From contig JAWPMN010000001.1 in assembly GCA_033344895.1 (NCBI GenBank), forward strand, positions 4,348,001 to 4,412,000: 64,000 nt of DNA, read 5' to 3'. The first letter of the stretch is position 1. Every line of letters starts with the position of its first letter. A program made the position numbers and the translations under genes. The notes below the pieces were generated by a model, which worked only from the letters and a program-made list of their open reading frames with translations, did not search any database and was not told the DNA's origin. Origin of the DNA: Alphaproteobacteria bacterium. Lineage in GTDB: Bacteria > Pseudomonadota > Alphaproteobacteria > UBA8366 > Aestuariispiraceae. Below, in pieces: positions 1-64,000 of the stretch.

Positions 1-1755
1 CACCTTCTCGATCCCCTGCCAGGTATCGAGGCGCAGGCGCCCGGCCAGATGGATCGCCCGGTCACCCTGAGCCCGCAGTAGAACCTGCCCCATGGGCGTG
101 TCGGCGCAACGGAAGGCGATGCCCTTCAGCCGCCCGCCCATGGCGTCGGCGACCTGGATCTGGACATGGTCCTCCCCGACCACCCGGGCCTGGACGATCC
201 GCGCCTCCGGTATGGCAAAGCGCGGCTCCGCGTTTCCCTGGCCGAAGGGTTGCAGCCGCTCCAGCGCCCGAATGAGGTCCAGTGAGGCGCCCCCGACGCT
301 GACCGTGCCGTCCAGGCGCAGAATGGGGGTCAGCCCCGCCGTGCCGGCTTCCACCGCGATGCGGTCGCGCAGGAACCGGGTCAATTCTGCCAGTCGGTCC
401 GCCGCGACGGTAAATCCTGCCGCCATCTTGTGGCCGCCACCATTGATCAGCAGATCGCTCTGACGTGCCGCAATCACGGCGGAGCCCAGATCGATACCAG
501 GGACCGAGCGGCCGGAGCCCTTGCCGATGCCGTCGTCGTCGAGCGCAACCACGCAGGTCGGCCGGTTGTAGCGTTCCTTGAGCCTGCTGGCGACGATACC
601 GATGACGCCCGGGTGCCAGCCCTGGCCGGAGGCAATGATCATTGCCGCCTCGGTGTCACCGGACGCCTCGACCTGGGCGATCGCCTCCTCAAGGCAGGTC
701 TTCTCAATCTCGCGACGTTCCTCGTTATAGGCGTCCAGACGCTGCGCGATGACCTGGGCGCGCTGAAGATCGTCCGTGGACAGCAGTTCCGTTCCCAGAG
801 CCGCCTCCCCCACCCGGCCACCGGCGTTGACCCTGGGGCCCAGCAGGAAGCCTGCATGATAGGTTCCCGGCGCCTCCGAGACCCGCGCGACGTCCGACAG
901 GGCCGACAGGCCGGCATTGCCGCGTCGCGCCATGACCTTGAGGCCCTGGGCAACCAGCGCGCGATTCACCCCGGTCAGCGGCACCACATCACAGACTGTG
1001 CCCAGGGCAACGAGGTCCAGCAGAGCCATCAGATCCGGCGCCGGACGGGCGTCGAACCAGCCCTCGGCCCGCAAGGTCCGGTTCAGCGCGACAATCAGCA
1101 GAAAGGTGACCCCGACCGCCGCCATGTTGCCGTGCGGGCTGTCGTCGTCCAGCCGGTTCGGATTTACCACCGCCAGCGCGGCAGGCAGGCGCGGCTCAGC
1201 CACATGGTGGTCGACGACGATGGTCGCAACGCCGCGATCCGCCGCCTCCTGCAGGACGTCGAAGGCGGTAATGCCACAATCGACGGTAATGACGATATCG
1301 GCCCCGTCCTGCTTCAGCTTGAGCAGCGCGGCGACGTTCGGCCCATAGCCTTCGGCGAGCCGGTCCGGGATGTAGCTCAGTATCCGTCCCCCCGCCGCCC
1401 GGACGTAACGCAGCAGCAGCGCGGAAGACGTCGCGCCGTCGACGTCGTAATCCCCGAAAACCGCGATGGTCTTCCCGCCCTTGATCGCGTCGGCAAGGTG
1501 TCGAACCGCCTGATCCATATCGCGCAGATGCGACGGGTCGGGCAGGTCGCGGGACAGTTTGGGGTCCAGAAAGGCTTCCGCAGCGTCGAGATCGATACCG
1601 CGCGCGGCCATGGCCCTGGCCACCGGCTCAGGCAGATTGTACCGCTGAGCCAGGGCGGCTGTCAGGCGGGCATCGTCGGGCCGTGCCTCCCAGCGCTTTC
1701 CCGAGGCCGACTGCGCGACCCCAAGGAATGCTTCGGACGACCCGTCGAATGCCAT
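1..1755 (-). CDS. recJ: Single-stranded-DNA-specific exonuclease RecJ (partial, 3' end outside window)
   Basis: This is a 5'-3' single-strand DNA exonuclease of recombinational and mismatch repair. An open minus-strand frame runs from an ATG at 1755 to the window edge, giving 585 residues without a stop. The DHH-phosphoesterase motif I, DYDVDG, lies at residues 102-107 and the VDHH motif near residue 180; both bind the catalytic metal ions. A DHHA1-type region with a GGGHKMAAG motif follows further on. The start codon lies 9 nt after the glpX stop, so recJ is the last visible gene of an aminotransferase-hom-glpX-recJ operon, an order common in alphaproteobacteria. The C-terminal end is missing only because the window ends. 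Confidence 0.95.
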   Translation of the reverse strand, partial: MAFDGSSEAFLGVAQSASGKRWEARPDDARLTAALAQRYNLPEPVARAMAARGIDLDAAEAFLDPKLSRDLPDPSHLRDMDQAVRHLADAIKGGKTIAVFGDYDVDGATSSALLLRYVRAAGGRILSYIPDRLAEGYGPNVAALLKLKQDGADIVITVDCGITAFDVLQEAADRGVATIVVDHHVAEPRLPAALAVVNPNRLDDDSPHGNMAAVGVTFLLIVALNRTLRAEGWFDARPAPDLMALLDLVALGTVCDVVPLTGVNRALVAQGLKVMARRGNAGLSALSDVARVSEAPGTYHAGFLLGPRVNAGGRVGEAALGTELLSTDDLQRAQVIAQRLDAYNEERREIEKTCLEEAIAQVEASGDTEAAMIIASGQGWHPGVIGIVASRLKERYNRPTCVVALDDDGIGKGSGRSVPGIDLGSAVIAARQSDLLINGGGHKMAAGFTVAADRLAELTRFLRDRIAVEAGTAGLTPILRLDGTVSVGGASLDLIRALERLQPFGQGNAEPRFAIPEARIVQARVVGEDHVQIQVADAMGGRLKGIAFRCADTPMGQVLLRAQGDRAIHLAGRLRLDTWQGIEKV

Positions 1756-1764
1756 GCCAATTCC

Positions 1765-2736
1765 TTACAGTTTGATCCAATCCTTGCGGGCGAAGTCATG
1801 GACCGTTTCGATCTTGCGAACCGTACCGGTGGAGGAGCGCATGACCAGAGACTGTGTCCGGGCGCCGCCTTCGGTCATTTCGACACCGCGCAGCAGGTTG
1901 CCGTCGGTCACACCGGTCGCCGCGAAGATCACGTCGCCCGCCGCAAGTTCCTTCATGTCGTATTTGCGATTCAGGTCCACGATTCCCGTCCGCTCCGCAC
2001 GCGCTTTTTCATCATCGTTGCGGAACAGCAGGCGGCCCTGGAACTGACCGCCGATGCAGCGCAGGGCGGCACAGGCCAGCACGCCTTCCGGCGCGCCGCC
2101 GGAGCCCATATAGACATCGATGCCGCTATTGGCCTGGCTGGTTGCCATGACACCGTAGACGTCGCCGTCGCCGATCAGGTTGACGCCAGCACCGGCCTCG
2201 CGCACCGCCTTGATCAGGTCGGCATGGCGCGGGCGGTCCAGAATGCAGACCATCAGATCGGAAACCTTGCAGCGCTTGGCCTCGGCCACGCGGCGCAGGT
2301 TGGTCGCCGGCGTGTCGTCGAGGTCGATGATGTTGGGCGGCAGACCGCCACCGACCGCGATCTTGTCCATGTAGACGTCCGGGGCATGCAGCATCTTGCC
2401 GTCTTCGGCAAACGCAATGACCGCCAGGGCGTTCGGCAGCCCCTTGGCGGTGATCGTCGTGCCTTCCAGCGGATCCAGGGCGATGTCGACGCGCGGGCCG
2501 GTACCGGTCCCCACTTCCTCACCGATATACAGCATCGGGGCTTCGTCACGCTCGCCTTCGCCGATCACGATCCGGCCACGGATATCCAGGCGGTTCAGCG
2601 CGGTGCGCATGGCGTCCACCGCGGCCTGGTCCGCCGCATGGTTGTCACCGCGGCCGCGCCAGGCCCAGGCGGCGATCGCCGCCGCTTCGGAGACGCGGGC
2701 CGCGTCCAGCACAAGGTTCCGATCCATATTCGCCAT
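1765..2736 (-). CDS. glpX: Class II fructose-1,6-bisphosphatase
   Basis: It hydrolyses fructose 1,6-bisphosphate to fructose 6-phosphate in gluconeogenesis; related enzymes also act on sedoheptulose 1,7-bisphosphate. The protein has 323 residues, the usual GlpX length. Visible family motifs are GEGERDEAPML starting at about residue 59 and the metal and phosphate site DPLEGTT at 88-94, with a glycine-rich stretch (YMGSGGAPEGV) in the middle. The start is an ATG followed by ANMDRNL, typical of the family. It sits 67 nt downstream of hom and 9 nt upstream of recJ on the same strand. Its placement with hom and recJ is conserved in many alphaproteobacteria. Confidence 0.95.
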   Translation of the reverse strand: MANMDRNLVLDAARVSEAAAIAAWAWRGRGDNHAADQAAVDAMRTALNRLDIRGRIVIGEGERDEAPMLYIGEEVGTGTGPRVDIALDPLEGTTITAKGLPNALAVIAFAEDGKMLHAPDVYMDKIAVGGGLPPNIIDLDDTPATNLRRVAEAKRCKVSDLMVCILDRPRHADLIKAVREAGAGVNLIGDGDVYGVMATSQANSGIDVYMGSGGAPEGVLACAALRCIGGQFQGRLLFRNDDEKARAERTGIVDLNRKYDMKELAAGDVIFAATGVTDGNLLRGVEMTEGGARTQSLVMRSSTGTVRKIETVHDFARKDWIKL

Positions 2737-2803
2737 CGTCTTTCCTCTCAGTATCTCTCTTCGGCCGTGGCCATTGGACGGCCGTGGGTTCGTTAGGCCC
2801 GGA

Positions 2804-4093
2804 TCAGCGTTCGATCCGGATCATGTGCGGCGGTTCGATGACCGCGTCGAGCTGCCCGATCCGGTCGAGCGCGCGGGTCATCCGCGCCTCGTCGGTTTCG
2901 TGCAATGTCAGTACGACGTCCACGGGCTCGTTTGGGTCCCGCCCGCGCTGAATTATCGATTCCATCGAGACATTTTCGTCACGTAGCGCCGCCGTCACAC
3001 CGGCAATCACGCCCGGACGGTCGAAGACCCGCAGCCGGACATAGTAAGCGCCGTGGCGACGGGCGACCGACAGGCTGGATGCCGGCTTCAGACTGTCGAC
3101 CGGCACACCGAAAACCGGCGCCATGCGGCCGGCGGCAATATCCATCACGTCGCCGACCACCGCCGACGCCGTCGGACCGGCACCGGCCCCGCGTCCTTCC
3201 AGAACCGACGTGCCGACAGCATCCCCTTCGGTTACCACCGCATTGAAGACACCTTCGACGCCGGCAATCGGTGCGTCCGCCGGAACGAGAACGGGATGGA
3301 CCCGCTGCATCACGCCGTCGGCCTCATCGGTGGCAATGCCCAGCAGTTTCACGCGATATCCCAGTTCCTCGGCATATTCGATATCCGCCGCTGCGATGCG
3401 CCCGATCCCTTCGATATGCACGCCGTCGAAATCCACGTCCCGCCCGAAAGCCAGGGCGGCCAGAATGGCCAGCTTGTGGGCCGCATCGATCCCATCGACG
3501 TCAAATGTCGGATCGGCCTCCGCATAGCCGAGATGCTGTGCCTCGGCCAGCACGTCGGCATAGGCGCGGCCGGTATCGCGCATCGTGGTCAGAATGTAGT
3601 TGCAGGTGCCGTTCAGGATGCCCTGGACGCTTTCGATCCGGTTCCCTGCCAGGCCTTCGCGCAGCGCCTTGATGATCGGGATACCGCCAGCAACGGCGGC
3701 CTCGTAGTTCAGCGCCAGCCCCTTCGCCTCCGCGCGCCGGGCGAGTTCAGCGCCGTGCACCGCGATCAGGGCCTTGTTGGCCGTCACGACGTGACGCCCT
3801 GCATCCAGCGCCGCCTCGCAGGTTTCCTTGGCGATGCCTTCGCTGCCGCCGATCAGTTCGACGACAAGATCGCAATCTGCCTCCCGCGCCATGTCCACGG
3901 CGTTGTCGTACCAGGCCATCCCGGAGATATCGCAGTCCCGATTACGGGTGCGGTCGCGTGCGGAAACAGCAGTTACCGTGACCGGCCGCCCGCATCGCAT
4001 GGCAATCAACTCGCCCTGACGCGCGAGCAGGGAAACAACCCCCGCCCCGACGGTACCCAATCCAGCAACGGCAATCTTCAACGCATCGGCCAT
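2804..4093 (-). CDS. hom: Homoserine dehydrogenase
   Basis: It reduces aspartate semialdehyde to homoserine with NAD(P)H, the branch point towards threonine and methionine. The 429-residue protein starts with a Rossmann motif (GLGTVGAG near residue 11). It contains the homoserine dehydrogenase core with NGTCNYILT and the catalytic ADP-rich region. It ends with an ACT regulatory domain at about residues 350-425 (RVFDRPGVIAGV), which usually confers threonine feedback inhibition. It follows the aminotransferase gene by 18 nt, so both probably belong to one amino-acid operon. Confidence 0.95.
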   Translation of the reverse strand: MADALKIAVAGLGTVGAGVVSLLARQGELIAMRCGRPVTVTAVSARDRTRNRDCDISGMAWYDNAVDMAREADCDLVVELIGGSEGIAKETCEAALDAGRHVVTANKALIAVHGAELARRAEAKGLALNYEAAVAGGIPIIKALREGLAGNRIESVQGILNGTCNYILTTMRDTGRAYADVLAEAQHLGYAEADPTFDVDGIDAAHKLAILAALAFGRDVDFDGVHIEGIGRIAAADIEYAEELGYRVKLLGIATDEADGVMQRVHPVLVPADAPIAGVEGVFNAVVTEGDAVGTSVLEGRGAGAGPTASAVVGDVMDIAAGRMAPVFGVPVDSLKPASSLSVARRHGAYYVRLRVFDRPGVIAGVTAALRDENVSMESIIQRGRDPNEPVDVVLTLHETDEARMTRALDRIGQLDAVIEPPHMIRIER

Positions 4094-4112
4094 CGATATC
4101 CCCTACCCTCTC

Positions 4113-5321
4113 CTATTCGTCCGCGGCCAGGAAACCGCGAATGTTCCGCAGTGCCTGCCGGATGCGCTGGGTATTCTCAACGAGCCCGAAACGCAAGTAT
4201 CCCTCGCCGTATTCCCCGAACCCGACGCCCGGCGCCACAGCGACATCCGCCTTCTCAAGCAGCAGTTTGGCGAATTCCAGCGACCCCATATTGCTGAACC
4301 GTTCCGGCAGCGGGGCCCAGACGAACATCGTCGCCTCCGGCGACGGCACTTTCCATCCCGCCTTGTTCAGCCCGTCGACCAGCACATCGCGCCGCTCCTT
4401 GTAGAGCGCGCGCACCTCGTCGACGCAGTCCTGCGGTCCGTTCATCGCGGCCGTCGCCGCAACCTGGATCGGCGTGAAGGCGCCGTAATCGACATAGGAC
4501 TTTATGCGCGCCAGAGCCGCGATCAGCTTCTTGTTGCCGGCCGCAAAGCCGATGCGCCAGCCGGGCATCGAATACGTCTTGCTGAGGGAGGTGAACTCCA
4601 CTGCGATATCGCGCGCCTGCGGCACCTGAAGGATGGAGGGCGGCGGCACATCGCCGAAATAGATCTCCGAATAGGCGATGTCGGAAAGGATGTAGATTTC
4701 GTGGTGCCTGCAGAAATCCACAACTTCTTCATAGAAATCCAGATCGACGCATTGCGCGGTCGGGTTCTGCGGAAAGTTCAGCACGACGGCCAGCGGTTTC
4801 GGAATTGAATGCGCGACCGCACGGCTCAGCGCATCCATGAAGTTCTGACGGAACACCGCAAGCGGCTGATCCATCTCGCCCCCTGCCGGCAGGCTGCGGA
4901 TCGCACCGCCGGCGATGATGAAGCCGAAACTGTGGATCGGATAGCACGGATTGGGAACCAGCACGATGTCGCCAGGGCTGGTGATTGCCTGCGCCAGGTT
5001 TGCCAGCCCCTCCTTCGAGCCCAGGGTGACGATTGCTTCCGACTCCGGATCGATCGCAACATTGAACCGGCGCTCATAATAGGCGCTCAGGGCCTTTCGC
5101 AGCCCCGGAATCCCGCGGCTGGTGGAATAGCGATGGGTCCGGGGGTCCTGGACGGCCTCCACCATCTTGTCGACGATGTGCTGTGGCGTCGGGGAATCCG
5201 GATTGCCCATGCCGAAATCGATGACGTCGGCACCGTCCTGCCGCAGTTGCGCCTTGGCGGCATTGACTTCGGCGAAGACATACGGGGGTAGACGGCGAAT
5301 GCGGTGAAATTGATCGTTCAC
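4113..5321 (-). CDS. PLP-dependent aminotransferase, AlaC / LL-diaminopimelate aminotransferase-like
   Basis: This is a fold-type I aminotransferase of 402 residues. The PLP-binding lysine is K248 in SLSKTYSMPGWRIG. N186 (FPQNPTA), D214 and Y217 (SDIAYSE) are the usual cofactor ligands. Alphaproteobacterial proteins of this type upstream of hom are variously annotated as alanine transaminase AlaC, aspartate aminotransferase or DapL-like; the sequence alone does not settle the substrate. It is the first gene of the hom-glpX-recJ operon, which suggests aspartate-family amino-acid metabolism. The 160 nt upstream (5322-5481) must hold the operon promoter, but no convincing -35/-10 pair was recognised there. 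Confidence 0.88.
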   Translation of the reverse strand: MNDQFHRIRRLPPYVFAEVNAAKAQLRQDGADVIDFGMGNPDSPTPQHIVDKMVEAVQDPRTHRYSTSRGIPGLRKALSAYYERRFNVAIDPESEAIVTLGSKEGLANLAQAITSPGDIVLVPNPCYPIHSFGFIIAGGAIRSLPAGGEMDQPLAVFRQNFMDALSRAVAHSIPKPLAVVLNFPQNPTAQCVDLDFYEEVVDFCRHHEIYILSDIAYSEIYFGDVPPPSILQVPQARDIAVEFTSLSKTYSMPGWRIGFAAGNKKLIAALARIKSYVDYGAFTPIQVAATAAMNGPQDCVDEVRALYKERRDVLVDGLNKAGWKVPSPEATMFVWAPLPERFSNMGSLEFAKLLLEKADVAVAPGVGFGEYGEGYLRFGLVENTQRIRQALRNIRGFLAADE

Positions 5322-5481
5322 CCGGCTGATCCTTGCTGCACGAAACGGCTGAAGTCCGGCGATGCGTCCGGCCTGTGTGTAATACCGGACGCGCGCGGCC
5401 AGATAAACGGTTATTCTGTGTTAATTGTGTAGTGATCGTGCGGTTTCTGGGGATATCCCGACCATATCGGACAGTCCCGCG

Positions 5482-6741
5482 CTAGTCCGACCTCTGAACA
5501 ATGCCCCGCGCCACCAGATCGTCGATTTCGGTTTCGCTCAGCCCGAGCGCATGTTGAAGAACCTCGACCGTGTCCTGGCCAAGCACCGGCGCCGCACGGT
5601 CGCTCACCGGCGCCGCACCATCATATCGGATCGGGCTGGACACGGTCGGTACCGACCCCAGGCTGGCATGCGGAAGCTCCCGGACCAGCCCGCGCGCCAC
5701 GGCGTGAGGATCCGCAAAGACCTCTTCGATCGTGTTGATCGGCCCACAGGGCACCCCGACATTCTTCAGCGCCTCCAACCAGTCGTCGCGCCGGCGGCTA
5801 CCCAGCACCGGTTCGAGCATCGCGCTGAGCGCTACCCGGTTTGCCACACGCGCCGAATTTGTCGCGTAGTCCGGATCGTCCGGCAGATCGGTCAGCCCCG
5901 CGACCTGACAGAACTTGCGGAACTGGCCGTCATTGCCGACCGCAAGAATGAGATGACCATCGGACGCCGCATAGGTCTCATAGGGTGCAATATTCGGATG
6001 CTTGTTGCCCATCCGGACCGGTGACTTGCCGCTGATCAGGTAGTTCATCGCCTGATTGGCCAGACTGGCGGCGCAAACATCATACAGCGCCATGTCGATA
6101 TGGCGCCCGCGCCCTGTCTGATGGCGTTCATTCAGGGCGGCCAGAATGGCGATGGCCGCGTTCAGGCCCGTCAGGATATCCACCACCGCGACACCGACTT
6201 TTGTCGGTTCCCCGCCCGGCTGATCGTCTCCGGGGCCGGTGATGCTCATCAATCCCGCCATGCCCTGGATCATCAGATCATAGCCGGCTTGAGAAGCACG
6301 CGGGCCGCTCTGACCGAAACCGGTGATGGAACAGACGATCAGGCGCGGATTGACCGCATGCAGGGATGCAGGGTCTAGACCATAGCGAGCCAGATCGCCG
6401 ACCTTGAAGTTTTCGATCAGGATGTCGGATTCTGCGGCGAGTTTCCGGACAAGTGCCGCGCCTTCCGGCGACTTCAGGTCGATGGCGAGCGATTTCTTGC
6501 CCCGGTTCGCCCCCATGAAATAGGCGGCTTCTCCCCGCCCCTCGGTCCCGTCGGCCCGGGCATAGGGTGGGCCCCAACCGCGCGTGTCGTCCCCGCTACC
6601 GGGCCGTTCGACCTTGATGACCTCGGCACCGAGATCGGCCAGCATCTGGGCTGTCCATGGGCCGGCAAGAATACGGGACAGGTCGAGTACCCTAACCCCC
6701 TTCAGAGGGGTGGGAGGGGAAGCGGGGGGTGCCGAAGACAT
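5482..6741 (-). CDS. CaiB/BaiF family (family III) CoA-transferase
   Basis: It transfers CoA between organic acids through an aspartyl-CoA thioester; the specific acids cannot be told from sequence. The 419-residue protein opens with the family signature (VLDLSRILAGPWTAQMLADLGAEVIKVE). It contains the GANRGKKSLAIDL segment and the acidic catalytic region around residues 172-173 before the KVGVAVVD motif. It starts 6 nt after the stop of the OmpA-like gene and is probably co-transcribed with it, although no functional link between the two is obvious. Confidence 0.9.
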   Translation of the reverse strand: MSSAPPASPPTPLKGVRVLDLSRILAGPWTAQMLADLGAEVIKVERPGSGDDTRGWGPPYARADGTEGRGEAAYFMGANRGKKSLAIDLKSPEGAALVRKLAAESDILIENFKVGDLARYGLDPASLHAVNPRLIVCSITGFGQSGPRASQAGYDLMIQGMAGLMSITGPGDDQPGGEPTKVGVAVVDILTGLNAAIAILAALNERHQTGRGRHIDMALYDVCAASLANQAMNYLISGKSPVRMGNKHPNIAPYETYAASDGHLILAVGNDGQFRKFCQVAGLTDLPDDPDYATNSARVANRVALSAMLEPVLGSRRRDDWLEALKNVGVPCGPINTIEEVFADPHAVARGLVRELPHASLGSVPTVSSPIRYDGAAPVSDRAAPVLGQDTVEVLQHALGLSETEIDDLVARGIVQRSD

Positions 6742-6747
6742 GAGACC

Positions 6748-7863
6748 TCAATACTGCAGGAAGATTTCCGCCCGACGGTTGCCGGCCTGACCGGCTTCCG
6801 TCTCTTCAGAATACTTCAGTTCCTGCGCGCCGCGAGCGTCGACGACGATCTGCTCCAACGGGATTCCGGCGCTGACCAGCGTCTGCCCAACCGCGGCGGC
6901 ACGGTCCAGAGAGACCTTGTAATTGACCAGCGCCTGTTGCGATTCCGACCCGCTCGCGCCGGACCGGCTGGAATGGCCGACGATTACAACGCGTTTGCCG
7001 CCGTCACGATTATAGATCTGCGCGACCTGTTGAAGAATGCCACGGTCCCGTTCGGTCAGCGTGGCGCCGCCGCTTGGAAAGTAGATCGTCGCAATCATCT
7101 GGGAGCGCGTCGGAATGGCGGTCTGCGCCGCGGCGGCGGCAGTCTGGTTCGCCGGCGGCGCCGTTGTCGGCGCGGCGCTGGGCGGCGGCGGCGCGGCCTG
7201 AACCGGGGCCGAAGACGACGACGGCGTCAACGGCTGCGGCGCCGGAGCCGGCGTCGGGACGGGCTGCGGCGCGGCCTGCGTGGCGGCTGACTGACTGGCT
7301 GTGCTCGGCTGCGGCACCGGTACCGCACGGGGCGCCGGAGCCGGTGTTGGAACCGGCGTCGGGGCCGGAGCCGCCTGAGCAGATGCTGCGGGCTGGGGCG
7401 CGGGCACCGGCTGCGGTACGGGCGCGGGCTGTGGTGCCTGAACGGTCGACGGCGCTTCGGGAGGCGGTGTGATGCTGGATGCGGTCGGCGGCTCGGCAGG
7501 CGGTGCAGCCGGGTTCGGCGGCGTCGTGATGCGCAGCGGCGGCGACTCCTTGCGGATCACCTCATCGGAATACAAGGCGTTTTCACGATCCGCGGTCAGC
7601 ACATCGGCAAGCGCAAGATATTCCCGCTTGATCCCTGGTTCCGCCGGTGCACTCGGCACTGAGCCTATGGCGGGATAATCACCGTCTTCACCCGGAATCG
7701 GCTTCGGTTCGGTGTCTTCGGTGACTTCCGCATCGCTGTCGAACCAGCTGACCGGGTTTACGGCCTCGACAATGTCACGGCTGGTATCGCATGCGCTCAG
7801 CAGCAGCGGCAGCGCCGATATTGTCGCGATTTTCACCAAACGTCCAAAATTCGAACCGCTCAT
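6748..7863 (-). CDS. OmpA-family lipoprotein with long Pro/Ala linker
   Basis: This is a predicted peptidoglycan-associated lipoprotein. A short signal sequence ends in the lipobox LLLSAC, followed by Asp at +2. In enterobacteria Asp at +2 favours inner-membrane retention; whether that rule holds here is unknown. A Pro/Ala/Gln-rich low-complexity linker spans roughly residues 110-240 and probably crosses the cell wall. The C-terminal about 115 residues form an OmpA-like domain (YFPSGGATLT, then VVIVGHSSRSG, and a terminal NRRAEI motif for peptidoglycan contact). An ATG at 7875 is an alternative start; 7863 is preferred because a GGTGGGG stretch precedes it. Confidence 0.85.
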   Translation of the reverse strand: MSGSNFGRLVKIATISALPLLLSACDTSRDIVEAVNPVSWFDSDAEVTEDTEPKPIPGEDGDYPAIGSVPSAPAEPGIKREYLALADVLTADRENALYSDEVIRKESPPLRITTPPNPAAPPAEPPTASSITPPPEAPSTVQAPQPAPVPQPVPAPQPAASAQAAPAPTPVPTPAPAPRAVPVPQPSTASQSAATQAAPQPVPTPAPAPQPLTPSSSSAPVQAAPPPPSAAPTTAPPANQTAAAAAQTAIPTRSQMIATIYFPSGGATLTERDRGILQQVAQIYNRDGGKRVVIVGHSSRSGASGSESQQALVNYKVSLDRAAAVGQTLVSAGIPLEQIVVDARGAQELKYSEETEAGQAGNRRAEIFLQY

Positions 7864-8213
7864 TAACCCCACCATTTTGCCTTGTTCGACTGCTTGCCAG
7901 TCGTCATTTCTTTCCGCCGCTGAGCGTCCTCCGAAGCAATTCGTCCGGAATCGGCAGCGGCGCGCATCATAAGGGCCGCACCCTTCCCCGGCAACAGAAC
8001 CCTATGGTTTCAACGGGATTACCGATGCGTGAAAGATGCGTCATTTCCGCACCCGCTGCCTTGAGCTGTTGGGAGTTTTGTTGCACTGCACTATATCAAT
8101 ATCGAGGCAGTAAACGGGGAGTCGGCCCGTGCCGTCTACCCGAATGCGCCCGGAACGTGTTATGCCGTAAACGACATAATATTCGCCCAACGCGAAGAAG
8201 GGAGACCGTGTTC
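7864..8213. other. Divergent intergenic region between OmpA-like gene and phaC
   Basis: This stretch of 350 nt carries promoters for both divergent genes. No additional gene is supported: the open frame extending upstream from phaC has no good start signal and loses coding character before 8214. A candidate phaC promoter and PhaR-like palindrome are listed separately. Confidence 0.6.
8069..8097 (+). promoter_or_regulatory. Candidate phaC promoter with TGCA-type operator in the spacer
   Basis: TTGGGA at 8069-8074 and TATATC at 8092-8097 are spaced by 17 nt. The spacer contains TTGCACTGCA (8081-8090), a TGCA-type repeat reminiscent of the GCA-rich sites bound by PhaR, the polyester-responsive repressor. 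The site lies about 120 nt before the phaC start. Assignment is by eye only. Confidence 0.35.
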
Positions 8214-10034
8214 ATGAGTGATCCGTCCTCTGGTCCTTCAGATCCCAATAACTGGCCCGACCCCGTGGAATGGTCGCGGACGATGACCGAAATCGCAGAA
8301 CGCAGCCAGCGCCTAGTGCAGGATTTCCTGGCGCGACAGAACCAGGACGGCGAAAGCCCTCTCGGTCACGGCGACCCGCTCAACATCGGCCAGACCTTTC
8401 TTGAAATGACTCAGGCCATGATGATGAATCCCGGCGCTGTCATGCAGGCCAATTTCAATCTGTGGTCCGACTACATGAACCTTTGGGCCTCCACGACACG
8501 CAAGATGCTCGGCCAGGACAGCGAAACGCTGATCGAGCCAGCCCGCGACGACCGACGCTTCAAGGACGCAACCTGGTCGGAGAACGCGCTGTTCGACTAC
8601 ATAAAGCAGTCCTATCTGCTCACAGCGCGCTGGATGCAATCCACCGTCCACGACGTCGAAGGTCTGGACGACAAGACCATGAAGAAGGTCGATTTCTACA
8701 CCCGTCAGTTCGCCGATGCGATGGCGCCGACCAACTTCCTGATGACCAACCCGGAAGTGCTGCGCGAGACCCTCGATACGAAGGGCGACAATCTGGTCCG
8801 CGGATTGGAAAACATGCTGTCCGACCTTGAGAAGGGTAAGGGCAAGCTGCGTATATCCATGACGGATGCGGATGCGTTCGAGGTCGGCGGCAACCTTGCG
8901 ACCAGCCCGGGACAGGTCGTCTATCAGAACGACCTGATCCAGCTGATCCAGTACGCCCCGACGACCAAAACCGTGCACAAGGTGCCGCTGCTCATCGTGC
9001 CACCCTGGATCAACAAGTTCTACATCCTGGATTTACGGGAGAAGAACAGCTTCATCAAATGGGCCGTCGGTCAGGGCCTGACCGTCTATGTCATTTCCTG
9101 GGTCAATCCGGACCGCGAACTCGCGAACAAGTCGTTCAGCGACTACATGCTGGAAGGTCCGCTGACCGCCATCGATCAGATTGAAAAGATTACCGGGGAG
9201 CCGTCGGTCAACATGATCGGCTACTGCCTGGGCGGCACGCTGACGGCCGCGACGCTGGCCTACCTGCAGGCAAAGGGGCAGCAGAACAGGGTCAAGTCGG
9301 TCACCTATTTCACGACAATGATCGACTTTGCCGAGGCCGGGGAACTGGAAGTCTTCATCGATGAGGAACAGCTGGCCGCCCTTGAGGCAAAGATGAACGA
9401 GCGCGGCTATCTGGAAGGCACCGAGATGGCCACGACCTTCAACATGCTGCGGGCCAACGACCTGATCTGGTCCTTTGTCGTGAACAACTATCTGATGGGC
9501 AAGGACCCCTTCCCCTTCGACCTGCTGTATTGGAACAGCGATTCAACCCGCATGCCTGCGGCGATGCATTCCTTCTATCTGCGCAAGATGTATCTGGAGA
9601 ATGCGCTGATCGAGCCAGGCGGGATCGAACTGGACGGTGTGCCGATCGACCTTACCAAGGTGAAGACACCGACTTTCGTGCTGTCCACGCGCGAAGACCA
9701 TATCGCGCCGTGGAAATCGACCTATGCCGCTGTGAACACCTATGCCGGCCCGGTGAAATTCTGCCTCGCCGGCTCCGGCCATATCGCGGGCGTGATCAAC
9801 CCACCCAACCCGGACAAGCCGAAATACGGATACTGGCTTTATAACCGCAAGGTGAAGGACCCGGACGCGTGGCTGGAAAAAGCCACCCAGCACGAAGGGT
9901 CATGGTGGCCGGAATGGAAGAAATGGCTGGAGAAGTCGGCGGGCCCACAGGTCGAAGCCCGTGAACCGGGCTGCGGCAAGGTCGAGCCGATCGAGCCGGC
10001 TCCCGGATCTTACGTGAAGACCAGGATCGTGTGA
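8214..10034 (+). CDS. phaC: Class I poly(3-hydroxyalkanoate) synthase PhaC
   Basis: It polymerises (R)-3-hydroxyacyl-CoA into polyhydroxyalkanoate at the granule surface. The start is placed at the ATG at 8214, after a GAAGGGAG ribosome binding site at about 8198-8204. This gives 606 residues, the normal class I length; the frame stays open upstream but without support. The modified lipase box GYCLGG contains the catalytic Cys338. Asp495 (REDHIAPW) and His523 (GSGHIAG) complete the triad. No phaA, phaB or phasin gene is adjacent, so precursor supply must be encoded elsewhere. Confidence 0.95.
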   Translation: MSDPSSGPSDPNNWPDPVEWSRTMTEIAERSQRLVQDFLARQNQDGESPLGHGDPLNIGQTFLEMTQAMMMNPGAVMQANFNLWSDYMNLWASTTRKMLGQDSETLIEPARDDRRFKDATWSENALFDYIKQSYLLTARWMQSTVHDVEGLDDKTMKKVDFYTRQFADAMAPTNFLMTNPEVLRETLDTKGDNLVRGLENMLSDLEKGKGKLRISMTDADAFEVGGNLATSPGQVVYQNDLIQLIQYAPTTKTVHKVPLLIVPPWINKFYILDLREKNSFIKWAVGQGLTVYVISWVNPDRELANKSFSDYMLEGPLTAIDQIEKITGEPSVNMIGYCLGGTLTAATLAYLQAKGQQNRVKSVTYFTTMIDFAEAGELEVFIDEEQLAALEAKMNERGYLEGTEMATTFNMLRANDLIWSFVVNNYLMGKDPFPFDLLYWNSDSTRMPAAMHSFYLRKMYLENALIEPGGIELDGVPIDLTKVKTPTFVLSTREDHIAPWKSTYAAVNTYAGPVKFCLAGSGHIAGVINPPNPDKPKYGYWLYNRKVKDPDAWLEKATQHEGSWWPEWKKWLEKSAGPQVEAREPGCGKVEPIEPAPGSYVKTRIV

Positions 10035-10133
10035 TCGATCAAATTTGTCCGACATTGTATCTATCCCAAACCGATCATTAACGATCTGCTGTCAATTTGG
10101 CATGACAGGTTCAGATCGATTGGGAGTGGTACA

Positions 10134-11285
10134 GTGGGCAAATCGATTATTCTGGAGCGCAAGGAAGGCGAAAAGTCCGACGGTTTTCTCGATCAGGAGC
10201 TCATCCTCTTCGGACCGGGCGACGGTGAAACCGCCCAAAGACTGCGCAGCGCAATGTCCGCGGAGTTCGAGGTGTCAACGCCGAAGACTTCGCTGGATTT
10301 CATGCGAACGATTGCGGAATCCAAGGGGCGTTTCGCCTGCGTGATCCTGGATATGACAGCGGGGCACGGCCGAAATCCGGAGCTTGTCCTCAAGGACGCC
10401 ATCCGTCATCTCGATGCCCGCCCCGAAGGTCCTTCGGCGAAGCTTGTCGTTCTGTCGGAAACCATGGATCAGGCGGTCGCCATCCAGGAAAGCTTTCGCC
10501 GCGTCGACCGATCGATTGTCCGGCCCGAAAGCTGGGGCGACATCTACGCTGCAACCGCGAATGCCCTGACGGTCCGTGACGAGATTTCCTGGGAGAATTT
10601 GAGCCCCATCCAGCGCGGTCTGCTGAAACAAACCCGGCGCAACATCGCCAAGCTGCAGGAAAGCACCGCCCAGGGGGCCGCACTGGAGCAGGACACCCTG
10701 GCGGAGATCTCCGGGCAGTTGATCCGGGCCGCCTCCGGCGGTGAACTGATTGGCGCCATGGACGCCCTGAGATCGCATCATGCGGACACGTTCGGCCACA
10801 GCCTCAAGGTCGCGGGCTGGATGACGACCTTCGGCATGCATCTCGGTTTTCGCAAGACGGATATGGAGGTCGTCGCGCAGGGCGGCCTCTGCCACGACCT
10901 GGGCAAATGGGTGGTCCCCAATGAAATCCTGTCCTCGCCGAACCGACTCTCCCCGGAGGAACTGGAGATCATGCGCCGTCATCCCGACGGCGCCCGGGTG
11001 ACATTGGAAAAGACAGACTGGCTATCCTTCCCGGTCCGGGCCTGCATGGAAATGCACCACGAGAAACTGGATGGCACCGGCTACCCCTATGGCCTGAAAG
11101 GTGCGGAAATTCATGAGCTGGCGCTGATCTGCGCCATCGCGGATGTGTTCTCGGCCCTGACCGAAAGGCGCTCCTACAAGCCTGCCATGTCCAAGCAGAA
11201 GGCCTTCAACATCATGGATGAGATGGTGGCGAACGGCCATCTCGACGGTCCCCTTCTTGAGAAGTTCAAGGAAGTGGCCAGCTGA
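10134..11285 (+). CDS. HD-GYP domain protein with degenerate receiver-like N-terminus
   Basis: This is a predicted cyclic-di-GMP phosphodiesterase. The start is a GTG at 10134 after GGGAG at 10121-10125, giving 383 residues. Residues about 22-147 have a receiver-like alternation of strands and helices with an Asp at 73 (VILDM), but the acidic pocket and Lys expected of an active receiver are not evident. The HD-GYP domain occupies about 205-380: HSLKVAGW, the HD pair at 254-255 (CHDLGK), and HHEKLDGTGYP at 308-318, which retains the GYP signature. It stands alone between phaC and a DUF2189 gene. Confidence 0.85.
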   Translation: MGKSIILERKEGEKSDGFLDQELILFGPGDGETAQRLRSAMSAEFEVSTPKTSLDFMRTIAESKGRFACVILDMTAGHGRNPELVLKDAIRHLDARPEGPSAKLVVLSETMDQAVAIQESFRRVDRSIVRPESWGDIYAATANALTVRDEISWENLSPIQRGLLKQTRRNIAKLQESTAQGAALEQDTLAEISGQLIRAASGGELIGAMDALRSHHADTFGHSLKVAGWMTTFGMHLGFRKTDMEVVAQGGLCHDLGKWVVPNEILSSPNRLSPEELEIMRRHPDGARVTLEKTDWLSFPVRACMEMHHEKLDGTGYPYGLKGAEIHELALICAIADVFSALTERRSYKPAMSKQKAFNIMDEMVANGHLDGPLLEKFKEVAS

Positions 11286-11313
11286 TTACCGACATACCGC
11301 CAAGTCGACGGAC

Positions 11314-11340
11314 ACCGCCGGGAAGAAAGCGCCCGGCGGT
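11314..11340 (+). terminator. Putative terminator hairpin after the HD-GYP gene
   Basis: A perfect 9-bp inverted repeat (ACCGCCGGG / CCCGGCGGT) with a 9-nt loop lies 28 nt after the stop codon at 11285. No strong T-tract follows, so it may be a weak or Rho-assisted terminator. Confidence 0.5.
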
Positions 11341-11445
11341 TACACAGGTGCGTAAAGTCGTGAAATGACAAACATTCAAAACTAGCATAGTATACGTATG
11401 GATTCGCTTCCGGCTCCCTCTGATAACTGAAAGGGAGGTATCGAG

Positions 11446-12309
11446 ATGCAGGCCATACGAAATCCAATCGAAGTGGGCATCGATGCCCTGAAGAATGCCG
11501 GGGCGGACCTGATGTCCGTCGCGGATGCCATGCATGGCGAGGCGGTTCATAACCGAACCGGTGTCCCCGTCGTGAAACGGATCGGCGTCGCGGACGTCCG
11601 GGCCGCGCTGAAGGCGGGGCTGGACGATTTCGCTGCCTGTCGGACCGACGTCGTCTTCATCTGTTTGATCTACCCCATCGTCGGCATATTGCTGGCCCGG
11701 GCGGCCCTGCACTATTCCATGCTGCCGCTCCTGTTCCCGGCCGCATCCGGCTTCGCGTTGCTGGCGCCTCTGGCGGCAATCGGGCTCTACGAGATGAGTC
11801 GCCGCCGGGAACTGGGACTTGAGGTGAAATGGTCCAGCGCCTTCGGGCTCATCGCATCCCCGCGTTTCGGTGCCATGCTGATCTTCGGTCTGGGGCTGAT
11901 TGCCGTCTTCATGACCTGGCTGGCCGTAGCGCATATGCTCTACAGCGCCACTTTGGGGCCGGAACCGCCGACCTCGATCATCGGATTTGCCGATGACATC
12001 CTGACGACAGGTGCTGGGTGGACCATGATGGTGCTTGGCACAGCCATCGGCTTCGTGTTTGCGCTCGCGGTCTTCGCCGTCAGCGTCGTCTCCTTCCCGT
12101 TGATGCTGGACCGGAATGTCGGCCTGGGCACCGCGGTTGCGACCTCGATCCGCGTGGTCAGCCGCAATCCGCGACCGATGGCGGTCTGGGCTTTCATACT
12201 GGCCGCCGGCCTTGTGATCGGAACGATTCCCTTCTTCCTGGGACTGATCGTCATTCTGCCGATCCTGGGCCATGCGACATGGCACATCTACCGCAAGACG
12301 GTCGCCTGA
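11446..12309 (+). CDS. DUF2189 domain-containing integral membrane protein
   Basis: This 287-residue inner-membrane protein has about six hydrophobic segments between residues 65 and 280. The N-terminal soluble part ends in DVRAALKAGLDDFAACRTDVVF, followed by a first membrane segment containing GILLARA. The pattern fits the DUF2189 family (predicted integral membrane proteins of unknown function, common in alphaproteobacteria). A GGGAGG ribosome binding site (11430-11436) precedes the ATG. The 160-nt upstream region is AT-rich around 11370-11400 and may hold its promoter. No function can be inferred from context. Confidence 0.82.
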   Translation: MQAIRNPIEVGIDALKNAGADLMSVADAMHGEAVHNRTGVPVVKRIGVADVRAALKAGLDDFAACRTDVVFICLIYPIVGILLARAALHYSMLPLLFPAASGFALLAPLAAIGLYEMSRRRELGLEVKWSSAFGLIASPRFGAMLIFGLGLIAVFMTWLAVAHMLYSATLGPEPPTSIIGFADDILTTGAGWTMMVLGTAIGFVFALAVFAVSVVSFPLMLDRNVGLGTAVATSIRVVSRNPRPMAVWAFILAAGLVIGTIPFFLGLIVILPILGHATWHIYRKTVA

Positions 12310-12419
12310 TCGCTCCGTTCGGGGGCAGGAGTTGAACAGCCTGTCCCCGAATTCCTGTTCCGGGTACAGGCTTTTGCGTTAGGGTCCGGCACCTCGTCCC
12401 CAAACGGAGTGCCGACCCC

Positions 12420-14375
12420 GTGACACTTGTCGAAGACTTTCCGCACCGCGTCGTCGAACACACGGATATGGGTATCCGCCTGCCCGACGGCACCCGCCTC
12501 TCCGCGCGCGTCTGGTTACCCGAAGGCGCCGACGAAAATCCGGTTCCGGCCATTCTGGAATATCTTCCCTATCGCAAGACGGATGGTACCTTGGTCCGCG
12601 ATCAGGGCATGCATCCATACTTCGCCGGACATGGCTATGCCTGTCTGCGCGTCGACAGGCGCGGCTGCGGTGACAGCGAAGGCCTGTTTGACGACGAATA
12701 TTCCCCTCAGGAACTGCAGGACGGGGTCGATATCATCGCCTGGATCGCGAACCAGCCATGGTGCAGCGGCGCGGTCGGGATTCAGGGGATATCCTGGGGC
12801 GGCTTCAACGGATTGCAGATTGCCGCCCTCAAGCCGCCCGCTCTGAAAGCGGTCATTACCATCGGAACAACCGTCGACCGCTATGCCGACGACATTCATT
12901 ACAAGGGCGGCATTCAGCTGACGGAGAATATCGGCTGGGCGGCCACGGTCCTGTCCTGGTTCTCGATGCCGCCCGATCCGGCCATCGTTGGCGACAAGTG
13001 GCGGGAGATGTGGCTGGAGCGGCTGGAGAACACGCCGTTTCTGGCCGAAACCTGGCTGCGTCACCGCGACAGGGACGCCTATTGGAAGCATGGCTCGGTC
13101 TGCGAGGATTTCGCTGCCATCGAGGCCCCCGTTCTGGCGATCGGCGGCTATCTGGACGGCTACCGCAATGCAATGGCGCATCTCGCCGAAAACCTGCCCG
13201 GAACGGTCAAGGCCATCGCCGGGCCGTGGGGTCACAAGTATCCGCATATCTCGCATATCGAACCCGCGATGGGCTATCTGCAGGAGGCCCTGCGTTGGTG
13301 GGATCAATGGCTGAAAGGGATCGATACCGGGGTTGAAGACGACCCCGCTTACCGCGCCTATGTCATGGACAGTGTCGTCCCCTCCGTAAGCCAGTCCGAA
13401 CGCCCCGGCGTCTGGCTGGCGGAAGCCGCCTGGCCACCGACCAATGTGCAGGCGCATCCCGTGATGCTCGGCGATGCCGACATTCCGTTCGATCTGGCCT
13501 GCGGCCGCGGTTGCGGCGAATACTTCACCTTCGGATTCGGACCAGGCGAACTGCCCGGCGACCAGCAGCAGGATGATGCCCGATCCGCCTGTTTCGACTT
13601 CGACCCTCCGCCGGGCGAGACCGTTCTGCTGGGTCGTGCCGGGTTCCGTGCCAGGGTCCGGTCGGACCAGCCCGCCGCGCAATTGATCGTCCGGCTCTGC
13701 GATCTGCGTCCGGACGGAACTTCCGCCCTGATCGCCCACGGCATGCTGGATCTGCGCCGACGGGACAGTATGGAGCATCCGTCGGACATGCCGATCGGAG
13801 AGGACGTCACAGTCGCAATCGATCTGGATCAATGCGCCTATCGCCTGCCGGAAGGCCACCGCCTGCGCCTCGCCCTGTCCAGCAGCTACTGGCCATTTGT
13901 CTGGCCGGAGGCGACCCCCGTCCACCTGGCGGTAACGGATGCGCAGGTCACCTTGCCCGTTCGCTCCGGCCCGGAAATCCCATGGAATGCGCCACCGCCC
14001 GAAAGCGCCCGCCCCCGCCGCCGCCGCATCCTTCGTCCAGGCGAGGAGACGAAGGAATGGACGAAGGATGCGCAGGGCCGATCCGTCCTGACCATCGCCT
14101 CCGACGAGGGTGAAATCGAAGATCTGGAGAACGGCCTGATTGCCACCTGCACCCTCAAAGAGGTCTGGACCCTGGACGAAAGCGACCCATCCAGCGCCCA
14201 TGTCCGCATAGACTGGACCCGCGGCATGGCCCGTGGCGACTGGTCGGTGCGAACCGAGACCTCTACGGAGATGCAGGCGACAGCGACGGGCTACGAAGCG
14301 AGTTATCGCCTCGAAGCATTCGAGGGGGAGGACCGGGTGTTCGTGCAGAAGTTTAACGCGACCGTTCCCCGGTAA
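12420..14375 (+). CDS. CocE/NonD family hydrolase (X-Pro dipeptidyl-peptidase-like)
   Basis: This is a serine hydrolase of the cocaine esterase / X-Pro dipeptidyl-peptidase group, 651 residues. The alpha/beta-hydrolase domain (1-350) contains the nucleophile Ser125 in GISWGG, an acid in IGGYLDGYRN and a His in GPWGHKYPH. The C-terminal half (about 370-620) is the jelly-roll domain typical of the family (substrate-access cap). The GTG at 12420 is used with GGAG at 12406-12409; an in-frame ATG at 12468 is an alternative. The natural substrate is unknown; family members hydrolyse acyl esters or peptides. No signal peptide is seen, so it is probably cytoplasmic. Confidence 0.88.
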   Translation: MTLVEDFPHRVVEHTDMGIRLPDGTRLSARVWLPEGADENPVPAILEYLPYRKTDGTLVRDQGMHPYFAGHGYACLRVDRRGCGDSEGLFDDEYSPQELQDGVDIIAWIANQPWCSGAVGIQGISWGGFNGLQIAALKPPALKAVITIGTTVDRYADDIHYKGGIQLTENIGWAATVLSWFSMPPDPAIVGDKWREMWLERLENTPFLAETWLRHRDRDAYWKHGSVCEDFAAIEAPVLAIGGYLDGYRNAMAHLAENLPGTVKAIAGPWGHKYPHISHIEPAMGYLQEALRWWDQWLKGIDTGVEDDPAYRAYVMDSVVPSVSQSERPGVWLAEAAWPPTNVQAHPVMLGDADIPFDLACGRGCGEYFTFGFGPGELPGDQQQDDARSACFDFDPPPGETVLLGRAGFRARVRSDQPAAQLIVRLCDLRPDGTSALIAHGMLDLRRRDSMEHPSDMPIGEDVTVAIDLDQCAYRLPEGHRLRLALSSSYWPFVWPEATPVHLAVTDAQVTLPVRSGPEIPWNAPPPESARPRRRRILRPGEETKEWTKDAQGRSVLTIASDEGEIEDLENGLIATCTLKEVWTLDESDPSSAHVRIDWTRGMARGDWSVRTETSTEMQATATGYEASYRLEAFEGEDRVFVQKFNATVPR

Positions 14376-14391
14376 GGCCCCCTCACCCCGG

Positions 14392-14411
14392 CCTCTCCCT
14401 CCAGGGAGAGG
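14392..14411 (+). terminator. Hairpin after the CocE-type hydrolase gene
   Basis: The inverted repeat CCTCTCCCT / AGGGAGAGG lies 17 nt beyond the stop at 14375. It may act as the terminator, or be one more member of the interspersed palindromes that fill this intergenic region. Confidence 0.45.
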
Positions 14412-14430
14412 GAGGACGCCCCACCGTCGT

Positions 14431-14714
14431 GCTCCTGCGAAAGCAGGAGCCTTCTAAGCTTGGGCAATACCGCGTATCCACCAAGGTTCCTGCTTTCGCA
14501 GGAACACGGCAGTGCAATCCACTCGTCATTCCCGCCAAGCCAGAGCCGTCGGCGAGGTGGTTGCCTGCCGCCCTGGACCACGGGTTATGCGAGAAGTGTC
14601 CCCAGCGTCCCCTCTGCGGCATCTACACCGCGCTCCTGCGAAAGCAGGAGCCTTCCTGATACAGGCTACAGCGGCTGATCCACCAAGGTTCCTGCTTTCG
14701 CAGGAACACGGCAG
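14431..14714. repeat. REP/BIME-like array of four hairpins in two tandem A-B pairs
   Basis: Element A (GCTCCTGCGAAAGCAGGAGC core) occurs at 14431-14453 and 14632-14654. Element B (TTCCTGCTTTCGCAGGAA core) occurs at 14476-14512 and 14678-14714. Within each pair A and B are inverted copies of the same palindrome, a 7-bp CTCCTGC stem closed by a GAAA or TTTC tetraloop, and they are 22-23 nt apart. The two B copies are identical over 37 nt and the A copies over 23 nt. This is the layout of bacterial interspersed mosaic elements. The remaining sequence between 14376 and 14720 shows no gene. Confidence 0.8.
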
Positions 14715-14720
14715 CACCGC

Positions 14721-16178
14721 CTAACCGTCCAGCTTCGACTTCAGCAACTGGTTGACCATGGCGGGGTTGGCCTGACCCTTGGTGGCCTTCATCACCTGAC
14801 CGACAAACCAACCGATCAGGCCGGTCTTGCCGCCGCGATAGGCATCGACCTGGCCGGGATTGTCCGCGATCAGCGTGTCGATGATGCCTTCCAGTTCCCC
14901 GGTATCGGAAATCTGCTTCAGGCCCTTCGCCTCGACGATTTCGGCGGCCGGCTTTCCGGTTTCCAGCATCTCGTCGAAGACCTCCTTGGCGATCTTGCCT
15001 GAGATGGTGCCGTCCTTGATCAGTTTGACCAGACCGCCCAGCCCTTCGGCATCGATCCGGATCTCGTCCAGGCTCTGCCCGGTCTTGTTCAGGCGGCCGA
15101 ACAATTCGACGGTCAGCCAGTTCGCGGCCAGCTTGGCATCGCCGCCGGCTTTCGCCGCGGTCTCGAAAAAGTCTGCCGTTTCACGCTCGGCCACCAGAAC
15201 GCCCGCGTCATAGGCGCTCAACCCGTAATCCTTCATGAAACGGTGCTTCTTGGGATCCGGCAGTTCCGGCAGGCCTTCGCGGCAGCCATCGACATAGGCA
15301 TCGTCGAACTCCACCGGAAGTAGGTCCGGGTCCGGGAAGTAACGATAGTCGTGGGCGTCCTCCTTGGTGCGCATCGACCGTGTCTCGCCCTTGTTCGGAT
15401 CGAACAGGCGGGTTTCCTGCACCACCGTGCCGCCGCTTTCGATCAGGCGAATCTGGCGTTTTGCCTCGACCTCGGCGGCCTGCCGGATGAAGCGCAGGGA
15501 GTTGACGTTCTTAACCTCGGCCCGCGTACCCAGCGGATCGCCCGGCTTGCGCACCGACACGTTGATATCGGCCCGCATCGAGCCTTCCTGCATGTTCCCG
15601 TCGCAGGAGCCGATATAGCGCAGGATGGACCGAAGCTTGCCGACATAGGCCGATGCCTCGTCGGGCGAGCGGATGTCAGGCTTGGACACAATCTCCATCA
15701 GCGGGACGCCGGCGCGGTTCAGATCGATCAGCGTCTTTTCCGGAACCTGATCATGGATCGACTTTCCGGCATCCTGTTCCAGGTGCAGCCGCTCGATTCC
15801 GATCCTGCGGACCTCGCCATCCTCCATGTCGATCTCGATCTCGCCCTCGCCGATGATCGGCTCCTCGTACTGGCTGATCTGATAGCCCTGGGGCAGATCG
15901 GGATAGAAGTAATTCTTGCGCGCGAAGACGGACCGCTTGTTGACCTTTGCGTTCAGCGCCAGCCCGGTACGCACGGCCTGGCGGATCGCCTCGGCATTCA
16001 CCACCGGCAGCATGCCCGGCATGGCCGCGTCGACCAGGGACACCTGACTGTTCGGTTCGGCCCCGAAATCGGTCGGCGCGCCCGAAAACAGCTTTGCCTT
16101 AGACGTGACCTGGGCATGGACTTCCATGCCGATTACCACTTCCCATTCCCCGGTCTTACCCTTGAGTCTGTACGCCAT
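14721..16178 (-). CDS. gatB: Aspartyl/glutamyl-tRNA(Asn/Gln) amidotransferase subunit B
   Basis: This is the B subunit of the GatCAB amidotransferase, which converts misacylated Glu-tRNA(Gln) or Asp-tRNA(Asn) to the correct amide form. The 485-residue protein matches the family length. It begins [15 protein letters not shown] and has the [18 protein letters not shown] and [14 protein letters not shown] motifs of the kinase-like domain, with the YqeY/tail domain at about 330-485. gatA and gatC, which usually precede it, are not upstream here; the upstream neighbour is a divergent membrane-protein gene. The ATG at 16178 is therefore 144 nt from the divergent start codon. Confidence 0.95.
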
Positions 16179-16321
16179 TGTCCGGCCCGTTTCTGCGGCT
16201 GAAAATCAGAGTGGATCGAATACCGGGCCACGCCGGGCGTGGCAAGGGATGGATGTTTACGGTTTGCCCGCAGAAGGGGTATCCTTGGTATCGCCCGCCA
16301 CCGTTCTGGATGATTTCACGA

Positions 16322-16993
16322 ATGTCCGACTATCGGTTCCTTAGTTTTCTGCCTGGCTGGAGGCAGGAGAACGGTTTCTTTGTCGATTCCCGAGACAGAA
16401 TTGTTTTCTGGGCTGAAAAGGACGGCCCAGGCTATGTTCTGAGCCCCTCGAACGCCGCAAAAATCGCCAAAAGAATGGACGCTAATCGGTATTTTTCTGG
16501 CTGTGCGTTGAGCCTTGGGTTTCTCGTTTTTTTCATCGTAATGACCATCTCACAGGGCGTGACTACATGGCTCGGATTTGCAATCGCAATTGCCTATCTG
16601 GCCGTAATTCAGCTTCTGGATTGGCGTCAGCAAAAATTTCATTCCCCAGCCGCGTTCAAGGCTGATGCGGAGAAACTTTGCTCGCGGAAAGTTCTGATAC
16701 CACGCCCAAAGCCATTCAAGATTCGCCCCTCCGAGAATCTATCTGGTACCCCCTCATCCTTGACCAACCGGTTCTTCGTAATCCTGATGCTGTTTCTTGC
16801 GGGCTCGGCAGGATTATTCGGACTACTTTTCTGGCGAGTAGTATCTGAGCATCCATATTATATTGTTGTGATGTTCTACTCCATTGGCGCTGTAGTTTGG
16901 CTCTACCGCGAACTCACTCGACCGTCGATTTCAACCCAGAACGCTCTTTACGAGATGCGGGAAGACCTCATAGCCGCGACCGAGTCCATGTAG
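16322..16993 (+). CDS. Unrecognised membrane protein, YRFL family (N-module only)
   Basis: I do not recognise this 223-residue protein. It begins MSDYRFLSF and has a short soluble head with NGFFVD..DRI..W....PGY, then two membrane segments (about 55-95), a basic linker with RPKPFKIR (about 128-135), two more membrane segments (150-205) and a TRPSIST tail. The same head, linker (PRPKP) and membrane layout recur in the protein at 23660-25192, so they are paralogues. Base composition is clearly AT-richer than the flanking genes, which suggests acquisition. The next gene downstream resembles the C-terminal half of that larger paralogue. The ATG at 16322 is chosen because it aligns with the start of the paralogue. 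Confidence 0.7.
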   Translation: MSDYRFLSFLPGWRQENGFFVDSRDRIVFWAEKDGPGYVLSPSNAAKIAKRMDANRYFSGCALSLGFLVFFIVMTISQGVTTWLGFAIAIAYLAVIQLLDWRQQKFHSPAAFKADAEKLCSRKVLIPRPKPFKIRPSENLSGTPSSLTNRFFVILMLFLAGSAGLFGLLFWRVVSEHPYYIVVMFYSIGAVVWLYRELTRPSISTQNALYEMREDLIAATESM

Positions 16994-17112
16994 TCCCCTC
17001 CCCGCGCAATGGGAAGGTCGCCCGACGTCCCATGTTTCACTTTCGGTCGGGATGTCACCGCGCTACCCTCCCGTGTCGAAAGCGGGACCGCACGACAACA
17101 AGCGGCACGGGG

Positions 17113-18012
17113 ATGACCGGCGACACCGATTACAAATGGCGGCATGGAAACGCGGCACGGCGGCAATTCGTCAACGGGCTGGGTGATTCCGGGTTCAAGA
17201 CGGCAACGCGCAACTGGCTCACTCCGGTCCTGGCGGCCATGGCGGTGCTGGCAGCGACACTCTATTCGGCATCGAACCTCCTTCCCGTTCTGGCGCCGGT
17301 GGAGATCTATCCGCCGGACCGGCTGGCCAGTGCCTATTGCCGGACGACATTTCGGGGCGCCGACGATTGCTGGCGCAAAGCGGGTGCCCAGAATGAGCCG
17401 ATCCTGTACCGCTGGGAGCGCACGCCGCGTGTCGTAATCCGCGAGATGCCCAAGGGTGCCGACAGTGCGGTCCGGCATCATCTTTATCTGGCACTGCGCG
17501 ACCATCTGAACGTCGCCGGGTTCTCGGATGTGCAGATATCCAAGGACCCACCGGTCAGCCGCAGCGGGACAATCGATATCCGCTTTCCGCCATGGCACAC
17601 GATGCCGGAGGACGTGAAGGAAAAGACCCGGTCGCTGCGCTGGGGGCATTCGAAGGGCAGCATGAACTGGGTCGAACTGTCCCTGAACGCGGAGGCCATT
17701 CGGGACTGGGCCGAGAAGAACACCGGTCCTGGCCGATCCTATGAATCCAATCTGAAATTCTATGCCGAGGCCATGGCGGCTACGGTTCTGGGCCGTGTCG
17801 TCGGGCGCCGTCCGGCCCGGGCGGAGCTCGAATTCCAGGATGTCACGGTATCGCTGGAGACCGCCCTGACGGCCCTGCATTACGCGCCGGATCTGAAGGC
17901 CGGCGCGGATATTCGGGAATCGGTCGCCGCCATCGACAACCTGGCCGAGGGCCTGAGCCAGTCGAAATCCTTCCGAACCTGGCTGGCCGAGCGGCGCGAA
18001 ACAGTCCGCTAG
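17113..18012 (+). CDS. Unrecognised single-pass protein, resembles C-module of YRFL-family protein
   Basis: This is an unrecognised protein of 299 residues from an ATG at 17113. A cytoplasmic basic head is followed by one membrane segment (about residues 36-60), then a large, presumably periplasmic domain. That domain starts with two Cys (AYC, DDC), continues with LYRWERTPRVVI, RHHLYLALRDHLNVAGF and TIDIRFPPW, and ends in helices. By eye the order C..C, L.RW...P.V, RDH...AL..AG, I.IR.P also occurs after the last membrane segment of the protein at 23660-25192. The gene is GC-rich, unlike its partner 119 nt upstream. The long upstream extension of the reading frame lacks a start signal. Confidence 0.65.
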   Translation: MTGDTDYKWRHGNAARRQFVNGLGDSGFKTATRNWLTPVLAAMAVLAATLYSASNLLPVLAPVEIYPPDRLASAYCRTTFRGADDCWRKAGAQNEPILYRWERTPRVVIREMPKGADSAVRHHLYLALRDHLNVAGFSDVQISKDPPVSRSGTIDIRFPPWHTMPEDVKEKTRSLRWGHSKGSMNWVELSLNAEAIRDWAEKNTGPGRSYESNLKFYAEAMAATVLGRVVGRRPARAELEFQDVTVSLETALTALHYAPDLKAGADIRESVAAIDNLAEGLSQSKSFRTWLAERRETVR

Positions 18013-18269
18013 CATCCCCCCATATCCCCAGCCTGCTGGAACGTCGACCGTTTGGAAGGCGGCGGATCGCCGTTCTGCATTTTCGACCGTCGCCCCTTTG
18101 GATGATCCTTGGCGAAGCCATCAGCTCGGTTCCGTGACGCGAATGACCCCATTGAGGTCATTGTGCCTCTACCGCACGGAAATCGACTTGGGCACCTTCC
18201 GGCCGGCGTTCGGGCCCATGCGGCCCGATCGTGATTCACGACATCGATCAGGCAAAGGTAGAGAGCAAG
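18013..18269. other. Intergenic region upstream of the DUF1326 gene
   Basis: There are 257 nt with no supported gene. An in-frame ATG at 18231 could extend the DUF1326 protein by 13 residues, but the internal ATG at 18270 follows a better ribosome binding sequence. No clear promoter hexamers were recognised. Confidence 0.4.
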
Positions 18270-18917
18270 ATGACTGAAAACTTCTGGGAAATTCACGGCA
18301 AGGAATTCGTGAACTGTAACTGCGACTTTGGCTGCCCCTGCCAGTTCAACGCGTTGCCGACGGACGGCACCTGCACGGGCATGGGCGCAATGCACATCGA
18401 AAGCGGCTTTCATGGCGGTGTCCGGCTGGACGGGCTGAATGTCGTCTGGCTGCTGCACTGGCCCAATCCGATCCATCTGGGGAACGGGATTTCTCAGGCC
18501 ATCATCGACGAGCGCGCCAGCGAGGAACAAAGGGCGGCACTGAGCCGCATACTATACGGGCTCGATACCGATATGGGCGCAACGCACTGGCAGGTCTTCA
18601 GCACGACAATGCAGAAAGCACTGCCGCCGCTTTACCGGCCTGTCGATTTTGATGTCGATGTCGACAGCCGGGTAGCGCGGCTGATCGTCCCTGGACTGAT
18701 TGAATCAAGAGGAACGCCGATCCGGAACCCCGTGACCGGCGATGAACACCGCGCGCGCATCGACCTGCCCAATGGATTTGAGTACTCGGTCGCCGAAATG
18801 GGCAGCGGCACGTCGACGGCACTCGGTGACATCCCGATGGAACTGAAGGACAGCTACGGGCAATTCGCGGAAATCCATCTGTCCCAGTCGGGAATCATCA
18901 AGGCGAGGGCCGCCTGA
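18270..18917 (+). CDS. DUF1326 domain-containing protein
   Basis: This 215-residue soluble protein is of the DUF1326 family, function unknown. The N-terminus carries a dense Cys cluster (C16, C18, C22, C24 in NCNCDFGCPCQF) followed by another Cys in DGTC, a likely metal or thiol centre. The rest is a beta-rich domain that includes an ATHWQVF motif. The start at 18270 follows GGTAGAGAGC. Its stop overlaps the next start by one base (TGATG), so it is translationally coupled to the DUF2182 gene. This pairing recurs in proteobacteria and implies a joint function, perhaps with a metal; the function is inference only. Confidence 0.82.
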   Translation: MTENFWEIHGKEFVNCNCDFGCPCQFNALPTDGTCTGMGAMHIESGFHGGVRLDGLNVVWLLHWPNPIHLGNGISQAIIDERASEEQRAALSRILYGLDTDMGATHWQVFSTTMQKALPPLYRPVDFDVDVDSRVARLIVPGLIESRGTPIRNPVTGDEHRARIDLPNGFEYSVAEMGSGTSTALGDIPMELKDSYGQFAEIHLSQSGIIKARAA

Positions 18918-19741
18918 TGCGACTCCAGGCGGATTTCCTGGGGATACTGGCGACGAGCCTGAGGCGCGACAAGTTTCTTGTCGCGCTGCCGCTTGGGGCG
19001 GTGATCCTTTTGTCATGGCTCTATGTGGTGACCGGTGTCGGGCTGGGCATGGATCCGGCAGCCATGAGCGAACCGGCCTTTCCGCCCCCCAAAACCACGC
19101 CGGTTCATCCCCCCATGGGGTGGGGCGCCGGCTACAGTCTCGTGATCTTTGTCATGTGGTGGCTGATGATGGTCGCCATGATGTTGCCCAGCGCCGTGCC
19201 GGTGGTTCTGATCTACGATCGCATGCGGCGAATTGGATCCTCGTCCCCTTCCCCAACCACAAGGATGGGAAGCAGTTGGCGCTTCGTTGCGGGGTATCTG
19301 CTCGTCTGGGGTGGTTTCAGCCTTCTGGCCACGGTCCTGCAGGCCGTGTATGAGCGCGCAGGGCTTGTGCACCCCATGACCATGTGGAGTCTGAACAATA
19401 CATTCACTGCGATCCTGTTGGTCCTGGCCGGATTGTACCAATGGACCCCGTTGAAGGAGAAATGCCTGCAGACCTGCCGGTCTCCCGGGGCGTTCCTCGC
19501 ACGGAACTGGCGTAGAGGCCAGTGGGGTGCGCTCCGCATGGGACTGCATCACGGCGCCTACTGCCTCGGATGCTGCTGGTTTCTGATGGGTCTGCTCTTT
19601 GCGGGCGGCGTGATGAACCTCTACTGGATCACGGGCCTGGCGATCTTCGTCCTGATCGAGAAGGTCCTGCCGGCCGGTGCCGGCTTCGGGCGTCTTGCCG
19701 GAATTGGGATGGTTTATGGGGGAATATGGCTGTTGGTTTGA
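18917..19741 (+). CDS. DUF2182 domain-containing integral membrane protein
   Basis: This 274-residue protein has about seven hydrophobic segments. Family features seen are the MMVAMMLPSAVPVVLIY segment, GMRLGLHHGAYCLGCCWFLM-like residues (here MGLHHGAYCLGCCW) and the C-terminal ILIEKVLPAG-like motif (here VLIEKVLPAG). The HH, C and CC residues are why the family has been described as a predicted metal-binding membrane protein; no transport activity is established that I know of. Start and stop overlap with the DUF1326 gene shows one operon. A methionine-rich first segment is notable. Confidence 0.82.
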   Translation: MRLQADFLGILATSLRRDKFLVALPLGAVILLSWLYVVTGVGLGMDPAAMSEPAFPPPKTTPVHPPMGWGAGYSLVIFVMWWLMMVAMMLPSAVPVVLIYDRMRRIGSSSPSPTTRMGSSWRFVAGYLLVWGGFSLLATVLQAVYERAGLVHPMTMWSLNNTFTAILLVLAGLYQWTPLKEKCLQTCRSPGAFLARNWRRGQWGALRMGLHHGAYCLGCCWFLMGLLFAGGVMNLYWITGLAIFVLIEKVLPAGAGFGRLAGIGMVYGGIWLLV

Positions 19742-19793
19742 GCGTCCTGCCGCCGGTTGCCTAACATGCGATCAGACGTTCAGGATCTCTTAG

Positions 19794-20834
19794 TCACCAG
19801 ACCTCGCAATCCGTGAAATCCGGCAATGCCGCGTTCTTCCGATACATGCCAGGCGTGACCCCGGTCAGGCGCTTGAAGAGGCGTCGGAAGAACGCGGCAT
19901 CCTCATATCCCACCTTCCAGCAGATGTCCTCGATCGACAGGGAAGACTGCTCCAGAAGCCGCTTGCTTCGATCGACGCGCAGTTGCTGCACGTATTGAAT
20001 GGGCGTCAGGCCCGTCGCCCGCCTGAACCGTCTGATGAAGCTCCTTGGAGCGACACCGGTCAGAGAGGCCATCGCGAGCACCGGGTTGGGACTGGAAAAA
20101 TTCTTCTCCAGCCATTGCTGGCAGCGCAGGATCACATCGTCGCCGTGGTCCAACTCCGGGGCAAAGATATAGAAGGCCGCTTGCTGCTCCCAGTGCCAGC
20201 GCATGACAAAGAACTTGCTGACGGCATGTGCCGTCGGATAGCCGACGAACCGGGCGATCAAGTAAAGTACGAGGTCCTGCCAGGACGACGCGCCGCCGCC
20301 CATCACGAATTCTCGGTTGCCACCACTTGTCACCAGCAGCCGTTCCGTCTTGAGCTGAACCTCTGGAAAGGCGGTCCGGAAATCGGGAACATGCGCCCAA
20401 TGCAGCGTGGCTTGCAGCCCGTTGAGCAGCCCCGTTTCGGCCAGCATGAAGACACCGGAACAGGTCGTACACAACAGCCCACCCCTGCTGTGTACCGCCT
20501 TCAGCCACGCGGTTACTTCCGGATTTTCGCCGCGAACCCAACCCTTCGTATCATGAGAAATTGACGGGACGATCACCAGATCCGCGTCCGTCGCGTCGTC
20601 AATGGCGCTACTGCTGTCGATGTCCTGTGCGCTGGCGGTACGGACCCTTCCCCCCTTGTGAGAAACGATGCTTACATCGAACGGCGCGTCCTTCGGAACG
20701 TTCGGGTCCAGGTGGTGCAGGTTGGATACCGTCGACAGGACATCGTAGACCCCCAGCAATGAGGATGCGTAGGACCTTTCCGTGACAAGAATGCATGTCT
20801 TGAGCGGCCGCTGGGCCGACGCCCACCGAGTCAT
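19794..20834 (-). CDS. GlxA-type AraC-family regulator with DJ-1/PfpI-like domain
   Basis: This 346-residue transcription factor has an N-terminal DJ-1/PfpI (class I glutamine amidotransferase-like) ligand domain (about 10-200). It retains the nucleophile elbow CTTCSGVFMLAETG. An AraC-type double helix-turn-helix follows at about 235-335 (GVAPRSFIRRFRRATGLTPIQYV; VGYEDAAFFRRLFKRLTGVTP). The ATG at 20834 overlaps the stop of the upstream exporter gene in an ATGA, so the two are translationally coupled. The longer frame reaching 20900 is not supported. Its regulon is not evident; control of the coupled exporter is plausible. Confidence 0.88.
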   Translation of the reverse strand: MTRWASAQRPLKTCILVTERSYASSLLGVYDVLSTVSNLHHLDPNVPKDAPFDVSIVSHKGGRVRTASAQDIDSSSAIDDATDADLVIVPSISHDTKGWVRGENPEVTAWLKAVHSRGGLLCTTCSGVFMLAETGLLNGLQATLHWAHVPDFRTAFPEVQLKTERLLVTSGGNREFVMGGGASSWQDLVLYLIARFVGYPTAHAVSKFFVMRWHWEQQAAFYIFAPELDHGDDVILRCQQWLEKNFSSPNPVLAMASLTGVAPRSFIRRFRRATGLTPIQYVQQLRVDRSKRLLEQSSLSIEDICWKVGYEDAAFFRRLFKRLTGVTPGMYRKNAALPDFTDCEVW

Positions 20835-21760
20835 CGGTTGATCAGCCGCTCGGCGAAAGCAGCGACCATCCCCAGCGTGACGATCCCTACTCCAGCCCAT
20901 TCAAGGCGGCCCGGAAACTCCCCGAGCACATGAATCGCGATCAGCGTCGTCACACATGGAATGGCCGCGGTGAACAGCGCGGTTCCGTTCGGGCCAAGAC
21001 TGTGCACAGACCGCATATAGACAAAGATGGATACAGCGCCGACCAGCGCCCCCTGGAAAATCGCCTGCACCAGAAGATCCTGCGCCTCCACGGCGATCCA
21101 TCCATCGATTCCGAACACCGTGAAATAGACCGGCAAATAGAGCCCGGCTGAAACAACAACCACCAAGGCAGCGGCTTGAACCGCAGGAATCCCCGCCCGT
21201 TTGACGTAGATGCCGCATGCCGACCAGCAGAGCGCGGCGAGAAGCAGGCAGAAATCCCCAATCAGTTGAGTGGATGTCGCACCGCGCATGGTATCGAACG
21301 CCATCAATCCGATCCCCAGGGCAATCAGCAGGACGCCGGGAATCGACCCGCGGCGCACGCTTTCCCCAAGCAGCAGACTGACGGCAAAAGTGAACAGCGG
21401 CAGCGTACCGTGCAAGAGGACCGCGCCATGCGCTGCCGGTGCCAGGAAGAACCCGGCATAGGCAAGGAGCGCGAACCCGAGCCCGCCCAGAAAGGCCATG
21501 CGAATTACCGCCGCCAGTGCCATGCCCGCGAAACGCCGACGCAGGAACAGCGGCAGCATGATCAGGCCGCCGACCGCGAACCTAAGAGCCGCAATGTCCC
21601 ATACCCCAAATCCTGCGGTGCTTCCGACCCGGGACATGATGTTGAAGCCGGAGAAGAGGAGAACGACCGTCAATGCGCAGATCACGCCTATCGCGTGCTC
21701 CCTTCTGATCCGGGCGGCCTCCTGGAACTGCGTCCTTTGCGGGGAATCCGAAACGGCCAT
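20831..21760 (-). CDS. EamA/DMT-family permease
   Basis: This 309-residue inner-membrane transporter of the drug/metabolite transporter superfamily has ten predicted membrane segments in two EamA repeats (about 28-155 and 165-300). Typical motifs are FNIMSRVG, RFAVGG, and FLLLAALCWSACGIY in the second repeat. Substrates in this family are amino acids, nucleosides or other metabolites and cannot be told here. It is divergent from the LysR gene at 21853, a classical regulator-exporter arrangement. It overlaps the AraC-type regulator by 4 nt. Confidence 0.88.
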   Translation of the reverse strand: MAVSDSPQRTQFQEAARIRREHAIGVICALTVVLLFSGFNIMSRVGSTAGFGVWDIAALRFAVGGLIMLPLFLRRRFAGMALAAVIRMAFLGGLGFALLAYAGFFLAPAAHGAVLLHGTLPLFTFAVSLLLGESVRRGSIPGVLLIALGIGLMAFDTMRGATSTQLIGDFCLLLAALCWSACGIYVKRAGIPAVQAAALVVVVSAGLYLPVYFTVFGIDGWIAVEAQDLLVQAIFQGALVGAVSIFVYMRSVHSLGPNGTALFTAAIPCVTTLIAIHVLGEFPGRLEWAGVGIVTLGMVAAFAERLINR

Positions 21761-21852
21761 GGCAGAAATCCTCCGAGAGAGTCAGGGAGAAGCGTTCTAG
21801 CCTGCCGCCAAACATAATGATAACATATATAATTAATGAATTGAGATAAGGT
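21761..21852. promoter_or_regulatory. Divergent promoter region, DMT exporter / LysR regulator
   Basis: This 92-nt AT-rich segment between the two start codons contains overlapping near-palindromic runs around 21811-21845 (CATAATG, ATATATAATTAATGAATT). LysR regulators typically bind T-N11-A palindromes in such shared regions and control both genes. The exact operator is not determined. Confidence 0.45.
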
Positions 21853-22716
21853 ATGTTTATGCATTTCAAACAACTCCGCGTGCTTGTCGCAGTCGTCGAA
21901 TGCCAAGGGGTCACCGCGGCGGCAGAGCGGCTCAATGTTTCCCAGCCTGCCGTCTCAACGGCGTTGAGGTCGTTGGAGGAACAGGTGGCCGCCACGCTGT
22001 TTGAGCGGTTCAGCGGCGGAAGACGGACCAAGCCGACTGCCGCCGGACTGAAACTGTATGCCGAAGCGAAAGAGATCCTCAAACGCTGGGACACCGCGGT
22101 CCGAAGTCTGAAAGCCGCTGACAGCCGTGCGCCCGCACTCCGGCTTGGCGTGCTTCATACGCTTGCCGCTGCCGATGTCGCCCAGGCGCAGGCTGTCCTC
22201 GCCAAAGAGGCCTCGAACTGGCGATGGCAATTGCGCGAAAGCGATGCGTCGTCCCTTGCTTCCGATCTGGAACAGGGGCGCGCCGACCTGCTGTGGACCG
22301 TGGTTGATGGAACCGATCCGATGTCACGCCCCCTGTGGCATGAACCCTATGTGGCCATGGTGGCGAAATCCCATCCCCTGGCCCGCAGCGGCCGCCTGAG
22401 CATTCAGGTTCAGGATCTCGAAGGGGAACGCATCATACTTCGCGGAACATGCGAGTTGCCAAACAACACGCTGCGCAATGCGGGCCTGACGATCCGCCCT
22501 GCGGCGCGGACCGACCGCGATCAGTTGGCGATGTCCTACGTCGCGCGTGACGTCGGATATGCCATCGCCCCGCGCAGCCTCGCCACATCCGACGTCGTGC
22601 CGCTATCCGTTTCCGATCTTGGTCTATCCAGATGCATCGGAATTCGCTGGAACCGGAGCGACTTCCAGGACGCAGCGGAGGCCCTCGGAACCGTTCTGGC
22701 GGAACTGAGGCGTTAG
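21853..22716 (+). CDS. LysR-family transcriptional regulator
   Basis: This 287-residue LTTR has a winged helix-turn-helix at residues 5-65 (MHFKQLRVLVAVVECQGVTAAAERLNVSQPAVSTALRSLEEQ) and a two-lobed effector-binding domain at about 95-285. It is divergent from the DMT permease and is probably its regulator. An internal ATG two codons in (21859) is an alternative start. The effector is unknown. Confidence 0.92.
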   Translation: MFMHFKQLRVLVAVVECQGVTAAAERLNVSQPAVSTALRSLEEQVAATLFERFSGGRRTKPTAAGLKLYAEAKEILKRWDTAVRSLKAADSRAPALRLGVLHTLAAADVAQAQAVLAKEASNWRWQLRESDASSLASDLEQGRADLLWTVVDGTDPMSRPLWHEPYVAMVAKSHPLARSGRLSIQVQDLEGERIILRGTCELPNNTLRNAGLTIRPAARTDRDQLAMSYVARDVGYAIAPRSLATSDVVPLSVSDLGLSRCIGIRWNRSDFQDAAEALGTVLAELRR

Positions 22717-22811
22717 GTTCCGATTCGCAATGCGGCGATTGCCGGCCGGAAAGTCGAACGGCGCCGCCCCTGGAGGCGACGCCGCTTCCAAAAATCTTTC
22801 ACTTAGACCTG
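22717..22811. other. Convergent region between the LysR gene and the truncated sodB
   Basis: A GC-rich inverted repeat (about 22760-22785, GGCGCCGCC / GGCGACGCC, one mismatch) followed by a short A/T tract probably terminates both converging transcripts. Unlike the sodB repeat that follows, this stretch is not shared with the sequence downstream of the intact sodB. Confidence 0.4.
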
Positions 22812-23207
22812 TTACGCCGCCTTCAGATTGGCGTTGGCAAAGTCCCAGTTGATCAGGTTGCCGAGGAAAGCGCCCATATAGTCGGGACGGCGGTTCTGGT
22901 AGTCCAGATAGTAGGCGTGTTCCCAGACATCCATCGTGATGATCGGCGTCTTGCCTTCGACCAGCGGCGTGCCGGCATTCGGCGTCTTTTCGACGGCCAG
23001 CTTTCCGCCGTCCAGGACCAGCCAGGCCCAGCCGGAGCCGAACTGAGTTGCGCCGGCGTTCTTGAACGCATCGGCAAAGGCCTCGTAGGACCCGAAATCC
23101 TCATTGATCTTGTCCGCGATGTCGCCGGTCGGGGCGCCGCCGCCATTCGGGCTCATCGAATTCCAGTAGAAGGTGTGATTCCAGACCTGGGCCGCCTGGT
23201 TGAACAG
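22812..23207 (-). pseudogene. sodB: Truncated superoxide dismutase gene, duplicate of the 3' two-thirds of sodB
   Basis: These 396 nt match the 3' part of the intact sodB (25249-25644) with about 7 differences by eye, all synonymous. The encoded residues 68-198 are identical to the intact protein. The first 67 residues are missing, including the first metal ligand His27 and the N-terminal helical hairpin, so it cannot make an active enzyme by itself. The break at 23207 abuts the remains of a phytanoyl-CoA dioxygenase gene in the same frame, separated by one TAA. Perfect protein identity points to recent duplication, gene conversion, or import from a close relative. Confidence 0.9.
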
Positions 23208-23228
23208 CACGATCTTGGTCCCGAACCC

Positions 23229-23390
23229 TTACTGATCCGGCCGGACCAGTACATGGTCGTGGATCGACGGACACTCCTCCATCGCGCGGTTCAGCAGCGA
23301 GACCTCCTGCGCCTCGAACATGCCCGGCACAGTGACGTAACCATCCCGATGAAAGGCGGCTTCCTGATCCGAGGAAAACGTAAATGCCAT
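23229..23390 (-). pseudogene. Truncated phytanoyl-CoA dioxygenase (PhyH) family gene, 5' fragment
   Basis: These are 53 codons from an ATG at 23390, preceded by GGGGACGGACG. The residues (DQEAAFHRDGYVTVPGMF, then LLNRAMEECPSIHDHVLVRPDQ) match the N-terminus of PhyH-family Fe(II)/2-oxoglutarate dioxygenases, which are normally 250-300 residues. All catalytic residues are missing. A stop follows at 23229, and 21 nt later the truncated sodB sequence begins in the same frame. This looks like the left junction of a rearrangement. Confidence 0.7.
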
Positions 23391-23659
23391 GACGTCCGTC
23401 CCCATTCCCTCTGTCTGTTTCGGGAACAGTCTACCGGCGTTTGGCACTCGAATCATCGGATGTGATCAGCAAGCAGTTTGAACCGGGGGTCACAATGTCT
23501 CCCACCATTAGAAACCAAAATCATTGCAGTTCTGACTCTAAACCTATTCCTTAATTGGACCCTCCCCCAAACGCAGAGAAATCTTTACACTTCCTCTTTT
23601 GGTAGCACTCGCTGAGAGAAACTGATTAGGGTCGCTAGTGACTACGGGAGGGGATTGTA
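23391..23659. other. AT-richer spacer upstream of the fused YRFL-family gene
   Basis: There are 269 nt with no supported gene. Composition shifts from GC-rich to AT-rich near 23460, which marks the likely left boundary of the foreign segment carrying the gene at 23660. A GGGAGGGGAT ribosome binding site lies at its right end. Confidence 0.4.
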
Positions 23660-25192
23660 TTGAGCGAATACCGCTTTCTGGGTTTTGACACTTTAGAACG
23701 GCAAGCGAACGGCTTCTTCGTCGACCGGGATGACCGTATCGCCTACTGGCCCAATTCCCGAGCCCCTGGCTACGAAATTCCTCTGGACCTTGCTCGTAAG
23801 TTGAGTTCGCACACCAGACTTGCATCCATGCCACGCCGCCCATTGACCTGGGACCAATGTATGTCCATTGGCGTGTTCGCCGCCGTGATTGCCGTAGCGA
23901 CCTTCGTCTTCTTGACGATCGACCCGCATCGACAGTTTTTTGACTACGTTTTCATGGGTGCCCATGATCGCTTTCCAGACCTATTCAGTGATATGGGCTC
24001 AGTCGGGGTCCCCGTCACCGGCATATGTCTGATTTCAGTTCCAATCGCCTCCATACTACGTATTTGGACATCACGGTCCGTAGGGCGCTTGCGAGAATGG
24101 ATCTCGTCACATTCGAACGTGATAGAAATCCACCAGCCCAGACCGAAACCAATCCGCTTGCGATTAGACGACATTAGAGCCGAAGGGCCGGCTCCAATTA
24201 CACTAAGGATTATAATTTACCTGTCTGGCGGCGTTTTCCTTGCCGTCGGAATCGTATTGCTTTTCTACGTGCCGTTTGTTGCGCTTCGTTGGGGCGATCA
24301 AGTCGTCGGGGTGCTCCTTGGAGCTTTGCTTGTTTACGTATCAGCATCTTGCCTTATTTCACTCACTTTTCGACCGTCTGTTCGAGATTTGGAAACCTTG
24401 GACAGCACGACATTTCCTAATGAAATCGAAGAAAAGCCTCGTGCCATCCCCCTAAGCCGGAGGATGTGGCGGAATGTAATGAACACCGTTGGGTACATCT
24501 TATTTGGCGCAGTCTCGTTCGTTGTACTGATTGCACTGAGGGAGCAACCCAGTTGGTACGATCCCCACGAAGCATTGGATGCATTCTGTAGGGGCGTGAT
24601 CTGGTCCACCCCAGATTCTGTTACAACCTGTGACACAGTTCCTGAAAATGCCACGCTGATGCGTTGGACTTACCGCCCGTCGGTTCATTTGACGCACGGC
24701 GACCCAGATATCAGTCGATTTGCAAAAAGAGTGCGCGACCATATCTCCGCAGCTCTGGATGGCGCCGGTTTGAACAAAGAAGAATCCGGAATTATACGCA
24801 AAACAATTGAGATAGTTATACGGCGGCCTGTGCAGGATGAACGGCTTGCAGGGTCCATATTTACCCGAAGAGTCGGAGTAAACGCATGGAGCCTTCAAAA
24901 GATGGAGTTCGACGTAAACTTCTTTGAAGCGCGAGCGTCTCGGAAAAGTATAGTCGAGCGCGAAATCGCGCAAGCCGCCAGCGGACTTCATATTTCGGCG
25001 CTGGAGAACTACGACAGTTTTCTAGTGAACTGGTCACTAATTGATACGAAACGGCTCACCCTTGAGATCTTATACGATTCCCGAATGCGCTCTGGAATGC
25101 CGGCCGGCGAGGCAATAATTTTAGCCCGCCAAATTCTAGACGAAATCTACAATGCCGGAGGTTTGGACGAGTGGCGGGGGTCCCGCCCCTAA
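23660..25192 (+). CDS. Unrecognised five-pass membrane protein, fused YRFL-family N- and C-modules
   Basis: I do not recognise this 510-residue protein. The start is a TTG at 23660 behind a strong GGGAGGGG site, giving MSEYRFLGF; this aligns with the ATG start of the paralogue at 16322. The N-module (1-250) has the head NGFFVD.DDRI.YWP....PGY, two membrane segments, the linker PRPKPIRLR, two more membrane segments and TFRPSVRD. A fifth membrane segment (about 273-292) is followed by a periplasmic-looking C-module with two Cys (AFC, TTC), LMRWTYRPSVHL, RVRDHISAALDGAGL and IEIVIRRP. The gene is much AT-richer than its neighbours and lies between two copies of sodB sequence. Function unknown. 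Confidence 0.75.
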   Translation: MSEYRFLGFDTLERQANGFFVDRDDRIAYWPNSRAPGYEIPLDLARKLSSHTRLASMPRRPLTWDQCMSIGVFAAVIAVATFVFLTIDPHRQFFDYVFMGAHDRFPDLFSDMGSVGVPVTGICLISVPIASILRIWTSRSVGRLREWISSHSNVIEIHQPRPKPIRLRLDDIRAEGPAPITLRIIIYLSGGVFLAVGIVLLFYVPFVALRWGDQVVGVLLGALLVYVSASCLISLTFRPSVRDLETLDSTTFPNEIEEKPRAIPLSRRMWRNVMNTVGYILFGAVSFVVLIALREQPSWYDPHEALDAFCRGVIWSTPDSVTTCDTVPENATLMRWTYRPSVHLTHGDPDISRFAKRVRDHISAALDGAGLNKEESGIIRKTIEIVIRRPVQDERLAGSIFTRRVGVNAWSLQKMEFDVNFFEARASRKSIVEREIAQAASGLHISALENYDSFLVNWSLIDTKRLTLEILYDSRMRSGMPAGEAIILARQILDEIYNAGGLDEWRGSRP

Positions 25193-25193
25193 G

Positions 25194-25229
25194 AAAACGC
25201 CGCCCCCAAAGAATTGAAGACGGCGTTTC
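25194..25229. terminator. Bidirectional terminator between the YRFL-family gene and sodB
   Basis: The inverted repeat AAAACGCCG / CGGCGTTTC, with an 18-nt loop, sits just after the stop at 25192 and before the convergent sodB stop at 25249. The A and T runs at its edges suit termination in both directions. Confidence 0.55.
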
Positions 25230-25248
25230 CCGAAAAGCTGACTGACGT

Positions 25249-25845
25249 TTACGCCGCCTTCAGATTGGCGTTGGCAAAGTCCCAGTTGATCAGGTTGCCG
25301 AGGAAAGCGCCCATATAGTCGGGACGGCGGTTCTGGTAGTCCAGATAGTAGGCGTGTTCCCAGACATCCATCGTGATGATCGGCGTCTTGCCTTCGACCA
25401 GTGGCGTGCCGGCATTCGGCGTCTTTTCGACGGCCAGCTTTCCGCCGTCCAGGACCAGCCAGGCCCAGCCGGAGCCGAACTGAGTTGCGCCCGCATTCTT
25501 GAACGCATCGGCAAAGGCCTCGTAGGAGCCGAAGTCTTCGTTGATCTTGTCCGCGATGTCGCCGGTCGGGGCGCCGCCGCCATTCGGGCTCATCGAATTC
25601 CAGTAGAAGGTGTGATTCCAGACCTGGGCCGCCTGGTTGAACAGGCCCTGATCACCCTTGTCATGCGCCGCCTTGGTGATTTCCTCGACCGTGGCGTCGT
25701 CCAGATCGGTACCGGAAATCAACTCGTTGCACTTGGTCACATAGGCATTGTGGTGCTTGCCGTGGTGAAAGCCCAGCGTGTTCGCCGAAATATGCGGTTC
25801 CAGGGCGTCCTGAGCATAGGGCAGTGCAGGCAGTTCGATGGCCAT
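25249..25845 (-). CDS. sodB: Superoxide dismutase, iron type
   Basis: It converts superoxide to oxygen and hydrogen peroxide in the cytoplasm. The protein has 198 residues, the normal length. The metal ligands are H27 (FHHGKHH), H78 (QVWNHTFYW), D160 and H164 ([12 protein letters not shown]). The AAQVWNH motif with Gln near the first helix bundle is typical of Fe-SOD rather than Mn-SOD, although cambialistic enzymes exist. A truncated near-identical copy lies at 22812-23207. The intact gene is convergent with the foreign-looking gene at 23660 and divergent from the PuuD-like gene. Confidence 0.95.
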   Translation of the reverse strand: MAIELPALPYAQDALEPHISANTLGFHHGKHHNAYVTKCNELISGTDLDDATVEEITKAAHDKGDQGLFNQAAQVWNHTFYWNSMSPNGGGAPTGDIADKINEDFGSYEAFADAFKNAGATQFGSGWAWLVLDGGKLAVEKTPNAGTPLVEGKTPIITMDVWEHAYYLDYQNRRPDYMGAFLGNLINWDFANANLKAA

Positions 25846-26153
25846 TTGGCTATGATCCTTTCGGTCTGGCTTGAGGGTTGTCTCTTGGTGCGGCTTCGTT
25901 TCGAAACCATTCGCACCTGTACCTAATGGGCGTCTGCGTCAGGTCAACCCAAAGATTTATAAGGACATTTTTCGGTGACTCCCGGAATTCCGGGCAAAAC
26001 TCTCAATACCCATAAATCCATTGCGGAAACAACCCGACTTTTGTTACAAAATTCTTTCGAAACATCGCGCCCCGGCGGCAATGCCGCTGAAAATGGCCGG
26101 GCTGTTCCGGCATATGGAATCGAATGGGCGCATTTTGAATGGGGGGATGAAGT
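25846..26153. other. Divergent intergenic region between sodB and the PuuD-like gene
   Basis: These 308 nt must carry both promoters. The right half is AT-rich (around 25960-26065). No gene, tRNA or clear operator was recognised. Confidence 0.4.
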
Positions 26154-26759
26154 ATGGCTTCAATCCTGAGCAATCTGCGTAACACGGTTATCGCGGGCCT
26201 GATCCTGACCATCATCATGGTCGCGATCATTTCGGCCTGGCATGCGGGGTCGTTCGCCCTCGACTATGCCTGGTGGACATTCTTCTTCCGCTGGCTCCAC
26301 GTCTTGAGCGGTGTCATGTGGATCGGACTGCTGTGGTATTTCAATTTCGTCCAGATTCCCAACATGCCGAAAATTCCGGATGAGCAGAAGCCGGCCATCG
26401 GCAAGGTTATCGCGCCGGCGGCACTGTTCTGGTTCCGCTGGGGGGCCATGTCGACGATCGTGACAGGTCTCATTCTGGCCCATCTGAACGGATATCTGTC
26501 GGATGCCATCACGCTGGGCATCATGTCCGACGTGTCTCGGCACACGGCGATCGGGATCGGCATGTGGCTGGGTACGATCATGTGGTTCAATGTGTGGTTC
26601 GTGATCTGGCCGAACCAGAAGCGTGCGCTCGGCATCGTCGAGGCGGATGCCGACAGCAAGGCCAAATCGGCGCGGACGGCGATGCTGTTCTCGCGCACCA
26701 ACACCTTGCTCTCCTTCCCGATGCTCTATGCCATGGTCTCGGCACAGAACATCTACTAA
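26154..26759 (+). CDS. PuuD/Urate_ox_N-like membrane protein without cytochrome c domain
   Basis: This 201-residue inner-membrane protein has five or six hydrophobic segments. The WTFFFRWLHVLSGVMWIGLLWYFNFVQIP and WFRWGAMSTIVTGLI segments, with conserved His and Trp, match the membrane part of the urate hydroxylase PuuD family. Full-length PuuD carries a C-terminal cytochrome c with a CXXCH motif; none is present here and the protein ends at a normal stop followed by a terminator. No purine catabolism genes are adjacent, so urate oxidation is only one possibility; many bacteria carry such short membrane-only homologues of unknown role. Confidence 0.7.
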   Translation: MASILSNLRNTVIAGLILTIIMVAIISAWHAGSFALDYAWWTFFFRWLHVLSGVMWIGLLWYFNFVQIPNMPKIPDEQKPAIGKVIAPAALFWFRWGAMSTIVTGLILAHLNGYLSDAITLGIMSDVSRHTAIGIGMWLGTIMWFNVWFVIWPNQKRALGIVEADADSKAKSARTAMLFSRTNTLLSFPMLYAMVSAQNIY

Positions 26760-26780
26760 GCCGAAACACGGTTTGAATCA

Positions 26781-26810
26781 GAAAGGGCCCCGATCATTCG
26801 GGGCCCTTTC
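26781..26810 (+). terminator. Strong intrinsic terminator after the PuuD-like gene
   Basis: A perfect 13-bp inverted repeat (GAAAGGGCCCCGA / TCGGGGCCCTTTC) with a 4-nt loop is followed by a T-containing run. It lies 21 nt after the stop codon and may also serve the convergent holC transcript. Confidence 0.8.
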
Positions 26811-26864
26811 CTTGTCTGACGGAAGATTTCTGAAGACCAGTCATCCGCCCCGTCGGGTCTTGGC

Positions 26865-27335
26865 TCACACTTCCGACGGTTTCTCCGTGGATGCCTTCTT
26901 TTCCCACCCCCGATCGGTCTGCTGCCAATAGGTCAGCGTATGTCCAGCCTCCTTCTCCGCGGCCCAGCGAGTGCGGGCTTCCGTAACCGCCTCCTCATCA
27001 CGGCCGTCGAACAGGCGGCAAACCAGTTCGAAGGAACCAATCGCGTCGGACATCGCACCGTCAGTCAGGAAGAGCACCGTGGCGCCATTGGGATTCTCGT
27101 CCTCGGGCGTCAGCCAGATCGGCTGTTGTTCGGCATGGCCGTCCCGCCTGTCGCCATGTGGCAGAAATCCCCGGTCATCGAATGTCCAGAGATGGTCCGA
27201 GAGGGCGGAAACCCGCTCTTCCGAGCGGGCCATGACCACCGCCTTCCACTCCCGGGACAGGCACATTTCCAGCATCTTCGGCAGCGCCGCCTCCAGCGGC
27301 GTCCGCTGCAGATGATAGAAGCGGATCTCGGTCAT
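26865..27335 (-). CDS. holC: DNA polymerase III subunit chi
   Basis: This 156-residue protein is of the HolC family, which links the clamp loader (via psi) to single-strand-binding protein. The pattern FYHLQRTPLEAALPKMLEMCLSREWKAVV, then LDDHLWTFDD-like (here LSDHLWTFDDRGFLPHG) and NGATVLFLTDG, is characteristic. It overlaps the pepA stop by 4 nt; pepA-holC is a widespread gene pair. The C-terminal tail after residue 115 (AVTEARTRWAAEKEAGHTLTYWQQ) is typical of alphaproteobacterial HolC. Confidence 0.92.
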   Translation of the reverse strand: MTEIRFYHLQRTPLEAALPKMLEMCLSREWKAVVMARSEERVSALSDHLWTFDDRGFLPHGDRRDGHAEQQPIWLTPEDENPNGATVLFLTDGAMSDAIGSFELVCRLFDGRDEEAVTEARTRWAAEKEAGHTLTYWQQTDRGWEKKASTEKPSEV

Positions 27336-28813
27336 TTCGACTCGTGCACATCCGCGACGTAACGATCCAGCAGCCGTACGCCGAATCCCGTCGCTCCTTT
27401 CGGGGAGGTCGGCTTGTCCTTTGACCCCCAGGCCATGCCGGCAATGTCGAGATGCGCCCAGGGCGTATCCTGGATGAAGCGCTGCAGGAACTGGGCGGCG
27501 GTGATCGAACCGGCGCCTCGGCCACCAATGTTCTTCATGTCCGCGCAGTCGGAAGTCAGCAACTTGTCATAGGCATCGCCCAGCGGCAGCCGCCAGACCT
27601 TCTCGCCACTGGCGTTCCCGGCGGCGGAAAGCTGTTCCGAAAGATCGTCGTCATTTGAGAACAGGCCAGCATATTCATGCCCCAGGGAGATGATGATCGC
27701 CCCGGTCAGCGTTGCCAGATCAATGATGGTCTTGGGCTTGAATTCCTGCTGCGTGTACCAAAGCGCATCCGCCAGCACGAGACGGCCCTCTGCGTCGGTA
27801 TTGTGGATCTCGATCGTCTGGCCGGACATCGACGTGACCACATCGCCCGGACGCTGCGCATTGCCGTCCGGCATGTTTTCAACCAGACCGACGACGCCCA
27901 CGGCGTTGACCTTTGCCTTGCGTCCCGCCAAGGCCTTCATCAGGCCGATGACGGTACCGGACCCGCCCATGTCCCATTTCATCTCCTCCATGCCGGGGCC
28001 GGGCTTCAGCGATATCCCGCCGGTATCGAAGGTCACGCCCTTCCCGACGAAGGCGACGGGCGCCTTGTTCTTTGCACCGCCGTCCCAACGCATGGAGACG
28101 AGGAAGCTTTCCCGGGTCGAGCCCTGGCCCACACCAAGCAGCGCGCCCATGCCGAGCTTCGCCATCTTCTTTTCGTTCAGGATGTCGACCTTGACGCCCA
28201 GCTCCTCAAGCTCCTTGCAGACATTGGCAAGGCTTTCCGGATAGATGACGTTCGGCGGTTCAGACACGACGTCGCGGGTCAGATAGACCCCTTCCACGAC
28301 GGCGGCGCGCGGCTTGAAGGCTTTCCTGGCTTCCGCAGCGGATGCCAGGTGGATCGACACGCCTTTGACCGAAGGCTTCTCATCCGCCTTCTTCTTGGTG
28401 AAGTATTTGTCGAAACGATAGGCGCCCAGCATCGCGCCCTCTGCCAGATCAGCCGCCGCGGCTGACAGATCGTCCGCCCCGCAATCCAGATGGACCGAAA
28501 TCTGCTTGTCGCCCGCGCCGTTGCCGGCTTTGACCAGCTTGCCACCGACCGACAGCCAATCGAGCGGCTGCAGTCCTTTGCCGACCCCGAACAGCGCGAT
28601 ACGCGCGCATTCCATCCCTGCCGGGGCGATCAGGGTCAAGCTGTCCCCCTTCTTGCCGTTGAAGCGGTTGCCGGCCAGCGCCCGCGACACCGCGCCGCCG
28701 GATGCCTCGTCGACCGCCCGGGCGGCGGGCGGCAGATGTCCGCCCTCTTCGACACCCACGGCAAGCATTCCGGATTTCGGCAGGTCCATCTTGTCGGAAA
28801 AACTGATCTTCAT
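27332..28813 (-). CDS. pepA: Cytosol (leucyl) aminopeptidase, M17 family
   Basis: This two-zinc aminopeptidase removes N-terminal Leu and other residues from peptides. The protein has 493 residues. The metal and catalytic motifs are visible: VGKGVTFDTGGISLKPG with the catalytic Lys/Asp, and the M17 signature NTDAEGRLVLAD. The N-terminal 160 residues form the usual accessory domain. It is coupled to holC downstream by a 4-nt overlap. Some PepA proteins also bind DNA in XerCD recombination or pyrimidine control; nothing here tests that. Confidence 0.95.
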   Translation of the reverse strand: MKISFSDKMDLPKSGMLAVGVEEGGHLPPAARAVDEASGGAVSRALAGNRFNGKKGDSLTLIAPAGMECARIALFGVGKGLQPLDWLSVGGKLVKAGNGAGDKQISVHLDCGADDLSAAAADLAEGAMLGAYRFDKYFTKKKADEKPSVKGVSIHLASAAEARKAFKPRAAVVEGVYLTRDVVSEPPNVIYPESLANVCKELEELGVKVDILNEKKMAKLGMGALLGVGQGSTRESFLVSMRWDGGAKNKAPVAFVGKGVTFDTGGISLKPGPGMEEMKWDMGGSGTVIGLMKALAGRKAKVNAVGVVGLVENMPDGNAQRPGDVVTSMSGQTIEIHNTDAEGRLVLADALWYTQQEFKPKTIIDLATLTGAIIISLGHEYAGLFSNDDDLSEQLSAAGNASGEKVWRLPLGDAYDKLLTSDCADMKNIGGRGAGSITAAQFLQRFIQDTPWAHLDIAGMAWGSKDKPTSPKGATGFGVRLLDRYVADVHESK

Positions 28814-29118
28814 ATTCGAACCGTCCTCAGTGTTTGGGGCAGGAAGTCGCCGGCAGAAAAGCCCGGCATGAATGCGGGCCCGGCCTGTTCACATTTTGCC
28901 GAGCAGCCTTGACTTTATCGCCGCCGGTCGGGAAAAGGAACCCGCCTGCGGGGTCCCGAATCGGAAATCCGGCGCGGCTGCAAGATTTCCGCATGCGCCA
29001 AGTATCTGAAAGTATTTTTAGGGATTGATGGCGATAAAAATCGTGCAGAATCAATTGCTTTCTGATAATTATTCCAAGCACGGTTCAAGCAAAGCGCACA
29101 ACGCGATATCTGGTAAGA
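28814..29118. other. Divergent intergenic region between pepA and lptF
   Basis: These 305 nt hold the promoters of the pepA-holC and lptF-lptG-lptD-surA-pdxA-rsmA operons. The right part (29010-29075) is AT-rich and contains GATAAT at about 29064-29069, a possible -10 for the lptF operon, but no good -35 was found. No gene is supported. Confidence 0.4.
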
Positions 29119-30240
29119 ATGAAACGCATTAACCGCTATATAATGCGACAGGTGGTCGGCGTGACGGTGTTCGCGACCGTCGTGCTCTGCGTTGCGGTCA
29201 TGCTCGTGCAGTCAGTACGCCTGATTGATCTGATCGTAAATCGCGGACTGCCGCTTACGGAATTCGCCTTCATGGCATCGCTGATGGTGCCGCGCTTCGT
29301 CGCCCTGGTCATGCCCATCGCGCTCTTCGGCGCGATGCTGTTCACCTACAACCGCATGATCAACGACAGCGAACTGGTTGTCATGCGGTCGGCGGGCATG
29401 AGCACGGCGTCCCTTGCCAAGCCCGGGCTTGTCGTCGCCGTGCTGGCAAGCATCGTGTGTCTGGGCATGACCCTTTACATCATGCCCAAGGCCGCCCAGG
29501 AGATGCGCTTTCACGTGGAAAAGAACCGTTCACAATGGGGGGCGGCGCTTCTGCATGAAGGCCGCTTCACGACGGTGGATTCAACGATCACCCTGTTCGT
29601 CAAGGAGCGCGAGGGGGCGGAGCTTTTCGGCATTCTGTACCACAATCAGGAAGACCCCGAGGCGCCCTACACGATCATGGCTGAACGGGGCGCCGTCGTC
29701 GAAACGGAATCCGGACCGCGTATCCTGGTGGTGCGCGGCAGCCGCCAGACCTTTCAGGACGGAACCCTGCACCTGGTCGAGTTCGATCGCACCGTGATCG
29801 ACATTGGCGGACCGGCAAAGGGTCACAATCCCGGCTGGCGTCAACCTGAGGAGCGCCTGCTTCCGGCCCTGTTCAACCCGGACATGTCCAATACGAACGA
29901 CAGATACTATGCCGACAAGCTAAGGGCCGAAGGACACAATCGATTGGCGACAGCGCTGTTGCCGATTGCCTATTCCGTCGTAGCCCTGGCCTTCGTCCTG
30001 CGCGGCGGCTTTTCACGCCAGGGCAATCTGATTTCCCTTATCGGCGCGGTCACGGCGATGATTTTAGTCCTGGTCGGACACATGTCGGCCGTTTCTGCCG
30101 CAGGCACCGACCTCAGGCTCTGGCCGGCAATCTATCTGAACGTCGCCGTCCCGACCCTGGTCGGACTTTACTTCGTCCTGCGGCCGCGCAAGCACCGTCG
30201 GCGCAGCGCCGACAGCACCGCGCTGGCCGCGGCGGAATAA
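29119..30240 (+). CDS. lptF: LPS export ABC transporter permease LptF
   Basis: This is an inner-membrane permease of the LptB2FG complex, which extracts lipopolysaccharide from the inner membrane. The 373 residues contain three membrane segments near the N-terminus (about 12-115), a periplasmic beta-jellyroll domain (about 130-260) and three membrane segments at the C-terminus (about 270-355). The motif NRMINDSELVVMRSAGMS, the cytoplasmic coupling helix that contacts LptB, is present. It starts an operon with lptG and lptD; lptB, lptA and lptC are not in the window. Confidence 0.92.
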   Translation: MKRINRYIMRQVVGVTVFATVVLCVAVMLVQSVRLIDLIVNRGLPLTEFAFMASLMVPRFVALVMPIALFGAMLFTYNRMINDSELVVMRSAGMSTASLAKPGLVVAVLASIVCLGMTLYIMPKAAQEMRFHVEKNRSQWGAALLHEGRFTTVDSTITLFVKEREGAELFGILYHNQEDPEAPYTIMAERGAVVETESGPRILVVRGSRQTFQDGTLHLVEFDRTVIDIGGPAKGHNPGWRQPEERLLPALFNPDMSNTNDRYYADKLRAEGHNRLATALLPIAYSVVALAFVLRGGFSRQGNLISLIGAVTAMILVLVGHMSAVSAAGTDLRLWPAIYLNVAVPTLVGLYFVLRPRKHRRRSADSTALAAAE

Positions 30241-30261
30241 TCGGGATCGGGGGCCAGGGGG

Positions 30262-31362
30262 ATGCACTTCTCACGAACGCTTTCGTTCTACATGGGACGC
30301 CAGTTCACCTTCTGGTTTTCCTGTGTCTTCCTGACCCTTCTGGCCGTTGTCGCGATGTTCGACATCGTGGAACTGCTGCGCCGGGCATCCGGCAAGCAGG
30401 AAGTGACAACCGATGTCCTGATCCAGATGTCGCTCCTGAAACTGCCGCATCTGGTCCAGGACATGCTCCCCTTTGCGGTGCTGCTGGGCGGCATGATGTG
30501 CTTCTGGCGCCTGGCCAAGTCGAATGAGCTTGTGATCAGCCGCGCGGCGGGTGTGTCCGCATGGCAGTTTCTGACCGCACCCCTGGTCATCACCTTCCTT
30601 GTCGGGGTCATCCTGGTCACGACGTTCAATCCTTTCGCCGCGGCGATGCGTTCGCACTATGAAACGCTGGAAGGCAAGTATCTCGGCAAGAACCGGGCGG
30701 AGTTTGCGGTCTCTGAAACTGGCGTCTGGCTGCGCCAGGGCAAGCAGGATGCGCGTGCCGTCATCCATGCAAAGGATGTCAAAGGCGCCGGCGACGAGGC
30801 CTTTCTGGAAGGCGTCGTGGTCTTTCAACTTGAGGATCAGGACAGGTTCGTCGGTCGCATCGACGCTGCGACGGCGGTACTCCGCAAGGGTTACTGGGAA
30901 CTGCGCGACGCCTATCTTTCCGTGCCGGGGGGCGACACCCGCCAGGTTGAGGTCTATCGCCTTGCCACGGAACTGACTATGGAAGGCATCCAGGACAGTT
31001 TCGCCTCGGCCGATACGCTGTCATTCTGGGAACTGCCGAAGTTCATCGGCACCATGGAAGATGCCGGGTTCAGTGCCAACGCCCATCGGCTGTACCTGCA
31101 CAGCCTGCTTGCCCTGCCGGCATTGCTGTGTGCCATGGTCCTGATCGCGGCAATCTTCTCGATCAAGGTTTCCCGAAGATCCTCCACCGGCATGATGATT
31201 ATCGGCGGTGTGGTCAGCGGGTTCATTTTGTATTTCTTTACCAATGTCGTACACGCATTGGGTCTTTCCATGAGCATTCCGGCGGTTTTCGCGGCCTGGA
31301 TGCCGGCGGGGGTCGCAATGATGTTGGGAATTACGGCATTGCTGCATCTGGAGGACGGTTGA
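30262..31362 (+). CDS. lptG: LPS export ABC transporter permease LptG
   Basis: This is the partner permease of LptF, 366 residues with the same 3+3 membrane layout around a periplasmic jellyroll. The coupling-helix motif FWRLAKSNELVISRAAGVSAWQF is present. The stop overlaps the lptD start by one base, so the LPS exporter and its outer-membrane translocon are co-translated. It begins 21 nt after lptF. Confidence 0.92.
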   Translation: MHFSRTLSFYMGRQFTFWFSCVFLTLLAVVAMFDIVELLRRASGKQEVTTDVLIQMSLLKLPHLVQDMLPFAVLLGGMMCFWRLAKSNELVISRAAGVSAWQFLTAPLVITFLVGVILVTTFNPFAAAMRSHYETLEGKYLGKNRAEFAVSETGVWLRQGKQDARAVIHAKDVKGAGDEAFLEGVVVFQLEDQDRFVGRIDAATAVLRKGYWELRDAYLSVPGGDTRQVEVYRLATELTMEGIQDSFASADTLSFWELPKFIGTMEDAGFSANAHRLYLHSLLALPALLCAMVLIAAIFSIKVSRRSSTGMMIIGGVVSGFILYFFTNVVHALGLSMSIPAVFAAWMPAGVAMMLGITALLHLEDG

Positions 31363-33575
31363 TGGCGTCGCGTGCGCTGAATTTTGCCATTGGGGCAGCA
31401 CTGCTGGCTTGCGCGACATCCCTGTCCGCACCGTCCGCCCTGGCGCAGTCCGTATCCGATCAACCGGCCGTGGCGCAGTCCTTTGACCAGGAAGGTTTAC
31501 CGATTCTGCTGCGTGCGGAAGAAGTCAGTCACGATCAGGATCTGGGCGTCATCGTCGCCCGCGGCGATGTCGAGATCGCCCATGGCGACCGTATCCTCCT
31601 CGCCGATACGCTGAGCTACAACCAGAATGCCAAGACGGTAACCGCCTCCGGCAACATTCGCATTCTGGAGCCGACCGGCGAGGTCATCTTCGCCGATTAC
31701 GTCGAACTGTCGGAGGACATGCGGGACGGTACGATCGAGAACCTGCGCATCCTGCTGGCGGACAATGCCCGCATCGCCGCGGCCGGTGGCCGGCGCAGCA
31801 ATGGCGACGTCACGGAAATGGCAAAGGCGGTCTATTCCCCTTGCGAGGTCTGCAAGGAAGACCCAAGCCGCGCGCCACTATGGCAGGTCAAGGCGGAGCG
31901 GGTCATTCACGATCAATCCGCGCAGCAGGTCGAGTACTACGATGCCGTGCTCGAAATGTACGGTGTACCGGTCGCATACTCCCCATATTTCACGCACCCC
32001 GACCCGACGGTGAAGCGCCGCACCGGGTTCCTGGCCCCGAGTTTCGGGTCCAAGACAAATACCGGCTGGTTCCTGCGTACGCCATTCTTCTGGAACATCG
32101 CCCCGGACAAGGACGCCACACTGGACCCGATCCTGACCGGTGATCAGGGCGTGATCTATTCAGGCGAATATCGCGAGGCATTCGACAAGGGCTATCTGGA
32201 GACCTCCGGCAGTTTCACCATTACCGACGAAAAGATTGGCTCCCCCGACGTCGAGCGGATCGAAGAGGATGTGTTCCGCGGACATTTCTTCAGTGAAGGC
32301 CAGTTCATGGTCGATGAGACATGGCGCTGGGGTTGGGATGTGAACCGATCAACCGACCAGACCTACCTCCGGAAGTTCTCGTTCTGGGAAAACCCCGGGG
32401 ATTCAATGACCTCGGAGGCCTATGCGGAAGGCTTCCGCGGACGGAACTATTCCTCGGCGCGCACCTATTCCTTCCAAAATCTCCGTCAGGGTCAGCGATC
32501 GGACACGCCGCTGATCCTGCCGTTGCTGGACTATAACGGGCTGGGAGAGGCCGACAGCATGGGCGGGCGGTGGTCGCTGGATGCAAATTTCCGCGGCCTT
32601 ACCGACGGGGACGATGCCGACAGCCAGCGTTTTTCACTCCAGGCGGGCTACCGGCGCGAAATCATTGCCGATTTCGGACTGGTCACGACCTTGAGCGGCA
32701 GTCTGCGCGGCGACGTCTACAACGTGGATCAATCCGGCCGGAATGACGATGCCGGACGCGCCGTCGACGATGGCCTGACCGGGCGCGTCGTTCCGCGTAT
32801 CAGTGCGGAGACCCGCTATCCGATGGCGCGATATTCGGTCGGTGGCAGGCAGGTCATCGAACCCATTGTGGCCCTGCATGCGGCGCCCAATGGCGGAAAC
32901 AACGAAGATATTCCCAATAACGACAGCATTGTCTTCGAAACCGACGACATCAACATCCTGTCCGCCAACCGATCGAACGGACTCGACCGGGTTGAGACCG
33001 GCCAGAAGGTCGTCGCGGGCATGAATCTTGCGCATTACGGAGATGACGGTGGCCGCTTCGCCTTCTTTATCGGACAAAGCTACCGCCTGCACCCGGATCA
33101 GGACCTGAAGCGCGATACCGGAATCGAAAACGAACGCTCGGATTGGGTCGGTCGCCTGGAAATCTCGCCCAACCAATACTTCTCCGCCTTCTATCGCTTC
33201 AACTTTCAGGCCGATGATTTTCTGGCAAACCGGAATGAGTTGACGCTCAGCACCGGCGGGGAAGGCTTCCGGATCAATGCGAATTATACCTTCGTGCGCG
33301 ACAATCTTGATCCCTCCGCGGCCGCCATTGAAGAACTGTCCTTAAGTCTCAACAATCAGTTCAACGACTACTGGTCGACCCAGTTGGCGACACTGCAGGA
33401 CCTGGAAGAAGGCGGGGGCTCGCTTTCCCACTCTGCAGGGCTTATCTACGAAGACGAATGCTTTATCTTCTCCGGACGGTATGTGCGAACCTTCACGCGA
33501 AGCGCCGATGTTGAGGAGGAAGATTCCCTGTTGTTTCGCCTGACCTACAAGACACTGGGCGAGGTGGAGTTCTAG
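31362..33575 (+). CDS. lptD: LPS-assembly outer-membrane protein LptD
   Basis: This outer-membrane beta-barrel inserts LPS into the outer leaflet. The ATG at 31362 overlaps the lptG stop and gives 737 residues. There is a signal peptide ending in the SALA-Q region (about residue 29). An OstA/LptA-like jellyroll domain at about 45-180 (VIVARGDVEIAHGDRILLADTLSYNQ) contains the Cys pair in YSPCEVCKED. The C-terminal barrel occupies about 215-737 and ends in an aromatic-type strand (FRLTYKTLGEVEF). An additional Cys (DECFIFSG) near the C-terminus may form the inter-domain disulfide needed for maturation. Confidence 0.93.
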   Translation: MASRALNFAIGAALLACATSLSAPSALAQSVSDQPAVAQSFDQEGLPILLRAEEVSHDQDLGVIVARGDVEIAHGDRILLADTLSYNQNAKTVTASGNIRILEPTGEVIFADYVELSEDMRDGTIENLRILLADNARIAAAGGRRSNGDVTEMAKAVYSPCEVCKEDPSRAPLWQVKAERVIHDQSAQQVEYYDAVLEMYGVPVAYSPYFTHPDPTVKRRTGFLAPSFGSKTNTGWFLRTPFFWNIAPDKDATLDPILTGDQGVIYSGEYREAFDKGYLETSGSFTITDEKIGSPDVERIEEDVFRGHFFSEGQFMVDETWRWGWDVNRSTDQTYLRKFSFWENPGDSMTSEAYAEGFRGRNYSSARTYSFQNLRQGQRSDTPLILPLLDYNGLGEADSMGGRWSLDANFRGLTDGDDADSQRFSLQAGYRREIIADFGLVTTLSGSLRGDVYNVDQSGRNDDAGRAVDDGLTGRVVPRISAETRYPMARYSVGGRQVIEPIVALHAAPNGGNNEDIPNNDSIVFETDDINILSANRSNGLDRVETGQKVVAGMNLAHYGDDGGRFAFFIGQSYRLHPDQDLKRDTGIENERSDWVGRLEISPNQYFSAFYRFNFQADDFLANRNELTLSTGGEGFRINANYTFVRDNLDPSAAAIEELSLSLNNQFNDYWSTQLATLQDLEEGGGSLSHSAGLIYEDECFIFSGRYVRTFTRSADVEEEDSLLFRLTYKTLGEVEF

Positions 33576-33577
33576 TA

Positions 33578-34876
33578 ATGGCTAATCGGATCGGTACGCT
33601 GTGCCGGGCATGTGCTCTGACAATGGCCGCAATGGCTGTCGCCGTGCCGGGATTTGTCGCAGCACCTCAAACCGCGAGCGCACAGCAGAACCTCATGCGG
33701 ATCGCGGCGGTCGTGAATGACGACATCATTTCGGTGCTCGATCTTGAACAACGGCTGCGTCTTGTCGCCTTGTCTTCCAACCTGCGGCTCGACCAACAGA
33801 CCCGGCAGCGTCTGATGCCCCAGGTCCTGCGCGGCCTCATCGACGAGCGTCTTCAGGTTCAGGAGGCGGAAAGCAACGGCGTCACGATTTCCGATCGCGA
33901 GGTGGATGACGAAATCCGAGTGCTTGCGGAGCGCAACAACATTCCCCCGGTGCAATTTCCCGCTTTCCTTGCCTCTCGCGGCATCGAAATCGAAACACTG
34001 CGCGTACAGATCCGCTCGCAGCTTGCCTGGGCCCGATATGCCGGTCGACGGCTGGCGCGCCAGGTTGAAGTCGGCGAAGAGGAGATTGACGAGGAGCTTG
34101 AACGCCTGCGTCAAGTCTCCGACCAACCGCAGAAACGAACCTATGAAATCTTTCTCGGCGTCGACAATCCCGATGAGGACAACCAGGTCCGCCAGGATGC
34201 GGAACGCCTTCTGAGCCAGATTCGAGGCGGTGCGGATTTCGCAAGTGTTGCGAACAGTTTCTCTGAAAGCGGGTCAGCCGCGCAAGGGGGCGATCTGGGT
34301 TGGATCGCGCCGGGTCAGTTGCCGGAAGAATTGGACGATGCACTGGCCGATCTGCAGCCGGGTATGATTTCCGCCCCGATCCGAACCTTCGCCGGCTATT
34401 ATCTCCTCTATGTCACCGACGTACAGCGGATCGGACGGGATCCGTCCAATACCGAAGTCAGCCTGTTTCAACTGATCCAGCGCGTGCCGGGACATGCGTC
34501 CGACCAGGATCGCCAGGCCATTGTTCAGGACTTAAGAGCGGCGATGCCCGGAATCGACAGTTGCGACGCACTGAAACGCTATGGCGACAGCCGGGAAGGC
34601 GCCAATGTGGCGGCCGCGCGGGACATTAAGCTGGGGGAACTTCCCGGTCAGGTGCAAGAAGCCATTGCCTCCCTGCAACCCGGCCAGACCTCGGATCCGA
34701 TCGACAACGGCAACGCGATCCTGTTGGTCACCATTTGCGAGCGCAGCGACCCCGGCCTGAGCCTGCCGAGCCGCGTTCAGATCCAGGAACGGTTGGGAAC
34801 CCAACGCCTGGAATTGCTCGTCCGCCGCAAGATGCGGGACCTTCGCCGCGAGGCATTTATCGACATCCGGCTGTAG
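33578..34876 (+). CDS. surA: Periplasmic chaperone/peptidyl-prolyl isomerase SurA
   Basis: It escorts outer-membrane proteins such as LptD through the periplasm. The 432 residues start with a signal peptide ending near ASAQ. A SurA N-terminal chaperone domain follows (RIAAVVNDDIISVLDLEQRLRL). One clear parvulin domain is at about residues 190-285 (FSESGSAAQGGDLGWIAPGQLP), and a second, degenerate one is at about 290-395. It lies 2 nt after lptD, in the classical lptD-surA-pdxA-rsmA order. Confidence 0.92.
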   Translation: MANRIGTLCRACALTMAAMAVAVPGFVAAPQTASAQQNLMRIAAVVNDDIISVLDLEQRLRLVALSSNLRLDQQTRQRLMPQVLRGLIDERLQVQEAESNGVTISDREVDDEIRVLAERNNIPPVQFPAFLASRGIEIETLRVQIRSQLAWARYAGRRLARQVEVGEEEIDEELERLRQVSDQPQKRTYEIFLGVDNPDEDNQVRQDAERLLSQIRGGADFASVANSFSESGSAAQGGDLGWIAPGQLPEELDDALADLQPGMISAPIRTFAGYYLLYVTDVQRIGRDPSNTEVSLFQLIQRVPGHASDQDRQAIVQDLRAAMPGIDSCDALKRYGDSREGANVAAARDIKLGELPGQVQEAIASLQPGQTSDPIDNGNAILLVTICERSDPGLSLPSRVQIQERLGTQRLELLVRRKMRDLRREAFIDIRL

Positions 34877-34887
34877 AGGATCCGGTC

Positions 34888-35889
34888 TTGCCTAATGAAC
34901 CGGAAAGGCCGCTGGTCGTCACGATGGGAGAGCCTGCCGGAATTGGCGGCGAGATTGCCATTGCCGCCTGGAAGGCGCGGAACTCTCTAAACCTGCCGGT
35001 ATTTGCCCTGATAGATGATCCGGCCCGACTGACCGCCATAGACCCGGCACTGCCGATCAGCGAGATCGACAGCCCCGACGAGGCCGGCGCCGTTTTTGAT
35101 AACGCGCTGCCGGTATTGCCGCTGTCCCTGCCTGCCCCGGTCGAACCCGGACGCCCGAACCCGGAGAACGGACGGGCTGTTCTGGGCTCCATCGAAGCGG
35201 CCGTGTCGTTCTGCATGGCAGGAACAGCCTCCGGGCTCGTCACCAATCCCATCCACAAGGGCATTCTGTATCAGGCCGGATTTCACCATCCCGGACATAC
35301 GGAGTTTCTGGCGGAACTTGGTAACGTTCCCCGCACCGTCATGATGCTGGCAAACGATCAGCTTCGCGCAGTGCCGGTCACTGTCCACGTCTCCCTGAGC
35401 GCTGCCGCGACCACTCTTACCCCTGAGCTGATCGTCGACACCTGCCGGATCGTTCATCACGACCTGATCCGCTGGTTCGGGCTGACAACACCACGCCTCG
35501 CAGTGGCCGGTTTGAACCCTCACGCCGGTGAAGGCGGCGCCCTGGGGACCGAGGAACAGACAATCATCGCGCCCGCCCTCGATCAGCTGCGCAGTGAAGG
35601 CCTCAACATTTGCGGCCCCCTGCCCGGCGACACCATGTTCCATGCAGAGGCCCGCGAACGGTACGACGTGGCAATCTGCATGTACCATGATCAGGCGCTG
35701 ATCCCGGTGAAGACCCTCGACTTTCATGGCGGCGTTAATGTCACCTTGGGCTTGCCCTTCATCCGGACCTCTCCGGATCATGGAACCGCCTTCGATCTGG
35801 CCGGAACCGGTAAGGCCCGACCCGACAGTCTGGTCGCGGCAATTCAAATGGCCGGGCGGATGGCGCAGCACCGGGACAAGGCGGCATGA
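34888..35889 (+). CDS. pdxA: 4-hydroxythreonine-4-phosphate dehydrogenase PdxA
   Basis: It oxidises 4-phosphohydroxy-L-threonine in pyridoxal 5'-phosphate synthesis. The start is taken as TTG at 34888 after AGAGGA at 34874-34879, giving 333 residues beginning just before the conserved [11 protein letters not shown]; the frame upstream overlaps surA and is not supported. Metal-binding histidines are visible in [15 protein letters not shown] and [11 protein letters not shown]. The gene overlaps rsmA by 4 nt (ATGA). Confidence 0.92.
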
Positions 35890-36728
35890 GTGTCCGGGAT
35901 GCGGTTGCGGCCCTGCCGCCGCTTCGCAGCGTGATCGCCGACCACGGTCTCGCCGCACGTAAGTCCCTGGGACAGAACTTCCTGCTCGATCTCAATCTGA
36001 CATCCAAGATTGCGCGCGCGGCAGGTGCCATTGACCAGGGAACGATCGTCGAAATCGGTCCAGGCCCTGGAGGGCTGACCCGTGGATTGCTTCTGGAAGG
36101 CGCGCAGAAAGTTGTCGCGATCGAAAAGGATGTGCGGTGCATCACGGCACTGCAGCCGCTGGTCGACGCCGCGGCGGGACAACTGACCATCCTTCAGGAG
36201 GATGCACTGGATGTCGACGTCACGGCGCTGGGCCCCGGTCCAATCCGGATCGTGGCCAACCTGCCCTACAACATCGCGACACCGCTACTGATCGGCTGGT
36301 TGAGGCAGGCAGACGCTCTTGCCGGCTTGACCCTGATGTTCCAGAAGGAGGTCGCGGATCGGATTGTCGCCAGCCCCCGGGATTCCGCCTATTCGCGGCT
36401 TTCGGTACTGTGCAACTGGCGGTGCGAAACGCGCATTGCGCTGACGCTGCCGCCACAGGCCTTCACCCCACCGCCGAAAGTATCCTCCAGCGTCGTCAGT
36501 CTCGTGCCCCGTGTTCCGGGCCCCACGGATTGCCGAATGGAGGACCTGGAGAAAATTACCCAGGCCGCATTCGGGCAACGCCGCAAGATGCTGCGCGGAT
36601 CGTTGAAATCCCTCGGCATACCGGCGGAGGCACTTCTGGGCAGAGCCGGGATTGCGGCAACCCGGCGGGCCGAAGAACTATCCGTTACGGAGTTTGTGGC
36701 CCTCGCCAGAGAGTGGCGCACCGGCTGA
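35886..36728 (+). CDS. rsmA: 16S rRNA dimethyladenosine transferase RsmA (KsgA)
   Basis: It dimethylates two adjacent adenosines in helix 45 of 16S rRNA with S-adenosylmethionine. The 280-residue protein contains the AdoMet-binding loop [14 protein letters not shown] at about 53-66, the acidic VVAIEKD strand end, and the catalytic [11 protein letters not shown] motif. The C-terminal all-helical domain includes [13 protein letters not shown]. It is the last gene of the lptF-to-rsmA operon and converges with recA. Confidence 0.95.
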
Positions 36729-36738
36729 CACAAAGTAC

Positions 36739-36769
36739 GACCGGCGGGAGGACGATCCCCCCGCCGGTC
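36739..36769. terminator. Hairpin terminator between convergent rsmA and recA
   Basis: A 10-bp inverted repeat (GACCGGCGGG / CCCGCCGGTC) with an 11-nt loop lies 11 nt after rsmA. It probably serves both converging operons. Confidence 0.6.
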
Positions 36770-36838
36770 GCGGTGCTCTGCCGGCAACATATCGGCCGCT
36801 TCAACTTCAAACGACCGGGAAATGCTTCATTGTCCGGA

Positions 36839-37939
36839 TCAGGCGTCCGGCGCATCCTCTGGGCTGAGGTCGGCTTCCTTCTTCTCGTCCTCATCGGGCC
36901 GGTCCAGCATGTTGGACGAGAGAATGCCCGCCTTCTCGCGAATGGACCGTTCGATCTCGCCCGCGACATCCGTGTTTTCGGACAGGAAACGCTTGGCGTT
37001 TTCACGCCCCTGACCAATACGGTTGCCGCTGTAGGAGAACCAGGACCCCGACTTCTCGACGATCCCGGCATTGACGCCCAGATCGAGCAGTTCGCCGGTC
37101 TTCGAGATGCCCTCGCCATACATGATATCGAACTCGACCATTCGAAACGGCGGCGCGACCTTGTTCTTGACGACCTTGACGCGGGTCTGGTTCCCGACGA
37201 CCTCGTCCTTGTCCTTGATCTGGCCGATACGGCGAATATCGAGACGCACCGAGGCGTAGAACTTCAGCGCATTACCGCCGGTCGTGGTTTCCGGGCTTCC
37301 GAACATGACGCCGATCTTCATGCGAATCTGGTTGATGAAGATCACCAGGCAATTGGAGCGCTTGATCGAGCCGGTCAACTTGCGCAGGGCCTGACTCATC
37401 AGGCGGGCCTGAAGGCCGACATGACTGTCGCCCATTTCGCCTTCCAGCTCTGCGCGCGGCACCAACGCTGCGACCGAGTCGATCACAAGCACATCGACCG
37501 CGCCCGAACGCACCAGCGTATCCGCAATCTCCAGCGCCTGCTCACCGGCATCAGGCTGAGAGATCAGCAATTCGTCGACATTGACGCCAAGCTTGCGCGC
37601 ATAGACCGGGTCTAGCGCATGTTCCGCGTCGACAAAGGCACAGGTTCCACCGGTCTTCTGAGCTTCAGCGACGACATGCAGAGCCAGGGTCGTCTTGCCC
37701 GAACTTTCCGGGCCGAACACTTCGATGATCCGCCCCTTCGGCACGCCACCGATGCCGAGCGCAATGTCCAGCCCCAGGGAGCCGGTGGAGACCGCTTCGA
37801 TATCCAGCGACTGTTGCTGGCCGAGCTTCATGATCGAGCCCTTCCCGAAGGATCGTTCGATCTGGCCCAGGGCCGCTTCCAGTGCTTTTTGTTTGTCCAT
37901 CTCGTCCTTGCCCACTAGGCGGAGTGCCGCTTGCGTCAT
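36839..37939 (-). CDS. recA: Recombinase RecA
   Basis: This ATP-dependent strand-exchange protein is also the co-protease of the SOS response. Starting at the ATG at 37939 ([29 protein letters not shown]) the protein has 366 residues, with the N-terminus usual for alphaproteobacteria. Walker A ([10 protein letters not shown]), Walker B ([10 protein letters not shown]) and the loop motif [20 protein letters not shown] are intact. A LexA-type box lies about 50 nt upstream. The extra upstream reading frame to 38014 runs through the promoter and is rejected. Confidence 0.97.
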
Positions 37940-37989
37940 TGGTGCGTCCTTCCTGTCACAGCCGCGTTTCCGATGCAACTGGCATGACC

Positions 37990-38004
37990 GTACACGAATT
38001 GTTC
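37990..38004. promoter_or_regulatory. LexA (SOS) box upstream of recA
   Basis: GTAC-N7-GTTC (spacer ACGAATT) matches the alphaproteobacterial LexA consensus GTTC-N7-GTTC at 7 of 8 positions. It is centred about 58 nt upstream of the recA start, where LexA would block the promoter. A weaker AGTC-N7-GTTC lies at 38015-38029. Confidence 0.6.
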
Positions 38005-38157
38005 TTTTCCACAAAGTCTTTTTTTGTTCTCATTGTCGAGGAATAATTGTCGTCGAAAAAAGAATAGTATGACGGGAATTCGCAATTCTCCCCGCCCCTG
38101 TTCCAGATCGTTCCGGATTAGCACCGAATTCGGTATGGACTTGCCGGGACCGTCCGA

Positions 38158-40176
38158 TCAGGAGGACTTGATCGCCGATTCGAGCGAACTGCGCACGCGT
38201 GTCGAGAGCTGTTTCAGAGAGAACGGTTTTGACAGGAAGCTGACCTTGGGCAGTTCCGCCACCTCCTTGGCGACGGATTCCCGCGTGTAACCTGAAATGC
38301 AGATGACCGGCAGGTCGGGCATGGCCCGGCGCGCCTCCCGGATCAGGGTGGCACCATCGACCTTCGGCATCACCATATCCGTGATCAGCAGGTCGAACGA
38401 CGCGTCCGCCAGGATTTCCAGGGCGATCTCCCCGGTCCGCGCCTCGGTGACTTCATACCCCTTGGATCGCAGGGCGCGGGCACTGAACAGCCGCACGGCG
38501 TCTTCGTCCTCGACCAGCAGGATTCGCTCGCCACCGGTGTCGTCGGTCAGCTCCGCCGTTTCGGTGCCCTTTGCAGTGTCTGCCGCATCCTTCGCCGTTG
38601 CCTGAGCCCGCGGCAGGTACAAGCTGAAGGAAGCGCCCTTGCCGGGGCCGTCGGAATGGGCAACCACGAAGCCGCCCATCTGGCTGACGCTGCCATAGAC
38701 CATGGCAAGCCCCAGGCCTGTCCCCTGCCCGACCTCCTTGGTCGTGTAAAAGGGCTCGAAGATTCGGCTCAACACTTCCGGGGTCATGCCCATCCCGGTA
38801 TCGGTAACCGTGATCGTGACATATTCCCCGGCGGACATGACTTCCTCACGCATCTGATACGGTCGGTCCGAGGAGAAATTGTCTGTCTGAACGATCAACC
38901 GACCGCCGCGTTCCATGGCGTCCCGGGCATTGACCGCAAGGTTGATGATGACCTGCTCCAACTGTCCGCGATCGCCCCGGACATTCCACAGATCGCGCCC
39001 GTGGATCATGGACAGCTCGATGCTTTCACCAAGAAGCCTGCGCAGCAGATTTGCCAGTTCCGCCAGCGTATCCGTCACATCGACGAGGCGGGAACGGATC
39101 GTCTGCTGCCGCGAGAAGGCCAACAACTGCCGTGTCAGGCCGGCAGCCCGATTGGCATTCTGCTGAATCTGCATCACATCGGCAAAAGAGGGGTCGCCGG
39201 GCTGATGGCGCTGAAGCAGCAGGTCGCAGAACCCGATGATCGCCGTCAGCACATTGTTGAAATCGTGCGCAATCCCGCCGGCAAGCTGTCCCACGGCCTG
39301 CATCTTCTGGGACTGTGCGAATTGCGTTTCCAGCCGCTTTCGCTCCGTGGCGTCAATCGCGTGAATCAGAACGCCGTGGCGCTCCCGTTCGGGAATGATG
39401 GTGCGGTTGGCGTAGATCGTCACCACCCGCTCCTCCTCCGAATTCAGGCGCAGATCGATCGGCGCCACATTGGGGGCGTCGCCCGGCGTTTCGCACAACA
39501 TCTTCAGCATTTCGCTCAGACGTTCCTGATCATCCACTACGAACAGGTCGGCGAAATCCTTGCCGGAAACCGGACGTCCGCCGATCAGGCGGCGAAAGGC
39601 GGTATTCGTATCGCGGACCTGACCATCCGCGTCCAGCACGACCAGACCGAAGGGGGCCCGGTCCAAAGCCCGATTCATCAGGGCCAGCCGGCGTTCCGTG
39701 GCGTCGGCGCGACGCCGTTCCTCAGTGACTTCCCGAAAAACCAAAACCGAGCGACACTCCATCGGGTCGTCCGAGGTTTCGATCCGCCGCGCCTCGACCG
39801 TGATCCAGCGTACTTCCTCCGACCGTCCGCCACCGGAACCGGCGGGTATGGCGACCACCGGCTGACCGCGATCATCATGCTCCTCCTCGGCGTGATCGGG
39901 GCGCTCGGCGCGGGCCCGGACGATGGATACGGTGTCCCGCAGATCGCGCATCCCCCCCAGAAGATCGATCGCCTCATCGACCGATGCAGGCGACACGCCC
40001 GTGGGAAAAAGCCCGATGCCATCCGCACAGTCGGACACCGTGCCGTCCAGTTCCACCGTCAGGACAACCGCATCCAGCGCCGAACTGGCGGCCAATGCCA
40101 CCGCCCGTGCCCGGGCGCGGTCCTTTTCCACGACAGCCTGCCGCTTACCGCCACCACTGAACCAGTTGCCGATCAT
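38158..40176 (-). CDS. cckA: CckA-type hybrid sensor histidine kinase (soluble)
   Basis: This 672-residue hybrid kinase has PAS-like regions (about 35-155 and 165-280), a DHp with phospho-acceptor His304 ([21 protein letters not shown]), an ATPase domain ([21 protein letters not shown]), and a C-terminal receiver with phospho-acceptor Asp600 ([13 protein letters not shown]). The H-box and receiver closely resemble CckA, the kinase/phosphatase that feeds CtrA through ChpT. Unlike Caulobacter CckA, no membrane segment is seen at the N-terminus. The start overlaps the flhB stop by 4 nt, placing the kinase in the flagellar export operon, in keeping with CtrA control of motility. Confidence 0.78.
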
Positions 40177-41249
40177 CCGGGCATCCTCTTTCCGGACAGG
40201 CCGAAGACGTAGGAGATGACCTTCGCCACCGCTTCATAGTGCTCCGGCGGCACTTCCTGGTCGATTTCGACGGAGGCATAGAGGGCGCGGGCCAGGGGCG
40301 GGTTTTCGACAATCGCCACGTCATGCTCTTCCGCCAGGGTGCGAATGCGCTGGGCGACGAGATCCTGCCCCTTGGCGACCAGAATCGGCGCTTCCATTTC
40401 TTCCGGCTTATAGGAAAGCGCGACCGCGAAATGGGTCGGGTTGGTTACCACGACATCAGCCGACGGGACCGACTGCATCATGCGCTCGCGGGCACGCTGC
40501 ATGCGGATCTGCCGCAGCCGCCCTTTCACCTGCGGGTCCCCTTCGGTGTTCTTGTATTCCTCCTTCACTTCCTGCTTCGTCATGCGCAGTTGCTTGATAT
40601 GCTGCATGCGCTGGAACAGGACGTCCAGAATGGCAATGACCAGCAGAAAGGCGAGGATTCCGATGAAGATTCGCAGCACCAGCGCCTGAATCTCGTACAT
40701 CAGTTCGGATACCGGCATCGACGGCAAGGTGTCGATTCGCTCCATTTCCGGCATCAGCAGAACGACGCCGATTATGCCGACCAGTACGATCTTGATCAGG
40801 CCTTTGACGAACTCCACCAGCTGCTTTGCCGAAAACAGCCGCTGCAGCCCCTTCATGGGTGAAATCTTGCTGAGTTCCGGCTCAATCGGTTTGGTGGCGA
40901 AATTGAAGCCCGTCTGCGCGACACCCGATGCCAGCGCCAGAACGACGAAGATGGCCATCGGCACCGCCAGGATTCCCGCCACCGCCAGCACGAGTTCAGA
41001 CGTGACGGCACCCAGACCGCCGCGATCCGTGAGCAGATCATGAGGCCGCTCCAAGAATGCCGTGAAGATCCGGGCCAGATCGTGCATCAGGGTCGGGAAG
41101 ACCAGGGCAATCATCAGCCCCGTCCCGAACAGCAGGACCCAGGTATTGATTTCACGGCTGACCGCCACCTGACCCTTCGATCGGGCGTCGGCCAGCCGTT
41201 TCGAGGTGGGTTCCTCTGTTTTTTGTGAATCGTCCGGTTGTTCAGACAT
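40173..41249 (-). CDS. flhB: Flagellar type III export switch protein FlhB
   Basis: This component of the flagellar export gate switches substrate class from rod/hook to filament. The 358 residues contain four membrane segments (about 30-210) and the cytoplasmic FlhBC domain, whose autocleavage motif NPTH is present in VVTNPTHFAVALSYKPE. It starts 18 nt after fliR and is followed, with overlap, by the CckA-type kinase gene. A cytoplasmic-domain paralogue (flhX) is encoded at 44079. Confidence 0.95.
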   Translation of the reverse strand: MSEQPDDSQKTEEPTSKRLADARSKGQVAVSREINTWVLLFGTGLMIALVFPTLMHDLARIFTAFLERPHDLLTDRGGLGAVTSELVLAVAGILAVPMAIFVVLALASGVAQTGFNFATKPIEPELSKISPMKGLQRLFSAKQLVEFVKGLIKIVLVGIIGVVLLMPEMERIDTLPSMPVSELMYEIQALVLRIFIGILAFLLVIAILDVLFQRMQHIKQLRMTKQEVKEEYKNTEGDPQVKGRLRQIRMQRARERMMQSVPSADVVVTNPTHFAVALSYKPEEMEAPILVAKGQDLVAQRIRTLAEEHDVAIVENPPLARALYASVEIDQEVPPEHYEAVAKVISYVFGLSGKRMPG

Positions 41250-41267
41250 GTCCCGTCACCTGGCGCT

Positions 41268-42029
41268 TCAATACGGCAGAAACTGGCCGAGGAAGGCATG
41301 ATACTCCTTCAGAAACCACATCATGGTGGCGCTCAGGGTAATCATCAACAAGTACAGCCCCATCATGATCTGCAGTGGCATGGCGATGAAGAAGACCTGC
41401 ATCTGCGGCATCAGGCGCGCCAGGAGTCCCAGCAGTACATAGAACAACAGCGCGATGACCACGATGGGCGCGGCCAGTTGCAGGCCCAGACGGAAGGAGT
41501 TCGTCACCGTTTGCGCGATGACATCGGCCATGTCGCCGATCATCGGATAGACGCCGGGCTCGAACAGCAAATAGCTCTCCACGACCGCGCGGATCAACAG
41601 ATGGTGCCCATCCGTCGCGAACAGCAGCAGAATGCCGACCAGCGAAAAGAAGATCGACAGCAGCGCGCCCTGATCGGCGGCCAACGGGTTGAACATGAGC
41701 GCACTCGCGAGGCCGCTCATGAAGCTGTAGAACGATCCGGCGATCGCCAGCGCCATGAACAGCAGTCGTGCGGCGGTCCCGATGAACAGGCCGACCAGGA
41801 TCTCGATGAACAGCAGCCCTAGCATGCCCGACAATGTCGGCGGAAGGGCCGGAATGACCGGCTCCACCGCGGGCGCCACAACCAGCGCAATCATGACCGC
41901 CAGGGCCAGGCGCGCCCGCGGGCTGAGAAACTGTTCCCCGATCGTAGGCAGCATGACAAAGGCGCTGCCGACGCGGGCGAACACCATGAAGACTGTGAAC
42001 ACTTCTGCCGTCAGTACGGCCTGAAGCAT
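41268..42029 (-). CDS. fliR: Flagellar biosynthetic protein FliR
   Basis: This 253-residue export-gate membrane protein has about six hydrophobic segments and typical motifs: FMVFARVGSAFVMLPTIGE near the N-terminus and PQMQVFFIAMPLQIMMGL near residues 205-225. It lies in the order fliQ-fliR-flhB, conserved in flagellar export operons. It is separated from fliQ by 28 nt. Confidence 0.95.
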   Translation of the reverse strand: MLQAVLTAEVFTVFMVFARVGSAFVMLPTIGEQFLSPRARLALAVMIALVVAPAVEPVIPALPPTLSGMLGLLFIEILVGLFIGTAARLLFMALAIAGSFYSFMSGLASALMFNPLAADQGALLSIFFSLVGILLLFATDGHHLLIRAVVESYLLFEPGVYPMIGDMADVIAQTVTNSFRLGLQLAAPIVVIALLFYVLLGLLARLMPQMQVFFIAMPLQIMMGLYLLMITLSATMMWFLKEYHAFLGQFLPY

Positions 42030-42057
42030 TGCGGCGGCCCTTCGGGAGGGTTTGCGG

Positions 42058-42324
42058 TCAGCCGATCGCCACGATCTTGTCCATCAGGAACATCGTCAGG
42101 TCGGTCAGTTGCCGCAACATGAAGGGCAACAGGACCAACAGCGACAGGAAGATCACGATGATCTTCGGAACAAAGGTCAGGGTCACTTCCTGAATCTGCG
42201 TCAGCGCCTGAAAAATGGCGATTGCCAGACCGACCGCCAGCCCGATGACCATCAGCGGGGTTGACACGATCAGCAAGGCGTAAACCGCCTCACGCGCGAC
42301 ATCGAGTGCTTGAGCTTCGTTCAT
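42058..42324 (-). CDS. fliQ: Flagellar biosynthetic protein FliQ
   Basis: This 88-residue export-gate protein has two membrane helices. Starting at the ATG at 42324 it begins MNEAQALDVAREAVYALLIVSTPLMVIGL and contains QALTQIQEVTLTFVPKI, both diagnostic for FliQ. The 8-codon upstream extension in the frame is not needed. It lies between fliE and fliR. Confidence 0.95.
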   Translation of the reverse strand: MNEAQALDVAREAVYALLIVSTPLMVIGLAVGLAIAIFQALTQIQEVTLTFVPKIIVIFLSLLVLLPFMLRQLTDLTMFLMDKIVAIG

Positions 42325-42407
42325 CGTCCTTCCGTCGAACGCCGGCATGCCACCCCACCGGTGGCACGCGAAACAGACTATCCGATTCCGTCCCCGGCCA
42401 AGCCGGA

Positions 42408-42728
42408 TCAGATCGGCATGCGAAGGATTTCCTGATAGGCCGAAATGACACGATCGCGCACGGTCACGATGGTATTCAGCGTGCTTTCCGCCTCCGCCAG
42501 CGCGGTCACGACCTCGGTAACATTTGCCTGTCCGGCCATGGCCCGGGCGGTCACTTCCTCCGCCTGATAATTCGTATCGATGGCTTCCTTTGCCGCACCG
42601 CGGACCAGATCGACAAAGCTGGATCCGCTGGTTTCGGTAGGGCCGTCCTGAGAGCCTGTCTCAAAGGCCCGGCCCGCCCCCGAATTCGCGCGGTAGGCCG
42701 CAGCGGCTGTCATCGGATCGATTGCCAT
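42408..42728 (-). CDS. fliE: Flagellar hook-basal body complex protein FliE
   Basis: This 106-residue MS-ring/rod adaptor is exported early in rod assembly. The start is the ATG at 42728 (MAIDPMTAAAAYRANS), preceded by a GGAAAGGAGAG ribosome binding site. The C-terminal half (VTEVVTALAEAESTLNTIVTVRDRVISAYQEILRMPI) is the conserved FliE helix pair. It follows flgC and precedes fliQ. Confidence 0.93.
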   Translation of the reverse strand: MAIDPMTAAAAYRANSGAGRAFETGSQDGPTETSGSSFVDLVRGAAKEAIDTNYQAEEVTARAMAGQANVTEVVTALAEAESTLNTIVTVRDRVISAYQEILRMPI

Positions 42729-42843
42729 CGTCTCTCTCCTTTCCGCCGCGAAGTTCGGTCCCACCCGCTACACGGCGTCTCCTGACATCCTACCCGATTT
42801 TGCCGTTCAGGTCTCTCCCTCCCGAACGGCCGGGCATCAGGCG

Positions 42844-43254
42844 TCAGCGAAGAATGCTCACGGTCTGCGAGAACATCGTCTTCGCCATTTCGACCATGCG
42901 CAGGTTCGCCTGATAACTGCGGCTTGCCTCCCGCATGTCCATGCTTTCAATCAGCGTGCTTACATTCGGCAACTGGACGTATCCGTCCTCGTTTGCCGCC
43001 GGATGCGACGGGTCGAACTGCAGTTCGAAATCCGACGGATCCTCGCCGATCTCCCGAACCCGTACCACATCGGCCTGCAAGGCGTCATCCATGACGTTCT
43101 TGAAGGTGATGACCTTGCGTCGATAGGGATCGCCGCCGGGTGTGTCCGCCACGGAATCGGCGTTGGCGATGTTTTCCGAGATCACCCGAAGGCGAACGCC
43201 CTGGGCCCGCATACCCGACCCGGCGATGAACATCGAAGCGCGAAAATCGTCCAT
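42844..43254 (-). CDS. flgC: Flagellar basal-body rod protein FlgC
   Basis: This 136-residue proximal rod protein has the N-terminal rod signature (SGMRAQGVRLRVISENIANADS) and the C-terminal helical motif (MREASRSYQANLRMVEMAKTMFSQTVSILR). Both ends form the coiled-coil D0 domain. It lies 27 nt after flgB. Confidence 0.95.
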   Translation of the reverse strand: MDDFRASMFIAGSGMRAQGVRLRVISENIANADSVADTPGGDPYRRKVITFKNVMDDALQADVVRVREIGEDPSDFELQFDPSHPAANEDGYVQLPNVSTLIESMDMREASRSYQANLRMVEMAKTMFSQTVSILR

Positions 43255-43281
43255 TGTCCTGTCCTCCTGCCGAACCGGCTA

Positions 43282-43695
43282 TCAGCCGCCCTGGCCGCCG
43301 CGGCCGAGCGCCGCGCGGTGAAGCTGCATGTATTTGCGATAGATGTTGGTGGCCAGCGTGAAATCGCCCGCAGTCTGGCTCATCTTCATCATCTGCTCTT
43401 CCAGAACCACGCTGTTCTCGTCAATCGAGACTTCGTAGGTCTTGTCCGCCTGATTTTCGCGGAACTGCGAATTCTGCTTGGGCAGCGCGACGTGACGCGG
43501 GTCGGAAACCGACAGCGAAACCGGCGCGGCCTCTCGGGACATCGAATCCTTGAAGCTGAGCGGCTTCAGGTCGCGCGCGTTGTAATCCGGTGTGTCGGCA
43601 TTGGCGATGTTCTGCGCCAGCACGCGCTGACGCTGACCCAACCAGGCCATTTTTTCGGTCATCATTCCGAAAAGGGCGGTATTTCCCATTCCCAT
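43282..43695 (-). CDS. flgB: Flagellar basal-body rod protein FlgB
   Basis: This 137-residue proximal rod protein starts at the ATG at 43695 (MGMGNTALFGMMTEKMAWLGQRQRVLAQNIANADTPDY). It is the first gene of the flgB-flgC-fliE-fliQ-fliR-flhB-cckA operon. A consensus sigma-54 promoter lies about 76 nt upstream. The longer open frame to 43767 runs into that promoter region and is rejected. Confidence 0.93.
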   Translation of the reverse strand: MGMGNTALFGMMTEKMAWLGQRQRVLAQNIANADTPDYNARDLKPLSFKDSMSREAAPVSLSVSDPRHVALPKQNSQFRENQADKTYEVSIDENSVVLEEQMMKMSQTAGDFTLATNIYRKYMQLHRAALGRGGQGG

Positions 43696-43770
43696 CGGAT
43701 CTGTCCTCTCTCCAGTTTTCGTCGGGTCACCGGTCTCTCCTCCGGTATCGCGACCCCACGACGACATTTA

Positions 43771-43786
43771 AGCAATCACCGTGCCA
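43771..43786 (-). promoter_or_regulatory. Sigma-54 promoter of the flgB operon
   Basis: On the minus strand the sequence TGGCACG-GTGA-TTGCT matches the RpoN consensus (GG-N10-GC) at every conserved position. It lies 76 nt upstream of the flgB start. Transcription from it would need an AAA+ activator such as FlbD, with which FliX (encoded at 59853) normally works. Confidence 0.8.
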
Positions 43787-44078
43787 ACTTTCTCTATCGA
43801 CCAAGCGATTCGCACCTGCTCATCCTGAACTCAGAGCATTTCAAGAAATTATCTTGATTTGCCTCATGATGAAACCGGATATATTCTAGTATAAAATTCA
43901 TTTTACGGATTATCATTGTGAATTACCCCCTCTCAAAAAAGGTAACTTAACTTTACGACCAGAATACCATAATGTTTTACTCAAACCATCGAATTCAAAG
44001 AATCGAGAAGCTCACAAAACCCATTGAAATTTATAAAGAATCTGCCGCATACTCTTCGGGCTCAAGCGGAGTATCGGA
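43787..44078. other. AT-rich intergenic region between flgB and flhX
   Basis: About 290 nt are strikingly AT-rich (43855-44030) relative to the flagellar genes. It probably carries the flhX-fliO-fliP promoter, but no sigma-54 signature or full CtrA box was found on the plus strand. No gene is supported. Confidence 0.5.
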
Positions 44079-44426
44079 ATGAACCGTTCAAAGCGCCCGT
44101 TCTCGAAGCGCGCCCCCACGCCGGCGGATACAGAGTCCGACGCTGTTCCGGAATCCGTCGCGGTCGCCCTGACCTACAAGCCGGACAACGCCGATCAGGC
44201 GCCAGTCGTCAGCGCGAGCGGCCGTGGCTATCTTGCTGAAAGAATTATCGAAATGGCGGAGGAGCTGGACATTCCCGTTCGCTCCGACTCCGATCTGGTC
44301 GAGATCCTGGCAGCCACTGAGGTCGGCGAGGAGATCCCAGTCGAGGCCTTCATCGCTGTGGCGGAAATCCTTCGCTACGTTTACGCTCTGAATGGTCGGT
44401 CTCCGCCGGACCTGGATCCGCGCTAA
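44079..44426 (+). CDS. flhX: FlhB C-terminal-like protein (FlhX/EscU-YscU-HrcU family)
   Basis: This 115-residue soluble protein is homologous to the cytoplasmic domain of FlhB. SVAVALTYKPDNADQAPVV aligns with FAVALSYKPEEMEAPILV of FlhB, and VGEEIPVEAFIAVAEILRYVYAL aligns with its C-terminus. The NPTH cleavage motif is replaced by PESV. It resembles the fragment left after FlhB self-cleavage; FlhX proteins in other bacteria can partly substitute for that fragment. It is the first gene ahead of fliO-fliP. Confidence 0.85.
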   Translation: MNRSKRPFSKRAPTPADTESDAVPESVAVALTYKPDNADQAPVVSASGRGYLAERIIEMAEELDIPVRSDSDLVEILAATEVGEEIPVEAFIAVAEILRYVYALNGRSPPDLDPR

Positions 44427-44498
44427 TATTCGGTACTTTCCGAATTGAGTGGGTCGGCCGACAGACTCTCTGCGTCGATCAGAAGGCCGAACGTACGG

Positions 44499-44894
44499 AT
44501 GGACCCCGCCGATTACGCACAATTCGTTCTAGCCCTGATATTCGTTCTGGGCCTGATCGGATTCGTGGCATTGATGCTGCGGCGGTTCGGTCCGGGCGCC
44601 CTCACCATGCCGCGAAACCGTACCGGGGCGCGGCGTCTGTCCATTATCGAAACGCTGCCCCTCGATCCACGGCGCCGACTGATGCTGGTACGGCGCGATG
44701 GCAAGGAACACCTCCTGCTTCTCGGCCCGAATGGCGACCGGATCGTCGAATCCGATATCGACGCGCCGGACGAAAGCGACCAGGAGAAGATGCCGACACC
44801 CGCCGGTGTAGCCACCCGCCTGGATGCCATGGTCCGTCAGATACGTAGAAAACCGGCGACAGCGACGGCGTCAGAGGAAAGGCAGGACGCATGA
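44499..44894 (+). CDS. fliO: Flagellar biosynthetic protein FliO
   Basis: This 131-residue single-pass membrane protein helps assemble the FliP ring of the export gate. The start is the ATG at 44499 (MDPADYAQFVLALIFVLGLIGFVALMLRRFG), with one membrane helix at about residues 8-28. The soluble part has RRLSIIETLPLDPRRRLMLVRRDGKEHLLLLG, the FliO signature. It overlaps the fliP start by 4 nt. Confidence 0.9.
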   Translation: MDPADYAQFVLALIFVLGLIGFVALMLRRFGPGALTMPRNRTGARRLSIIETLPLDPRRRLMLVRRDGKEHLLLLGPNGDRIVESDIDAPDESDQEKMPTPAGVATRLDAMVRQIRRKPATATASEERQDA

Positions 44895-45655
44895 CCCGCC
44901 GCATGACGACATTCCTTCGTCGACTGCTCCCCGTCCTCCCGATTGCGGTAGCCCTGATGATCCTGCCCGCGCTGCCGGCCTTCGCCCAGTCGATCAATAT
45001 CGATATCGGCGAAGGCGGGACGGTGACCGGTCGCCTGGTACAGTTGATCGCGCTGCTGACGGTGCTGTCCCTTGCCCCGTCACTGTTGGTCATGATCACC
45101 AGTTTCACGCGGCTGATTATCGCCTTCTCGCTGCTGCGGACCGCCTTCGGCGCGCAGCAGACGCCACCGAACACGGTGCTGATCAGCCTCGCCCTGTTCC
45201 TGACCTTCTTCATCATGCAGCCGACGCTGGAACAATCCTACAATGACGGGATCCAGCCCCTGATCGAGGAACGGATTTCGGAGGAACAGGCCTTCGAACT
45301 GGCAATCGCACCGTTCCGGGAGTTCATGCTTCGGCATGTTCGGGACCGCGATCTGATGCTCTTTCTCGACATCGGCGGCATGCCGGCCGTCGACAATCCG
45401 GCCGATACGCCGCTGCGGGCCCTGATACCCGCCTTCATGATATCGGAACTCAAGCGCGCCTTTGAAATCGGCTTTCTGCTTTTCGTCCCCTTCGTCGTCA
45501 TCGACATGGTGATCGCGTCGGTCCTGATGTCCATGGGGATGATGATGCTGCCGCCGGTGATGATCTCACTGCCGTTCAAGCTCATCTTCTTCGTGTTGGT
45601 CGACGGGTGGTACCTGGTCGTCGGCAGTCTGGTGCAGAGCTTCAACCCGATATAG
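44891..45655 (+). CDS. fliP: Flagellar biosynthetic protein FliP
   Basis: This 254-residue core protein of the export gate forms a pentamer with FliQ and FliR. It has a cleavable signal peptide (ends near PAFAQ), four hydrophobic segments, and the signatures MITSFTRLIIAFSLLRTAFGAQQTPPN and MGMMMLPPVMISLPFKLIFFVLVDGW. It is convergent with the large AMIN/TPR gene, with only 21 nt between the stops. Confidence 0.95.
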   Translation: MTRRMTTFLRRLLPVLPIAVALMILPALPAFAQSINIDIGEGGTVTGRLVQLIALLTVLSLAPSLLVMITSFTRLIIAFSLLRTAFGAQQTPPNTVLISLALFLTFFIMQPTLEQSYNDGIQPLIEERISEEQAFELAIAPFREFMLRHVRDRDLMLFLDIGGMPAVDNPADTPLRALIPAFMISELKRAFEIGFLLFVPFVVIDMVIASVLMSMGMMMLPPVMISLPFKLIFFVLVDGWYLVVGSLVQSFNPI

Positions 45656-45676
45656 TGCGACGACACCGGATACGGG

Positions 45677-48600
45677 TCAGGATGCGCTGACCTCGACATT
45701 CGGAGGCTCGGGCGGTGCGAACAAGCGGTCGCGATAGGCCGACAGGAAGTTGTCGAAGCGCTGAGAACCGATCAGCTGATCGACGGTCTGCAACACGTCG
45801 CCACCGGTCGGCGGGCGTTCCTGATTGGTGATGTAATCGAACACCCCCGACAGGCTGCTGTTCGCCATGGTCGGTCCCCACAGATCGACCAGATCGCGCA
45901 AACCGTCGCGGTCTTCGTTCTGGAACAGGGCGACCGCCCAGTTGATGACGTAACGGGCGGTCTGTCCTTCAACACCTTCCGCCGGGTCGGCGGGCGGGTT
46001 CCCCGCCAGACGCTGCAGCACCTTGGCCGATTCCTGCCAGTTTTCGGTTTGACGATAGATGTCCCGCCGCAACATGTCCGCCTCCAGGCTGACATCCCCC
46101 GCCAGTTCCTTGATCGCCTCGTCATAGTTGCCCAACTGGAACTTTGCGCGTGCCCTTAACCGGTCGCGGTCCGCTCGCAGGGCTGGATCGATTTCCAAGA
46201 AATCCAGATCGCCGCCGCCTTTGGCCAGCGCCTCTTCCGCCTTCTGGGGTTCGTTATCCAGTAGATAGATGAGCGCGAGTTTGGAACTCAGCCGAACCCG
46301 TTCCTCGCCGGGTGGCAGGCGGTTCTCGTCGGCCAGCAGTTCCTCCAGCTTCTCCGCCGCCTCTTCCAGAAGGTCGATGGCGGCAAGGCGATCGGCGATG
46401 TTTTCGATCAGCCGATCCCCCGCCACGCCGGCCGGCGTCAACTCCTTGAATTCCTCATAAAGCGCCAACGCCCGCAGCGGCGGCAGTTCATCGACGCCGC
46501 CTTCGAGGAAGAGCTGTTCGAAGACCTCGGTCATTTCACCGGCCAGATCCTCCGCGACCGGATCGCCCGGGAAGTACTTCACGGCAGTACGGTAGACATC
46601 CAGACCATCGAAGTAGTTCGGCTGATTGAGATAGAGTTCCCCCAGGCTGCGTAACAGGTAGAGTTCCGTCCGGTCGCCGCGCCACGCATAGCGAAGCCTC
46701 TCCATCCGCTCCAGCGCCTCATCGTCCTCCATCAGCCCCTGCCGCAGGCCAAGGCGAATCCAGGCGAGCTCCGCCTGGTAGGCATACTTGCGGTCGCCGC
46801 TCTTCATCACCTCCTGAAAGATTTCCTCCGCCAGGGTGAAGTCGGTGCGCGCGACGGCCAGACGGCCGCGATGATAGTCAAGGGCTGCCCGCTGCCCCTG
46901 CGTCATGGCCCCCCGATCAAGCTCCAGCTGATCGATCCAGGCTTCCGCCGCATGCAGGTTCTTGTTCGCAAAGGCCGTCTCGATGCGCAGCAGCCCCAGC
47001 CGCGCCTTCAGTGGAAACGGATACCGGGTCAGCAGACTGTCGCCAGGGCCGAAGGCATCGCTGGCGGGCCCGTAAATGCCTTCGCTGGCCAGGGCCGCAC
47101 CGCGCCAGATTGCCGCCTCGGCAAACCCGTCGAGGCGCGGATCGTTCAATAGCCCGCGTGCCTGTTCGCTGCGTCCGGCAAGGACCGCGGCTGCGGCGTG
47201 CAGTGCCTGGTTCTCCGGTCGCGCCATCAATTGCGCATCCGATTTTTCCACGACCCGCAGCACGCCCAGGGCCTCCTGCCCACGATCATGGGCCATCATG
47301 AACCCAGCGAAATCCAGACGGGCCGTGTTGATCTTTTCATCGGGCACTTCTGCCAGGGACTGCACCAGCGCGCGCTGCGATCGCTGGAAATCGGCCTGAC
47401 TGCCCCGCATCAGGCCTGAAAGGTCAAAAAGGCGCCGCGCGCTGAGGATCGGACCGGAGGCAATGGGCGCCTCCGGGGCGATTGCCGTGATGACAAGCCC
47501 GTCGGGATCGCTGATCTGGAATCCATCAAAGTTCCGGTCCAGCAGAACCGTATCCGACAGACGAACCATCGCCAGCCCCTGCGCGCTGGGCAGCAGTTCA
47601 AACTCAGGATACCGCCGCAATCCGTCCACACCGGAACCGGATTCATGGAAGGTCGCGACGCGCATGACATCGCCCATCTCAGGATCGGGCACGTTCAGTG
47701 CCGAGCCCGGGTCATCGCTGGGAAACAGCAGGTGGGGTCCGATTTCGGAAGTGACATCGGCTGCGATCGGCGCCTGACCAATCGGGCGCAGCGGCGCATT
47801 CACGAAATCCACAACCCAGGTGAATCCTTCCCGCCGTACACGCACATTGACCTTGCGGTCGGAGACCTGGGTTCGGAGAACCGTCGCCCCTGAAACCGGT
47901 AGCTGGTCAAGCCGTTCGACGATGGGGGCACCAGTCGCCCGCAACTCGGACAGATCGATGGACCGTGAGGCGTCGAACACGATCCAGATATTGTCTGCCC
48001 TGCGGAACACGGCGGCACCAACATTCTGGTCCCAGTCGAATGTGAACGTGAACAGAGGCGGCCCGACATCGTCCTCGAGCGTATTTGCGGCCGCCGCCTT
48101 CTGCGCGGAATTAGCGGTCGCATCCGCGGTCTGCCCCGTGCCCGCTGTCTGCTCGGGCTGCTCCGGTGGCGGAATCGGGTCTCTCTGAGCCGATGTCTCG
48201 GGCGCAGGCGGCACGTTGGGTACGTCCGGTGTCATCCCGTCGCGAAACTCGATGCTGCCATCCTGCAGCGCTTCGGCCAGGGCTGCCTGACTGCGCGCTT
48301 CCTGCTGCGCTTCGGGTAGTTCCTCGCGCGGTACTTCTGCGGGTGCCGGCGCGGCAGCCTGGGCATCTTCCACCGTAGGCGCGCCTTCCTGTGGGGGTGC
48401 AGGTTCTGGTTCAGGCGTCGTGTCGGTTTGCGGCACCGCAGGCAATTGCGCGACGTTCAGGGGCGCCGCGGGCACATTGCGTATGCGGGCATCCGCCAGA
48501 ACATCCAGAACGACCTTCTCGTCCAGAGGAAAATGGCGCAGTTCCGCGGCAGCCGGCACGGCAAAAGTCACCACGGTTCGTCCCGTGGACGGTACTGCTG

Positions 48601-49240
48601 CAGCAACCCGGATACCGGGCGGCAGCGCCTCGGTCAGGGCGGCCACGTCGATCCGCGCCGCGCGTCCGAAATCGACGGTGACGGCGCGGCCATCGCGATC
48701 CACCGAGTACTGCGTCGATGTCGGCCAGTCGAAAACAATCCGCGTATAATTCGGATGCTCCCCGACTCTAACGTTCAGGGCGACCGCCTCGTCGGGTGCC
48801 GGAACAGCGACCTGCGGGGGCGGCGCCTCGGTCTGGGCCGGTGTCGGCGCCTGTTCCGCCACGTTCGGCGCCTGGCGCAGATCGACGACGATCGAGTTCT
48901 CGTTGGTGAAGTCGCCGAGCGCCATCGGGCCGGTCAGCTGAAAGGTGAGGACCTGACCATCGGGGGCGGCGCTGGCTTGGGTCACGTAATCCCCCAGTCG
49001 CTCCCGCACCGGCGCCAGATCGACCGACATGGCCCGGTCGAAACGAATGGTCAGGACCCTACCGTCGATCGACGCGGAATAGCCGACCGCGCTCGGCCAG
49101 TCGAAGACCATGCGGGCAAAATCGGAATGCTGCCAGGCGCGTACGCTGACCGCATCCTGGGCCCATGCGACAGGAATGGCTGCCGTCGCCAGCAGGGCGG
49201 ATAGCAATCCGACGCGTAATCTGGGGCGAAAAGACCTCAT
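45677..49240 (-). CDS. Large secreted AMIN-like / TPR protein in MotB operon
   Basis: This 1,187-residue periplasmic protein has a signal peptide ending in AWAQ. Two AMIN-like modules (about 32-125 and 155-245) share the pattern H....R.VFDWP....Y....G...T..F.R. A third, diverged module (about 390-490) has FTFDWDQNVGAAVFRR. Pro/Ala/Glu-rich linkers separate the modules. The second half (about 640-1130) is helical with TPR-like repeats. AMIN domains bind peptidoglycan in other proteins. The start overlaps the upstream motB-like stop by 4 nt, so it is made together with the stator-like proteins. A scaffold role around the motor is inference; MotC of rhizobia is a functional parallel rather than a recognised homologue. 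Confidence 0.75.
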   Translation of the reverse strand: MRSFRPRLRVGLLSALLATAAIPVAWAQDAVSVRAWQHSDFARMVFDWPSAVGYSASIDGRVLTIRFDRAMSVDLAPVRERLGDYVTQASAAPDGQVLTFQLTGPMALGDFTNENSIVVDLRQAPNVAEQAPTPAQTEAPPPQVAVPAPDEAVALNVRVGEHPNYTRIVFDWPTSTQYSVDRDGRAVTVDFGRAARIDVAALTEALPPGIRVAAAVPSTGRTVVTFAVPAAAELRHFPLDEKVVLDVLADARIRNVPAAPLNVAQLPAVPQTDTTPEPEPAPPQEGAPTVEDAQAAAPAPAEVPREELPEAQQEARSQAALAEALQDGSIEFRDGMTPDVPNVPPAPETSAQRDPIPPPEQPEQTAGTGQTADATANSAQKAAAANTLEDDVGPPLFTFTFDWDQNVGAAVFRRADNIWIVFDASRSIDLSELRATGAPIVERLDQLPVSGATVLRTQVSDRKVNVRVRREGFTWVVDFVNAPLRPIGQAPIAADVTSEIGPHLLFPSDDPGSALNVPDPEMGDVMRVATFHESGSGVDGLRRYPEFELLPSAQGLAMVRLSDTVLLDRNFDGFQISDPDGLVITAIAPEAPIASGPILSARRLFDLSGLMRGSQADFQRSQRALVQSLAEVPDEKINTARLDFAGFMMAHDRGQEALGVLRVVEKSDAQLMARPENQALHAAAAVLAGRSEQARGLLNDPRLDGFAEAAIWRGAALASEGIYGPASDAFGPGDSLLTRYPFPLKARLGLLRIETAFANKNLHAAEAWIDQLELDRGAMTQGQRAALDYHRGRLAVARTDFTLAEEIFQEVMKSGDRKYAYQAELAWIRLGLRQGLMEDDEALERMERLRYAWRGDRTELYLLRSLGELYLNQPNYFDGLDVYRTAVKYFPGDPVAEDLAGEMTEVFEQLFLEGGVDELPPLRALALYEEFKELTPAGVAGDRLIENIADRLAAIDLLEEAAEKLEELLADENRLPPGEERVRLSSKLALIYLLDNEPQKAEEALAKGGGDLDFLEIDPALRADRDRLRARAKFQLGNYDEAIKELAGDVSLEADMLRRDIYRQTENWQESAKVLQRLAGNPPADPAEGVEGQTARYVINWAVALFQNEDRDGLRDLVDLWGPTMANSSLSGVFDYITNQERPPTGGDVLQTVDQLIGSQRFDNFLSAYRDRLFAPPEPPNVEVSAS

Positions 49241-50043
49241 TGGCCCCGGGCCTCCGGCACGATGACAATATCGACCCGCCGCGCCAGTTCGAAGCGGCGG
49301 GATTCCGGAATATCCCGGTCAATGTGACGATAAACCGAGTCCGCCTGTCCCAAAACCGACAAATCACCGTTATAGCCAGCCTGTTCCAATGACTTAGCCA
49401 CCGCCAGGGCACGTGCGAGACTGAGGCCCCAGCGATCGCGGAATGGAGAGTCCGAAGGCAGCGGCTCCGGCGAGGTATGTCCACGAATGTCCAATCGGTT
49501 ACCGAACTGCCGGAAAACCGAGGCAAGGCTGGAGATGGTTCGAATGCCGAGATTGTTCAGTGTTGCACCGGAACCGTCAAAGTATCGGTCGGTCGGCAAG
49601 GACAAGACCAACTGATCCTCCAGCCCGGTCATCCGGATATCCGCCAGCAAGGGATCGCCGTCGAGCTTCTCGTTCAGGATCCGTTCAAGATAGCCGGTGG
49701 GAAATGCGGGAATGAGGTCGATCCGCGTGATCGTCCGTTCGCCGACGGGGGTCGGCTCTCCCGGCTTCACCGGCTCGTCCCGAGTGGCCAGAATCGAGAT
49801 GACGGCATCCCATTTTTCGGACTGCAGATGCGACATCGAATACAGCATCACGAAAAATGCGAGCATCAGGGCCGAAACGTCACCAAAGGTCACCAGCCAG
49901 ATCGGCGATTTCTCCACCACATCTTCCGGAATGCCGTCATCGTCCAGCACGGCACCGGTCGATTCCGGCTGACGTTCGACCGGCGCCTCGTCAAACGCCT
50001 CTTCCTGCGGATCGTCCTGCTGTGCCTGGAAGATATCGCTCAT
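49237..50043 (-). CDS. MotB/OmpA-family flagellar motor protein
   Basis: This 268-residue protein has an acidic N-terminal tail and one membrane helix with the MotB plug signature (IWLVTFGDVSALMLAFFVMLYSMS), in which D55 occupies the proton-binding position. A C-terminal OmpA-like peptidoglycan-binding domain occupies about 150-262 (RLDIRGHTSPEP; ELARRVDIVI). It is translationally coupled on both sides by 4-nt overlaps. No motA is in the window, so its MotA partner must be encoded elsewhere. Confidence 0.85.
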   Translation of the reverse strand: MSDIFQAQQDDPQEEAFDEAPVERQPESTGAVLDDDGIPEDVVEKSPIWLVTFGDVSALMLAFFVMLYSMSHLQSEKWDAVISILATRDEPVKPGEPTPVGERTITRIDLIPAFPTGYLERILNEKLDGDPLLADIRMTGLEDQLVLSLPTDRYFDGSGATLNNLGIRTISSLASVFRQFGNRLDIRGHTSPEPLPSDSPFRDRWGLSLARALAVAKSLEQAGYNGDLSVLGQADSVYRHIDRDIPESRRFELARRVDIVIVPEARGQ

Positions 50044-50840
50044 TGTTCCCCTCCGGCACGGGTGACATCGGAGAACGTCATCCGCGCCGCGTCCGCGGAC
50101 CGGATGAAGAAGCGAAACCGGATACGGGCTTCGTTGCCCTTGCGGATACCCACCTCGAGATTGTCTGGCGGAGTGCCGCCGTCAATCAGGCTTTGCGCCA
50201 GGACACCGACCCGCGCAAACGCCAGTTCGGTCCCGTTCAGGTCCGGCTCGGCACCAAAATTGGCGTCCGGATCCGCCGGATCGACGGTCCGGTTTTCGTC
50301 TCCGGCATTGGACAACGACACCACCGTCGGCGAAACCGCCCCCAGACCTTCGACGAAAAGAATGGCCTGCATGATTACGACCTGATCCGGGATGCGCGAC
50401 GACAGGACATAGGACGTCGCCTTGACCAGGTCCTGTCTGTCGCCGCGAACACGGGCCTGACCGCTGACAAAGAGCTGAATGATTGGCAGTTCGATGACGA
50501 TGTGACGGCCATTGGTCACCCGCTCGACCTTCACGAAGGGGATCTCCGTCAGCCATAGCCGCTCGACCTCGTCGATGACCTGTTCCGGTTCCAGTACCGG
50601 GCCCAATGTCGAAACGAGGATCTCGGCGGTCTCGTCAGGATCCGTATCGCTCTGGAACGTGGCGGCAACGGAACTCAACACATCGCGGGACTTGGTCTCC
50701 CTGAGGGTCGAGATGGTATTCAGCAGGATGAAGAAGGCGAGCAGCAGGAGAAAAAGGCTCAAAAACATCAGCGGCCCGGTCTCCTTGCGGACAGGCAGCG
50801 GATCTTTCTCTTCTCCGTCGTCTTCGACTTCCTCGATCAT
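50040..50840 (-). CDS. Second MotB-like protein lacking the conserved Asp
   Basis: This 266-residue protein is read from the ATG at 50838-50840. An acidic head is followed by one membrane helix (PLMFLSLFLLLLAFFILLNTIS) that aligns with the MotB helix of the next gene, but the proton-binding Asp is replaced by Ser28. The soluble part has OmpA-like topology (VVIMQAILFVEG; AFARVGVLAQSLIDGG) but lacks an obvious peptidoglycan-binding Asp/Arg pair. It overlaps the motB-like gene by 4 nt and is the first gene of the three-gene operon. The start is uncertain, because the frame stays open to 51053. Confidence 0.72.
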   Translation of the reverse strand: MIEEVEDDGEEKDPLPVRKETGPLMFLSLFLLLLAFFILLNTISTLRETKSRDVLSSVAATFQSDTDPDETAEILVSTLGPVLEPEQVIDEVERLWLTEIPFVKVERVTNGRHIVIELPIIQLFVSGQARVRGDRQDLVKATSYVLSSRIPDQVVIMQAILFVEGLGAVSPTVVSLSNAGDENRTVDPADPDANFGAEPDLNGTELAFARVGVLAQSLIDGGTPPDNLEVGIRKGNEARIRFRFFIRSADAARMTFSDVTRAGGEQ

Positions 50841-51089
50841 TCTTTCAATATGCAGGATTCCCTCGGAATCCGGCAAGGAATCTCCCCAAACTGCACCGCA
50901 TTCTAGCAATGTCGGCAATGATTTAGGCTGCCCTCGTGAGAGGGTCACACACCTGCTCGCGCAGGGTGCCTTCATCAAACGTCCACGAGGCCGCGCAGCA
51001 ACTCGAACGCCGCTCTGAAGAGCCGAAAGCGGAGGTCGACAAATTTCTGGCACCGATGCGGGCAGCCTAGTCTTTCGAGCGGCCCAGGT
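50841..51089. other. Region upstream of the MotB-like operon
   Basis: There are 249 nt without a supported gene. It should contain the promoter of the MotB-like/AMIN operon and the 3' flank of the dinB-like gene. No sigma-54 or CtrA signature was recognised in it. Confidence 0.35.
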
Positions 51090-51593
51090 TTACTCGGCGG
51101 ACATCAGCATCAGGTCGGTATCGTCGGGATGCGCCCCGGCGGCAGTCAGCATGGCGTGGACCTGTCCGCGGTGATGGGTCTGATGATTGAAGAAATGAAC
51201 CACCAGATCCGCGAGCCGGTGCGTCATCTCTCGTTTCGTGGCACCGGAATACCAAGACAACTCACCCGCCAGCCACGCGCCATCCAGCCCTTCCGCCCAG
51301 GCCAGGATTTCCGAATCAAGGGCCCGGCGGTTGCGAGCCAGATCGTCCCAATTGGCGAACAGGCGGCCTGAGTCGCCGATGCCGATCTCGGGCTTCGGCC
51401 GGTCCGTGAACCGGCTCATCCACATTTGATCGCCCCACAGCAGGTGATTGAGGGTGCCGTGGATCGATCCGAAAAACGCACCGCGATCCGCAGCACGATC
51501 ATCCGGAGACAGCGTCTCGGCCGCGGTGAACAGATTTCCGTTCTGCCAGATATTGTACCGGGCCATGGTGCGCACATAGGCGGGATCAATCAT
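51090..51593 (-). CDS. DinB family (DinB/YfiT four-helix bundle) protein
   Basis: This 167-residue protein of the DinB metal-binding four-helix bundle superfamily has three metal-ligand histidines: one in GTLNHLLWGDQMW and two in FFNHQTHHRGQVHAML. Family members include thiol-dependent transferases such as bacillithiol and mycothiol enzymes; most are uncharacterised. It lies 49 nt downstream of cheY on the same strand, inside the flagellar island but with no obvious motility role. Confidence 0.9.
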   Translation of the reverse strand: MIDPAYVRTMARYNIWQNGNLFTAAETLSPDDRAADRGAFFGSIHGTLNHLLWGDQMWMSRFTDRPKPEIGIGDSGRLFANWDDLARNRRALDSEILAWAEGLDGAWLAGELSWYSGATKREMTHRLADLVVHFFNHQTHHRGQVHAMLTAAGAHPDDTDLMLMSAE

Positions 51594-51642
51594 TGCATCC
51601 CGCCCAAATGTGACCTGGTCCGATAAGTGGATATGGCTGAAA

Positions 51643-52029
51643 TCAGAAGTTCCCGATGACGGATGTCAGCTTTGCCTTCAACGTCGCGGCGTTGAAGGGC
51701 TTTACGATATAGTTGCTGACACCGGCTTCCTTGGCGGCAATGACGTTTTCCGTCTTGCTCTCGGCGGTGATCATGATGAACGGAAGGTTCTTCATCTTTT
51801 CGTCTGACCGCACTTCGCGAAGAAGCTGAAGGCCGGTCATCGGCTCCATGTTCCAGTCCGAAATGACGAGGCCATATTCCTTGCCGCGCAGCTTCGTCAG
51901 CGCGTCGCTGCCGTCGGTCGCCTCATCGACATTGTTGAACCCGAGCTGCTTCAGCAGGTTGCGGATAATCCGCAGCATCGTCTTGTAGTCATCCACGATC
52001 AGGATGTTCATATTCATGTCGACTGCCAT
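51643..52029 (-). CDS. cheY: CheY-like single-domain response regulator
   Basis: This 128-residue stand-alone receiver has the acidic pair in LIVDDYKTM, the phospho-acceptor Asp in GLVISDWNMEPMTG, Thr in MITAES and Lys in YIVKPF. These are the residues of an active CheY. Position next to motor genes suggests it acts on FliM. The start at 52029 (MAVDMNMNILIV) is used; internal ATGs at 52017 and 52011 are alternatives. A CtrA-like box lies about 150 nt upstream. Confidence 0.9.
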   Translation of the reverse strand: MAVDMNMNILIVDDYKTMLRIIRNLLKQLGFNNVDEATDGSDALTKLRGKEYGLVISDWNMEPMTGLQLLREVRSDEKMKNLPFIMITAESKTENVIAAKEAGVSNYIVKPFNAATLKAKLTSVIGNF

Positions 52030-52171
52030 CGCCGTACTCCGCCTCACCTCTCGTCCAGTCTTTGCGACCGGATGGGATCCCAATTTTCGCCAATCGTTGT
52101 TGGCCTCACCGAATTAACAGGTAGAACGTATCCGCTCCCCCCCGTCACGCAATATTTATATACACGTATTC

Positions 52172-52187
52172 TTTACCCGAAGTTAAC
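52172..52187. promoter_or_regulatory. CtrA-like box in the cheY upstream region
   Basis: TTTA-N7-TTAAC (spacer CCCGAAG) differs from the CtrA consensus TTAA-N7-TTAAC at one position. It lies in the short AT-rich stretch between cheY and motE. A CckA-type kinase is encoded at 38158, so CtrA control is plausible. Confidence 0.45.
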
Positions 52188-52228
52188 AGTACAATGGCCG
52201 TGCAAGGGATTTTCTCGCATTACACATG

Positions 52229-52885
52229 TTACTGACGAATTTCGGGCAACGCCTCCCGTGCATCGATTTCCTGTGTCACGATCACGGCCTTTTCCGGATC
52301 CATCGCCTCCAGGATCGGTGCCAGCTTGCGCTCGCTCATGCCGCGGATCACGCTCAGAATCGTATCCAGTTCCATCGTATTGAAAATGGCCGCTGCGCGT
52401 TTCGGCTTCATGTTGGAATAAACCCGCTGCAGCCGCGCGCTTTCCTCATCCTCCTGGTTCTCGTACCGCGCCAGGAGTTGCTGAATCTCGTCGCGAATGC
52501 TTTCCAGCCGTTTCTGCGTCTCGCTCAGCCGGGTTTCCACGACCGCCAGCATCGCCTCACGCTGGGCCAGTTCCCTCTCACGGTCATCCAGTTGCAGACG
52601 TCGTTCGGCGAGGCTGTTGGCCAATCTCAACTCGGTCGGATGCATGCTTTCCGATCCATCGATGATCGGCACGTCGCTATCATCCAACTCCAGTGGCACC
52701 GGCGCGTCACCGGTATCGCCCGGCACCGGCGGGACCGCATCCGCGTCCTGGGCAATGGCGAGGCCGTTGGACAGACCGGCGGGCGCAGGATCGTCCGACA
52801 GGGACTCCCAGATCGACCCGGCGCGGAAGGACAAGCCCACCGCGGCCAAAATGATTGCTGCCGGTATCAGTCGGATGCGAACCAA
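52229..52885 (-). CDS. motE: MotE-like protein (MgtE intracellular N domain)
   Basis: This 218-residue protein has an N-terminal signal or membrane segment (about 5-25), a variable acidic region, a long coiled coil (about 85-150, LAERRLQLDDRERELAQREAML) and a C-terminal MgtE_N-type helical domain (YSNMKPKRAAAIFNTMELDTILSVIRGMSERKLAPILEAMDPEKA). This matches MotE, the periplasmic chaperone of MotC described in rhizobia. It lies 7 nt after the DUF6468 gene and ends the fliL-fliM operon. Together with the AMIN/TPR protein it suggests a rhizobia-like periplasmic stator accessory apparatus. Confidence 0.8.
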   Translation of the reverse strand: MVRIRLIPAAIILAAVGLSFRAGSIWESLSDDPAPAGLSNGLAIAQDADAVPPVPGDTGDAPVPLELDDSDVPIIDGSESMHPTELRLANSLAERRLQLDDRERELAQREAMLAVVETRLSETQKRLESIRDEIQQLLARYENQEDEESARLQRVYSNMKPKRAAAIFNTMELDTILSVIRGMSERKLAPILEAMDPEKAVIVTQEIDAREALPEIRQ

Positions 52886-52892
52886 CGCTGCC

Positions 52893-53426
52893 TCACCTCA
52901 TATCCTGAAGCGCTTTCAACAATTCCGATTTCGACTTTGCCCGCGCCTTTCTGGCAGCGGTCTTGTCACGGGCCGGTGTGGATGCTTCCGGCTCCGGCCG
53001 GTCCTCCGGCGGCGCGGTCAGCGCATTGCGTCGCGCCGAACGCCGGGCCGGCTCGGATGACGTCTCCACAGACTGTTCCGCGGCCTTCGATGTGGCCCGC
53101 CCCGCGCGGATTCCTGTTTCCAGGGCATCGGCCACCTTCTCGCCGCGCTTGATCAGGAACTCCAGGTCGTCGCAGAGTTCGCCGGCTTTCAGGGCCGACT
53201 GCCGCGCCTGGTCCAGAGTATCCCGTGCGTCGCCCTTCAGGCTATGCAGGGCCTTCTCCGCGCGTTCCGTCGCCGTTCCGAAATCCTTGATCAAGGATTC
53301 CAGATGCTCCCGACCCGACCGAATGACCGCGATCTGGCGGTTCAGACGGACGCCGTAATAGATTGCCACGCCCAGCAATGCCATGAGCGCGATATCAAGT
53401 GCGATGCCCAGCGTCGAACCGACCAT
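52893..53426 (-). CDS. DUF6468 domain-containing protein
   Basis: This 177-residue protein has one N-terminal membrane helix (about 5-25), a heptad-rich coiled coil (about 28-100) and a charged Ala/Arg/Lys-rich tail. The N-terminal part matches the alphaproteobacterial DUF6468 family, which is regularly found between fliM and motE. The function is unknown; location implies a motor or export accessory role. Confidence 0.78.
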   Translation of the reverse strand: MVGSTLGIALDIALMALLGVAIYYGVRLNRQIAVIRSGREHLESLIKDFGTATERAEKALHSLKGDARDTLDQARQSALKAGELCDDLEFLIKRGEKVADALETGIRAGRATSKAAEQSVETSSEPARRSARRNALTAPPEDRPEPEASTPARDKTAARKARAKSKSELLKALQDMR

Positions 53427-53522
53427 TTTCCGTATCCGCCTTTCACGCCCGGCCAGTGACAGGATCGCCCGAACGGCAGTACGGTTCCAAGACTACCCGG
53501 ATTCGATCCGTCAATGGAGTAG

Positions 53523-54617
53523 CTATTCCACTTCGGCCCGTTTGTCGATCCGTACGGCGATATTGCCGCCTTTTCGCCCCATTGTGCCGGTGAACATCGG
53601 CATGCTGCCGCAGCGGATCTGAATCGGGGAATCCGGCGAGGCCTGCAGCGGCAGGAACATGCCCTCCTCCCATTCCAGAACCTCGCCGAGCGACATGCCA
53701 ACCTCGTCCAGAACGGCTTCGATGGGGACTTCCGTGAACCACAATTCCGTGGCCAGGTGGTTTTCCCAGATGGAGTCACGGCCGAATTTCTCGCCCATGA
53801 ACATCTGCAGCAGAAGTTCGCGAACCGGCTCCAGCGTCGCATAGGGCAGCAGCAGTTCAAGCCGTCCGCCGCGATCCTCCATGTCGATACGCAGTCGCGC
53901 CAGGATCGCCGCGTTTGCCGGCCGTGCAATCGTCGCAAAGCGTGGGTTGGTCTCCAACCGGTCGAAACGCATCGTCACGGAGGACAGTGGATCGAATGCC
54001 GCGGACAGATCCGCCAACACGACATTGATCATCCGCTCCACGAGATTGCGCTCGATCGTCGTATAGGGCCGCCCTTCGATCCGCATTGCCGCCGTACCGC
54101 GCCGCCCGCCCAGCAGAACGTCGACGATCGAGTAGATCAGCGAGGAATCGATGGTGATCAGCCCGTAATTGTCCCACTCCTCCGCCTTGAAGACGGTCAG
54201 CATCGCCGGCAACGGAATGGAGTTCAGATAGTCCCCGAAACGGATCGACGTGATGTTGTCCAGGCTGACTTCGACGTTGTCCGAGGTAAAGTTACGCAGG
54301 CTTGTGGACATCATCCTGACCAGACGGTCATAAACGATTTCCAGCATCGGCAGGCGTTCATAGGACACCATGCCCGAATCGATAATCGCTTCGATCCCGG
54401 ACTTGCTGCCGTCATCGTCGCCGCCTTCCTGGAAGCCGAGAAGACTGTCGATTTCGTCCTGGTTCAGGACGCGGGCTGCGCCGCCGCCTTCCTCTCCGCC
54501 TTCGGCCATGGCGGCCCATTCAGCGGCCAGATCATCCGCACCGGCATCGCCCTCACCGACGTCCTCGTCGGCCATGGCGGCCCATTCTTCTGCCATTGCG
54601 TCTTGATCGTCAGCCAT
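53523..54617 (-). CDS. fliM: Flagellar motor switch protein FliM
   Basis: This 364-residue C-ring switch protein has the middle CheC-like domain (FGDYLNSIPLPAMLTVF) and the C-terminal SpoA domain (about 285-360). The conserved LNQDEIDSLLGF appears only at about residues 51-62, because an acidic N-terminal extension precedes it. The extension repeats EWAAMA at 11-16 and 33-38. The extreme N-terminus of FliM normally docks CheY-P, so this extension may alter signalling. It lies in the fliL-fliM-DUF6468-motE operon. Confidence 0.93.
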   Translation of the reverse strand: MADDQDAMAEEWAAMADEDVGEGDAGADDLAAEWAAMAEGGEEGGGAARVLNQDEIDSLLGFQEGGDDDGSKSGIEAIIDSGMVSYERLPMLEIVYDRLVRMMSTSLRNFTSDNVEVSLDNITSIRFGDYLNSIPLPAMLTVFKAEEWDNYGLITIDSSLIYSIVDVLLGGRRGTAAMRIEGRPYTTIERNLVERMINVVLADLSAAFDPLSSVTMRFDRLETNPRFATIARPANAAILARLRIDMEDRGGRLELLLPYATLEPVRELLLQMFMGEKFGRDSIWENHLATELWFTEVPIEAVLDEVGMSLGEVLEWEEGMFLPLQASPDSPIQIRCGSMPMFTGTMGRKGGNIAVRIDKRAEVE

Positions 54618-54708
54618 ATCTTACGCCTCACCGCCTGTGTCCGGACGACCCGTCCGCGCCGTCTCCTTCGGCAAGCCAAGCAAATCCGGGGCCAAAAACA
54701 TATTGCCT

Positions 54709-55221
54709 TTATTGCACCAGCATCTTCACCAGCAGGAGGTCCTTGACCGGGGTCGGCGCCAGCACCTGGCTGACCCTGCGGTACAACTCCTCGCGCACTA
54801 GATAGGCGCCTTCACTGCCGTTCAACTCCTCCGGGCGCAGTTCGCGCAGGAAAACGTTGAATTCCGAGACCACTTTCGGCCGAAGCTGGTCCATGCGCTG
54901 TACGGCGGCAGGATCCTCCAGCTCCAATTGAACCTCGAGAACGAGAAAATTCTTCCGCGTTCCGGTGCCGCTGAGCGAAACGGTCATCTCCTCCATTTCA
55001 TAGAAGATGCCCGGGGGTTCGATGGTCGGTTCGGCGACTTCCTCTGTCTGCTCCTCTTCCGCTGCCGGGTCTCCCCCCAACAGCCCATCAAACAAACCCA
55101 GCGCAATCGCCGCACCGACGGCGGCACAGATCAGGATCACCGGCAACAGGATGAAAATCACCAGCTTCTTGCCGCTGACCTTCCGTTTTACCGGTGCGTC
55201 GTCTTCGTCTTCTTCGCTCAT
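54709..55221 (-). CDS. fliL: Flagellar basal body-associated protein FliL
   Basis: This 170-residue single-pass membrane protein surrounds the stator. A cytoplasmic Lys-rich head is followed by one membrane helix (about 18-42, LVIFILLPVILICAAVGAAIALG), an acidic linker and a stomatin-like periplasmic domain (FYEMEEMTVSLSGTGTRKNFLVLEVQLEL). It is the first gene of its operon and is divergent from flgF. Confidence 0.95.
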   Translation of the reverse strand: MSEEDEDDAPVKRKVSGKKLVIFILLPVILICAAVGAAIALGLFDGLLGGDPAAEEEQTEEVAEPTIEPPGIFYEMEEMTVSLSGTGTRKNFLVLEVQLELEDPAAVQRMDQLRPKVVSEFNVFLRELRPEELNGSEGAYLVREELYRRVSQVLAPTPVKDLLLVKMLVQ

Positions 55222-55401
55222 AAACCCCTATCCGCCAACGTGGTGCTTCGGCACATTTTACCGGGCCAGACCCTAACACAGAGTAACCGAAACGGAAAAA
55301 CCTAACGGCATCCGGGAAAAGCAGGGGCCGAAACCGCATTCGGGATATAACAAAGGTCGAGCCAGGAATACAACCCATTGATATTACGCCACTTTCAAAA
55401 C

Positions 55402-55417
55402 TGGCATGCCGATTGCT
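55402..55417 (+). promoter_or_regulatory. Sigma-54 promoter of the flgF operon
   Basis: TGGCATG-CCGA-TTGCT fits the RpoN consensus, with GG (55403-55404) and GC (55415-55416) exactly 10 nt apart. It lies 82 nt upstream of the flgF start. Confidence 0.8.
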
Positions 55418-55499
55418 TTTATGTCCGGCGAGAGAGAGCGGGCGTGTCTGTCGGGAAACGGACACCCCAGAAACGGAGAGAGCGAAAGGCGCGTGCGCC

Positions 55500-56231
55500 A
55501 TGGAAAACACCACCTATATCGGTTTGTCCCGACAGTTGGGACTGCGGCGTGCGATGGATGTCGTCGCCCACAACATCGCCAACGCCGACACGCCCGCGTT
55601 CAAGGCTGAACGCCTGGTCTTCCGCGAGTATCTGGCCAATCCGGAGAGCAAGGACGAGCTGTCCTTCGTGCAGGATGTCGGCATGGCCCGCGACCTGACC
55701 AACGGCCCGCTGGTCACGACCGGCAATGACTTTGATGTCGCGATCACCGAAGAGGCCGGTTACTTCGTCATCGATACGCCACTGGGCGAGCGCTTCACCC
55801 GTCATGGACGCTTCCAACTGGATGCCGACGGACAGCTGGTGACCGGCGCCGGTTATCCGGTGATGGGACAGAACGGCCCGATCACGATCAACGCCGACGA
55901 AGGTCGCATTTCGATCGCTTCCGACGGGACGATCTCGAACGACGCTGGGGTCCTGGGGCAGTTGCGGGTGGTTGACTTTGAAGACCCGCAACAGCTTCGC
56001 AAAGCCGCCAACGGCTTGTTTTCCGCCCCGCCCGACGTGGAGCCGGAGGACATCGACACCCCTTCCCTGGCGCAGGGAATGATCGAGGATTCCAACGTTC
56101 AACCGATCCTTGAACTGACTCGGATGATGCAGATCAACCGAACGCACGAGAGCGTGACGCGGTTCCTGAAGAACGAAGACGACCGCATCAAGGACATGAT
56201 CGACAAGCTGGGCCGTCAGGGCCAGGCGTAA
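55500..56231 (+). CDS. flgF: Flagellar basal-body rod protein FlgF
   Basis: This 243-residue proximal rod protein starts at the ATG at 55500 (MENTTYIGLSRQLGLRRAMDVVAHNIANADTPAFKAER), after a GAGAGAGCG-type site. The N- and C-terminal rod helices are conserved; the latter includes TRMMQINRTHESVTRFL. It precedes flgG by 41 nt. The open frame upstream to 55413 overlaps the sigma-54 promoter and is rejected. Confidence 0.94.
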   Translation: MENTTYIGLSRQLGLRRAMDVVAHNIANADTPAFKAERLVFREYLANPESKDELSFVQDVGMARDLTNGPLVTTGNDFDVAITEEAGYFVIDTPLGERFTRHGRFQLDADGQLVTGAGYPVMGQNGPITINADEGRISIASDGTISNDAGVLGQLRVVDFEDPQQLRKAANGLFSAPPDVEPEDIDTPSLAQGMIEDSNVQPILELTRMMQINRTHESVTRFLKNEDDRIKDMIDKLGRQGQA

Positions 56232-56272
56232 GCCGCCGAAACACGGACCGGCAAGGGTAAGGAGAGAAGGCA

Positions 56273-57058
56273 ATGCGATCTTTGAGCATCGGCGCGACGG
56301 GCATGCTGGCACAGCAGCTGAACGTCGAGGTCATCTCCCACAACATCGCGAACATGAACACCACGTCCTATCAGCGCCGTCGCGCCGAGTTTCAGGACCT
56401 GCTGTACCAGAACATGCGCCGTGTCGGATCCGACAGTTCCGATGCCAACACCACGGTGCCGGTCGGGGTGCAGGTCGGCCTCGGGGTCAAAACCGCTGCG
56501 GTCTACCGGATCACGGAACAGGGCAACCTGACCCTGACGGAGAACCCGCTGGATGTGGCGATCAACGGCGAGGGTTATTTCCGGATCCGGCTCCCGAATG
56601 GCGACACGGCCTTTACACGCGCCGGCTCCTTCCAGCTGGACGGAGATGGCGACATGGTTACGGTCGACGGCTTCGAGGTCCAGCCCGGACTGACCATCCC
56701 TGCCAACGCCATCGATATCTCGATCAACGCGTCGGGTCAGGTCGTCGTCTCGCTTGACGGACAGACGGCCCCCCAGACTGTTGGGCAGTTGGAACTGGCC
56801 CGTTTTCCGAACGACGCCGGCCTGCTGGCTGTCGGGGACAACCTGTTCCTGGAGACCCCCGCATCGGGCGCACCGACCACGGCTGCGCCGGGAACCGCCG
56901 GTTTCGGCACGATCCAGCAGGGCTTCCTTGAGACCTCCAACGTGAACGTCGTGGAGGAGATCACGAACCTGATCACCGCCCAGCGGGCCTATGAAATGAA
57001 CTCCAAGGTCATCGAGACCTCGGACCAGATGATGTCGACGCTGACCAACCTGCGTTAA
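56273..57058 (+). CDS. flgG: Flagellar distal rod protein FlgG
   Basis: This 261-residue distal rod protein begins MRSLSIGATGMLAQQLNVEVISHNIANMNTTSYQRRRAEFQDLLYQ, the FlgG signature with its specific insertion, and ends in the helical motif LITAQRAYEMNSKVIETSDQM. A strong GGAGAG site precedes the ATG. The flgF-flgG-flgA-flgH order is conserved in alphaproteobacteria. Confidence 0.96.
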   Translation: MRSLSIGATGMLAQQLNVEVISHNIANMNTTSYQRRRAEFQDLLYQNMRRVGSDSSDANTTVPVGVQVGLGVKTAAVYRITEQGNLTLTENPLDVAINGEGYFRIRLPNGDTAFTRAGSFQLDGDGDMVTVDGFEVQPGLTIPANAIDISINASGQVVVSLDGQTAPQTVGQLELARFPNDAGLLAVGDNLFLETPASGAPTTAAPGTAGFGTIQQGFLETSNVNVVEEITNLITAQRAYEMNSKVIETSDQMMSTLTNLR

Positions 57059-57089
57059 TCGCCGGAACACGAGCGCGAGGAGACTGAAG

Positions 57090-58112
57090 ATGAAGCCCGA
57101 AACGACACACAGCCTGAGCATCGTCTACGCCCTGCTGCTGGCCGGGTTGACACTTGCGCTCACCGTTCCCGCGATCACCGCCCATGCCGGCGACACGACC
57201 GGAACCGAGGAAACGAAGGCGCCGGTGGTCCTGAACCCGATCGTGGAGGTGGAAGGCGACCAGATCCTTCTGGGTCACATCTTCACGCCACTGGACCGAT
57301 ATGCGGATCGCGTCATCGCGCGGGCTCCCGCGCCGGGCGAAGAGCTGACCCTTCCGGCAGTCTGGCTCTGGAAGGTGGCAAAGACCTTCGGTGTCGACTG
57401 GCAGCCGTCCAGTACCGCCGATATCGTTCTGGTCTCCCGCCCCAGCTCCATCATCGGTCCGGACCAGATCGACGACCTTCTGAGGCAGTCCTACTTTTCG
57501 CGCACCGGCGAAGACGATCTGATCGAACTGGAAATGGATGGCGGCACTGTTCGCATCGATCTGCCGCGCACGGTCGCACCGACGGCGCGCATCGATCGCT
57601 TCGATCTGGACCCGCGCAGCGGTCGGTTCACCGCGACCGTGATCGCCCCTGCCGATGGCCGCCCGCTGGAACGCGTCAACATCGCCGGTCGCTTCCATCG
57701 CATGGTGGAAATGCCCGTCCCGGCACGACGTCTGGGCATCGGCAGCATCATCGAGGAAGCAGACATCACCATGATGCGGGTGCGCGAAGACGGTCTGGGC
57801 ACCAATCTGATCGTCGACCCGGACCGACTTGTCGGCCAGGCCGTCCGTCGCTCCCTTTCTGCCGGCAAGCCCGTGCGCATCGGCGACGTCAATGCCCCAC
57901 TCCTTGTCCAGAAGGGCCGCGTTATCGTCGTCTCCCTGCAAACGGAAAGCCTGGCGCTGACGGTCAATGCCCGCGCCATGGAATCCGGCGCGCTGGGTGA
58001 CATCATCCGGGTGCAGAACACCCAGAGCAACACCGTGATCGACGCCGTGGTGACCGGAGAGGGCCGCGCGTCCGTCAATCTGCCGCAGCCCCTGGCCGCG
58101 AATATCCAGTAA
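57090..58112 (+). CDS. flgA: Flagellar P-ring assembly chaperone FlgA
   Basis: This 340-residue periplasmic chaperone for FlgI has a signal peptide ending near AHAG (about residue 35). The C-terminal SAF domain (about 210-340) contains VPARRLGIGSIIEEADITMMRV and LVGQAVRRSLSAGKPVRIGDV. It is longer than the enterobacterial protein, as usual in alphaproteobacteria. It starts 31 nt after flgG with a GGAGAC site. Confidence 0.93.
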   Translation: MKPETTHSLSIVYALLLAGLTLALTVPAITAHAGDTTGTEETKAPVVLNPIVEVEGDQILLGHIFTPLDRYADRVIARAPAPGEELTLPAVWLWKVAKTFGVDWQPSSTADIVLVSRPSSIIGPDQIDDLLRQSYFSRTGEDDLIELEMDGGTVRIDLPRTVAPTARIDRFDLDPRSGRFTATVIAPADGRPLERVNIAGRFHRMVEMPVPARRLGIGSIIEEADITMMRVREDGLGTNLIVDPDRLVGQAVRRSLSAGKPVRIGDVNAPLLVQKGRVIVVSLQTESLALTVNARAMESGALGDIIRVQNTQSNTVIDAVVTGEGRASVNLPQPLAANIQ

Positions 58113-58156
58113 TGCGACCGGCAACGCCCAAGGCATCCACCCGAGGAGAGAAAACG

Positions 58157-58933
58157 ATGACCCACCCTTATCCATCCGGGAAGCGCATGCGCCGTCATAC
58201 CACCGTACTGGGCGCGATCCTGGCGACGAGCCTTCTGGCCGGCTGCAATTCGCTGGAGCGCCTGTCCCAGGTCGGCGAAGAGCCGCCGATCAATCCGATC
58301 ATCAATCCGACGCATCAACCGGGTTACAAGCCGGTCAGCATGCCGATGCCGAAACCCGTCACGGCTTCCTACGCGCCGAATTCCCTCTGGCGCCCGGGCA
58401 GTCGCGCCTTCCTGAAGGACCTGCGCGCCAACGATATCGGCGACATCGTCACCGTAACGATTGCGATCGACGAGGAAGCGCAGTTGACCAACACCACCAA
58501 CCGGTCCCGGGAAACGAACGAGAACGTCGATATCCCGGCGCTCCTCGGTTACGGGGCCGCACTCGACAGCATTCTTCCGGAAGCGGTGAACCCTGCCGAC
58601 ATCCTGGCTTTCGACAACCAGACGACCAACAACGGTACCGGCACGATTGCGCGTTCTGAGGCGATCACGCTGGAAGTCGCCGCGGTCGTCACCCAGGTTC
58701 TGCCGAACGGCAACCTTGTCATCCACGGCCGTCAGGAAACGCGCGTGAACTACGAGATCCGCGAACTCCAGATCGCCGGCGTTATCCGGCCACAGGATAT
58801 CACCGCCACGAATACGGTGAACTACAACGATATCGCCGAGGCCCGACTGGCTTATGGCGGTCGTGGCCATATCTCCGATTTCCAGCAGCCTCGCTGGGGA
58901 ACGCAGATCATCGACATCATCATGCCGTTCTAG
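58157..58933 (+). CDS. flgH: Flagellar L-ring lipoprotein FlgH
   Basis: This 258-residue outer-membrane lipoprotein forms the L-ring. The ATG at 58157 follows CGAGGAGAG. The lipobox LLAGC is at about residues 27-31. Family motifs include SLWRPGSRAFLKDLRANDIGDIVTV and the C-terminal NTVNYNDIAEARLAYGGRGHISDFQQPRWG. The upstream in-frame start at 58112 overlaps the flgA stop but has no ribosome binding site. Confidence 0.95.
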   Translation: MTHPYPSGKRMRRHTTVLGAILATSLLAGCNSLERLSQVGEEPPINPIINPTHQPGYKPVSMPMPKPVTASYAPNSLWRPGSRAFLKDLRANDIGDIVTVTIAIDEEAQLTNTTNRSRETNENVDIPALLGYGAALDSILPEAVNPADILAFDNQTTNNGTGTIARSEAITLEVAAVVTQVLPNGNLVIHGRQETRVNYEIRELQIAGVIRPQDITATNTVNYNDIAEARLAYGGRGHISDFQQPRWGTQIIDIIMPF

Positions 58934-59012
58934 GATCGGCTTGGAGCAATAGGTTTCGGATACGCCCGCGTACTCTCTCCTCTCCTCTCTCTCCCCACGC
59001 GGCGTTGTCCGA

Positions 59013-59038
59013 ACGGGGCCCGGCCACCCAGCCGGGCC
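59013..59038 (+). terminator. Terminator hairpin after flgH
   Basis: GGGGCCCGGC and GCCGGGCCCC form a 10-bp stem with a 6-nt loop, followed by a pyrimidine/T-rich run (59039-59049). It is a good intrinsic terminator for the flgF-flgG-flgA-flgH operon. Confidence 0.7.
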
Positions 59039-59077
59039 CCCTTCTCTTTAAGGACACGGTCAAGCGCAGCCCGAAAA

Positions 59078-59116
59078 CGATAGGCCCGGCACGTTCCCAA
59101 CGTGCCGGGCCTATCG
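59078..59116. terminator. Long perfect hairpin between flgH and dksA
   Basis: A perfect 18-bp inverted repeat (CGATAGGCCCGGCACGTT and its complement) with a 3-nt loop is flanked by AAAA on the left. Read on the minus strand it has the form of a dksA terminator; it lies 53 nt beyond the dksA stop. Confidence 0.75.
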
Positions 59117-59168
59117 CATCCCCTCTCAATGAACCGCCGACGCCGCTATCGTCAGCAGTTCCGCAAAC

Positions 59169-59639
59169 TCAGTCTTCGCGGTGAAGGCGTTCCATCCGCT
59201 CGTGGTTCTCCTGTGCCTCAAGGCTCAGGGTCGCGATCGGGCGCGCTTCCAGGCGGCGCAGCGAAATGGGCTCGCCGGTCTCTTCACAATAGCCGTACGA
59301 ATCGTCGCTGATCCGTTCCAGGGCCGCATCGATCTTGGCGATCAGCTTTCGTTCGCGGTCCCGGGTCCGCAGTTCGATCGCCCGGTCCGTCTCCATCGAC
59401 GCGCGGTCCGTAAGGTCCGGCTGCGCCAGGCTTTCCTCCTGCATGCTCTCCAGCGTTTCGGTCGACTCCCGAAGAAGTTCGGCCCGCCAGGTCAGCAATT
59501 TCTGTCGGAAATATTCTTTCTGCAGGGGATTCATGAACTCTTCGTCTTCGCGGGGCCGGTAATCCGGCGGCAACAGCGTAGACGCAAGAGGCGTCGAGGT
59601 GTTGGTAACAGTATCGTCCGAAGCCTCGCTGCTCGACAT
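59169..59639 (-). CDS. dksA: DksA-family RNA polymerase-binding regulator with degenerate zinc site
   Basis: This 156-residue protein acts with ppGpp in the secondary channel of RNA polymerase. The coiled coil (about 40-110) includes DRASMETDRAIELRTRDRERKLIAKIDAALERI with the acidic tip. The C-terminal finger keeps the fold motif (RRLEARPIATL), but its four metal positions are C118, T121, S139 and A142 instead of four Cys. Such cysteine-poor DksA proteins occur in alphaproteobacteria and may function without zinc. It is a single-gene transcript. Confidence 0.92.
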   Translation of the reverse strand: MSSSEASDDTVTNTSTPLASTLLPPDYRPREDEEFMNPLQKEYFRQKLLTWRAELLRESTETLESMQEESLAQPDLTDRASMETDRAIELRTRDRERKLIAKIDAALERISDDSYGYCEETGEPISLRRLEARPIATLSLEAQENHERMERLHRED

Positions 59640-59852
59640 ACCCTTCTCCCGAGTTGGTCGGCCCCCCTACATAGGAACGCGCGGCTTATATTGCGCAATG
59701 CCTAACAACACAACCCCTTTTCTTTCCTTCGATATTCCACTTGCGATTCCGCAACGCAACATCACGATACCGCGATGTTTTCCTGAAAGGCCCGGATTAT
59801 CGCGGCAGGAATGGCCATCGCGGCCCGCCCGCGGCGCAGCGACAGGACGGAA
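59640..59852. other. Intergenic region between dksA and fliX
   Basis: These 213 nt hold the dksA promoter (minus strand) and the fliX 3' flank. A palindromic ATTGCGCAAT occurs at 59689-59698. No gene is supported. Confidence 0.35.
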
Positions 59853-60308
59853 CTATGCCCCGTTACCGTGTTTCGCGAGTTCCACTTCAACTCTCAACTC
59901 GATGTCGTTGATCAGCGCCGCGAGCTGAGGATTAGCCGCCGAGTCGCCCCGGCGTGCCAGGGACTCACGGATCTGCAACAGCCTCTGGCGGGGAATGCTC
60001 CCCTGCAAAAGGGCGATCCGAATCTCGTCCAGACGCTCCAGCAGTTCCTCGCCGCGGTCAACGGCCGCCCGGTTACGCTTCTTTTCGTCCGGGTCGACGG
60101 TCGGGGTCTCTTCAATCCCCTGCAACGCCAGCAATGCCCCGACGGAACTCAACCCCGCGCCGCCGGACACGCCGGCCGCATCGTCAGCCTTACCGTCGCC
60201 GGAACCGCGCAATGCCTCTGAGAAGCCTGCACCTTTGGCACCGGACGACTTAGACGTTTTCTTTGAGGGACCGACCTTTCCGGACGATCCAGGGCCATCG
60301 ATTTTCAT
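59853..60308 (-). CDS. fliX: Flagellar trans-acting assembly regulator FliX
   Basis: This 151-residue protein starts at the ATG at 60308 (MKIDGPGSSGKVGPSKKTSK). It has a low-complexity Ser/Gly/Ala N-terminal half and a conserved helical C-terminal half (GEELLERLDEIRIALLQGSIPRQRLLQIRESLA). FliX is an alphaproteobacterial factor that couples early flagellar assembly to FlbD, the sigma-54 activator. It is divergent from the flgI operon, which has a sigma-54 promoter. The long frame upstream of 60308 extends into the intergenic promoter and is rejected. Confidence 0.88.
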   Translation of the reverse strand: MKIDGPGSSGKVGPSKKTSKSSGAKGAGFSEALRGSGDGKADDAAGVSGGAGLSSVGALLALQGIEETPTVDPDEKKRNRAAVDRGEELLERLDEIRIALLQGSIPRQRLLQIRESLARRGDSAANPQLAALINDIELRVEVELAKHGNGA

Positions 60309-60483
60309 GGCTTTACCATACCCGTTTTCGTCGGCGTACGAAACGCCTGCGGACGGATTGGCCGACGATTCCACGCCAGCAGCAAGTAGAACCGGACCCG
60401 GCAAGTCTTGCCTCAGCTCAATCAACGACATCCCCCGTCAGGAACAAGGCATTGTTTTATATTGAGTTTCTTTGACCCGCGTT

Positions 60484-60499
60484 TGGCACGACTTTCGCA
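60484..60499 (+). promoter_or_regulatory. Sigma-54 promoter of the flgI operon
   Basis: TGGCACG-ACTT-TCGCA has the -24 element perfect and GC of the -12 element exactly 10 nt after GG (GG 60485-60486, GC 60497-60498). One base of the TTGC element differs. It is 55 nt upstream of the flgI start. Confidence 0.72.
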
Positions 60500-60554
60500 T
60501 TCAAATGCGTGGGACAGGAAGATTCCGACCTTCCTGGAGAGAGAGACGAGAAAC

Positions 60555-61736
60555 ATGACCAAAGATTTTCGCATAAGATCGCAGGGCTATGGCGACGTTC
60601 GCACGCCGACATTCCGCGTTCTGCTGCGGTGGCTGGCCGCCCTGACCCTGATAGCGATCTGCTGGGCACTGGTTCCGACCGTCGCGTCGGCCCAGTCCCG
60701 GATCAAGGATATCGTCGACTTCGAAGGTGTTCGCGACAACATGCTGGTCGGCTACGGCCTGGTTGTCGGCCTGAACGGCACCGGGGATAGCCTAGGAAGC
60801 GCGGTGTTCACGCGTGAGAGCCTCGTCGGCATGTTGCAACGCATGGGCGTCAATGCCAGCGATGACGATCTGGATACCGACAATGTCGCTGCCGTGATGG
60901 TCACCGCGACCCTGCCGCCCTTCTCGCGCCAGGGTTCGCGAATGGACGTGACGGTTTCCGCTATGGGCGATTCCGACAGCCTGCTGGGCGGCACCCTGCT
61001 GGTGACCCCGCTGCTGGGCGCCGATGGCGAGATTTATGCCGTCGCGCAGGGAACGGTCGCCGTCGGCGGCTTTTCGGCCCAGGGGGCGGCGGAAACGGTC
61101 GTGAAGGGTGTTCCGACCAGTGGCCGCATCGCCAACGGCGCCATCATCGAACGCGAGATTCCCTTCGAATTGGCCGAGCTTCGCACCGTCAAGCTGAGCC
61201 TGCGCAACCCGGACTTCACCACGGCGCGCCGCATTTCGCGGGCCATCGACGCTTTCGTCGGTGAGCCGACCGCAAAGACACTGGATCCCGGCACCGTGCA
61301 ACTGATCATTCCACCGAGCTATGATGGTGAGTTGGTCGAATTGCTGACCGATGTCGAACAGTTGCGCGTCGAGCCCGACCAGATCGCCCGGGTGGTGATC
61401 GACGAGCAATCCGGCGTCATCGTCATGGGTGAGAATGTCGGGATCAGCACCGTTGCGGTCGCCCAGGGCAATCTGACCGTGCGCATAACCGAAACCCAGC
61501 AAGTGTCCCAGCCTACGCCGTTCTCGAACACCGGAACGACCGAGGTCGTCGACCGCACGAATATCGAGATCGACGAGGATGAAGACCGCCGATTGGGCAT
61601 CGTCGGGGGCACCGTCGAACTGCAGGACCTGGTCAATGGTCTGAACGCCCTGGGCGTCGGGCCGCGCGACATGATCACCATCCTTCAGGCGATCAAGGCG
61701 GCCGGTGCGCTGCAAGCCGAAATCGAGGTGCTGTAA
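60555..61736 (+). CDS. flgI: Flagellar P-ring protein FlgI
   Basis: This 393-residue periplasmic protein builds the P-ring in the peptidoglycan layer. The ATG at 60555 follows GGAGAGAGAGACGAG. The signal peptide ends near ASAQ (about residue 47), and the mature part begins SRIKDIVDFEGVRDNMLVGYGLVVGLNGTGD. The C-terminus has the conserved DLVNGLNALGVGPRDMITILQAIKAAGALQAEIEVL. The assembly chaperone FlgA is encoded at 57090. Confidence 0.96.
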   Translation: MTKDFRIRSQGYGDVRTPTFRVLLRWLAALTLIAICWALVPTVASAQSRIKDIVDFEGVRDNMLVGYGLVVGLNGTGDSLGSAVFTRESLVGMLQRMGVNASDDDLDTDNVAAVMVTATLPPFSRQGSRMDVTVSAMGDSDSLLGGTLLVTPLLGADGEIYAVAQGTVAVGGFSAQGAAETVVKGVPTSGRIANGAIIEREIPFELAELRTVKLSLRNPDFTTARRISRAIDAFVGEPTAKTLDPGTVQLIIPPSYDGELVELLTDVEQLRVEPDQIARVVIDEQSGVIVMGENVGISTVAVAQGNLTVRITETQQVSQPTPFSNTGTTEVVDRTNIEIDEDEDRRLGIVGGTVELQDLVNGLNALGVGPRDMITILQAIKAAGALQAEIEVL

Positions 61737-61739
61737 GCC

Positions 61740-62108
61740 ATGGATTACGCATCGGACATGATGATGGATACCGCCCGCAGCATGATGCTCTCGGGTGCGC
61801 CGAAGCTCTCCGGCAATCAGTTGCCGCAGGATATCCGGAAGGCCGCACAAGACTTCGAGGCCGTCTTTGCGACACAGATGCTGCAGCCGATGTTCGAGGA
61901 GTTGTCCACGGACGGGCTTTTCGGCGGTGGCCATGCGGAAGGCATCTTCCAATCCCTGATGGTTCAGGAATTCGGGTCGCTGATCGCGCGGCAGGGCAGC
62001 CTCGGCATCGCCGACACGGTTTCCGCAGAACTGCTTCGCATTCAGGAAGCTCAGTCCAATCCAATTGCAAAGAACCAGACCCCAGACACGCAGGAGTCCG
62101 GACTATGA
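61740..62108 (+). CDS. flgJ: FlgJ-like rod-binding protein, without muramidase domain
   Basis: This 122-residue protein corresponds to the N-terminal rod-capping domain of FlgJ (KAAQDFEAVFATQMLQPMFEEL, then GGGHAEGIFQSLMVQEFGSLIARQGSLGIADTV). The glucosaminidase domain of enterobacterial FlgJ is absent, as in many alphaproteobacteria, so a separate lytic enzyme must open the wall. It starts 3 nt after flgI and overlaps the next gene by 4 nt. Confidence 0.88.
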   Translation: MDYASDMMMDTARSMMLSGAPKLSGNQLPQDIRKAAQDFEAVFATQMLQPMFEELSTDGLFGGGHAEGIFQSLMVQEFGSLIARQGSLGIADTVSAELLRIQEAQSNPIAKNQTPDTQESGL

Positions 62109-62533
62109 ACGCCACCATCCGAGCCCATAACCTGATCGATCTGATGCAGGATCTCGTCGCGGTCCTGCAGCGCGAAAACGAGATGCTGGAGCGTCCCCGC
62201 TCGTCCGATCTCACGCCGGTGGTCGAGGAGAAGCAGGCCCTGTTCAAACTGTACGAGGACCAGATCGCGGCAATTGCGAAGGAGCCGGATTTCGCTGCCT
62301 CCCTGCCCGACGACCTGAACGACCGGCTGAAGGAACTGGCCTATGCCTTCGACGATGCGATGAAGGTCAACCGGCGCAAGCTGGAAATCCTCACGAAGTC
62401 GAGCCAGCACATCGTCAACCGCATCATCGAAGCGGCGAAAAGCGCCGCCGGACAGGTTCCACGCTACGGACGCGAAGGCACAGTCACCGAAAGCCGCGCT
62501 GCAGCGCCTGTCGCCATGAATCAGGAAATCTGA
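62105..62533 (+). CDS. FlgN-like flagellar export chaperone
   Basis: This 142-residue, mostly helical protein has the pattern LIDLMQDLVAVLQRENEMLERPRSSDLTPVVEEKQALFKLYEDQI, typical of FlgN chaperones, which hold FlgK and FlgL before export. Position directly upstream of flgK supports that role. The overlap with flgJ is 4 nt. Sequence identity to FlgN is usually low, so the call rests partly on context. Confidence 0.75.
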   Translation: MNATIRAHNLIDLMQDLVAVLQRENEMLERPRSSDLTPVVEEKQALFKLYEDQIAAIAKEPDFAASLPDDLNDRLKELAYAFDDAMKVNRRKLEILTKSSQHIVNRIIEAAKSAAGQVPRYGREGTVTESRAAAPVAMNQEI

Positions 62534-62617
62534 ACCGAAGGAAGCCTGGGGTGCGGCGACGCCGCAGAAGCGAAACGCGCCGCGATCACCCCCCGATAGT
62601 CAGGAAAGGCAAAGCCG

Positions 62618-64000
62618 ATGTCCCTGTTCTCCGCCCTCAGCGTTGCCGTCACCTCGGTCAACACGCTGAACGCCGCGACCCGCGTGGTTTCGGATAACGT
62701 CGCCAACGCAACAAATCCGAACTACAACCGCCGCATCAGCCAGTATGCCAACCTGCAGTTCGGCGGTGTTCAACTCGCCGATATTGAGCGCGCGGCCAAT
62801 TCCGGCTTGCTGCGCGACCTGTATCAGCAGATTTCCACGGCGTCTGGCGATGGGATCCGGGACAAGCTGTATCAACAGTTGGAACAACTCGTCGGGACGA
62901 TCAACGGACAGACCCCGCTGGTAGATGAGTTCGAATCCCTGCGCACCGCCTTCAAGGCGCTCGAGGCCTCTCCGGAGAGCGACGCTGCACAGAATGACGT
63001 GCTGATCGCCGCGGACGGAATCGTGTCCGAGATCGAACGGCTGTCGAACGGCATCGATTTGATCGAGGATCAGATCCTAAACGACATTGAAGAGGTGGTC
63101 ACGACCCTCAATGAATCGCTTCAGGAAGTGGACCGGCTGAACGCCCAGATCGTCATTGCGCGCGCCTCCGGACGCCCGACATCGAACCTGGAGAACCTGC
63201 GCGACGAACAGGCGGCCGAAGTCGCCAAGATTGCGCAGATCCGTACCTTCGAACGCACAGACGGCACCTTGTCGATCTATACGACCTCCGGGATTGCGCT
63301 GGTCGATTCCGAACCCGAAACCTTCAGCTGGAACACCGCAACCCGGGTCCTGACGTCGAGCGGCTCGTCTTCGACGAACCTCGTTACCAGCGGACAATTG
63401 CCGGATGGTCAGCTTGGGTCGCTGTTGAACTTCATCCGAACGGATTCCGCGGCGATCACCAGTTCCAACCTCGGCACGGGCTCACTCGAGAAATTCCGCA
63501 ACCAGTTGGATGAACTCGCATTTTCCCTTGCGGACGATTCCACCGCCCGGACTTCCGGCACCACCTTCGTCCGCGGCAATGCCGACCTGACGACCAGCGG
63601 CATCGTCTCGGCGGGACAGACACTGACCTTCACCGTCGGCGCGGTGAACCAGGGCACGGTGACGATCAACGCCGGCGACAGCATCGACGATGTTCTCACC
63701 GCCATCAATGCGATCAACCAGGTCCGTGCCCGTGTCGACGGTCACGGCAACCTGCAAATCCTGAGCGACGGCGGACAGTTCACCATCGGCGGCACGGCGG
63801 CCGCCGGATTCGGCCTGTCCACCAGTCAGGTTTCCGCCGACAGCGAAGTTCCCCTCGCCTACGCCTACAAGATGGAACACGCAGCCGGCACGGTACCACT
63901 GACCACCGGCACGACGCTGAGTTCGATCAACGGTGTTAATGTCGGCGACCAGATCACCTTCAACAACGCATCGCTGGGCGGCGCGGTCACCTACACGATC
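62618..64000 (+). CDS. flgK: Flagellar hook-associated protein FlgK (partial, 3' end outside window)
   Basis: This first hook-filament junction protein is open from the ATG at 62618 to the window edge (461 codons). The N-terminus MSLFSALSVAVTSVNTLNAATRVVSDNVANATNPNYNRRI is the FlgK D0 helix. The coiled region about 80-190 contains EVDRLNAQIVIARASGRPTSNLENLRDEQ. The rest is a beta-rich variable region with Thr/Ser/Gly-rich repeats, probably the D2/D3 domain. The fact that it is cut by the window explains the missing C-terminal D0 helix. Confidence 0.92.
   Translation, partial: MSLFSALSVAVTSVNTLNAATRVVSDNVANATNPNYNRRISQYANLQFGGVQLADIERAANSGLLRDLYQQISTASGDGIRDKLYQQLEQLVGTINGQTPLVDEFESLRTAFKALEASPESDAAQNDVLIAADGIVSEIERLSNGIDLIEDQILNDIEEVVTTLNESLQEVDRLNAQIVIARASGRPTSNLENLRDEQAAEVAKIAQIRTFERTDGTLSIYTTSGIALVDSEPETFSWNTATRVLTSSGSSSTNLVTSGQLPDGQLGSLLNFIRTDSAAITSSNLGTGSLEKFRNQLDELAFSLADDSTARTSGTTFVRGNADLTTSGIVSAGQTLTFTVGAVNQGTVTINAGDSIDDVLTAINAINQVRARVDGHGNLQILSDGGQFTIGGTAAAGFGLSTSQVSADSEVPLAYAYKMEHAAGTVPLTTGTTLSSINGVNVGDQITFNNASLGGAVTYTI

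Follow-up and report, generated by a model that had tools for sequence, protein, structure and literature searches.

The protein encoded at 23660..25192 in the 64,000-nucleotide stretch of DNA from a marine alphaproteobacterium analyzed here (the window) is a membrane-fused variant of a known, uncharacterized domain and, in these searches, is confined to this genus. Profile comparison supports its C-terminal module (C-module) as a divergent relative of DUF2927 (PF11150). We consider it somewhat probable that this product of a fused gene is an inner-membrane protein displaying a divergent DUF2927-like periplasmic domain, that the protein encoded at 16322 associates with it, that the protein encoded at 17113 is separate, and that the genes are the cargo of a hotspot. 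The three open reading frames of a preliminary description were found where it had placed them, among the following features.

14721..16178, minus strand: gatB, left edge of the variable interval
16322..16993, plus strand: N-module-only gene (P0001), 223 aa; GC 0.501, GC3 0.558, AT-rich
17113..18012, plus strand: C-module-only gene (P0002), 299 aa; GC3 0.767, host-like composition
22812..23207, minus strand: partial sodB copy (3′ two thirds), 98.2% identical to 25249–25644
23192..23483, minus strand: PhyH-type dioxygenase gene, truncated 5′ part, joined to the sodB copy with a 16-bp overlap
23660..25192, plus strand: fused gene (P0003), 510 aa; GC 0.517, GC3 0.544, AT-rich
25249..25845, minus strand: sodB, right edge of the variable interval

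The last of these we take to be sodB (Fe/Mn superoxide dismutase) from its sequence. The start codon of the fused gene is TTG, preceded by GGGAGGGG, and the junction of the sodB copy with the PhyH-type gene, which adjoins the fused gene, is a rearrangement scar. The genes at 16322 and 17113 are adjacent and co-oriented, approximately 120 bp apart. They and the fused gene had been described as two loci; this has to be corrected, as both gene sets lie inside a single gatB–sodB interval. The gene content of this interval differs across the genus, and the interval is a gene-turnover hotspot. Two regulator genes and the genes for an EamA transporter, DUF1326 and PpoB2 also lie near the three in the window, and a ParE-family toxin gene lies within the interval in genome G005.

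The variability of the interval, the AT-rich genes, and the toxin gene in G005 are consistent with a mobile module of the anti-phage or toxin–immunity type in a defense hotspot. However, a PADLOC scan of five proteins returned nothing better than E = 0.05, neither P0003 nor its N-terminal head had a match in plasmids or phages, and the regulators, transporter, DUF1326 and PpoB2 genes are the neighbors in the window, all of which make a defensive role improbable.

The membrane part (N-module) is carried by the 16322 and 23660 proteins. The 16322 protein has a short head with the pattern MSDYRFL...GFFVD..DRI.FW...PGY, which is presumably cytoplasmic, and then hydrophobic segments with PRPKP between the pairs; three of these segments are over the threshold and a fourth, judged by eye, is probably located near residues 178–196. 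In the 23660 protein, the N-module spans residues 1–240 with four hydrophobic segments, and a fifth segment is found at 273–291. The N-terminal signature that the preliminary description saw in both proteins reflects homology, with 47% identity over residues 1–49 (BLASTP E = 3e-11), and the common PRPKP linker it pointed out is borne out by a second BLASTP piece at that position (E = 0.001). P0001, P0003 and P0005 had no match near the curated cut-off in Pfam, NCBIfam or PADLOC. Among the genomes searched, accepted N-module matches were found only in the window's genome and in Pacificispira spongiicola: the scan of genome contigs with P0003 gave no match, that with a two-protein alignment gave one locus, in P. 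spongiicola KN72, and the same alignment had no match in viral contigs. Five weak matches to the head (E = 0.002–0.008) were dropped, three of them with stops and four in open frames of 34–94 aa; one of the five, L048, sits in an 820-aa frame. A match in G277 (E = 7e-4) was also dropped, as it contained two internal stops and overlapped a long open reading frame that looks like SdhA.

The 17113 protein possesses one hydrophobic segment (39–57) followed by a DUF2927-like domain, while in the 23660 protein the C-module (about residues 295–510) follows the fifth segment and is presumably periplasmic. The "C..C" pattern attributed to both proteins holds as a cysteine pair (76/86 in P0002, 310/324 in P0003, and 329/344 in the P. 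spongiicola protein), but the spacing is really 10–15 residues. BLASTP between P0002 and P0003 was not significant (best E = 0.25). By hhalign, however, a profile of P0002 and its homologue in genome G004 matched a profile built from both fused C-parts with a probability of 78%, which became 81% (score 41.5 over 209 columns) when the membrane segments were removed. In comparison, 100 column shuffles gave a mean score of 13.7 (sd 2.5, maximum 24.4) and the reversed profile 19.1. Thus, the proposed likeness of the two C-modules, although missed by BLASTP, was upheld by a profile–profile match that beats every shuffle. Structure prediction with AlphaFold from three to four sequences gave no confident model (mean pLDDT 43.1 and 48.9); Foldseek with the better low-confidence model found no match at E ≤ 0.001, and a search for solved relatives returned none (best E = 0.22).

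Pfam calls no DUF2927 in P0002, P0003, P0006 or P0007 at E values up to 1, and none reaches the curated cut-off. The profile built from both fused C-parts matched 17 other genomes among 385 of the class; these matches are short, most of them spanning the C-terminal 32–63 positions or so of the module. A DUF2927-type open reading frame, recognized by motif and alignment, was present at 15 of the 17 matched loci, and all seven given to Pfam passed the PF11150 cut-off; at L021 and L033, which were set aside, there was no DUF2927-like frame. Compared by hhalign with 19 DUF2927 proteins (L035, L039 and L042, which pass the PF11150 cut-off, were left out of the alignment), the fused C-parts matched at 96.9% in one direction and 97.9% in the other (96.5–97.9% over runs) and, with membrane segments removed, scored 71.7, whereas the best shuffle reached 18.5. 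Because 15 of the 19 had come from the C-module profile itself and 4 from PF11150, the comparison was repeated with the 4 PF11150-found members, giving 79% and a score of 41.7 over 182 columns, with none of 100 shuffles scoring above 20.7. P0002 and its homologue alone matched DUF2927 weakly and in part, at 44–49% over about 86 columns, and against the 4 PF11150-found members at 15%, with a score of 28.9 that is above the shuffle maximum of 20.3; across these comparisons the alignments covered 64–86 columns. When the 17113 protein and its homologue were profiled together with the fused C-parts, the match to DUF2927 was 97.6%.

The C-module resembles DUF2927 over approximately 180–210 columns, sharing the L.RW segment and the end LYD.R...GM....A...AR.I..E. 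The C-terminal signature LYDpRl..GM appears as LYDSRMRSGM in P0003 and LYDKRLHAGM in P0006, and in a weaker form, HYAPDLKAGA, in P0002. Unlike DUF2927, all four C-modules lack the cysteines C216 and C248 (L018 numbering), which are invariant in a 14-member alignment, and their own cysteine pair sits closer to the membrane helix. Furthermore, five hydrophobic segments precede the C-module in both fused proteins, compared to zero to two, N-terminal, in the 19 sampled frames. Our literature search found no paper on DUF2927/PF11150, and no solved structure of the family was found.

A further difference concerns the HExxH site, which takes the form EExxQ in 12 of the 19 sampled members, HExxH in 4 and another form in 3. 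The C-modules lack the histidines found in some DUF2927 proteins. In P0003, where the site reads REIAQ, the invariant Glu is kept together with the Gln of EExxQ; P0006 and P0002 align uncertainly there. One relative, L026, has sub-threshold Pfam matches to Peptidase_M10 and M57 (E = 0.08–0.09), peptidases of the metzincin class; the HExxH of metzincin-type peptidases occurs in some DUF2927 relatives and is absent from the window proteins. The kinship with DUF2927, the HExxH of those four members and the Glu kept in P0003 might suggest a still-working, membrane-tethered zinc peptidase, but HExxH is found nowhere in P0001, P0002, P0003, P0005, P0006 or P0007, and we regard such an activity as extremely improbable.

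The preliminary description regarded the 16322 and 17113 genes as split partners whose modules are fused in 23660, so that all would act together as one complex. Each module is indeed homologous to its counterpart in the fused protein, and the two genes lie side by side on the same strand in the corresponding order. However, the adjacent split pair is present in 1 of 43 genomes of the order, the window's own (G000), and absent from the 42 others. A match in G038 (E = 0.0076) from this search was dropped for its three stops. The fused architecture does recur, as the search for further fused cases showed, in P. spongiicola (G001; 34% identity over residues 1–509), where a small gene lies directly before the fused gene between gatB and sodB and there is no 17113 homologue. 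The neighborhood that recurs in a second genome is therefore a small gene followed by a fused gene, not an N-module gene followed by a C-module gene. The congener G004 carries a homologue of the 17113 protein (79% identical) without an N-module gene, and DNA homology to this genome begins right at 17113, 11 bp upstream of its start codon. With the difference in composition (GC3 of 0.558 in 16322 versus 0.767 in 17113), these observations argue against a single complex, which we consider unlikely.

The same architecture and order, with a gap of only about 120 bp, could also be left by a second full-length fused gene broken in two. We rejected such a break, which appears very unlikely: the 17113 protein has an N-terminus of its own, whose start MTGDTDYKWRHGNAARR is conserved in the G004 orthologue, a dN/dS of about 0.24 (NG86), and a GC3 unlike that of 16322, and the gene upstream of the G004 copy is instead a DUF4399 gene.

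These comparisons lead us back to the 23660 protein as an inner-membrane protein displaying a DUF2927-like domain, in which the homology of the C-module is established and the topology is deduced from hydropathy and positive charges. First, residues 1–50 would form a small, cytoplasmic, beta-rich head, followed by two helix hairpins, and the fifth helix would take the DUF2927-like domain into the periplasm. Second, as the C-module has neither HExxH nor the DUF2927 cysteine pair, it most likely binds a periplasmic partner or ligand without cutting it, and we infer a function as a non-catalytic periplasmic sensor or adaptor. The head and hairpins would probably either relay the state of the C-module to the cytoplasmic side or keep the domain within a complex in the membrane. 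Third, the 16322 protein is a paralogue of the membrane part and, to judge from the tandem small–fused pair in P. spongiicola, most likely joins the fused protein by means of the helices that the two have in common. The 17113 protein would have been inherited separately, as a paralogue of the periplasmic part with a single helix, and would be a putative partner at most; all these genes would be cargo gained and lost at the gatB–sodB hotspot. A more ambitious proposal, which we advance as doubtful, is an undescribed envelope signaling complex in which a membrane hub with a cytoplasmic beta-head would present a pseudopeptidase of the DUF2927 kind, put together from interchangeable membrane and periplasmic paralogues that are gained and lost at this hotspot.

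An orphan membrane protein is now linked to DUF2927, for which we found neither a paper nor a solved structure, and a DUF2927-like domain is seen joined to a multi-helix membrane hub and devoid of the peptidase site. Should this domain serve for binding, the DUF2927 family may have shifted from peptidase to receptor.

Three open reading frames (ORFs) of a two-module membrane protein family were confirmed in the window as the preliminary description had placed them.

ORFs of the two-module family in the window
16322-16993: 223 aa, small protein with the N-module (front membrane half)
17113-18012: 299 aa, C-module (back half) protein
23660-25192: 510 aa, fused protein with both modules, TTG start behind GGGAGGGG

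The only named genome in which the fused gene was found elsewhere is that of Pacificispira spongiicola KN72 (Aestuariispiraceae, Alphaproteobacteria; G001), which is listed in the same genus as the window's genome. The N-terminal signature noticed earlier in the 16322 and 23660 proteins reflects homology, with 47% identity over residues 1-49 (BLASTP, E 3e-11) and a second BLASTP match at the PRPKP linker (E 0.001). When the two were aligned with the small and fused proteins of P. spongiicola, 14 of the first 55 columns were invariant, including GFFVD, W, and PGY. A low-confidence model of the N-module places four short strands in residues 5-40, followed by a helix and then by membrane helices, with a block pLDDT of 72-77 over residues 21-50. 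Hydropathy segments above threshold number three in both small proteins and five in both fused proteins, and the positive charges suggest a topology in which the N-terminus would lie inside and the C-module outside. Searches for the N-module found it in 2 of the order's 43 genomes, one being that of the window. Among 385 genomes drawn from the class, two gave matches, of which one is the window's own and the other was rejected; P. spongiicola is absent from these and was taken as not drawn. With a 55-residue model, 398 genomes of the phylum yielded the window's own match and five weak ones, which were not accepted.

BLASTP of the 17113 protein against the C-module of the fused protein gave nothing significant (best E 0.25). 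Comparison of a profile of the 17113 protein and its homologue in a congener, G004, with a profile of the two fused C-parts gave a probability of 78% over 213 columns, and of 81% with the membrane segments cut off (score 41.5; maximum of 100 column shuffles, 24.4). The kinship of the two C-modules, named beforehand as a point on which the original reading could fail, thus held.

The C-module also appears to be a divergent relative of DUF2927 (PF11150). The fused C-part profile matched the window's genome and 17 others among the 385 of the class (18 in all). The matches are short and individually weak (E 1.4e-5 to 0.006), and most fall on the C-terminal signature. A DUF2927-type ORF surrounds the match at 15 of the 17 loci; all seven of those given to Pfam exceeded the PF11150 cut-off, and the remaining eight were assigned by alignment and motif. 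Against these 15 plus four proteins from a PF11150 search, the fused C-part profile gave hhalign probabilities of 96.9% and, with query and target swapped, 97.9% (trimmed score 71.7; shuffle maximum 18.5). Against a 14-member subset alignment it reached 96.5%, and 97.6% when the 17113 protein was profiled jointly with the fused C-parts. Because most members had been fetched with the C-module profile itself, the comparison was repeated with the four PF11150-found members only, giving 79% across 182 columns, with a score of 41.7 where shuffles reached at most 20.7. The 17113 protein and its homologue alone gave a weaker, partial match to DUF2927 (44-49% over about 86 columns), and adding the fused C-parts to the DUF2927 profile raised this to 94%, again over 86 columns; against the four independent members it was 15% over 64 columns, with a score of 28.9 above the shuffle maximum of 20.3. 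Pfam recognises none of the window proteins as DUF2927. Of 14 genomes from the family, 5 have PF11150 above its cut-off, and all 5 belong to genera other than the window's.

The whole set is flanked by gatB and sodB, two minus-strand genes. G001 and G004 retain this neighbourhood, as do, judging from gene positions, three further congeners (G002, G003, and G005).

The gatB-sodB interval in six genomes of the genus
G005: about 0.8 kb; ParE-family toxin gene
G002, G003: about 1.05 kb each; PhyH-type gene (Pfam scan in G002 only)
G001: 3.3 kb; small gene, fused gene, NUDIX gene
G004: 6.5 kb; DUF4399, 17113 homologue, PhyH, flotillin, YqiJ-like, and PspA-like genes
Window: 9.1 kb, within 14721-25845

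The interval (14721-25845) is a hotspot whose gene content differs in most of these six genomes. In six of eight genomes from the family's other genera, gatB and sodB were both found, on different contigs (three) or at least about 158 kb apart (three). Inside the window's hotspot, the stretch 18231-19741 holds a DUF1326 gene and, immediately after it, one for a PpoB2-type copper chaperone. Genes for an AraC/DJ-1-type regulator, an EamA transporter, and a LysR regulator lie between the small and fused genes (19794-22716); none of these three is in the G001 interval.

Beside the fused gene, 396 bp from the 3′ part of sodB occur a second time (22812-23207, at 98.2% identity). This partial copy runs, with a 16 bp overlap, into the 5′ portion of a PhyH-type gene (23192-23483, 81% to G004). 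This junction marks a tandem-duplication or recombination scar and a recent rearrangement at this place. AT-rich DNA (23484-23659, GC 0.466) and the fused gene then extend to 25192, and homology to G004 picks up again at 25193.

The preliminary description had regarded the modules as partners, encoded separately at one locus and fused at another. The fused architecture does recur once, in P. spongiicola, but the adjacent pair of N- and C-module genes has no second case in the order's 43 genomes. G004 carries a homologue of the 17113 protein (79% identical) without an N-module gene, and DNA homology between G004 and the window begins at 17102, 11 bp upstream of the ATG of the 17113 gene. This gene looks to be under purifying selection (dN 0.15, dS 0.63 by NG86; dN 0.13, dS 1.58 by YN00). 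GC3 is 0.558 for the 16322 gene, 0.767 for the 17113 gene, and 0.544 for the 23660 gene, the last being the second lowest among the window's 47 greedy ORF proxies, some of which are unlikely to be real genes; in G001, it is 0.542 for the small gene, 0.623 for the fused gene, and 0.789 for gatB. The simplest history would be a tandem of the small and fused genes, like that of G001, plus independent arrival of the 17113 gene and the others.

Function was read from architecture, because the structures were not usable and a literature search found no paper mentioning DUF2927 or PF11150. Compared to the 14 DUF2927 members of the subset, which share two invariant cysteines, the C-modules lack cysteines at those columns and carry another pair nearer to the membrane helix (310/324, 329/344, and 76/86). 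One site in the 19 DUF2927 proteins reads HExxH in 4, EExxQ in 12, and otherwise in 3. There the window's fused protein reads REIAQ, and the P. spongiicola fused protein and the 17113 protein align uncleanly; the six proteins from the window and its relatives all lack HExxH. From these sequence features we infer that the C-module may be a non-catalytic, disulfide-braced periplasmic domain. The division between HExxH and EExxQ at a single site hints that DUF2927 may be a family with both active and inactive members.
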